From the NCBI GenBank assembly GCA_013816615.1, contig JACDED010000042.1:1-32878 (forward strand): a stretch of 32,878 nucleotides of DNA, given 5' to 3'. The stretch comes from Bacteroidota bacterium (GTDB lineage Bacteria; Bacteroidota; Bacteroidia; B-17B0; Aurantibacillaceae). This document shows positions 1 through 32,878 of the stretch, piece by piece. Numbering within the stretch: position 1 is the stretch's first letter; each line of letters begins with the position of its first letter. Position numbers and translations under genes: made by a program. The notes under the pieces were generated by a model, which was not told the DNA's origin, searched no databases, and worked only from the letters and a program-made list of their open reading frames with translations.

Positions 1-2
1 CG

Positions 3-677
3 CAAACTGACATAGAAGGGCGTTATAAATACAAACCATTAGATCCCGGCACATATGATATTGTTATTATGGAACCTGGCCATCACACTCAACCAATTAA
101 TAAAATAAAAGTGATACCTAATGAAGCAACTTATGTTGACGCAAAACTTACTCCCAATACATTAGAAGGTGTAACCGTTACAGCTAAAGCAGTTGATTAC
201 ACAAAAACAGGTGCAGAAAACACTATGTACACCATGAAAAGTGTTGATGCAACAGAGTTAATGCAAATGGCAGGTGCTCCACGCGGAGAAATTAAAGGCG
301 TATTAAGCAGCTTAACATCTGATGTAATAGAAACCAATGGTGAAGTACATTACAGAGGTACGCGCGGTGATGCAACGGGCTATTTTATTGATGGGGTTAG
401 AACTTTAGGTGGTAGCACCCTTCCCGGAATGTGCATTGAGAACTTAACTGTATTTAGCGGTGGTGTGCCTGCCATGTATGGTGATGTAATGGGCGGTGTA
501 GTAATTATTACAACCAAAAGTTACTTTAGCGGTATCCGCGCAAAAAACATGAGAAATATTGCTTACCAGGAAAAAGTTGCCGAGAAAAAAAGAATTGAAA
601 AAGCAAACAAAGACGAAGAGAACCGCGCAAAAGAAATTGAAGACGAAAAAAACAAAGAGAGAATAAAATCCGAATAG
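3..677 (+). CDS. TonB-plug / carboxypeptidase-regulatory-like protein without a barrel (5' partial)
   Basis: The frame is open to the left edge of the window, so the true start lies outside; the first ATG in view (position 69) falls inside a domain. The visible part begins with a carboxypeptidase-regulatory-like strand pattern (TDIEGRYKYKPLDPGTYDI), goes on through a linker 'LEGVTVTAKAV', then a TonB-receptor plug-like segment with 'YRGTRGDATGYFIDGVRTLG' and 'GGVPAMYGDVMGGVVIITTK'. It then ends in about 40 highly charged residues rich in Lys and Glu that look helical or coiled. There is no 22-strand beta-barrel, although a normal TonB-dependent receptor would continue for 500 or more residues. 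Barrel-less plug proteins occur in Bacteroidota; I infer an outer-membrane-associated or periplasmic role, but substrate and partner are unknown. A terminator follows immediately. Confidence 0.75.
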   Translation, partial: QTDIEGRYKYKPLDPGTYDIVIMEPGHHTQPINKIKVIPNEATYVDAKLTPNTLEGVTVTAKAVDYTKTGAENTMYTMKSVDATELMQMAGAPRGEIKGVLSSLTSDVIETNGEVHYRGTRGDATGYFIDGVRTLGGSTLPGMCIENLTVFSGGVPAMYGDVMGGVVIITTKSYFSGIRAKNMRNIAYQEKVAEKKRIEKANKDEENRAKEIEDEKNKERIKSE

Positions 678-691
678 ATTCCCTCGAAAAT

Positions 692-725
692 AAAAAAGAG
701 TGCGCTTATAAACGCACTCTTTTTT
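692..725. terminator. Bidirectional intrinsic terminator between convergent genes
   Basis: A 13-bp perfect stem (692-704 with 713-725) and an 8-nt loop, with A-runs on the left and T-runs on the right so that both strands end in U-rich tracts. It lies between the end of the plug-protein gene (677) and the end of maf (747). Confidence 0.85.
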
Positions 726-746
726 ATTTTAAAATTTTAAGCAGAC

Positions 747-1343
747 TTAAAACTTAATTAACTCTTCGTATAATTCTTTTACAGGCAAACCCATTACATT
801 GTAAAAACTGCCATCAATTTTATCAATACCAATATACCCTATCCAATCCTGAACGCCATAACCACCGGCCTTATCATAAGGACTGAAATTAGTAAGGTAA
901 TACTCTATCTCATCGGCTTTTAATTTTTTGAAGTACACTTTGCTTACATCGTAAAAAGTGGTTTGTTTATTTGCGCTTTTTAAACAAACGGCAGTAAACA
1001 CTTCATGCATTTTTCCACTTAAGGTTTCCAGCATCTTTTTTCCCTCCGCAAAATTTTCAGGTTTATTAAATACTTTTCCTTCGCACCAAACAACCGTATC
1101 AGCAGTAATTAATAATTCGTCCCCTTTTAGTTCTTCTTCGTAAGCATCTGCTTTAAGTTCTGCAAGATAAATAGGGATCTCTTGAGCTTCCAGGTCTTTT
1201 GGCCAAAGAGTTTCATCCACCTTTACTGGTTGATTACGAAATTCAAAGCCAAGACTTTTTAAAAGCTCTTGTCTGCGTGGTGATGCCGAACCTAAAATTA
1301 ATTTATACGGAAATTCCTTTAAAGTAGTTTCTACTGTATTCAT
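747..1343 (-). CDS. maf: Maf-family nucleotide pyrophosphatase
   Basis: 198 residues, the usual length for Maf/YhdE house-cleaning nucleotide pyrophosphatases, which hydrolyse non-canonical or pyrimidine NTPs to NMP and PPi in the cytoplasm. Diagnostic motifs are 'LILGSASPRRQELLKSLG' near the N-terminus, 'ITADTVV' with 'GKVFNKP' near the middle, and 'YDKAGGYGVQDWIGYIG' then 'GSFYNVMGLPV' near the end. The full set of motifs argues for an active enzyme; whether it prefers dTTP/UTP or another base cannot be read from sequence alone. It is the last gene of the minus-strand string and starts 4 nt after the stop of the UbiA-family gene, so the two are probably cotranscribed. A hairpin terminator follows its stop. 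Confidence 0.9.
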   Translation of the reverse strand: MNTVETTLKEFPYKLILGSASPRRQELLKSLGFEFRNQPVKVDETLWPKDLEAQEIPIYLAELKADAYEEELKGDELLITADTVVWCEGKVFNKPENFAEGKKMLETLSGKMHEVFTAVCLKSANKQTTFYDVSKVYFKKLKADEIEYYLTNFSPYDKAGGYGVQDWIGYIGIDKIDGSFYNVMGLPVKELYEELIKF

Positions 1344-1347
1344 ATGG

Positions 1348-2322
1348 TTAATTATAATAAAAAATAAAACTGTAAGCCAATCCCATTAGCATAATAAATT
1401 TAAGTAATAAACTGGCATTCTTAAACTGTTTTGATTCTTTTGCTTTTAATGTCATTAATGATAAAATTATTAATGGAATAATTAAAGCCAACATTATGTA
1501 TACATTATTTTGATTAATAATGATCCTGTAAAATTTAAAAGTATTATAAATAACAAACGATAAAAGAATGACAGTAATAACGATCAAAAAGAAAACATTG
1601 AGCTTACTTGCTGGTATGCCCCAAACTATTGGCATTGTATGGCCTCCGGTAGCTTCATCACCTTTATGATCTTCCATATCTTTTATTATTTCGCGGGCAA
1701 GACTGGTAATAAAGGCAAACAATGAATAAATAAATGTGATCTTAAAACAAGAAAGTATTACATCTTTATGCAGAGATGCAAAACCCGGATGGATCTTTTG
1801 CATCAATCCCATTTCATAAACAAAAGGCATAAAAGCAACAGAGGCTGTTAAAATAGAAACAACAAGGTTACCAACCAGCAATTGCTTTTTAAAATGTGTA
1901 CTGTAAAACCATAATAATGTTGCTGCTACAATATGAAAAATTGCAAGACGTAAATATCCCGTTTTTAATGCAGCATACATACCAATAACAATTCCTAAAA
2001 CAGTAAACGTAATATGCAGGATAATTGCCCAACGGCGTTTAATTATTTTTCCTACAACAACTGTATCAGGATGATTGATCAGATCGGTCTTCATATCAAA
2101 ATAATCGTTAATAATATAACCGGCAGCGGCAATAAGAACGGTGCTAAGAACAACCAAATAAAATAACGCATCATTCAGCTCTAAAGGAATACTATTTTGA
2201 TTGAGCACTTTTTGTAAAACAAAATAGCGCAATAAAATTTGCGTTAAAGCTATCATGATCAAATTTTCGATCCTGATGAGCTTTAAAAAAGCAAAAATTT
2301 TATTATTTAATAGTTTGTTCAA
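1348..2322 (-). CDS. UbiA-family prenyltransferase, geranylgeranylglycerol-phosphate geranylgeranyltransferase-like
   Basis: 324 residues, very hydrophobic, with about eight or nine predicted membrane helices. Both Asp-rich motifs of the UbiA superfamily are present: N72-D73-x2-D76-x3-D80 ('INDYFDMKTD') and D215-x2-D218-x3-D222 ('KDMEDHKGDEATGG'), which bind the Mg2+-diphosphate of the prenyl donor. Bacteroidota homologues are commonly annotated as geranylgeranylglycerol-phosphate geranylgeranyltransferase, the second prenyl transfer in archaeal-type ether lipid synthesis. The neighbours (DUF2520, KdsC-like HAD and Maf, with no men genes) fit that subgroup better than MenA, but the substrate is inferred. 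Its start lies only 19 bp from the first RAYT palindrome, which may separate it from the upstream HAD gene with which it would otherwise form an operon. Confidence 0.8.
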   Translation of the reverse strand: MNKLLNNKIFAFLKLIRIENLIMIALTQILLRYFVLQKVLNQNSIPLELNDALFYLVVLSTVLIAAAGYIINDYFDMKTDLINHPDTVVVGKIIKRRWAIILHITFTVLGIVIGMYAALKTGYLRLAIFHIVAATLLWFYSTHFKKQLLVGNLVVSILTASVAFMPFVYEMGLMQKIHPGFASLHKDVILSCFKITFIYSLFAFITSLAREIIKDMEDHKGDEATGGHTMPIVWGIPASKLNVFFLIVITVILLSFVIYNTFKFYRIIINQNNVYIMLALIIPLIILSLMTLKAKESKQFKNASLLLKFIMLMGLAYSFIFYYN

Positions 2323-2341
2323 ATTACCACTTTACATTTGG

Positions 2342-2393
2342 AATACCCCTGCCAGGGTTATTCGATTTTATCCCAATTAACCCTGGCAGGGGT
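2342..2393. repeat. REP-like palindrome, copy 1
   Basis: 16-bp perfect arms at 2345-2360 and 2378-2393 around a 17-nt spacer. Each arm contains its own mini-hairpin CCCTG-C-CAGGG, so the unit is two inverted REP-like hairpins (BIME-like). It lies between the RAYT stop (2402) and the UbiA-family start (2322). Confidence 0.9.
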
Positions 2394-2401
2394 TTACAAG
2401 G

Positions 2402-3049
2402 TTAAAAATCTTCTACTAAATTAATCAAATTCTTATTGTAATGCGTTTTCTGAAAATTATCTATATCTCCGAATAAATTAATTACCTCTTTGCCTTTTAT
2501 TAATGGATCAGAGTTTGAAATAATTGATGCATATGAGGTATGTGGCCATTCGTTAATTTTTCCAACGAATCCATGCTCAACAGGATTTGAGTGAATATAT
2601 AATATCACTTTTTTTAAATACTCGTCAGAATCAATTTCCTTTTTTCTATAAGGCTTTTGAAATAAACTACCAGTTCTAGACTCTTGTATGTTTATAGCCT
2701 GTGAATATCCATTGAAAAAATTTGAAAATTGTTTACTTAAAATTTTATTTAAGGCCTCAATGCCTAATTTTTTAAATTCAATAAATGAAACTTCTTTTGG
2801 AACTAATTTATTTTCGTTCTTTAAAAGTTCAAAAATCTCTTTTTCAGGCTTAATTTTTACAAGAAAATGAAAATGATTTGGCATTAAACAATAGGCGTAT
2901 GTATCAACTATTGGCGAGACATATTTAAAGTATTTACTTTTAAAATATAAATAGTTTGCTTCTGTATAAAAGATATTGCACTTTGCATTACCACGATTAT
3001 AAATGTGATAATAAAAATCCGGCTTTAAATATTCTACTTTTTGCGACAC
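2402..3049 (-). CDS. REP-associated tyrosine transposase (Y1/HUH family)
   Basis: 215 residues. The HUH metal-binding motif is H59-F-H61 in 'LMPNHFHFLVKI', the candidate catalytic tyrosine is Y115 in 'FFNGYSQAIN', and the RAYT signatures 'GSLFQKPYRKKEI' (127-139) and 'YIHSNPVEHG' (151-160) are intact, so the protein is probably functional. The family is a single-copy domesticated relative of IS200/IS605 transposases that nicks single-stranded REP hairpins and is thought to spread or maintain them. Translation appears to start at a GTG (3047-3049), which gives the normal N-terminus 'YYHIYNRGN'; the next Met is near residue 56, inside the HUH domain. No accessory tnpB is present. Flanking palindromes on both sides are the expected substrates. 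Confidence 0.92.
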   Translation of the reverse strand: MSQKVEYLKPDFYYHIYNRGNAKCNIFYTEANYLYFKSKYFKYVSPIVDTYAYCLMPNHFHFLVKIKPEKEIFELLKNENKLVPKEVSFIEFKKLGIEALNKILSKQFSNFFNGYSQAINIQESRTGSLFQKPYRKKEIDSDEYLKKVILYIHSNPVEHGFVGKINEWPHTSYASIISNSDPLIKGKEVINLFGDIDNFQKTHYNKNLINLVEDF

Positions 3050-3060
3050 TTGTTATATTA

Positions 3061-3111
3061 AATACCCCTGCCAGGGTTATTCGATTTTACTACAATTAAC
3101 CCTGGCAGGGG
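3061..3111. repeat. REP-like palindrome, copy 2
   Basis: 15-bp perfect arms at 3065-3079 and 3097-3111 around a 17-nt spacer, matching copy 1 except for three adjacent bases in the loop. On the minus strand the hairpin is preceded directly by GTAG, the tetranucleotide found at the foot of enterobacterial REPs. However, that GTAG also contains the TAG stop of the HAD gene, so it may be coincidence. Confidence 0.9.
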
Positions 3112-3624
3112 CTACCACTTTAAAATTTCCCATTTACTTTGCACACGCAATACCTGTTCAATAATATCTCTTACACAACCTTCGCCCCCGTTTTTATCAG
3201 ATACATATTGGCAAATTTCCTTTATATCAGATGCTGCATCTTTAGGACAAACAGCCACACCTACCCTACTCATAATCTCATGATCCGGCAGATCATCCCC
3301 CATAAATAAAACTTCTTCGTCGGTTAAATTATTTAATTTTAAATACTCCAAATAACATGCCAGTTTATCATGTTGATTAATAAAAACATCGGTAACTCCT
3401 GTTCTTAATAACATATTTTTTACCGCAATATTATTTCCACCGCTTATAATAACAATACGGTATGCTTTAGCAACTGCTAAATGAATAGCATAACCGTCTT
3501 TTGAGTTCACATTGCGTACTACTTCACCACTTTCCATCACCAACACCTTACCATCCGTCATCACACCATCCACATCAAACATGAGTGTTGTTATTTTATT
3601 TAGTTTCTGTTTAAAGTTAAGCAT
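3112..3624 (-). CDS. KdsC-like HAD-family phosphatase
   Basis: 170 residues, a cap-less HAD phosphatase of the KDO-8-phosphate phosphatase (KdsC/C0) type. Motif I is D17-V-D19 in 'MFDVDGVMTDG' (nucleophile and acid/base), motif II is 'IISGGNN' at about 59-65, and motif IV is G109-D110-D111 in 'FMGDDLPDHEIM'; the C-terminal 'GGEGCVRDIIEQVL' is typical of KdsC. KdsC removes phosphate from KDO-8-P in lipopolysaccharide synthesis. No other kds gene is nearby, however, and in this neighbourhood (UbiA, DUF2520, Maf) another phosphoester substrate is possible. It overlaps the DUF2520 gene by 8 nt, indicating translational coupling. Its TAG stop touches the RAYT palindrome, so its C-terminus could have been redefined by the insertion. 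Confidence 0.85.
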   Translation of the reverse strand: MLNFKQKLNKITTLMFDVDGVMTDGKVLVMESGEVVRNVNSKDGYAIHLAVAKAYRIVIISGGNNIAVKNMLLRTGVTDVFINQHDKLACYLEYLKLNNLTDEEVLFMGDDLPDHEIMSRVGVAVCPKDAASDIKEICQYVSDKNGGEGCVRDIIEQVLRVQSKWEILKW

Positions 3625-4405
3625 GTTTATTATTTTGTTGTTTGATTATCAGGCTACTCATTTGTTTATAGATCTTTTTAAGATCTGCATTACCTGAAAG
3701 TAATTTTAAATGTTTTTTCATTACTGCTTCGTCACCCCGCTTTGCCGGCCCCGTTTGTGCCGCACGAGGATCTATCCTGCCAAGTTTTGTAATTGTTTGC
3801 TTTATTAAAGGCAATAAGTTTTTCAACTGTTTATCATTAACAATATCGCCGGCAGATACAAATAAGGCATTCGTAAAATTATTTACAAACACGGCTGCTA
3901 AATGCAGCCTTAAACGATCTTTATAAGTCATGTTACCTACATTATTACTTACCTGTTTTGCCAGAACAGTAACTTTAGTTTTGGTAGTTGTATTTTTTGC
4001 TTCAATTATAATTGGTGTTTCCTGCCAGTTTATTTCGTCTTGTTTTGAAAATGTTTGTAAAGGATAAAAAACAGCCGTATTATCACCGCTACCTAATTCA
4101 TCCAACTTTACACTACCCGAAGTATGAATTAAAATTCCGTTTTTTGTTTTAATATGTATTGAAGCTGATGAAATTGAACGATCAGAAACACAAATAAAAT
4201 AAAATTCAGCATTTGTAATAATTTTATCGAGTCCAACTTGTGTTTTGCATTTTAACTTTGTTTTGAAATCATTTAATAAATCGTTTGGCTTATGATTATA
4301 AACAAACAGCTCGTGCTTTTTTAATGAAGAAAAGAGTTTAGCTAAATGCCAGGCAACATTGCCGCAACCTATTATTACGATTTTATGCTTAGCCTGTTTT
4401 TGCAT
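3617..4405 (-). CDS. DUF2520 Rossmann-fold protein (dehydrogenase-like)
   Basis: 262 residues. The N-terminus is a Rossmann dinucleotide-binding strand-loop-helix, 'KIVIIGCGNVAWHLAKLF' (GxGNVAxHL). The second half is helical with 'LHLAAVFVNNFTNALF' and 'TGPAKRGDEAV', matching the DUF2520 C-terminal domain that resembles 6-phosphogluconate dehydrogenase-like or ketopantoate reductase-like folds. NAD(P) binding is expected from the fold; the reaction is not established for this family. It lies 6 nt downstream of ccmF and overlaps the HAD gene, so it belongs to the same transcript as both. Confidence 0.82.
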   Translation of the reverse strand: MQKQAKHKIVIIGCGNVAWHLAKLFSSLKKHELFVYNHKPNDLLNDFKTKLKCKTQVGLDKIITNAEFYFICVSDRSISSASIHIKTKNGILIHTSGSVKLDELGSGDNTAVFYPLQTFSKQDEINWQETPIIIEAKNTTTKTKVTVLAKQVSNNVGNMTYKDRLRLHLAAVFVNNFTNALFVSAGDIVNDKQLKNLLPLIKQTITKLGRIDPRAAQTGPAKRGDEAVMKKHLKLLSGNADLKKIYKQMSSLIIKQQNNKHA

Positions 4406-4411
4406 CAGTTA

Positions 4412-7000
4412 TTAAGACTGTACTTTGAATTTACGAATTCTTTCAATAACGGCAATACCTGTACCAAAAGCCATAATAAGGCAGCCCAGCCACAACACGT
4501 TAATGTATGGAAATACAAAGGCTTTCATCACAATAAAATCTTTATTATTGGAAAGCTTTTCGCTCATGGTTATTTCAATAGTTCCATCATCAGGATTGAT
4601 CTTCCAGAAAACCAATTTTATGCCCAATTCATCAACCACGTCTTCCTCCGGAATAACCACATTTTTTTTGATGATGAATTTGGGATAGGCCATAAAACTT
4701 TGTGCCTGCGTATTTACACAACGCAATACAGCGGTAACTTCTAAAACAGAATCATTTTTTTCGTATTGTGTCTTGGTTAAATTACTACGCAATGAATCAA
4801 TAATGATAAGAGCATTGCTTGAAAAAATTGTATCGCCAACATGACCAACATAATTCTTTGCTTCACCAAAAGCATTTTTCTTTTTAGTGATTGTGTCCAT
4901 ATTCATATCCGCAGCAGTAATGTGCGTATAAACATCGCGGTCTAAAAAATGCTTTGTATCAGGTTCCGCAGAAGATTGTCCCATCCTTGGGTTATTCTGA
5001 ATAAGAGGAACTAAAGTAAAATCAAATTCAGGTTTTTTATTTTTATCCAGCTTATAATAATCGACTGTGTAATAAATATTTATCCCTTCTCTTTTTTTAC
5101 CTCTGTAGCTAACAAGGTACGGACCCATTTGTAAAGTGTCTCCCTGCGTTAATAAAATACTTTCGCGATCGTCGAAATCTTTTCCAAGTGCCGCTAATTT
5201 TTTATCAACCATGTTTTTTGCAAGTGTTACTTTTTTAGAAGTTGAGATCAAGGCACCGATCAACACCATTGCAAAACCAATATGTGCAATTGCTGCACCA
5301 CTTTTTGAGATCTTACCTTTTAAGATCATTAAGAAATAATCAAGATTAGCAAAAACGGCAAATAAACCTGTTACAAGTAAAGCTGAATAACCAACAAGAT
5401 CCCAGGTATCAACACTTTTGTTTTCTGATTTGGTTAAAAAATACAATGGAATACTGCAAGCTAAGCCAAACAATAAAGACAAAATAAAACTGTAAGAAAT
5501 ACGCTTAAAGAATTTTTTAGGCTCCGTTTTTTTATATTTTAAAAATTGCGCTGCGCCAATAAGAAGCATAATTAAAATAGCGAATGGCATCATCCAGTTA
5601 TTATAAGTGGCTACTTTTGGCGGCGCAAATTGAGTGCCGAATAATTTATTTATTACAGGAATAGATGTAAAATAAGTTATGATCAAACCCGATAATAAAA
5701 ACACAAGTGAGCCAAGGAACATCCAAAATTCACGCGAGTACAATTCTTCTTCGTCTTTTTCTTTTGGAAAATATTTATAGTAGGCAATAAAGGTAATCAT
5801 GCCCGAACTACCAAGCCAAATCATTAATAAAGCACGCTTGTAACCGTAAAGCAAACCAAAGAACAAGATCAACAAAGAAGCCATGATGTACGACACCCTG
5901 AATAGTTTATCGTTGATCAATAACATAACTGTAATGAAAATAAATGTGAGCACATATAAAACCAATTGACCGGTCATACCCAGATCCGTAAAGGCATGTA
6001 CAGAAGCATTTCCAAGTACACCGCTGCGTGTTAGGAATGTTGAATACAAAACAAGAAGAAAGCTTCCTATTGCTAAAAAATGCGTTGTAAATAATGAACC
6101 ACCTTTATTTTTATTAATGATCATTGTATGGCCTGCGGCAACAATAACCAACCATGGCACTAACGAAGAATTCTCAACGGGATCCCATGCCCAAAAGCCG
6201 CCAAAGCTTAATGCTTCGTAGGCCCATGCCCCACCCATTAAAATACCAATACCTAAAATTAAAATGCAGAAATAGGTCCACGGTAAAGCAATTTTTTGCC
6301 ATTCGGTGTGTTTCTTGTTCCATAAGGCGCCAATTGCAAAAGCAAACGGAACTAAGGTAGAAGCAAATCCTAAAAATAAAGTTGGCGGATGGATGGTCAT
6401 CCAGTAATTCATTAATAATGGATTTAATCCTTTACCATCTAATTTTGCAGGAACCATTCCTGCCTTTTGAAGAAAAGGTAAATTGCTAAAATCAACATGA
6501 TCTCTTAACAATAAAAAAGGATTACTTCCAATTTTGTAATCGAATAAATAAACACCCAATAACATGCTTGCTAAAAAAACCTGCACTAAAGCAAACACTG
6601 TCATTACCGGAATTTCCCATTCGCCTGTTTTTAACTGGCGTTTTAAAATAACGCCAAGAACAATATTCCAAAAGGTCCAAAGTAAAAAGCTTCCTTCCTG
6701 CCCTTCCCAAAAACAAGAGAGGATATATTTCATATCCATACTTGTATTGCTATGCTGATACACGTATTGGTATTCGAAATAATGATTGAGCAACATCCAG
6801 AACATGGTGCCAATAATACCAATTACCGCAAAACCATGAATGTTAAACGCAATGCGTGCGAGCTTTATAAAAGAATTATTTTTTGAAGAAAGATAATAGG
6901 CAAAAAAAGAAAGAAGTGCGCCTACAAATGACAGAACAACAAATGCGTTGCCCAGGTTACCTGCCCACAATCTTTCACTTATATATTGTACGTTGTTCAT
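4412..7000 (-). CDS. ccmF: CcmF/CcsA-type cytochrome c haem lyase subunit
   Basis: 862 residues, polytopic membrane protein with about 14-16 hydrophobic helices and a large extracytoplasmic domain towards the C-terminus. The haem-handling tryptophan-rich motif is seen in 'FGGFWAWDPVENSSLVPW' (WWD domain), with 'MTIHPPTLFLGFAS' ahead of it and the CcmF-typical ending 'LWLGCLIMAFGTGIAVIER'. The role is to receive haem from CcmE and help ligate it to the CxxCH sites of apocytochromes at the outer face of the inner membrane. It is longer than E. coli CcmF (about 650), as is usual for Bacteroidota homologues often annotated as CcsA. It starts 10 nt after ccmE ends, in the order ccmB-C-D-E-F. Confidence 0.9.
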   Translation of the reverse strand: MNNVQYISERLWAGNLGNAFVVLSFVGALLSFFAYYLSSKNNSFIKLARIAFNIHGFAVIGIIGTMFWMLLNHYFEYQYVYQHSNTSMDMKYILSCFWEGQEGSFLLWTFWNIVLGVILKRQLKTGEWEIPVMTVFALVQVFLASMLLGVYLFDYKIGSNPFLLLRDHVDFSNLPFLQKAGMVPAKLDGKGLNPLLMNYWMTIHPPTLFLGFASTLVPFAFAIGALWNKKHTEWQKIALPWTYFCILILGIGILMGGAWAYEALSFGGFWAWDPVENSSLVPWLVIVAAGHTMIINKNKGGSLFTTHFLAIGSFLLVLYSTFLTRSGVLGNASVHAFTDLGMTGQLVLYVLTFIFITVMLLINDKLFRVSYIMASLLILFFGLLYGYKRALLMIWLGSSGMITFIAYYKYFPKEKDEEELYSREFWMFLGSLVFLLSGLIITYFTSIPVINKLFGTQFAPPKVATYNNWMMPFAILIMLLIGAAQFLKYKKTEPKKFFKRISYSFILSLLFGLACSIPLYFLTKSENKSVDTWDLVGYSALLVTGLFAVFANLDYFLMILKGKISKSGAAIAHIGFAMVLIGALISTSKKVTLAKNMVDKKLAALGKDFDDRESILLTQGDTLQMGPYLVSYRGKKREGINIYYTVDYYKLDKNKKPEFDFTLVPLIQNNPRMGQSSAEPDTKHFLDRDVYTHITAADMNMDTITKKKNAFGEAKNYVGHVGDTIFSSNALIIIDSLRSNLTKTQYEKNDSVLEVTAVLRCVNTQAQSFMAYPKFIIKKNVVIPEEDVVDELGIKLVFWKINPDDGTIEITMSEKLSNNKDFIVMKAFVFPYINVLWLGCLIMAFGTGIAVIERIRKFKVQS

Positions 7001-7010
7001 AGATCAGGCA

Positions 7011-7397
7011 CTAGTTTACCTGTGCTTTGCCATCGTTGTATTTACTGGGGCATTTCATTAAAATATCGTTGGCATGAAATTCATTACCTTCTATTTTTCC
7101 TATCAAAACAATTTGTTCGCTTTTTTCAAAATCCTGAGGCTTGCTTTTATGAAGCACAACCTGTTTGCTAATACCTTTGTTATCTATTAATGTAAACATA
7201 AATTGATCGGCATTTATTTTTGGATCATAAATTTGTGGCTGGTTCTTATCCAGCTTTCCAACAATATGATATTCTCTTTCAGGATTAGAGATTGCTTCTG
7301 TAAAATCGGCGTAAGTACTTGTGTTCTTTAATGAAACGAATATAACACCAATCGCAACGGCTATAACAATAATACCAACAATGTGTAATTTTTTCAT
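7011..7397 (-). CDS. ccmE: Cytochrome c maturation haem chaperone CcmE, Cys (CxxxY) variant
   Basis: 128 residues: an N-terminal membrane anchor (about 5-23) followed by an OB-fold beta-barrel domain ('YHIVGKLD', 'FTLIDNKG', 'VLIGKIEGNEFHANDIL'). In classical CcmE a histidine in an HxxxY motif binds haem covalently; here the equivalent segment is C116-P-S-K-Y120 in 'ILMKCPSKYND'. The haem-attachment His is therefore replaced by Cys while Tyr is kept. CxxxY CcmE proteins are known from archaea and some sulfate reducers, where they accompany reduced Ccm systems, so this is likely a functional variant. It stands between the CcmD-like gene and ccmF, one nucleotide from the former. Confidence 0.9.
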   Translation of the reverse strand: MKKLHIVGIIVIAVAIGVIFVSLKNTSTYADFTEAISNPEREYHIVGKLDKNQPQIYDPKINADQFMFTLIDNKGISKQVVLHKSKPQDFEKSEQIVLIGKIEGNEFHANDILMKCPSKYNDGKAQVN

Positions 7398-7398
7398 T

Positions 7399-7617
7399 TT
7401 ACTTATTATTAATTTGTTTTTCGAGCTTGTTCACTTTACGTTCAAGCACAATTAAAAAAATAACCAAGGCCACAAATATCATTCCGATAACGCTTATAAC
7501 AACATAAATTTTTCCATCGCTGCGAAATGTATCCGCCATTTCGGGCGCTGTTGTTGTTTGTGCTGAAGAAAACAGTACCGATAATAAAAACACCAGGCTT
7601 AAAATTCTTTTAATCAT
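7399..7617 (-). CDS. ccmD: CcmD-like small membrane protein
   Basis: 72 residues: a cleavable signal peptide ending near 'SSAQ', a short extracytoplasmic stretch, one membrane helix ('YVVISVIGMIFVALVIFLIV') and a basic cytoplasmic tail 'ERKVNKLEKQINNK'. Tail and position match CcmD, the small factor that helps release holo-CcmE from the CcmC/CcmAB complex. The extra signal sequence is a feature I associate with Bacteroidota CcmD-family proteins. It overlaps ccmC by 8 nt and ends just ahead of ccmE. Assignment rests mainly on context because CcmD sequences are barely conserved. Confidence 0.75.
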   Translation of the reverse strand: MIKRILSLVFLLSVLFSSAQTTTAPEMADTFRSDGKIYVVISVIGMIFVALVIFLIVLERKVNKLEKQINNK

Positions 7618-8269
7618 TTAATTTATTTTTAATAAAACTAATTCTGTTCTTAAGATCAAATAACCAATAGCTAAAAAATATCCAGCCTAAAACCGCAGGA
7701 TAAAAAACCATACGCATGTTGCTATCCATATCGTACTTTGCAAAAGCAGGGTTACCGCCATTGCCGGGGTGTAGCGAATCTGTTAATCTTGGTAATACCA
7801 TTATAAAAACATTCATCATTACAAAAGCGAATACATTGTACACCGCTGAAATTCTTGCGCGTTTCATTTCATCATCAACCGAAAAGCGTAAAATAAAATA
7901 AGCGAGATAAATTAAGATACTAATGGCAACACCGTTTAATTTTGGATCCTGAAAAGTCCACCATGTGCCCCAGGTATATTTTGCCCAGATAGAACCGGTT
8001 GTTAAACCCGGAAGGCTAAAGAAAAAACCAACTATAGCAGCGTTATATGCTTTAGCATCGTTAGTTAAATTATTTTTTGTAAGTGTAAGAAGACTTTGAA
8101 TTAAAGAAACCGTCATCATAAACAGCATGGCAAACCAAATTGGCACATGATAATAAACATTACGGATTGTTTCGTTCAAAATATCCAAACGCGGTACCGG
8201 ATTTAATAAACCCCAAACAAGGGTATATGAAATTAAAATTACAGAAAGTATTTTGTACCAGTTTTTCAT
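7610..8269 (-). CDS. ccmC: Haem transporter/handler CcmC
   Basis: 219 residues, six predicted membrane helices, the usual CcmC length. The WWD signature is 'WGTWWTFQDPKL', flanked by the two periplasmic histidines expected to ligate haem: 'VYYHVPIWFAM' near the N-terminus and 'DSLHPGNGGNPAF' near the C-terminus. CcmC presents haem to CcmE at the outer face of the inner membrane. The gene precedes the CcmD-like gene with an 8-nt overlap and is separated from ccmB by an unusual 84-bp spacer containing repeats. Confidence 0.9.
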   Translation of the reverse strand: MKNWYKILSVILISYTLVWGLLNPVPRLDILNETIRNVYYHVPIWFAMLFMMTVSLIQSLLTLTKNNLTNDAKAYNAAIVGFFFSLPGLTTGSIWAKYTWGTWWTFQDPKLNGVAISILIYLAYFILRFSVDDEMKRARISAVYNVFAFVMMNVFIMVLPRLTDSLHPGNGGNPAFAKYDMDSNMRMVFYPAVLGWIFFSYWLFDLKNRISFIKNKLND

Positions 8270-8293
8270 ATTCTAACGAAGTTATTAGCGAAT

Positions 8294-8340
8294 AGTTATT
8301 AGTGAGAAGAATTGAAGCTAGTCACTATTAACTAATAACT
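8294..8340. repeat. AT-rich imperfect inverted repeat in the ccmB-ccmC spacer
   Basis: AGTTATTAGT at 8294-8303 pairs with ACTAATAACT at 8331-8340; GTTATTAG is also directly repeated at 8281-8288 and 8295-8302. The 84-bp spacer is long compared with the other junctions of this gene string, most of which are under 12 nt or overlapping. Confidence 0.6.
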
Positions 8341-8353
8341 TTTAACTAGTAAA

Positions 8354-9004
8354 TTAGTCGCGCCAAAGATACGGAAATAATAGAAAAGAAAGGGCAATGG
8401 TTAAAACATTTAGGGCTGCTAAAATGCCAATAAAATTTAAACCTACACCGGCCCATTCAATACCATCCACAGCTTGTTTACTGACACGAATGACAACCAA
8501 AATAAGGGGCATTAATACCGGGAAACTTAAAATGCTCATAATGGCAAAGTTACCGTTTGCCTTACTGGCTATGGCGCTCATAAGGCTTAATATAGCAGCC
8601 AAACCTGTTGATGCAAGTGTTAAAACAAGGATAAATAAGCTCAAATTCTCTACTTCATTTTTAATAAAAAAGCCATAAAAAAAGAAGGTAATAAAACTTA
8701 ACGCCAGCATAAATACCATATTATAAAGGGTTTTTGCAATTATAAACTGGCTTGGTGAATAATGTAAATAATTGTAAAGCGCCTGGCCACCGGTTTCTTT
8801 TAAAAAACTTTTTCCACTGATGGTAACTGAAGTAAATAAAGTAATGATCCAGAATAAAGCATTCCATGTAGGTTTATCCAAATGACCTTTAAAACACAAA
8901 GCACTCACAAAAATAGTCCCAACTACATATACAACAACGCCGCCAATTGTAGATTTTTGGCGAAACTCCAACAATAACTCTTTTTTTATGAGTGATAAGA
9001 TCAT
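8354..9004 (-). CDS. ccmB: Haem exporter membrane subunit CcmB
   Basis: 216 residues with about six membrane helices. The opening 'MILSLIKKELLLEFRQKS' is the typical CcmB start, and 'GKSFLKETGGQALYNYLHYSPSQFIIAKTLYNM' corresponds to the conserved cytoplasmic loop that contacts the CcmA ATPase. CcmAB uses ATP to release holo-CcmE. No ccmA is visible in the window, so the ATPase must be encoded elsewhere. The start codon overlaps the end of purD by 4 nt (ATGA-type), so expression is probably coupled to purD. Confidence 0.88.
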   Translation of the reverse strand: MILSLIKKELLLEFRQKSTIGGVVVYVVGTIFVSALCFKGHLDKPTWNALFWIITLFTSVTISGKSFLKETGGQALYNYLHYSPSQFIIAKTLYNMVFMLALSFITFFFYGFFIKNEVENLSLFILVLTLASTGLAAILSLMSAIASKANGNFAIMSILSFPVLMPLILVVIRVSKQAVDGIEWAGVGLNFIGILAALNVLTIALSFLLFPYLWRD

Positions 9005-10284
9005 TGATATATCTTTAGATCTTTACCAATATCGCGCCTGAAATATTTTCCTTCGTAATTTATAACACCGGCTGTTGCAAAGCTTTTATTTATTGCTTCA
9101 TCAATTGTTTTTCCAAAAGAGGTAATGGCAAAAACGCGGCCGCCATTGGTTAAAACTTTTTTACCATCTAACTTTGTTCCGGAGTGAAATACCTGCGATT
9201 CAAAATGAGTATCAAGTCCTTCTACTTCTTTTCCTTTTTCAAAATCGCCGGGATAGCCACCACTAACCATTACTACTGTTGCAGCAATTTCTGAAATTGT
9301 CTCGTATTTTTTTTCGTGGAGCGTTTGTGTGGCAACACCCTGTAGCAGATCAATAAAATCACTTTTAATTCTTGGAATAACAACTTCCGTTTCCGGATCA
9401 CCCATGCGACAATTGTATTCAATAACAGAAGGCTCTCCATCACAATTCATTAATCCTATAAATATAAAACCGCGGTAATCTATCCCATCTTTATTTAATC
9501 CTGCAATGGTTGGCATCACTATTTTTTCTTCTACTTTTTTAATGAAGTTTTCGTCTGCAAATGGTACAGGGCTTACAGCGCCCATCCCACCTGTGTTTAA
9601 ACCGGTATCGCCTTCGCCAATACGTTTGTAATCTTTAGCAGCAGGTAATATCTTATAGGATTTTCCATCTGTTAAAACAAAAACAGAAAGCTCTATTCCT
9701 TTTAAAAACTCTTCAATTACAACACGCTCGCTGGCTGCGCCAAATTTAGCATCCACTAACATTTTCTTTAATTCTTCTTTAGCTTCGGTAATATCATCAA
9801 TAATTAAAACGCCTTTACCAGCGGCCAATCCATCGGCCTTAAGAACAAATGGTGGCTTTAAGGTCTCTAAAAAATCGTAGCCTGCTTTTAAATTATCTTT
9901 TGTAAAAGTGGCGTAACGCGCAGTTGGCACACCATGCCTGATCATAAACTGTTTGCTAAAATCTTTGCTTCCTTCCAGCTGTGCGCCATCTTTTTTTGGA
10001 CCGATAACAGGAATATCTTTTAAAACCTCATCATTTAAAAAATAATCGTGAATACCTTTAACCAAAGGATCTTCGGGCCCAACCAAAACCAGGTTAATAT
10101 CTTTTTCCCACACAAGATTTTTAATGGCATCAAAATCGTTAACACCAATATTTACATTGGTACCGCAGTTAGCAGTGCCGGCATTACCCGGTGCAATGTA
10201 TAAATTTTGTAATTGTTTGCTTTGGGCGATTTTCCATGCAAATGCATGTTCCCGCCCACCTGATCCTAAAATTAAAACGTTCAT
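9001..10284 (-). CDS. purD: Phosphoribosylamine-glycine ligase
   Basis: 427 residues, standard length for PurD, the ATP-grasp enzyme that joins glycine to 5-phosphoribosylamine in de novo purine synthesis. It opens with 'MNVLILGSGGREHAFAWKI', followed by 'VGPEDPLVKG', 'SKDFSKQFMIRHGVPTA', the ATP-grasp core 'FVLKADGLAAGKGVLI', 'GDTGLNTGGMGAVSPVP' and 'VIEYNCRMGDPETEVVIPR'. It is the first gene of the minus-strand string leading into the ccm genes and is preceded by a terminator, so a promoter should lie in the short stretch between about 10285 and 10330. No clear consensus promoter is visible there. Confidence 0.95.
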   Translation of the reverse strand: MNVLILGSGGREHAFAWKIAQSKQLQNLYIAPGNAGTANCGTNVNIGVNDFDAIKNLVWEKDINLVLVGPEDPLVKGIHDYFLNDEVLKDIPVIGPKKDGAQLEGSKDFSKQFMIRHGVPTARYATFTKDNLKAGYDFLETLKPPFVLKADGLAAGKGVLIIDDITEAKEELKKMLVDAKFGAASERVVIEEFLKGIELSVFVLTDGKSYKILPAAKDYKRIGEGDTGLNTGGMGAVSPVPFADENFIKKVEEKIVMPTIAGLNKDGIDYRGFIFIGLMNCDGEPSVIEYNCRMGDPETEVVIPRIKSDFIDLLQGVATQTLHEKKYETISEIAATVVMVSGGYPGDFEKGKEVEGLDTHFESQVFHSGTKLDGKKVLTNGGRVFAITSFGKTIDEAINKSFATAGVINYEGKYFRRDIGKDLKIYQ

Positions 10285-10308
10285 AATTAATAAAGTGTAA
10301 AAATAAAA

Positions 10309-10331
10309 AATCCCGACGGTTTATCGGGATT
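10309..10331 (-). terminator. Intrinsic terminator of the basic secreted-protein gene
   Basis: An 8-bp stem (10309-10316 with 10324-10331) with a 7-nt loop, followed on the minus strand by a T-rich run. It overlaps the TAA stop (10330-10332) of the upstream gene and separates it from purD. Confidence 0.75.
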
Positions 10332-10707
10332 AAAAAAACTTTTTACGGTGAAATACTTTGTTTCCTCTAACTCTTTTTCGGGCTCTGTCGGAGTTTTGTT
10401 TGGCCAAAATATTGTGTCTTTGTACCTTTCCTTTGGTACGGTATCTTGAGAATAATGTTCTTGAATCCCTGCTGCTGTATGATCCGGGACGAGTATGGCG
10501 CATGGACCAGGCGTAGTTCTTCTTACCCGAACGCTTTCCGCCTTTTGCAAAATTATCAGCATGACCCCGGCTTTTGCCCTTAAACATGCTATGACTTGCT
10601 CTTCTTTGATTTTTATGCTCACGGCGACGTCCGCCACTTTGAGCCATAAAGTCACTTGAAATTAAAATTCCACATAACAAGAAAAATATGAAAACAGACC
10701 TTTTCAA
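10330..10707 (-). CDS. Small, highly basic secreted protein of unknown function
   Basis: 125 residues. An N-terminal signal peptide (about 1-23, 'VFIFFLLCGILISS' ending 'FMAQ') is followed by about 102 residues in which I count 33 Lys/Arg and only 4 Asp/Glu. The charged region carries the segments 'SMFKGKSRGHADNFAKGG' and 'GKKNYAWSMRHTRPGSY' and is also rich in Ser, Gly and His. I do not recognise the family. The charge suggests binding to anionic partners such as LPS, peptidoglycan or nucleic acid, but that is inference. The signal peptide, ATG start and a hairpin terminator overlapping the stop support a real gene over overlapping frames on the same strand. Confidence 0.72.
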   Translation of the reverse strand: MKRSVFIFFLLCGILISSDFMAQSGGRRREHKNQRRASHSMFKGKSRGHADNFAKGGKRSGKKNYAWSMRHTRPGSYSSRDSRTLFSRYRTKGKVQRHNILAKQNSDRARKRVRGNKVFHRKKFF

Positions 10708-10851
10708 CTAATGATTTACAATAATAGTGAAAAAAACGTTATTTTTAACAGAAATATGCCTTTTTCACGTATATTTAACATAAAGATTTAAACAGCAAAC
10801 GCTGTAATTATCTCTATAAAATCTCCAACTATTATGCCAGTAATTTCGTAT

Positions 10852-10882
10852 TGGTTTTAAGGCAATTATCCCTTAAAACTAA
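10852..10882. promoter_or_regulatory. Palindrome in the divergent intergenic region
   Basis: A 9-bp perfect inverted repeat, GTTTTAAGG (10854-10862) with CCTTAAAAC (10871-10879), 8-nt loop, extendable by a G-T and two T-A pairs. It lies about 60 bp upstream of the CHU_C gene in the 234-bp gap between that gene and the divergent basic-protein gene. It is not followed by a T-run, so it is more likely an operator or 5' UTR hairpin than a terminator. Confidence 0.4.
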
Positions 10883-10941
10883 AGTGAATTTATGGCTTTA
10901 AAATTGCAATAAATTATATATTTAAACGTTAAATTACTTAC

Positions 10942-12960
10942 TTGAGAACTATTTTTTTAATACTTAATTTTTATTGTTTCACGCTTTTTTCGCAGGTTGG
11001 TGCACCCGACTTGCGTTGCTTACAGGTATTGCAAAATGGAGATGTTACGCTAACCTGGTTACAACCTGCAGACCCCGGAGCTTTATTTAATGCGTATGAT
11101 ATTTATTATTCACCAACTGCTGCTGCAGGATCGTTTAGTATTGTAGGAACAGTTAATGCTATTAATACATTAACATTTACGCATGTTGGTGCTAATGCAA
11201 ATATTGGTAAAAAATACTATTATATCATAACTAAATTTAATACCGGCGGTAGTTCATCATCTGCACCATCGGATACTTTAAAAACAATTTTTTTAAACCT
11301 GATCAATAGTGCAGGAGCGCCCGATGTAAAAATACTTTACAATAATATTCATCAACCTGCGCTTCCAACATCAGGAGCAGCTTATACCATACTTAGAGAA
11401 TATCCTGCTTTAACCTGGAGCACTTTTACAATCACAAGCGCAACAAATTATGCTGATACGATAAGTGTTTGCCAGGCAAGTTTAAATTATCAAATAACCT
11501 TAACGGATAATAGCGGCTGTACTTCTTCCTCTAATATACAAGGGGGAGTTTTTACAGATAATAAAAATCCGAATCAGCCATTTGTAGATTCAATAAGTGT
11601 TTTACCAAACGGCAATACTGTATTATCCTGGCATATACCAAGAGACCCGGATATTTGTAAATATATTATTGTAAAAAATATTGGCGGTATTAATACACCC
11701 ATTGATAGTGTTGTTGGTTTAAATAATACCATTTATACATTTACTACTACAGAGGCGGATTTTAATCCGGTACTACTTTATGTATACGCAGTAGATTGTT
11801 GTAACAATCCGGGCACGTTCAACACACAACCAACTACAATGCTCTTAAAAGCAGATTATGATATGTGTGGTTATAAAACCAATTTATCATGGAATGCTTA
11901 TGTAAACATTCCAAAAGGACTTTTAGAATATAGAATTTATGCGTCGGTTAATGGTAGTCCGTATCTAAAAATCGGTTCAACTACCAGTACAAATTTTACA
12001 CACGAAAATGTATCCACAAATAAAACAGTTTGTTATTTTGTACGTGCTGTAAATGTGCCTCAAAACATTACCGCTTCTTCTAACCGTGTTTGCTTTTTTT
12101 CAAAACAGGTAAGTGCAGCCAGTTTTGTTTACATGAAAAAAGCAAGCATCATAGATAAGAATACTGCTGAAATAAGCCTGTATATAGACACTTCTAAAAC
12201 AAGCCAGGGTATTGATGTTTACCGTTCTGAAGACGGAATTAATTTTGACGCTGTTACTTTTATTCCCTTCAGTGGTGGGCCACATTATTCGTGTATTGAT
12301 GACAAAATAACATCGGGCGCTATGAGTTATTATTATAAAGCAGTTGTGCGTGATAGTTGTGGCAATGCGAGGAGTTATAGCAATATTTCGAAAACCATTT
12401 TATTAAAAATGAATGAAGATGAGGATAACATTTTTACAAAACACATTGATTGGAGTTCTTATTCTGGTTTTGCCGGAGCTGTAAGTGGTTATAATATTTA
12501 CAGGGTTATAAACGATGTGCAATCAGGCGCGCCTGTGGCATCAACAGGGCCACTGGTAAATAACTATTTAGATAATTTAGAGAACGAAGCGTCGAGTGGG
12601 GCTAAAATAGAATATTTAATTGAAGCTGTAGAAGGCATTGGCAATCCATATGGGTTCTTAGAAACCAGTAAATCAAATACAGTTTCGGTTTACATGGAAG
12701 GAAAAATATATGTACCAACTGCATTTGCACCAAAAGGAAAAAATAAAATATGGTTACCTGTAACACATTTTGTTGACAAGCAGGAATACACCGTTACAGT
12801 ATTTAACCGCTGGGGCGCTAAGGTTTTTGAAACACATGATGATACCATAGGCTGGGATGGCGCTAATGGTACGAATGATGTATACGTGTATTTAATAAGC
12901 TATAAAAATTCGCGCGGTGAGTATAAAGAACAAAAAGGCACCGTTATGTTATTTGAATAA
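10942..12960 (+). CDS. Secreted T9SS type B (CHU_C) protein with fibronectin-like domains
   Basis: 672 residues. Translation must start at a TTG (10942-10944): an in-frame stop ends at 10932, the TTG gives a good signal peptide ('RTIFLILNFYCFTLFSQ'), and no Met occurs in frame until the middle of the protein. The body looks like repeated fibronectin type III-like beta sandwiches ('GDVTLTWLQPADPG', 'GNTVLSWHIPRDPD', 'YKTNLSWNAYVNIP'). The last 85 residues are a gliding-motility-associated C-terminal domain (CHU_C): 'YVPTAFAPKGKNKIWLP', 'YTVTVFNRWGAKVFET', 'GWDGANGTNDVYVYLISYKN'. CHU_C domains direct export through the type IX system and surface retention. It is probably a cell-surface adhesin or scaffold; ligand unknown. 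A terminator follows directly. Confidence 0.88.
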   Translation: MRTIFLILNFYCFTLFSQVGAPDLRCLQVLQNGDVTLTWLQPADPGALFNAYDIYYSPTAAAGSFSIVGTVNAINTLTFTHVGANANIGKKYYYIITKFNTGGSSSSAPSDTLKTIFLNLINSAGAPDVKILYNNIHQPALPTSGAAYTILREYPALTWSTFTITSATNYADTISVCQASLNYQITLTDNSGCTSSSNIQGGVFTDNKNPNQPFVDSISVLPNGNTVLSWHIPRDPDICKYIIVKNIGGINTPIDSVVGLNNTIYTFTTTEADFNPVLLYVYAVDCCNNPGTFNTQPTTMLLKADYDMCGYKTNLSWNAYVNIPKGLLEYRIYASVNGSPYLKIGSTTSTNFTHENVSTNKTVCYFVRAVNVPQNITASSNRVCFFSKQVSAASFVYMKKASIIDKNTAEISLYIDTSKTSQGIDVYRSEDGINFDAVTFIPFSGGPHYSCIDDKITSGAMSYYYKAVVRDSCGNARSYSNISKTILLKMNEDEDNIFTKHIDWSSYSGFAGAVSGYNIYRVINDVQSGAPVASTGPLVNNYLDNLENEASSGAKIEYLIEAVEGIGNPYGFLETSKSNTVSVYMEGKIYVPTAFAPKGKNKIWLPVTHFVDKQEYTVTVFNRWGAKVFETHDDTIGWDGANGTNDVYVYLISYKNSRGEYKEQKGTVMLFE

Positions 12961-12989
12961 AAAAACTCCGAAAAATTTCCGGAGTTTTT
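12961..12989. terminator. Bidirectional terminator between convergent genes
   Basis: A 10-bp stem (12961-12970 with 12980-12989), A-run on the left and T-run on the right, starting at the first base after the CHU_C stop; it can also serve the convergent gene ending at 13011. Confidence 0.85.
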
Positions 12990-13010
12990 TTATGAATGAG
13001 AGGGATCAGT

Positions 13011-13475
13011 TTATTTTAAATTTGCAGTTACCCAACCCGAATCCGGATCGTTTCCTTTTGCATCAAGACCAACATAAAATTGCCATTCGTGATTTGCATA
13101 TTTACCAGTGTAAGATGGTGTAGCATTTGATGGTAAAGTTAATTCGTAGGTCCAGTTATAAGTTTTGCCACCATCTAAAGTTTGTGCCTGGCTTACAACA
13201 AATTCTTGTTGGTTAAAAACATCATGATCAAGATTTACATTTTGAGGATTTTTATCTGTTCCACCCGGTAAGCGATCGCGCGAGATATTAATTTTTTCTA
13301 CGCTTTTTACATACAGGTATACTTTCTCGATTGGTAAAGGTGCTTCTTTTACAACAGCAGTAACATTCACCTTTATTTTATCTTTAATACTTGTACCTTC
13401 AACAGTAATATTAACTTTTGCGCCACCACCAGTAACCTGGTTGGCAAGGTTTTTAATTTTATCAAATAATCCCAT
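13011..13475 (-). CDS. Small beta-sandwich protein, possibly arrestin/Spo0M-like
   Basis: 154 residues, no signal peptide, cytoplasmic. The N-terminus 'MGLFDKIKNLANQVTGGGAKV' is an amphipathic helix leading to alternating hydrophobic strands ('NITVEGTSIKDKIKVNVTAVV', 'VYLYVKSVEKI', 'YNWTYELTLP', 'EWQFYVGLDAKGNDPDSGW'). The layout and the 'GLDAKGNDPDSGW' end recall the arrestin-like sandwich of Spo0M-type proteins, which is a fold-level guess. Function is unknown. It is convergent with the CHU_C gene and divergent from the VWA gene, so it is a single-gene transcription unit with its promoter in 13476-13690. Confidence 0.65.
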   Translation of the reverse strand: MGLFDKIKNLANQVTGGGAKVNITVEGTSIKDKIKVNVTAVVKEAPLPIEKVYLYVKSVEKINISRDRLPGGTDKNPQNVNLDHDVFNQQEFVVSQAQTLDGGKTYNWTYELTLPSNATPSYTGKYANHEWQFYVGLDAKGNDPDSGWVTANLK

Positions 13476-13507
13476 GTTTATGTTTTTTTTAAATGAAATC
13501 TAATTTA

Positions 13508-13574
13508 AGATTTAAATCTGAACAAGTCAGGTTTTGGAGTGTATTTAACGTTCAAACCTTGCTTTATATAAAGC
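13508..13574. promoter_or_regulatory. Divergent intergenic region with two perfect palindromes
   Basis: AGATTTAAATCT (13508-13519) and GCTTTATATAAAGC (13561-13574) are perfect palindromes of 12 and 14 bp, lying between the genes that start at 13475 (minus) and 13690 (plus). Such symmetry suits dimeric regulators, but AT-rich DNA yields chance palindromes, so confidence is low. Confidence 0.35.
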
Positions 13575-13689
13575 ACTGAAAATCAATCTTTAATGCCTGA
13601 GTTTTCAAGAGCAGATACTTTATATCTTTTTTAATTAAACGCGTTATTATAGTAAGTAGTAAATAATTTAGCAGTTGATTATATTATTA

Positions 13690-15057
13690 ATGAAACACAT
13701 TTTCTTTATACTTTTTATTTCTCTTTCTTTTTTGACTTGGGCGCAAAAAAAGCCGGCAGTTAAATTTACACGCATTTTATTTGTTTTTGATGCCAGTAAA
13801 AGTATGATCGCCAAACACGAAAACACTACGCGTATGGATGGCGCAAAAAATTTATTCTTTAAATTCATTGATAGCTTAAGCAAAGATAAAACCTTACAAT
13901 TTGCTTTACGAATGTATGGGCATACTGTAAAATATCCTCCGGGAGATTGCAAAGACAGTAAGCTTATTGTACCCTTTGGAATAAATAATATTGCTTTAAT
14001 AAAAGAAAAAGTAAAAGCTGCAAGCCCAACAGGTATAACACCTATAGAGCATTCGTTAACCGAATCGGCCAACGATTTTAAGGATAATAAAACAAACAAT
14101 GTAGTAATACTTATTACCGATGGAATTGAAGAATGTGGCGGAGACCCCTGTAATGCGCGCCAAAAATTAATGGAAAAAGGAATTATTTTTAAACCATTTA
14201 TTATTGGTATTGGCTTAACGCCCGAGCAAATAAAAACGTTTGAATGCGTAGGTACATTTTATGATTACGATGATCAAACCACTTTTAATAATATCACTAA
14301 TATTATTCAGCAACAAAAATTAAATAAAACATCATCACAGGTAAATTTATTGGATTCTAAATCGTTTCCCTCTGAAACCAACGTCAACCTTACATTTTAC
14401 GATGTTGCTAAAAAAGAATACAAATACAATTACATTCATACTTTAAATTATCAGAATAATCCCGATACCTTATACATTGATGATTTTCCAACCTATAAAG
14501 TTATTGCACATACTATTCCTCAAACAGAAAGTAAAGAAGTAAAACTTGTTCAGGGCAAACACACCATTATTCCAATAGACGCGCCGCAAGGCTTTTTAAC
14601 TATTAACAGACCGAATGGCGTTTACAATTTTAATGAACGTGTAAAATGTGTTGTAAGGAAAGCAAATGATATGCAAACGATCAATGTGCAGATATTAAAC
14701 GCAACCGAAAAATATATTACAGGCAAATACGATATTGAAATATTAACCTTGCCGCGTATTTATATGAACGACAATGTTATTGAGCAATCAAAAACAAAAA
14801 CCATTGATATTCCAAATGCAGGTGTACTGCAGATAAAATGCCTGGAAGCCGGTGATGGCTGCATTTTAGTGAACCGTAATAATAAACTGGAATGGGTTTG
14901 CAATTTAAGTACACAAACATTGCAAACGTATCATTTACAACCTGGCAATTACGTTACTACGTGGAGAGCGAAAGCGCTGAAAGGAAGTATTTATACGGTA
15001 GAGAAAAAATTTACAATTACTTCAGATAATCAAACGATCGTTGAATTTTACAGATAA
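13690..15057 (+). CDS. Secreted von Willebrand factor type A domain protein
   Basis: 455 residues from the ATG at 13690, chosen over an upstream TTG at 13675 because it gives a clean signal peptide ('MKHIFFILFISLSFLTWAQ'). Residues about 28-205 form a VWA domain: the metal-ion-dependent adhesion site is D34-A-S36-K-S38 ('FVFDASKSM'), the Thr position falls in 'SPTGITP' (about 112-118), and the Asp is D144 in 'ILITDGIEEC'. The remaining 250 residues are beta-rich, with no catalytic motif that I recognise. The complete MIDAS implies divalent-metal-dependent ligand binding in the periplasm or at the surface. There is no T9SS sorting domain at the end. The next gene is convergent and separated by a repeat-rich 316-bp spacer. 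Confidence 0.85.
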   Translation: MKHIFFILFISLSFLTWAQKKPAVKFTRILFVFDASKSMIAKHENTTRMDGAKNLFFKFIDSLSKDKTLQFALRMYGHTVKYPPGDCKDSKLIVPFGINNIALIKEKVKAASPTGITPIEHSLTESANDFKDNKTNNVVILITDGIEECGGDPCNARQKLMEKGIIFKPFIIGIGLTPEQIKTFECVGTFYDYDDQTTFNNITNIIQQQKLNKTSSQVNLLDSKSFPSETNVNLTFYDVAKKEYKYNYIHTLNYQNNPDTLYIDDFPTYKVIAHTIPQTESKEVKLVQGKHTIIPIDAPQGFLTINRPNGVYNFNERVKCVVRKANDMQTINVQILNATEKYITGKYDIEILTLPRIYMNDNVIEQSKTKTIDIPNAGVLQIKCLEAGDGCILVNRNNKLEWVCNLSTQTLQTYHLQPGNYVTTWRAKALKGSIYTVEKKFTITSDNQTIVEFYR

Positions 15058-15074
15058 CATCCTGTATTTTTTTG

Positions 15075-15102
15075 GCCACGAATTACACTAATCCACAAAT
15101 TA
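15075..15102. repeat. GCCACGAATT-type dispersed element, copy A
   Basis: GCCACGAATTACACTAAT followed by CCACAAATTA. A diverged copy with 16 of the first 18 bases identical lies at 32735-32764, also just downstream of a gene. Similar strings are, to my memory, scattered in many bacterial genomes. Confidence 0.5.
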
Positions 15103-15171
15103 AATAAATAAGGTTATAAATTTTTGATTTGTATAATTCTCTATTTTCTAATAAACAAATTTCAGAACTAC

Positions 15172-15262
15172 TAGTGCGTACGCGTGAGGGATACGGAGGG
15201 CCTGGTGCGAAGCACGGGAGCGAAGCTCACCCCGTAGAAGCCCGGCCTGAAAGGGCACGCCC
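15172..15262. other. GC-rich structured island (possible structured RNA or repeat)
   Basis: About 90 bp of markedly higher GC than its AT-rich flanks. It contains the 8-bp palindrome GCGTACGC (15176-15183) and two adjacent 4-bp hairpins with GAA loops: GTGC/GCAC (15205-15215) and GAGC/GCTC (15218-15228). TACGG (15192-15196) can pair with CCGTA (15232-15236), enclosing both hairpins, and GCGTG (15182-15186) can pair with CACGC (15256-15260) as an outer stem. No open frame spans it convincingly and the strand cannot be decided. Confidence 0.55.
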
Positions 15263-15321
15263 AAAAAATAAAGGTTGATGGTGTTACATGCTTTAAGATG
15301 CGGATTCATAAAGATTTAAAC

Positions 15322-15355
15322 CACTAAGGCACTAAGAGCACAAAGCTTCACTAAG
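15322..15355 (+). repeat. CACTAAG short direct repeats
   Basis: CACTAAG at 15322, 15330 and 15349, with a one-base variant CACAAAG at 15339; start-to-start spacing is 8, 9 and 10 bp. Too short and too closely packed for a CRISPR array. Confidence 0.6.
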
Positions 15356-15373
15356 AAATTTTCCGCGCGCAAT

Positions 15374-16330
15374 TTAAAAAGCTGCAGTAAAATAAATTCC
15401 GCCCCAACTGTGATCTACCCCTGTATGATACTCTTGTGTAATGTAGGTTCTTGAATAGGTTATACTAAAACGTTTAAAAGCTACAACAATTTCTCCGGTG
15501 CCGGTAAAAACAAAACGTTCTACATTGTCGCCATCTATTACGTAAATATCTTTAGAGAATATTCCGCCTTGCAGTGTTGCATTATATCCCACTAATTTTG
15601 CGTTGGTTTTTATAACGCCATAAATTTTAAATTTTCTGCTTGAAGGTTGTTTTGATAAACCTAAATTATTAAAATATGGATCGAAGAAACCAATACGCGC
15701 ATTTAAGCCTGTACCAAGGTCTGTATACAAAGTGCCAAGTCGTGAATTTGCGTTCACCATCAATTCAAAATTCCTTTTGTAAATAATTCCTTTCTCTAAT
15801 TTGACACGATAATTAATTACAAGATCGTTTGCCAATTGATATTCCCAACTTAATGGGCGAATATTATCTAATCCTTTATGAATTGCTTTTTGTTCATCTT
15901 CGCAACGCGCGCACTTACCTATTCCACCAATATCGAGTTGCGTTTGAAGAAGTAATTTTTTTTCTTTCTTTAAAGAATTTAAAGAATGTGAAATAAAAAT
16001 CGTTCCGGTATAAGGCCGTTCACCAAACATAATAGTATCTATACGAATGCTTTTTGGTGTAAAGCAATCCTGCAGCGCATGAATACCATAATAGTTTACG
16101 GCATCTTTTAATTTTAATAATACTTTTGTAAATGGCGAATAACGCACTATAGGATGAATAAAGCTTAACTGTATCCCTTGTGTATAATAACGATCGGTAG
16201 CGCTAAAAAAATCATTCTCGTAATTAAATTTAATATAGTTTTCCTGTTTTATTTTTATGAGTGATGAATCTGTTTGAGAAAAAAAAACAGAGCTTAGTCC
16301 AAGAAAATATAAAAAGAGTTTTAGCTTCAA
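15374..16330 (-). CDS. LpxR-family outer-membrane lipid A 3'-O-deacylase-like protein
   Basis: 318 residues with a signal peptide ending near 'SVFFSQ' and a beta-barrel-like pattern ending in Phe ('WGGIYFTAAF'). The family signature is seen as N36-Y-E-N39-D40 with 'ATDRYYTQGIQLSF' (residues 36-57) and 'GERPYTGTIFISH' with H115, which align with the active-site Asn-Asp and His regions of Salmonella LpxR. LpxR removes the 3'-acyloxyacyl chain of lipid A in a Ca2+-dependent way. Bacteroidota homologues are annotated as 'LpxR family' without tested activity, so the substrate is inferred. The cysteine pair in 'KCARCEDEQ' (about 139-142) is unusual for an outer-membrane barrel. It stands alone between the act-cox terminator and the convergent VWA gene. 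Confidence 0.82.
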   Translation of the reverse strand: MKLKLFLYFLGLSSVFFSQTDSSLIKIKQENYIKFNYENDFFSATDRYYTQGIQLSFIHPIVRYSPFTKVLLKLKDAVNYYGIHALQDCFTPKSIRIDTIMFGERPYTGTIFISHSLNSLKKEKKLLLQTQLDIGGIGKCARCEDEQKAIHKGLDNIRPLSWEYQLANDLVINYRVKLEKGIIYKRNFELMVNANSRLGTLYTDLGTGLNARIGFFDPYFNNLGLSKQPSSRKFKIYGVIKTNAKLVGYNATLQGGIFSKDIYVIDGDNVERFVFTGTGEIVVAFKRFSITYSRTYITQEYHTGVDHSWGGIYFTAAF

Positions 16331-16403
16331 AATAGATGTTTCTTTATATACGTTTAATAAAGCATGTTAGTTTTCTTGCAAATTGATTTGGTTTTGAAAT
16401 TAT

Positions 16404-16453
16404 TCCTCAGGATTACAAATCCTGAGGAGCGAGGACAAATCCTGAGAAGCGGG
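16404..16453. repeat. Palindromic REP-like element with a decayed second unit
   Basis: An 11-bp stem (16404-16414 with 16418-16428), loop ACA, core CCTCAGGATT/AATCCTGAGG. It is followed at once by a diverged second half-unit, AGGACAAATCCTGAGAAGCGG (16432-16452). It is unrelated in sequence to the RAYT palindromes at 2342 and 3061. It lies in the 208-bp gap between the LpxR-like gene and the act-cox terminator. Confidence 0.7.
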
Positions 16454-16500
16454 TCTATTGCTCACGCAAAATTACGATCTCTTAATGTTGATTTAAAACA

Positions 16501-16531
16501 AAAAAACCCCGAATAAAATTCGGGGTTTTTT
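16501..16531 (-). terminator. Intrinsic terminator of the act-cox operon
   Basis: A 13-bp perfect stem (16501-16513 with 16519-16531), 5-nt loop, core ACCCCGAA/TTCGGGGT, with a T-run on the minus strand, 8 nt past the coxA stop. Confidence 0.88.
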
Positions 16532-16538
16532 AAAATTA

Positions 16539-18362
16539 TTAGTGACTGTCTCCGTCTTGCTCTCCTTCTTCGAGGGGAACAGTTTGAACAACGAAATCTT
16601 TTTCTTTTCCTGGTTTAGAATAATCATAAGCCCAACGGTGAACTACAGGTAAAGCACCTGGCCAGTTACCATGGATATTAGCCATTGGAGTTGTCCACTC
16701 TAATGTATTTGAATTCCAAGGGTTTTGAGGAGCTTTCTCGCCGCGGAAAATACTGTAGAAGAAGTTGAATAAGAAAACCCCTTGTCCTAATGCACCAATA
16801 ATAGCGCAGATAGTAACAATTTCGTTAATATCAACTAAGTTATCGAACATTGGGAAGTTAGAGTTTGTATAGTAACGACGAGGTACGCCGGCCAATCCTA
16901 AAAAGTGCATTGGGAAGAATACGCCGTAAGCCATTGTTAAAGTGATCCAAAAGTGAACATAACCTAATTTTTTGTTCATCATGCGTAAGAACATTTTCGG
17001 AAACCAGTGGTAAACACCGGCAAACATACCGAAGATGGCACTTAAACCCATTACAATATGGAAGTGAGCAACCACGAAGTAAGTATCGTGTACGTTGATA
17101 TCTAAAGTAGAATCTGCAAGGATAATACCTGTAACACCACCGGTGATAAATGAAGAAACCAATCCAATAGAGAATAACATTGCAGGTGTGAATTGGATAT
17201 TACCTTTCCACATTGTTGTGATATAGTTAAACGCTTTTACTGCAGATGGAATTGCAATTAATAAAGTTGTAAATACGAATACAGATCCTAAGAAAGGATT
17301 CATACCTGTCATAAACATATGGTGACCCCATACGATAAATGATAAGAAACCGATCGCTAACATGGAGCCGATCATGGCACGGTAACCAAAAATCGGTTTA
17401 CGTGAGCTTGTTGCAATAACTTCTGATGTAATACCTAAAGCCGGTAATAATACGATATATACCTCAGGGTGACCTAAGAACCAGAATAAGTGTTCAAATA
17501 ATACAGGGCTTCCACCTACGTTATCTAAAGGGCGTCCACCAATGTAGATGTCAGATAAATAGAAAGATGTTCCTAAGCTTCTATCGCAAAGTAATAATAC
17601 AACGCAAGAAACTAAAACAGGGAAAGATAATACACCTAAAATTGCAGTGATCAAAAACGCCCAAACAGTTAATGGCATTCTTGTCATTTTCATTCCTTTG
17701 GTACGTAAATTAAGTACAGTTACTACGTAATTGATACCGCCTAATAATGAAGATACAACGAATAAAGTCATAGAGAATAACCAAAGTGTCATCCCTAATT
17801 TAGAGCCGGGAATAGCTTCAGGTAATGCAGATAAAGGAGGATAAATTGTCCAACCGGCAGAAGCAGGGCCGTCATCAATAAATAAAGAAGCAGTCATGAT
17901 AACACTTGATGCAAAGAAGAACCAGTATGAAAGCATGTTTAAGAATCCGGATGCCATATCACGTGCACCAACCTGGTAAGGAATTAAAAGGTTAGCGAAC
18001 GTTCCACTTAAACCACCTGTTAATACAAAGAACACCATGATGGTACCATGGATAGTAACAAGCGCTAAGTACATGTTTGGATCAAGAATTCCATCTTTAC
18101 CCCATTTATCACCTAACATTGCATTGATGAAACCAAATTTTTCACCAGGCCATGCTAATTGCATACGAAAGATAACAGACATCGTCATTGCAATTACAGC
18201 CATTACAATGGCAGTAATTAAAAACTGACGCGAGATCATTTTGTGATCCATACTGAAAACGTATTTGCTCACAAAACTTTCTTCATGATCATCGTGATCA
18301 TGCACATGATCGTGATGAGCCAAATGCTCTTTTTCTAATTCTGAATTTTTTACGGTAGCCAT
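16539..18362 (-). CDS. coxA: Cytochrome c oxidase subunit I
   Basis: 607 residues, 12 or so membrane helices, haem-copper oxidase catalytic subunit reducing O2 to water with proton pumping. Ligands visible: low-spin haem His H105 ('LVTIHGTIM'), CuB/Tyr crosslink H298 and Y302 in 'GHPEVYIVLLP', CuB H347-H348 ('WGHHMF'), haem ligands H433 and H435 in 'HDTYFVVAHFH'. E300 in HPEVY is the D-channel glutamate of A1-type oxidases. The N-terminus carries a short histidine/aspartate-rich stretch (residues 13-27, 'HLAHHDHVHDHDDHE') of unknown role. It is the last gene of the act-cox operon, 30 nt after coxB. Subunits III and IV are not encoded next to it. Confidence 0.96.
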   Translation of the reverse strand: MATVKNSELEKEHLAHHDHVHDHDDHEESFVSKYVFSMDHKMISRQFLITAIVMAVIAMTMSVIFRMQLAWPGEKFGFINAMLGDKWGKDGILDPNMYLALVTIHGTIMVFFVLTGGLSGTFANLLIPYQVGARDMASGFLNMLSYWFFFASSVIMTASLFIDDGPASAGWTIYPPLSALPEAIPGSKLGMTLWLFSMTLFVVSSLLGGINYVVTVLNLRTKGMKMTRMPLTVWAFLITAILGVLSFPVLVSCVVLLLCDRSLGTSFYLSDIYIGGRPLDNVGGSPVLFEHLFWFLGHPEVYIVLLPALGITSEVIATSSRKPIFGYRAMIGSMLAIGFLSFIVWGHHMFMTGMNPFLGSVFVFTTLLIAIPSAVKAFNYITTMWKGNIQFTPAMLFSIGLVSSFITGGVTGIILADSTLDINVHDTYFVVAHFHIVMGLSAIFGMFAGVYHWFPKMFLRMMNKKLGYVHFWITLTMAYGVFFPMHFLGLAGVPRRYYTNSNFPMFDNLVDINEIVTICAIIGALGQGVFLFNFFYSIFRGEKAPQNPWNSNTLEWTTPMANIHGNWPGALPVVHRWAYDYSKPGKEKDFVVQTVPLEEGEQDGDSH

Positions 18363-18392
18363 CTTTATTTTATTTAGAATATTTTTTAATTA

Positions 18393-19430
18393 TTATTTTG
18401 CAGCAACAGCTGATTTAAATACTTTTTGTTTTGCCATCCAGGCATTATAATCTGCTTCAGTATCAACAATAACATTCATTTGCATATTGTAGTGAGATGC
18501 ACCACAAATTTTGTTACATAATAAAAGGTAATCAAACTCAACAGGATCTTTTCCGAATTTAGCACGTTGTGCATTGATACCTGCCATCATTTTAACTACA
18601 TACGGATCGTTTTTCATCTCGACAGTAGTTTTTGTAGGTTTGAATTTAAATGTGGTGATCATACCCGGTACACAATTCATTTGCGCACGGAAGTGAGGTA
18701 AATATGCAGAGTGAATTACATCACGACTACGCATTACCAATTCGATCTCACGATTAACAGGGATGTGGAATTCATTCTTAATATTTGCAATATCATCAAA
18801 GCCTGCAGCATCAGTTGTATCCATGCCCATTGCATTAGATCCATCGATCTGACGGTAATCTGTTTCGCCTAATTTACCGTCTTTACCTGCGTAACGGGCA
18901 CTCCAGTCAAATTGTTTTGCGTATAATTCAACTACAACACGGTTAGGATCTTTAGCATCTTCCATGATCTCGTTCCAAAACTTTAGACCGAAAATAATGA
19001 TGAATGCTAATACAACAGCAGGGATAATGGTCCAGGCCATTTCTAATTTATTGTTATGTGTAATGAAAGAAGCTTTTGTAGTTTTTAAACCACGGTATTT
19101 ATAAGCAAACCAGAATAAAAAGAAGTTTGTAATAATAAATACCACAGTAATTAAATACATATTGTAATCCCAAAGCATATCGATCTTAACACCATGCTCA
19201 GAAGCAGAAGGAGGTAATGAACGATCCATCCAGCGGTTTACCTGCCAGAAGAAAAACAAAAAGAAAAAGATCATGAAAGTAAGCATAGCTTTTCCCATCA
19301 TGTTATTATCGGTTTCGGTAATTTGCCATTCTTTTGTCTTTTTTAAGCCGCGGCTTAACTCAATGACTCTTAATAATTGGTGTCCCGCAATTACTAATAA
19401 AACGATGGCTAACAGTACTAAAAAATTCAT
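18393..19430 (-). CDS. coxB: Cytochrome c oxidase subunit II (CuA)
   Basis: 345 residues. It has an extra N-terminal membrane helix (about 2-20), then two subunit-II helices (about 46-63 and 92-110, with another hydrophobic stretch at 130-150), then the periplasmic cupredoxin domain. CuA ligands are H240 ('VIHSAYLPHFRAQMN'), C305 and C309 ('CNKICG'), H313 and M316. It accepts electrons from cytochrome c or directly from the alternative complex III haems and passes them to subunit I. There is no fused C-terminal cytochrome c domain, so it is aa3-like rather than caa3. It lies 59 nt downstream of actF and 30 nt upstream of coxA. Confidence 0.95.
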   Translation of the reverse strand: MNFLVLLAIVLLVIAGHQLLRVIELSRGLKKTKEWQITETDNNMMGKAMLTFMIFFFLFFFWQVNRWMDRSLPPSASEHGVKIDMLWDYNMYLITVVFIITNFFLFWFAYKYRGLKTTKASFITHNNKLEMAWTIIPAVVLAFIIIFGLKFWNEIMEDAKDPNRVVVELYAKQFDWSARYAGKDGKLGETDYRQIDGSNAMGMDTTDAAGFDDIANIKNEFHIPVNREIELVMRSRDVIHSAYLPHFRAQMNCVPGMITTFKFKPTKTTVEMKNDPYVVKMMAGINAQRAKFGKDPVEFDYLLLCNKICGASHYNMQMNVIVDTEADYNAWMAKQKVFKSAVAAK

Positions 19431-19489
19431 TTTATTTAATTTTTATATTTTTAATTCTATTTTTTCTTTACTAAAAATGCAATATGCAA

Positions 19490-20725
19490 TTAGGTTGAAT
19501 GGTGTAAGCTTTCGTTTAAGAAAGGGTGATTTTTTACCATTAACGGTGCTTTTGCAAGTGCATTTAAAACAACATAAATAAATAAGCCCAAGAAGAAAAA
19601 GAAGTTACCAAACTCCATCCAGCTTAAACCGTGCCAGTGGTGACCAACGGTTCCCGGCATTACGATCATGATCACATCCATATAGTGACCAATAAAAATA
19701 ATTGTACCAACAAACATCAGGAAGAAGAAATTACGTTTGCTATCGCGGCTCATTAACATGATCATCGGGAATGCAAAGTTTACAAAGAAAACAGTCCACA
19801 TTAAACCTTTAAAGCTTTCCCAACGTGTTTGGAAATAAATTACCTCTTCAGGAATATCTGCATACCAGATCAACATAAATTGAGAGAAGTATAAGTATGT
19901 CCATAAGAAAGAGATCGCGAACATCCATTTACCTAAATCATGAATTGTACTTTCAGTAACGAATTCTAAATACCCTAATTTTTTTAACCAGATAACTAAA
20001 ACTGTAATAGCAACTAAAGCGCTGATCCACATACCTGAGAAGATATACCATCCAAATAATGTAGAGAACCAGTGTGTGTCGATGCTCATTAACCAATCCC
20101 ATGATGATGTAGAAGAAGTAACGGCAAATAATACCATGAACCAAGCACCTAACTTAATATTTTTCCAGTGGTAAGAGTTATTGATATCAATATCTAATTT
20201 ATCAGCTTCTAAAGAGTTATTACGAAGCTTCATTGTAAACCAATACCAGCCTGCCATATAAAGAATTGTTCTTAACCACCAGAACCAGCCAAAGTAACCG
20301 ATCTTGTTGGCAATAACCTCATCATAATTTGCGTGACCAGGAGTTGCAATACCATCCGCCATCCAATGATAGATGTGGTGAATATGTAACTGACCAAGAA
20401 TAAATAACAATAACATTAAACTTAAACCGTAAGGTAAGTACATCATTACTGCTTCAATAATACGTTTAACGGTTGTTGACCATCCTGCTTCTGCAGCATA
20501 TTGCAATCCTAAAAAGAATGCAGCAGCTAAAGATAAAGCCATAAAAAAGAATGACCCGGCAAACAAATTGCTCCATGCACGGGTACCGGCGTGGTAATGA
20601 TCTGCCTCGTCTTCTTTATCAAACACAAACATTAGTATGATTGATAATAAACCTAACGCCATTAAAACAAATGAGAACATTTTTGCTTTTGGCGGTACTG
20701 TAAAATTTAATTTTTCGGTATTCAT
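19490..20725 (-). CDS. actF: Alternative complex III subunit ActF
   Basis: 411 residues, about ten membrane helices, the usual size of ActF, which resembles a second, C-terminally different copy of the NrfD-like ActC. Recognisable segments are 'RAWSNLFAGSFFFMALSLAAAFFLGLQYAAEAGWS', 'LHIHHIYHW' and 'SIDTHWFSTLFGWYIFSG'. In Flavobacterium johnsoniae and Rhodothermus complexes this subunit is membrane integral and may form part of a proton path. It is placed between the monohaem actE and coxB, linking the quinol oxidoreductase to the oxidase in one transcript. Confidence 0.93.
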   Translation of the reverse strand: MNTEKLNFTVPPKAKMFSFVLMALGLLSIILMFVFDKEDEADHYHAGTRAWSNLFAGSFFFMALSLAAAFFLGLQYAAEAGWSTTVKRIIEAVMMYLPYGLSLMLLLFILGQLHIHHIYHWMADGIATPGHANYDEVIANKIGYFGWFWWLRTILYMAGWYWFTMKLRNNSLEADKLDIDINNSYHWKNIKLGAWFMVLFAVTSSTSSWDWLMSIDTHWFSTLFGWYIFSGMWISALVAITVLVIWLKKLGYLEFVTESTIHDLGKWMFAISFLWTYLYFSQFMLIWYADIPEEVIYFQTRWESFKGLMWTVFFVNFAFPMIMLMSRDSKRNFFFLMFVGTIIFIGHYMDVIMIVMPGTVGHHWHGLSWMEFGNFFFFLGLFIYVVLNALAKAPLMVKNHPFLNESLHHST

Positions 20726-20750
20726 AGTCTCTCTTAAATCTTAATTAATA

Positions 20751-21392
20751 TTAGTGATGTGCAGGTGTAACAGTTGCAGTAACAGCAGCTTTAGTGCTAT
20801 CAGTTGCAGCTTCCTTAGGCCCTTGTAATTTTTGTACATAAAAAACCAATTTCCAACGCTCTAATTGTGTTAGTTGGCTTGAGTGCGAACCCATAGAACC
20901 TTTACCATAAGTAATTGTATGGAAAATTTTTCCTTCGGGTAAATTTTTCAAAGCGCCGGCATATGCGGGAGGCGGACCAGGTAATTTACCACCAACTTTT
21001 CCATCACCAGCACCAGTAGCGCCGTGGCAATGCACACAAAATTTACCGTATAATACTTCACCATCTTTTTCAAACGCTTCGCGTTGACTTCCGTATGGGT
21101 TATGTAAATTTAAACCTGCCTGCTCGTAACCTTCAGTTGTGTTAGCATAAGCATATGGTAAATAACCACGTGCAACAGTTCCAGCTACAGGCAACATAGC
21201 GTTATCTAGCGTAACACCGTCAACAGTATGCGTTTGATAATATTCTAATGATGGAGAACGATACATATCAGGCATAAATTCAATGCCGGGACTGTTTTGA
21301 TCTCTTTTACCACAAGATGTAAAACCCATCATTACCAAGCCTGTAAGGGCTGAAGCAAAAACAAATTTTATGGTTGTATAATGTTTTTTCAT
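20751..21392 (-). CDS. actE: Alternative complex III monohaem cytochrome c ActE
   Basis: 213 residues. A lipoprotein signal ends at 'GFTSC' with C27 as the likely acylated residue, so the protein is anchored to the outer face of the inner membrane. One class I cytochrome c domain carries C119-VH-C122-H123 ('FCVHCHGATGAGDG'), with M167 ('GKGSMGSHSSQL') as the probable distal ligand. It takes electrons from ActA and passes them towards CuA. The tail is Ala/Thr-rich and ends in 'PAHH'. The actD stop is only 4 nt from its start. Confidence 0.93.
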   Translation of the reverse strand: MKKHYTTIKFVFASALTGLVMMGFTSCGKRDQNSPGIEFMPDMYRSPSLEYYQTHTVDGVTLDNAMLPVAGTVARGYLPYAYANTTEGYEQAGLNLHNPYGSQREAFEKDGEVLYGKFCVHCHGATGAGDGKVGGKLPGPPPAYAGALKNLPEGKIFHTITYGKGSMGSHSSQLTQLERWKLVFYVQKLQGPKEAATDSTKAAVTATVTPAHH

Positions 21393-21396
21393 ACTA

Positions 21397-21963
21397 TTAA
21401 TGTGTTTCTTCTAATACATATTTTGGTTCAACAACAAAAGTGCCTTTGTGATTTACTTCTTCAGCACCGTTTGCTTTCATGATCTCTTCAGCTTTTTGGG
21501 CTTGCTCATCATTTAACTCTAAATAAATTAAGAATTTATCGTCAGTTGTTCTTGGGTCAGGATTTTTTGCTTTAGCACCCGGAATTAACCAGCAACGTAA
21601 AAAATAAGTTAATGCCATACCGTGAGCCGCACAAAAAACTGTTGCTTCAAACGTAATTGGAATAAATGCAGGAATAGCCATGTAATAAGCAAAACTTGGT
21701 TTACCACCAATATCCTGTGGCCAATCGTGCACCATCATATACCACATCATTAATGTAGCTAAAGATGTTCCGGTAATACCATAAATAAAAGCGCAAATTG
21801 CAATACGTGTTCTTGGAACACCAATTATACTATCAATACCGTGAATAGGCATTGGTGTATAAACTTCTTTAATACGGATACCGGCAGTTCTTAACTTTTT
21901 ACAAGCTTCCAGTAGTGGCACTTCATCGCCAAATACACCGTGGATTATATGTTTATTTGCCAT
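21397..21963 (-). CDS. actD: Alternative complex III subunit ActD (DUF3341)
   Basis: 188 residues with two membrane helices (about 56-78 and 97-117) between a soluble N-terminal domain ('IIHGVFGDEVPLLEACKKLR') and a soluble C-terminal part ('FLIYLELNDEQAQKAEEIMKANGAEEV'). This is the DUF3341 pattern that defines ActD, a peripheral helper subunit of alternative complex III. It carries no cofactor motif. It sits between actC and actE with gaps of 18 and 4 nt. Confidence 0.93.
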   Translation of the reverse strand: MANKHIIHGVFGDEVPLLEACKKLRTAGIRIKEVYTPMPIHGIDSIIGVPRTRIAICAFIYGITGTSLATLMMWYMMVHDWPQDIGGKPSFAYYMAIPAFIPITFEATVFCAAHGMALTYFLRCWLIPGAKAKNPDPRTTDDKFLIYLELNDEQAQKAEEIMKANGAEEVNHKGTFVVEPKYVLEETH

Positions 21964-21981
21964 ATTGTTTAGTTCAATTGA

Positions 21982-23370
21982 TTAGTGATGAGTAATATGT
22001 TTAGCTGCTTCTTTTTGAGATTGGCCAGACGATTTTAAAATTGTTTTTAATTCTGCCTGTGCAATAACCGGGAAGAAACGAGAGAACAATAAGAAGAAAG
22101 TTCCAAACATTCCAATTGTTCCAACAAAAATTCCAATATCAATAAATGAAGGTGTGTAAGTATTCCATGTAGATGGTAAATACGTACGGCATAATGTTGG
22201 AACGATAATTACAAAACGCTCAAACCACATACCGATATTGATCACAATTGAAATTACGAATGTGAACCAAATGCTTGTACGCCATTTTTTTACCCAGAAT
22301 AATTGAGGAGAAAATACGTTACATGACATCATGATCCAGTAACTCCAGGCCATTGGACCAGTTGCACGATTTAAGAATGCGTATTGTTCCCACTCTACTC
22401 CAGAATACCATGCTACGAATAACTCAGTTAAATAAGCAACACCTACAATTGAACCTGTAACAATAATTACAATGTTCATGTACTCGATGTGTTTAATGGT
22501 AACATAGGCTTCTAATTTGTAAATTTTACGAACTACTAACATTAACGTTAATACCATCGCAAAACCTGAGAATACCGCACCCGATACGAAGTATGGAGGG
22601 AAGATGGTGGTGTGCCATCCCGGAACTACCGAAGTAGCAAAGTCAAAAGATACAATGGAGTGTACCGAGAATACAAGTGGAGTTGATAAACCTGCAAGTA
22701 CTAAAGAAACTTCTTCAAAACGGCTCCAGTGACGAGCGCTTCCGCCCCAACCGAATGATAAAACACCGTACATTTTCTTTTGCCAAGGTTTGATAACGCG
22801 ATCGCGGATCATACCAAAATCAGGAATTAAACCAATGTACCAGAAAACAATAGATACAGTTGCATAAGTTGATACCGCAAATACATCCCATAATAATGGT
22901 GAGTTAAAGTTAGGCCATAAAGAACCAAATTGATTTGGTAATGGGAATAACATATAATCTAACCATGGGCGACCAGTGTGTAACAATACGAAGATAGCCG
23001 CACAAAGTACCGCAAAGATCGTCATCGCTTCTGCAGAACGGTTAATTGCCATACGCCATTTTTGACGGAACAATAATAATACTGCAGAGATCAAAGTACC
23101 AGCGTGACCAATACCGATCCACCATACGAAGTTAGTAATATCCCAAGCCCAATCTACTCCATTGTTAGATCCCCAGGCACCAATACCAACACCAATGGTG
23201 TAAGCTAAACAACCTATTCCCCAAAGGAAAGATAAGGCGCAAAGTGTGATAAGGGTGTACCAGCCTTTAGCTGCTTTACCTTCAATGGGCGCAATAATAT
23301 CATCAGTAATCTGGCGGTAACTTTTATCGCCAAGTATTAACGGTATCCTAATTTCTGATTCTGCGTGCAT
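21982..23370 (-). CDS. actC: Alternative complex III quinol-binding subunit ActC (NrfD-like)
   Basis: 462 residues, about ten membrane helices, NrfD/PsrC family. Conserved stretches include 'WWIGIGHAGTLISAVLLLFRQKWR' and 'WHTTIFPPYFVSGAVFSGFAMVLTLMLV'. In solved ACIII structures this subunit provides the quinol site next to the Fe-S domain of ActB. The C-terminus is His-rich ('AAKHITHH'). Upstream actB ends 36 nt away. Confidence 0.95.
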   Translation of the reverse strand: MHAESEIRIPLILGDKSYRQITDDIIAPIEGKAAKGWYTLITLCALSFLWGIGCLAYTIGVGIGAWGSNNGVDWAWDITNFVWWIGIGHAGTLISAVLLLFRQKWRMAINRSAEAMTIFAVLCAAIFVLLHTGRPWLDYMLFPLPNQFGSLWPNFNSPLLWDVFAVSTYATVSIVFWYIGLIPDFGMIRDRVIKPWQKKMYGVLSFGWGGSARHWSRFEEVSLVLAGLSTPLVFSVHSIVSFDFATSVVPGWHTTIFPPYFVSGAVFSGFAMVLTLMLVVRKIYKLEAYVTIKHIEYMNIVIIVTGSIVGVAYLTELFVAWYSGVEWEQYAFLNRATGPMAWSYWIMMSCNVFSPQLFWVKKWRTSIWFTFVISIVINIGMWFERFVIIVPTLCRTYLPSTWNTYTPSFIDIGIFVGTIGMFGTFFLLFSRFFPVIAQAELKTILKSSGQSQKEAAKHITHH

Positions 23371-23406
23371 ACTTTATTTTTAATTTTTTTATACTAATAC
23401 TAAATA

Positions 23407-26400
23407 TTATGAATGTTTTTCTTCGCTGTGAGCATCATGTTTCTCTTCATGTTTTGCAGAAGCATGTTTTACTGTACGAATAATTTTTTCATCCTGATTT
23501 CTAACTTTTACTTTGTAAGAAGTTGTTGGTTTTACACCTACATCTTCTAATAAGAAGAAAGTTCTTTCGTCTGCTCTTTCTTTAGATACCCATGATTCCG
23601 AATCATTAAGATCTCCAAAAATAATTGCATCAGTTGAACAAGCAGATTGACAAGCCGTTTTAACAGCACCATCTTTAATTGGTTGGCCTAATTTTTTCGC
23701 TTCTAATTTACCAGCTTGTAATTTTTGCTGACACATTGAGCATTTTTCCATTACACCACGGCTACGAACAACTACATCAGGATTTAAAACCATACGGCCT
23801 AATTCCTGTTGTGCAGGGTTAACATCCGCAAAATCAGTATTACCATTATAGTTGAACCAGTTAAAACGACGTACTTTAAAAGGACAGTTGTTAGCGCAGT
23901 AACGCGTACCGATACAACGGTTATAAGTCATCATGTTTAAACCTTCAGTACTGTGACTGGTAGCTAATACCGGACAAACAGTTTCGCAAGGTGCGTGATT
24001 ACAATGTTGACACATCATTGGCTGGAAAGTTACCTGCGGGTTAGACGAAGGATTTTCCATTTCAATATAAGTTTGTTTTGATCCTAAATGTTCTTCAGCA
24101 CCTTTTTCAAGAGTCATATCAGAACTATAGTAACGATCAATACGCAACCAGTGCATATCACGGGTTTTGCTTACTTCTACTTTACCAACAACAGCAACGT
24201 TGTTTTCTGAAGTACAAGCTACAACGCAAGCGCCGCAACCAAAACATAAATTCATATCAATGCTCATTCCCCATTTGTGACCAGGACGTGGGAAAGCATT
24301 CCAAAGATCGATATCGTTTACATGTTTTTTACCGCCACCATGAACAGGAAGTTCAGTTGCAGGATTCCAGTATTCTTTATCGTTCTCTTTAAATTCTTTT
24401 AATGAAACTTCGCGTAATAAAAATTCTTCACGGCCCATAATGGTGTGTTGAATTTGTGTTGCAGCAAAGCGGTGAGATTCTTTCGTGTCTTTAATAGATA
24501 CGTTTGCAACCATTGATTGAATTGTATCATTGGTCATCGTTAGGAATTGGAAGGCGTTAACACCTACTCCGTTTGCAACTTTTAAAGTTCCAGCAGTACG
24601 GCCATAACCAACAGCAAGACCAATAGTTCCAACAGCCTGGCCCGGTTGAGGGTAAACAGGAACTTTTACAGTAATACCATTTACAGTTAACTCTACAACA
24701 GATCCATCAATATCCTGGCGTAACATTTCGTTTAAGCCCATTGCTTTTACATCAATAGGACTCATTGTAATGTAATTATCCCAGGTAACTTTAGAGATAG
24801 GATCAGGCAATTCCATTAACCATGGGTTATTAGTATAATTACCATTACCCATTCCAATTTTTTCGTAAACGAATAATTCAATACCTCCACCTTTAACTGA
24901 AGTTGCCATTGTAGCAGCTTTGTTATAATCAGGAGTTGGAAGAGTTTCAGAAACAATAGGTGTAGTAACCGCTTCCATTTTAGGAGCGATTTTTTCTGCT
25001 ACACCAACTGTATCGTTCGCCGCCATTGTGGCAACGCCGGTCATAGCAATTCCTGTAGAGTCATTTTTTGCTAAAGGCGCAACTGTAATTTCTTTTTGAA
25101 CGTAAGTTTTTACTGCCCCATCATGTAACGCATTAGCCCAAAATGTTGGGAAATCTGAATGTTTACCTTGATTAGGGAATACACGGTTATTCCAAAAACC
25201 TTGTAAGTAAGTTAAATAATTTGTTTTAACACCAGACCATTTTAAAATTGTATCCTGGAACTGACGCGTACCTTCATGACGAGGTGCCGCGAAAATTGGA
25301 TTGATAGTAGGTTGTTGTAATGTGAACATGCCACGTTTTGGATTAGCATCGCCCCATGATTCTAAATAATGATTATCAGGAACTACGATATCAGAAACCA
25401 TTGCAGTTTCATCCAATACATTTGCAAATGAAATTTTTGTAGTAACCTTAGCGTATGCTGCTGCAAATTTTAAAGATGCAGGTGCAGTATAAACCGGGTT
25501 ACAGTTATAAGTCAATAAAACATTTACTTTACCGTTTGCCATATCAGCAACCAATTCAGCAAATTCTTTATCATCACTTTGTTTTAAGTTTAAATAATTT
25601 TCAACGTCTACAGTTTTACCATAGTTGTCAAGCATTTTGTTGATACCGTTAATTAAGGTTTGAACACCTTCATCATTAACACCAGATACAACTAATGATT
25701 TTCCTTTGTGTGCAATTAATTTGTCTGCAACTTTTTTAATTGCTGCGGCAGCTTCAGGGCTTGAGATCTTCCCGTCACCTAAAACTTTTGCATTTGAAGT
25801 AGCATGAGCAATTTCATTAAATAAAGCAACAGTTACTTTTCCTAATTCGCTTGGCTTAACCATATAACGGTAATCGGCATTAGCACCGGTTAACGACATG
25901 TTGCTTTCGAAATGGAAATGTTGGCTCATTTCCGGATTTGCTTTAGAAACCTTACGGTTTTTAGCATATTGTTTTGAGAATTCTTCACCCGAGATCCAGT
26001 TACCTAAAAAATCGCAGGCAATACCTACAACAATTTTTGCATCACTAAAATCGTAAGAAGAAACTACAGATTTACCAAAAACATTTTTGTTTGCTTTGGT
26101 TAAAGCGTTATAAGAAATAGCATCGTAAGTAACATGTTTTGTGTTTGGATGCTTCTCCATAAACTCAGCAATAACTGCTTTTGTTGATGGACTAATAATT
26201 GTAGAAGTTAAGATACGGATAGTAGCACCCGTCATAGCCGCTGCTGCTGCATCATCTGCCACTTTCCAGCTTGCATCTTTACCTTTAACGATAGGGCCGC
26301 GTAAACGAGCGCCATCATACATACCTAATACAGATGCCTGAACACGCGCGTTAGTACCACTGTGTGTAATACCGCCAAGATCGTTTCCTTCAATTTTAAT

Positions 26401-26748
26401 AGGACGGCCTTCACGTGTTTTTACAAGTATTGCTGCGTAATCATGCCCATCATAAAATGTAGTAGCATAAAAGTTAGCAACACCAGGTGTAACCTCTTCG
26501 GGTTTTACAACGTAAGGAATAGATTTCATAACAGGCGTTTCGCAAGCTGCTAAAGCAACTGCCGCTGTTGAAAATCCCATTACCTTTAAAAAATCACGGC
26601 GGGATGTGCCTTCTTTTTCAGCTTCATCACTACCCAAAAACTCATCCATAGGAAGAGGAGTAGCAAACTCATTTTTTTGTTGCTCTTGAAACTCCGGACT
26701 ATTATGTAGTTCAGGTAGACCTTTCCAGTATTTTTTTGACATAGACAT
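23407..26748 (-). CDS. actB: Alternative complex III iron-sulfur subunit ActB
   Basis: 1113 residues. A twin-arginine-like start 'TSRRDFLKVMGF' (48-59) leads into a hydrophobic stretch ending 'ALAAC', so C69 may be acylated. Residues about 80-780 are a molybdopterin-oxidoreductase-like fold, which in ACIII has lost the cofactor. The C-terminal ferredoxin-like part has four cysteine sets: C835-838-841-845, C913-916-921-925, C945-951-955 and C1003-1006-1033-1037, consistent with three 4Fe-4S and one 3Fe-4S cluster. A low-complexity Ala/Thr/Pro segment (about 554-612) interrupts the large domain, and the last 20 residues are His/Glu-rich. It accepts electrons from quinol at ActC and passes them to ActA haems. 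Confidence 0.95.
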   Translation of the reverse strand: MSMSKKYWKGLPELHNSPEFQEQQKNEFATPLPMDEFLGSDEAEKEGTSRRDFLKVMGFSTAAVALAACETPVMKSIPYVVKPEEVTPGVANFYATTFYDGHDYAAILVKTREGRPIKIEGNDLGGITHSGTNARVQASVLGMYDGARLRGPIVKGKDASWKVADDAAAAAMTGATIRILTSTIISPSTKAVIAEFMEKHPNTKHVTYDAISYNALTKANKNVFGKSVVSSYDFSDAKIVVGIACDFLGNWISGEEFSKQYAKNRKVSKANPEMSQHFHFESNMSLTGANADYRYMVKPSELGKVTVALFNEIAHATSNAKVLGDGKISSPEAAAAIKKVADKLIAHKGKSLVVSGVNDEGVQTLINGINKMLDNYGKTVDVENYLNLKQSDDKEFAELVADMANGKVNVLLTYNCNPVYTAPASLKFAAAYAKVTTKISFANVLDETAMVSDIVVPDNHYLESWGDANPKRGMFTLQQPTINPIFAAPRHEGTRQFQDTILKWSGVKTNYLTYLQGFWNNRVFPNQGKHSDFPTFWANALHDGAVKTYVQKEITVAPLAKNDSTGIAMTGVATMAANDTVGVAEKIAPKMEAVTTPIVSETLPTPDYNKAATMATSVKGGGIELFVYEKIGMGNGNYTNNPWLMELPDPISKVTWDNYITMSPIDVKAMGLNEMLRQDIDGSVVELTVNGITVKVPVYPQPGQAVGTIGLAVGYGRTAGTLKVANGVGVNAFQFLTMTNDTIQSMVANVSIKDTKESHRFAATQIQHTIMGREEFLLREVSLKEFKENDKEYWNPATELPVHGGGKKHVNDIDLWNAFPRPGHKWGMSIDMNLCFGCGACVVACTSENNVAVVGKVEVSKTRDMHWLRIDRYYSSDMTLEKGAEEHLGSKQTYIEMENPSSNPQVTFQPMMCQHCNHAPCETVCPVLATSHSTEGLNMMTYNRCIGTRYCANNCPFKVRRFNWFNYNGNTDFADVNPAQQELGRMVLNPDVVVRSRGVMEKCSMCQQKLQAGKLEAKKLGQPIKDGAVKTACQSACSTDAIIFGDLNDSESWVSKERADERTFFLLEDVGVKPTTSYKVKVRNQDEKIIRTVKHASAKHEEKHDAHSEEKHS

Positions 26749-26777
26749 TAGTTATATAAATTCTTATTAACTTAATA

Positions 26778-28061
26778 TTAATAGTGACATTTAGCACACT
26801 CTAAACCACCGATCTTATCAACGGTAAATTTAACGTCGTACTGACCAGCGTATTTTTCTTTTAATGCTTTGTGTAAACGGTCGTAGTATGCATTTCCAGC
26901 CATTGCTACTTCTGTTTTACGGTGGCACTCAATACACCATTTCATTGTTAAAGGTGATTTTTGTTCTGCAACAGTCATTTCTTTTACATTACCATGACAA
27001 GTAGCACAGTCAATTTTACCTACAACAACGTGTTGTGAGTGATTAAAATAAACGTGATCAGGTAAGTTGTTAACTTTGATCCATTGTAAAGGATTTTGTT
27101 TGCTGTTATCGTAAGTTCCTTTTTTAGGATCAAAACCTGCAGCTTCGTAAATTTTTGCAATTTCTTTGTCTTTGTAAACGGGACCGCTTTGAATGCCTTT
27201 ATGGCAATTCATACAAATGTTTACTGTTGGAATGCCCGCGTGACGTGATTTTTCAACTGAGCTGTGGCAATATTGACAAGCTATCTCATTATCGCCTGCA
27301 TGTAATTTGTGAGAGAATTTAATTGGCTGTTCAGGTTTGTAACCTTTTTGTGTTTCCCAATTGTAATACACGCCAATATCGTAACACGCTTCCCAGCAGC
27401 TTTTCATTCCTGCAAAAGCAATAATAATTCCAAATACACCAACTAAACGGCGGTTACTTCCCATCCAGTGTTTTACTTCCTGTCCAAAAGTTCTATCTGG
27501 ATTTTCAGGTTTACCTTCAGCACGGTTGCTGGCGTTTTGCATCGAAGCTCTAACACTGCGTAATGAACCAATTAAAATTGCTAAAATAACAATAGCGCCT
27601 AAGATCAAATAAAGTGGCTCAATTCCACCGTTTCCTTCTGTCGGTTCTCCACCATCTGTTGGAGGACCTTGAACAACAACACTTCCCTTTGGAGGAGGTC
27701 CTTTAATGAAATCTAAAATAGAAGCCACATCTTTATCGTTTAACTGGCCTTCAAACACAGTCATAGCAGCTTTTCCGTTTTCATTAAAAATTTTGTTTGC
27801 GTAAGCATCGCCCGATTTGATCATCTTCTCAGAGTTAAGGATCCATTTATTGATCCAGTCGCCTTTAGGCACACGGTCAAACACGCCCTTAAGACCCGGA
27901 CCTGTTAACTTTTGGTCGGTGTGCGAGGCGTGACAAACTGCGCAATTTTGTTTAAATAATTTTTCTCCGTCTTGGGCGTAGATCTTTGAAGAGAGAGCAA
28001 AAACCGTGAAAACTACTGCTAGCAAGGTTTTTACTGATACCTGAGATATGTGGTTTTTCAT
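26778..28061 (-). CDS. actA: Alternative complex III multihaem cytochrome c ActA (six CxxCH)
   Basis: 427 residues. A signal peptide ends near 'KIYAQ' (30). A class I-like cytochrome domain follows with C40-C43-H44 and M100 as candidate distal ligand, then a Pro/Gly linker and a membrane helix (about 148-166). After a second hydrophobic stretch (about 206-220) comes the multihaem region with CxxCH at 262-266, 283-287, 352-356, 376-380 and 422-426. The five C-terminal sites match the pentahaem ActA of known complexes; the N-terminal haem domain makes six. It conducts electrons from ActB clusters towards ActE and the oxidase. It is the first gene of the operon, 29 nt ahead of actB. Confidence 0.94.
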   Translation of the reverse strand: MKNHISQVSVKTLLAVVFTVFALSSKIYAQDGEKLFKQNCAVCHASHTDQKLTGPGLKGVFDRVPKGDWINKWILNSEKMIKSGDAYANKIFNENGKAAMTVFEGQLNDKDVASILDFIKGPPPKGSVVVQGPPTDGGEPTEGNGGIEPLYLILGAIVILAILIGSLRSVRASMQNASNRAEGKPENPDRTFGQEVKHWMGSNRRLVGVFGIIIAFAGMKSCWEACYDIGVYYNWETQKGYKPEQPIKFSHKLHAGDNEIACQYCHSSVEKSRHAGIPTVNICMNCHKGIQSGPVYKDKEIAKIYEAAGFDPKKGTYDNSKQNPLQWIKVNNLPDHVYFNHSQHVVVGKIDCATCHGNVKEMTVAEQKSPLTMKWCIECHRKTEVAMAGNAYYDRLHKALKEKYAGQYDVKFTVDKIGGLECAKCHY

Positions 28062-28128
28062 ATAAAAATGAGAAATTTTAAACTTATTTTGTTGTTACAA
28101 TGACAAATTAATGACACATAAACGTTGG

Positions 28129-28136
28129 CAAAATTA
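28129..28136 (-). promoter_or_regulatory. Candidate Bacteroidota -7 box upstream of actA
   Basis: TAATTTTG on the minus strand matches the Bacteroidota TAnnTTTG consensus, about 70 bp upstream of the actA ATG. No clear TTG at the -33 position is visible. The rest of the 262-bp gap (28062-28323) is AT-rich and holds no other feature that I can support. Confidence 0.4.
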
Positions 28137-28323
28137 ACAGAAGATTGAGAACTAACGCGGGAATTTTTAATTTTTTTTAACGATATCTGTAATTTATAAT
28201 CATTCTAAATAAGGGATTTTTAAATAACTGATTTATAGGTAAAAATAGATGGTTTATCGATATAAAACCAAAAACTAAAAATTTAGATAGATTGTGAAAA
28301 TGAACAAAAAGAAAATAATGTTG

Positions 28324-30981
28324 TTATTTGACGATAAACTTTTTAACGCCCAGTTTTTTGCCAGTAGAAATTCTCAAATAATACGCTCCGGAAGCTAAAT
28401 TTAAATTGAGATCCATTTTAGGCTCGTTATTTTTTTGCGAAAAAACAATTTTACCTAAAACATCCACTACTTCGATTGTTTTTTCACTATTATTTTCAGA
28501 ACAAAGCACTGTAAATTTTCCATCATTCACACTTGGAAATAATTCAAATGCCACCGATAAATTTTCACCTTTGCCAACACTTGTAATAATGTTGTAGCTC
28601 GTTTCCCAAATACCTCTTCCAAAAGTAGAAACGTAAACTTTATTGAGTGGTAAATTAAATTCTATATCACTAACGATCACATTTGGCAAGCCAAAACTGT
28701 TGCTTACCCAACTTGTATTACCAAAAGGTAAAATGTAAACACCAATATCTGTTGCAACAATTAAATTATTAGTGTTGGGGATTTGTTTAATGCAATTTAC
28801 AGGTATGTTGGGTAAATTGTAAGTGATATTTTGCCAGCTTGTGCCACCGTTATTTGTAATGAAAACCTTATTGCCATTGCTAAAGCCGGCCATTGAAACA
28901 TACGCAATGTTTGGATTTGTTTCATTCACTTCTATACCTGTGTAATATAAACTATCGGGTAAATTATTTGTGATATTTGTAAAGCTAGTGCCGCCATTTG
29001 TAGTTTTAAACACCATGGCCGGTAAACCCATTTCATATCTTACTCTTCTTGCAGCATATACTACCAGGCTGTTTGAAGCAGATACAGCCAATGCGCTTAT
29101 CTCCGTACTTGTGTTGGTATTTGTATTCGTGTAGATCGTTGCCAGCGCATTCCAGCTGTTTCCGCCATCTGTTGATTGCACAACATTTTCATTTCCAATA
29201 TACATAACACCGGGATGGCTATAGTCTGCGGCAATTGGTGTTACCCACTCTGCCGCTTCATTGTTTGGATTTGTGAAAGGATAATTGCTCGAAAATCCAT
29301 CATTATTGCTGGTGTAAAAATTTCCATATTGGCTGGAACCTACAATATCACTATTGTTTAAAGGATCAAGATAATTATCCATACCATCGCCACCAAAAAT
29401 AGTTGACCAGGTGCCCGCCTTATAATAAAATGTAGCATTATCCTGCGCGCCTGCAATCAAGCGGCCGCTGGCATTTTTAGAACTGGATAGTCTGTAAAAA
29501 GAAGATATCTGCATGCCATTATTTAAACCTGTCCAAACGGTTGGCCAATTACTCGTAGCCCAATTACTAATAACTATATTTCCTGTTTTTGAGACGCCAC
29601 CATCACCACAAACAAAATACTGGCCACTTGTTGCCTGGTAATCGATCGCATGAATATCACCATGAATAGTTGCACCGTAGTTTGTTGTCCAATGCGATAC
29701 AGGATTAAAATTTGCTGCGCCGTCTGTAGATCCCCAAATATTTACACCACCAACATACACTGTAGTTTTTATTGTTGGATGTACAATAAACCCAAGATCG
29801 TAATTTCCTTGCCCGCCGGGATTTCCACCCTGCCCCGATTCAAGCACATTTAAATTGGGGGGTATAAAGGTCCAGTTAACGCCTGCATTAACACTTTTAT
29901 AAATACCATACAAACCGCTGCTTCCATCAACACACATAGCATAAATATAATTTGGGTCAGAAGGTGATATTGCCAGTTTAACGCGTTGAATGCTTCCTGT
30001 TAATGGCATTCCGGTATTCAACATGGCCCAGGTATTTCCAAAATCAGTTGATTTATAAACGCCTGCATTTCCCAGATTTGAATTTAGTACCCAGCCCGTT
30101 GCGCCGTATAAAATATTTGGATTGGCTGGATCACGATGAAGATCCCAAAAAAGCGAATCGAGTTTTTTAACCCAGGTAGTACCGCCATTGGTAGATTTAT
30201 ACATGCCGCTTACACCGCATGCTACAAGGTCGTTACCGTTAGCAGGGTTAACAACTACTTTTCTTATCAAAGAGGCGTCGCCTTGTGTTAATTGAAACGT
30301 TAAACCTGTTTGCGCCCATGTTAAACCACCATCTGTAGTTTTATAAACGCCAAGGCCATAATGGGTATGTCTTTTTCTTCCGTTTAAAAATAAACCACCG
30401 CCAATATATTCAAAATCACAAACGGAAATATACATTGTGTTTGGATTAGAAGGATCAATACTAATATCACTAATTCTTGTTATTGGGAGATTGTCTGTAA
30501 GCGGTGTCCAGCTAGCTCCGTTATTCGTAGTTTTCCAAACACCACCTTGCGCTACACCAACAAAATAAATATTTGGATTTGAAGGATGAAAAGCAATGCA
30601 GTTAATACGGCCAATGCCATTTTCCATATAACCGGTTAAATTATTTGGTAAAACATTTGGTCCTGATGGCGACCAAACAGCTGCTGCGCTAGAAGATTCC
30701 TGTTGTTCTTTTGCGTTAGCCATGTTAATTGTTGCCTCTACATAATCACTAAAGCCTGCGGGCTCACCTTGTGTATTTGTATGCATCTGGGTTTCATATT
30801 CCCAGCGCTTATAATTTTTCCAATGCTTCTTTTTAGAAAGATCATTGCTTTTTTTATAATCGTCAAATTGTTTTTGGATCTCTTTAAAGGTCAAAGCTCG
30901 CCCTGTTGTATTTTTAATAAATGTCTGAGCGGATACAATGCACGAAAAACAAACAATAATAAAGGAAATAACAATTTTCAT
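28324..30981 (-). CDS. Large secreted Asp-box (sortilin/BNR-like) protein with T9SS type A sorting domain
   Basis: 885 residues. Signal peptide 'MKIVISFIIVCFSCIVSAQ'. After a Lys-rich linker (about 30-95) the body contains at least eight Asp-box-type turns of the form S/T-x-D/N-x-G-x-T/S-W ('TTNNGASW', 'TTDGGLTW', 'STNGGTTW', 'STDFGNTW', 'STDGGNSW', 'TNNGGTSW') separated by 'DPSNPNxMYIS' strands. This is typical of multi-bladed beta-propellers in VPS10/sortilin- and sialidase-like proteins. The last 75 residues are a T9SS type A sorting domain ('FELFPSVNDGKFTVLC', 'EVVDVLGKIVF', 'LASGAYYLRISTGKKLGVKKFIVK'). No catalytic residues of sialidases or xyloglucanases could be assigned, so I call it a surface propeller of unknown ligand. 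It is divergent from the gene at 31048. Confidence 0.87.
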   Translation of the reverse strand: MKIVISFIIVCFSCIVSAQTFIKNTTGRALTFKEIQKQFDDYKKSNDLSKKKHWKNYKRWEYETQMHTNTQGEPAGFSDYVEATINMANAKEQQESSSAAAVWSPSGPNVLPNNLTGYMENGIGRINCIAFHPSNPNIYFVGVAQGGVWKTTNNGASWTPLTDNLPITRISDISIDPSNPNTMYISVCDFEYIGGGLFLNGRKRHTHYGLGVYKTTDGGLTWAQTGLTFQLTQGDASLIRKVVVNPANGNDLVACGVSGMYKSTNGGTTWVKKLDSLFWDLHRDPANPNILYGATGWVLNSNLGNAGVYKSTDFGNTWAMLNTGMPLTGSIQRVKLAISPSDPNYIYAMCVDGSSGLYGIYKSVNAGVNWTFIPPNLNVLESGQGGNPGGQGNYDLGFIVHPTIKTTVYVGGVNIWGSTDGAANFNPVSHWTTNYGATIHGDIHAIDYQATSGQYFVCGDGGVSKTGNIVISNWATSNWPTVWTGLNNGMQISSFYRLSSSKNASGRLIAGAQDNATFYYKAGTWSTIFGGDGMDNYLDPLNNSDIVGSSQYGNFYTSNNDGFSSNYPFTNPNNEAAEWVTPIAADYSHPGVMYIGNENVVQSTDGGNSWNALATIYTNTNTNTSTEISALAVSASNSLVVYAARRVRYEMGLPAMVFKTTNGGTSFTNITNNLPDSLYYTGIEVNETNPNIAYVSMAGFSNGNKVFITNNGGTSWQNITYNLPNIPVNCIKQIPNTNNLIVATDIGVYILPFGNTSWVSNSFGLPNVIVSDIEFNLPLNKVYVSTFGRGIWETSYNIITSVGKGENLSVAFELFPSVNDGKFTVLCSENNSEKTIEVVDVLGKIVFSQKNNEPKMDLNLNLASGAYYLRISTGKKLGVKKFIVK

Positions 30982-30998
30982 TGGAACAATAATTTTAC

Positions 30999-31024
30999 TT
31001 AAAGATACAAAAAATTATCTTTAA
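30999..31024. promoter_or_regulatory. Symmetrical divergent promoter candidate
   Basis: A 9-bp perfect inverted repeat (TTAAAGATA at 30999-31007, TATCTTTAA at 31016-31024) in the 66-bp gap between divergent genes. Each arm reads TATCTTTA outward, one base from the TAnnTTTG -7 consensus, so each could serve one gene. No good -33 elements are seen. A dimeric regulator site is an alternative. Confidence 0.4.
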
Positions 31025-31047
31025 CTTGTTATTCAAAACCAGCATAA

Positions 31048-32712
31048 GTGATCAATTTAAAACAATGCATTTCCGATCTGAAAGAAACAGTATCGGTATT
31101 TAGCGAAACCTCTGCGGCTAAAAAGAAAGAGCTTTTAGTTGTATGTGCAGGCATGAAACTAAATTCAAAAAAGATTATAGAACAGTATTACGATTGCCTT
31201 CTTTTTTTGTTGGGATATCCTGAAAATGAAGAATTGTATTTGCTGGCAAAAACAGAAATGGAGCGCCTAGCAGAATGTGTAAAAAAATTGCCAAAAGATA
31301 AGATCGCTCAGCTTGAAAGAACAGGTATTGCCTATACACAAACGCAAGCGGCAAATAGCTATACGTTAATAAATTGGTTATTAAAAATATATCCTGGCCA
31401 GGTGAGCCTTCATTCTTTTGATGAAACAGGCGTTCATCCAAAAGAAGTATTACGCCACGCTTTATCCGAAATGGAATTTGAATTTGCTTTCACTGAAAAA
31501 TTCAATCCAATAAAATGGTTAGAGACAGCGGCTGGTTCAAAGAACAAGAAAGATCTTTTGCTCTGTATCATTCATTTATTTGACAGGATCGAAGCCTCCG
31601 ACCTTATCAAAGATCAATTGTTTGAATCGCTGAAGATCTACATTTCAGTAATTCCAAAAAACAAAGAACTATCAAAAGGTTTTGGAAATTTTACGTTGCA
31701 TAAAAATTATTATCACACAAACGGTTTATTAAAAAAGTTTGATGAACGTGAAGTGATAAATAAAAAATTGCCCGCTCCAAAAAAATTATCCGAAAGCGAA
31801 AAAAATACCATTATCGAAAAAGCGCGCATTGCACTATTCTTACTTAATCGTGAAACAGAGCCTGTTGTATATTGCAATGCAGACGGTTTGTTGTTTTATG
31901 AATTAGAACATGGTCTATCCATCGCTTTATTCAGTATACTTCCCCAAAGACGCTTACCACTTGAGTCGTACATTGGTTTTATGATGTTTAAAAATGGTTA
32001 CCCAATGGCGTATGGTGGCGGCTGGTTATTTGGCAATCGCTCATTGCTTGGTATAAATATTTTTGAAAGCTTTAGAGGAGGCGAATCTGCTTTTGTATTC
32101 TGTCAACTATTAAGAAGCTACAAACAAAGTTTTGGCGCCAATTATTTTGAAGTAGAGCCTTATCAATTCGGAAAAAATAATCCCGAAGGAATACAATCCG
32201 GTGCATTTTGGTTTTATTACCGTTTTGGTTTCCGCCCTGTTGATGCTGAATTAAAAAAATTAGCTTTAGAGGAAGCCGAAAAAATTCAAAGCACAAAAGG
32301 TTATCGCAGTTCTTACGACACTTTAAAACGTTTTACCAACTCTAATCTTTCGGTTAATTTTGGTGCTCAACCTCAGCCCATAAATCCAAGTATTATCAGC
32401 GATCATATTACCGAAGAGATCAAACTAAAATTTAAAGGCGATCGTTCTGCGGCAGAAAAATACTGTATCCATAAATTAAAAACAGATCTTGGTATTGAAT
32501 TGAACAAAACAAGCAAAGAAGAAAAAATTGGTATTGCTAAACTCAGTTTTTTTATTGGCTTTTGTCTTGATACTACAAGACTTTCTTCTTCAGATAAAAA
32601 TAAATTAAAAGATTTTGTTTTAGAAAAAGGCAGATCTGAATTTAAGTACATTCAAATTTGTAGCTCAATAAATTTTAAGAAACTATTTGTAGAAGGTTTG
32701 CAGAAAAGTTAG
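31048..32712 (+). CDS. Unrecognised 554-residue protein, possible GNAT-like core
   Basis: The start is probably GTG (31048), because an in-frame TAA directly precedes it; the first ATG would be at 31153 (residue 36) and would remove an N-terminal helix. There is no signal peptide or membrane helix, so it is cytoplasmic. Residues 1-240 are helical and Leu/Lys-rich. Residues about 275-400 have conserved-looking blocks, 'YIGFMMFKNGYPMAYGGGW', 'GINIFESFRGGESAFVFCQLL', 'YFEVEPYQFGKNNPEGI' and 'GAFWFYYRFGFRPVD'. Their order (strand, strand, RGGESA loop and helix, strand, then A-FWFYYRFGFRP) resembles motif A and the 'FYxxxGF' strand-turn of GNAT acetyltransferases. Residues 400-554 are again helical. 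I do not recognise the family; substrate unknown. Confidence 0.7.
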   Translation: MINLKQCISDLKETVSVFSETSAAKKKELLVVCAGMKLNSKKIIEQYYDCLLFLLGYPENEELYLLAKTEMERLAECVKKLPKDKIAQLERTGIAYTQTQAANSYTLINWLLKIYPGQVSLHSFDETGVHPKEVLRHALSEMEFEFAFTEKFNPIKWLETAAGSKNKKDLLLCIIHLFDRIEASDLIKDQLFESLKIYISVIPKNKELSKGFGNFTLHKNYYHTNGLLKKFDEREVINKKLPAPKKLSESEKNTIIEKARIALFLLNRETEPVVYCNADGLLFYELEHGLSIALFSILPQRRLPLESYIGFMMFKNGYPMAYGGGWLFGNRSLLGINIFESFRGGESAFVFCQLLRSYKQSFGANYFEVEPYQFGKNNPEGIQSGAFWFYYRFGFRPVDAELKKLALEEAEKIQSTKGYRSSYDTLKRFTNSNLSVNFGAQPQPINPSIISDHITEEIKLKFKGDRSAAEKYCIHKLKTDLGIELNKTSKEEKIGIAKLSFFIGFCLDTTRLSSSDKNKLKDFVLEKGRSEFKYIQICSSINFKKLFVEGLQKS

Positions 32713-32734
32713 AGCTAACGTTATTTAGAACTAC

Positions 32735-32764
32735 GCCACCAATTGCACTAATTTTCGCAAATTG
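32735..32764. repeat. GCCACGAATT-type dispersed element, copy B
   Basis: GCCACCAATTGCACTAAT followed by TTTCGCAAATTG, a diverged version of the element at 15075-15102, 22 bp after the stop of the preceding gene. The rest of the window to 32878 contains a weak AT-rich hairpin (ACTCCGATAAGT within an A/T-run context near 32779-32790) and no gene. Confidence 0.45.
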
Positions 32765-32878
32765 AGAGCGCTGCAAAACTCCGATAAGTTTTTTTTGATT
32801 TTGTTTCGCGACAAAAATTTTAAAATCATAGACAGTATTTTGTCGTTTTAGTCCTAAACCTTTGAGTTTATATAATCA

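Follow-up and report, generated by a model that had tools for sequence, protein, structure and literature searches.

The region at positions 2342–3111 of the window (the whole stretch of DNA that was analyzed, 32,878 nucleotides from a Bacteroidota bacterium) very probably consists of a RAYT gene of the Bacteroidota type accompanied by its own REP doublets. It is a further example of an already known RAYT/REP kind, with a tidy insertion history. An earlier note on this DNA described a Y1/HUH transposase between two near-identical double palindromes, and the open reading frame, repeat, folding and alignment data bear out this description. The RAYT gene sits between a HAD phosphatase gene and a UbiA-type prenyltransferase gene, all three on the minus strand, and the TAG stop codon of the HAD gene adjoins the palindrome. 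Read from the HAD gene towards the UbiA gene, the locus contains the following features:

3112–3624, minus strand: HAD phosphatase of the KdsC/YrbI family, upstream neighbor (TIGR01670, 127 bits, cut-off 106.95)
3113–3122, minus strand: left copy of the 10-bp flank repeat TAAAGTGGTA, which is the end of the HAD gene and lies one base from the palindrome
3065–3111, minus strand: palindrome 5' of the RAYT, two facing arms CCCT-GCC-AGGG (15-bp perfect arms, 17-nt spacer)
2402–3049, minus strand: RAYT, a REP-associated HUH/Y1 transposase of the TnpA-REP type (215 aa, GTG start; HFH at 59–61, Tyr at 115)
2345–2393, minus strand: palindrome 3' of the RAYT, in the same orientation as the 5' copy (16-bp perfect arms, 17-nt spacer)
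2325–2334, minus strand: right copy of TAAAGTGGTA; after it comes the leader that directly trails the HAD stop codon in empty sites
1348–2322, minus strand: UbiA-type prenyltransferase, downstream neighbor (Pfam UbiA)

The RAYT protein scores just above the cut-off of the Pfam profile Y1_Tnp (24 bits, cut-off 23). Its match to NCBIfam REP_Tyr_transpos (E 3e-16, 59.5 bits) falls under the curated cut-off of 80 bits, which weighs against the preferred explanation; two cas-linked relatives reached 72 and 52.3 bits with the same profile. We searched with an AlphaFold2 model of the protein (mean pLDDT 91.6) using Foldseek, and PDB entry 4er8, a TnpA-REP enzyme together with a REP hairpin, was the top match (E 1e-7) and the sole one up to E 0.001, followed at weaker E-values by the ISDra2 and IS608 transposases. 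A profile of 30 RAYT relatives (A1), searched against the PDB sequences, gave 4er8 (E 4e-6) as its sole match up to E 0.01. In an alignment of 30 relatives H59, H61 and Y115 are invariant and F60 is nearly so, in agreement with the intact H59-F-H61 and Y115 reported earlier. The enzyme is predicted to have the TnpA-REP fold with the HUH and tyrosine residues, and Y115 is, by its position, which matches that of the E. coli residue, the probable catalytic residue. By prediction and sequence, the Y1/HUH fold, the H-x-H motif and the single tyrosine of RAYT/TnpA-REP proteins are all present.

The RAYT is single-copy in its own genome, where the nearest relative is 42–54% identical, i.e., near-identical IS-like copies are absent. 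This relative is encoded on contig C196, and two remoter matches are 25–30% identical. The C196 gene (G000:C196:6731–7303, locus L010) is a RAYT of another lineage, located between a pyruvate-dehydrogenase-like and a threonine-aldolase-like gene (named by eye); RAYTs of this type occupy the same place in genomes G019 and G061, and also in two contig-end pieces in G012. The doublet of the C196 RAYT differs from that of the window and is found on the 5' side only.

The two palindromes of the window are direct repeats, 719 bp apart. As stated in the earlier note, positions 2342–2392 and 3061–3111 are identical at 48 of 51 positions, and our comparison of the 51 bp confines the differences to the adjacent loop bases 2371–2373. 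When folded as single-stranded DNA, both palindromes were highly stable on both strands (z −6.55 to −7.36), with 0/200 dinucleotide shuffles as stable. The arm-to-arm hairpin dominates; a lone arm folds weakly (−2.1 kcal/mol, equaled by 26/200 shuffles). The arms were previously proposed to fold as CCCTG-C-CAGGG. They do fold, but in place of the 1-nt loop we prefer the reading CCCT-GCC-AGGG, with 4 bp in the stem and 3 nt in the loop, because of the single-stranded fold and the arm rule of the whole family (see below), with the caveat that pairing of the outer loop bases is possible in the arm of the window itself. No Rfam match was obtained within the window at gathering scores.

A GTAG is present beside the second copy of the palindrome, as the earlier note remarked, but it belongs to the stop codon of the HAD gene. 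Across the class, GT[AG]G was found within 6 nt of 1/136 palindrome ends, versus 4/136 in the control, which rules out GTAG as the REP foot of these doublets and makes its presence here a coincidence. The absence of a GT[AG]G foot, a known guide for canonical REPs, weighs against the preferred explanation.

For the class survey, 76 RAYT loci were chosen from 103 matches; the others were 7 from the genus of the window, 19 that were short or partial and a second match inside locus L184. Inverted repeats with an arm score of at least 13 were present within 250 bp of 42/76 RAYTs, on both sides in 17, and at 0/62 control pairs at a distance of 2 kb. Doublets of this kind are specific to the surroundings of RAYTs. 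The 34/76 RAYTs that show no palindrome at the cut-off used weigh against the preferred explanation. The arms were limited to 12–24 nt and each was counted once, which left 79 distinct arms; in 48 of these an inner stem of 4 bp or more encloses exactly three bases (mean of the shuffles 2.9, maximum 8). Inner loops of 2 and 4 bases occur in 1 and 0 of the 79 arms, respectively. Loops of 1, 5 and 7 bases (26, 29 and 28 arms) are also above the shuffles, as would be expected if the same stems were counted there with one pair more or fewer. The outer loop bases are unable to pair in 27 of the 48 arms, so that there the three-base loop is no hidden 1-nt loop; they could pair in 21, including the window.

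Palindromes are also found inside the RAYT frames at 26/76 loci, a count without a separate control. They are often 33 bp long, a length by which the frame is kept. Among 29 such stretches, the interval from the HUH to the Tyr motif accounts for 20 and other positions for 6, while 3 were not placed. The inner palindromes (e.g., in L171, L172, L181 and L228) read as peptides such as NLQGFQNLEGL. The window RAYT has only a variable stretch between the two motifs and no intact inner palindrome; in its model the variable stretch precedes the long helix, and 12 residues lie between this helix and the next strand. Two further loci stood out: the RAYT of G028:C192 (L101) is directly followed on its 3' side by three or more AGACCTTCAAGGTTT...AAACCTTGAAGGTCT doublets in a row plus additional arms, and the RAYT-like open reading frame at L045:2998–4542 is 515 aa long and seems to combine a RAYT with an additional domain. 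The idea that RAYTs generally lie co-oriented between genes was considered and rejected, as without the 12 cas loci described below the same strand was used in 46/61 cases upstream and 40/62 downstream, compared to 275/366 background pairs.

The genome of the window (G000; 4.68 Mb, 246 contigs, 97.4% complete) contains three occurrences of two perfect 15-bp arms 10–25 nt apart, namely the two at the RAYT and a solitary one at G000:C232:54139–54185. The earlier note had tied its reading to further copies of the palindrome in the genome, and this third copy exists. Allowing up to two mismatches, only three more single arms were found in this genome beyond the three doublets. For REP membership, two palindromes beside the RAYT and one dispersed are a weak sign on account of the low number: three doublets are far below classic REP numbers, and a single extra copy is thin as evidence of mobility. 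Three relatives, G021, G007 and G030, share just the gene downstream of the third doublet, and the stretch next to that gene showed no such doublet there; they differ in the left-hand genes, so that none offers a clean empty site. The flanks of this doublet (L009) lengthen the hairpin stem to approximately 21 bp, and a terminator-like hairpin adjoins it.

To reconstruct the insertion, we used the syntenic loci of relatives. The HAD gene is present in 56/60 genomes searched (own included); its junction with UbiA was read in 30 of these 56, and 27 of the 30 loci also hold UbiA. Among these 27 junctions (own included), a RAYT separates the genes in four (G000, G007, G010 and G030). The other 23 have no RAYT, and their gaps range from −4 to 75 bp except for one of 303 bp. 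An inverted repeat with an arm score of at least 13 was found at 0/23 of the RAYT-less junctions, so the palindromes do not occur at the syntenic loci read that lack the transposase; their presence there would, according to the earlier note, have refuted its reading. The HAD stop codon TAA runs directly into the TTTGAA of the UbiA leader in G021, G019 and G006, which are close relatives, and in G000 the same leader lies beyond the right-hand palindrome. In the species tree (29 of 30 rows, one being too gappy), G000 and G007 are sisters (support 100/98) beside a clade of four RAYT-less species (joined at 87/66). Since the two are sisters and the neighboring clade is RAYT-less, a single insertion in their common ancestor explains the state of both species most simply.

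In G000, TAAAGTGGTA beside the insertion recurs at its far end, and is there followed by the leader that trails it directly in empty sites. A 10-bp match between 40-bp flanks was obtained in 20/5000 mononucleotide shuffles and in 8/1602 40-mers of the window; chance is less likely than these figures indicate, because the repeat is placed precisely at the two junctions. In G007, G010 and G030 exact flank matches reach at most 6 bp, the repeat of G007 having one mismatch, so that the flank repeat rests mainly on G000. Most simply, it is a by-product of the founding insertion. Transposition of the IS200/IS605 type by HUH enzymes is not known to duplicate its target, and a duplication of the flank is unexpected and weighs against the preferred explanation.

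The comparison of G000 with G007 gave dN/dS values of 0.107 (RAYT), 0.070 (HAD), 0.044 (UbiA), 0.010 (Maf) and 0.205 (the DUF2520 gene), and the RAYT is under purifying selection. The dS values of RAYT, HAD and UbiA are alike (1.04, 0.87 and 0.96, respectively), and because of this, together with the low dN/dS, the RAYT was most likely inherited with its neighbors after the insertion and kept functional. The palindrome arms of the two species are identical at 57/60 positions, with loops changed in both sequence and length. As they are near-identical at a depth where the loops have diverged, the arms are constrained or renewed. The suggestion that only the loop bases may tolerate variation is roughly borne out between these two species, but not as a strict rule: the loop of the third copy differs more widely, and the 5' copy of G007 carries three arm changes.

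The RAYTs of G010 and G030 may go back to the same ancient insertion as those of G000 and G007 or to separate ones. That all four HAD-UbiA RAYTs reflect one ancient insertion that was lost many times, and not a recent one in the ancestor of G000 and G007, is somewhat unlikely in our view. RAYT trees were made from 32 of 44 rows (short, odd or fused ones were dropped by hand), from 28 hand-picked rows and, as a larger quick tree, from 93 of 94 rows (one was outside 165–300 aa, and several partial genes were already absent). A clade of the four RAYTs was not rejected (p-AU 0.148; one side of the branch at support 27/20), and a decayed likeness of the flank repeat can be seen by eye in G010, both of which would suit a single old event. 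However, the four carriers are scattered on the species tree (3 changes), requiring many clean losses, and the larger quick tree places G010 with G030, and the window RAYT and G007 nearer to RAYTs of other families.

If the locus is a RAYT with its own REP doublets, the RAYT would bind the folded doublet on single-stranded DNA at replication, nick it at or near its foot via Tyr115 and join it elsewhere. Doublets could in this way now and then be moved or copied in trans, which would give rise to the solitary third copy and to the palindromes inside RAYT genes, and the RAYT gene itself would be kept as a host-borne, rarely moving gene that is read from the HAD-UbiA gene string. Alternatively, the left palindrome, the RAYT and the right palindrome might form an IS200-like unit that transposes as one piece. 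The direct orientation of the palindromes on both sides, the base-level junctions and the flank repeat are consistent with this, as are the RAYTs of G422 and G303, which by their 80% identity against 57% for Cas1 indicate that RAYT genes can spread apart from their neighbors. We nevertheless consider a whole mobile element unlikely, as its own genome holds no second copy of the unit, the next RAYT there (42–54% identical) has a different palindrome on its 5' side only, and palindromes on both sides accompany only 17/76 class RAYTs at the cut-off used. The earlier note had called the locus a self-contained REP-transposase unit. The association of a RAYT with cognate REP doublets is supported. 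A self-contained unit is a plausible reading of the insertion between HAD and UbiA, but a second copy of the complete unit was not found in this 97%-complete genome, and the gene was apparently inherited vertically after the insertion.

A role of the palindromes as transcription terminators or as hairpins that stabilize the RNA of the flanking genes, with the RAYT being incidental, is highly improbable. They do lie between co-oriented genes and form stable folds, and one terminator-like match is present at 3077–3064. Yet the HAD-UbiA junctions of 23 RAYT-less relatives do without such a hairpin, no run of at least 4 T directly follows the full hairpins, two terminator-like matches in the region compare with a shuffle mean of 0.7 (sd 1.0), and the same palindrome architecture accompanies RAYTs across families.

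RAYTs of this family are also found in type II cas operons. In the window's genus (loci L127–L132), the gene order is cas9-RAYT-cas1-cas2 in G026 and cas9-cas1-RAYT-cas2 in G036, and cas1-RAYT-cas2 in G002 and RAYT-cas1-cas2 in G062, where no Cas9 was recognized in the available stretch; G014 shows cas9, a further gene, cas1 and part of a RAYT at the end of one contig, and part of a RAYT together with cas2 at a second contig end. From their layout, the operons probably belong to subtype II-C. In the class survey, 12/76 loci (L182, L184, L191, L193, L195, L199, L203, L206, L208, L214, L218 and L228) belong to a cas9-cas1-cas2 string, in each case with the RAYT on the strand of both neighbors. 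The RAYT is located between cas9 and cas1 or between cas1 and cas2, sometimes with another open reading frame towards cas9; cas2 was not seen in L218, and L220, with a RAYT 1.7 kb upstream of a cas9, is excluded from the 12. In G043 (L184), RAYT matches are present on both sides of cas1. Named carriers are Ginsengibacter hankyongi (L040, NZ_VYQF01000003.1) and L034 (CAJWSQ010000003.1).

Type II cas1 (TIGR03639) was detected at 84 places in 83 of 395 class genomes, one of them below the family cut-off. A RAYT match lies within 3 kb at 17/84 of these places, all on the same strand and the farthest at 1287 bp, a proportion that may be favored by the search profile A1, of which 5/30 rows are themselves cas-linked. 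Both genes occur in 24 genomes and are neighbors in 17 of them. Neighboring genes were read at 14 of the 17 places, where the RAYT is within the cas9-cas1-cas2 gene string; for those in G176, G085 and G141:C58 only coordinates were used, and among the RAYT matches some are partial or contain a stop. The cas label requires 11 changes on the quick tree of 93 rows (16.8 in shuffles), and at least 3 of the 11 are forced by well supported branches. Because the label changes repeatedly, the linkage of RAYT and cas genes is a repeated association and not that of one lineage. The dN/dS of the RAYT is 0.118 for the G036/G002 pair. Between L206 (G422) and L208 (G303), from two families, the RAYTs are 80% identical and Cas1 57%, so that the RAYT there seems to have spread independently of its cas neighbors.

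One interpretation is that the type II CRISPR operons of Bacteroidota recurrently include RAYTs of this family as a selected component, namely as HUH enzymes repeatedly recruited beside Cas1-Cas2 that perhaps process single-stranded or hairpin DNA in spacer acquisition or array upkeep, with the window unit as a free-standing sibling. We put this forward tentatively and regard it as quite unlikely; alternatively, the RAYT may be a tolerated passenger in cas operons. A literature search by title and abstract, to whose coverage most subscription papers do not belong, returned no description of RAYTs in cas operons among the entries listed. The accessible text on a Flavobacterium type II-C locus reports ordinary IS982 and IS256 copies (PMC10309648), and that of the RAYT classification contains no mention of CRISPR (PMC6006769). 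The placement of RAYTs inside CRISPR operons may be new.

The shared insertion, the uninterrupted sites in close relatives and the flank repeat allow the insertion to be studied at the base level. The repeat rule (two facing stems, three-base loops, no GTAG) makes the doublets easy to find, and as RAYTs of this family lie beside about one fifth of the sampled type II cas1 places, the purpose of domesticated RAYTs becomes testable in CRISPR adaptation.

Compared by description, the family of the window shows one trait each of two known RAYT subclasses. According to the accessible parts of the classification (Quentin et al., 2018; PMC6006769), subclass 2.4 (Bertels group 4) carries REP copies inside RAYT genes with the frame unbroken, and subclass 2.6 (Bertels group 5) has atypical, GTAG-less flanking structures. 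With subclass 2.4, as portrayed there, the family shares its occurrence in Bacteroidetes, the NH[IFV]H motif, the variable stretch between HUH and Tyr, REPs flanking the gene and in-frame REP copies within RAYT genes (here in relatives, at 26/76 loci); it differs in lacking the GT[AG]G foot, and the window's own frame in lacking an intact inner palindrome. With subclass 2.6, again as far as that description reaches, it shares the Bacteroidetes, the atypical flanking structures without GT[AG]G and copies elsewhere in the genome. The 21-residue insert between helix C and strand 4 reported for this subclass contrasts with a gap of 12 residues in the window model, a comparison in which the helix names were matched by us and not through reference sequences. 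Like the E. coli REPtron and REPINs, as outlined in part in PMC6006769, the locus combines an HUH transposase of the 4er8 fold with adjacent inverted REP pairs; unlike them, it has three doublets and not a high copy number, arms with three-base loops and no foot tetranucleotide. The HUH/Tyr fold found by Foldseek and the hairpins on both sides are shared with IS200/IS605 elements (IS608, ISDra2), from which the unit differs by being single-copy and vertically kept, by its large palindromes in place of small subterminal hairpins, and by its flank repeat.
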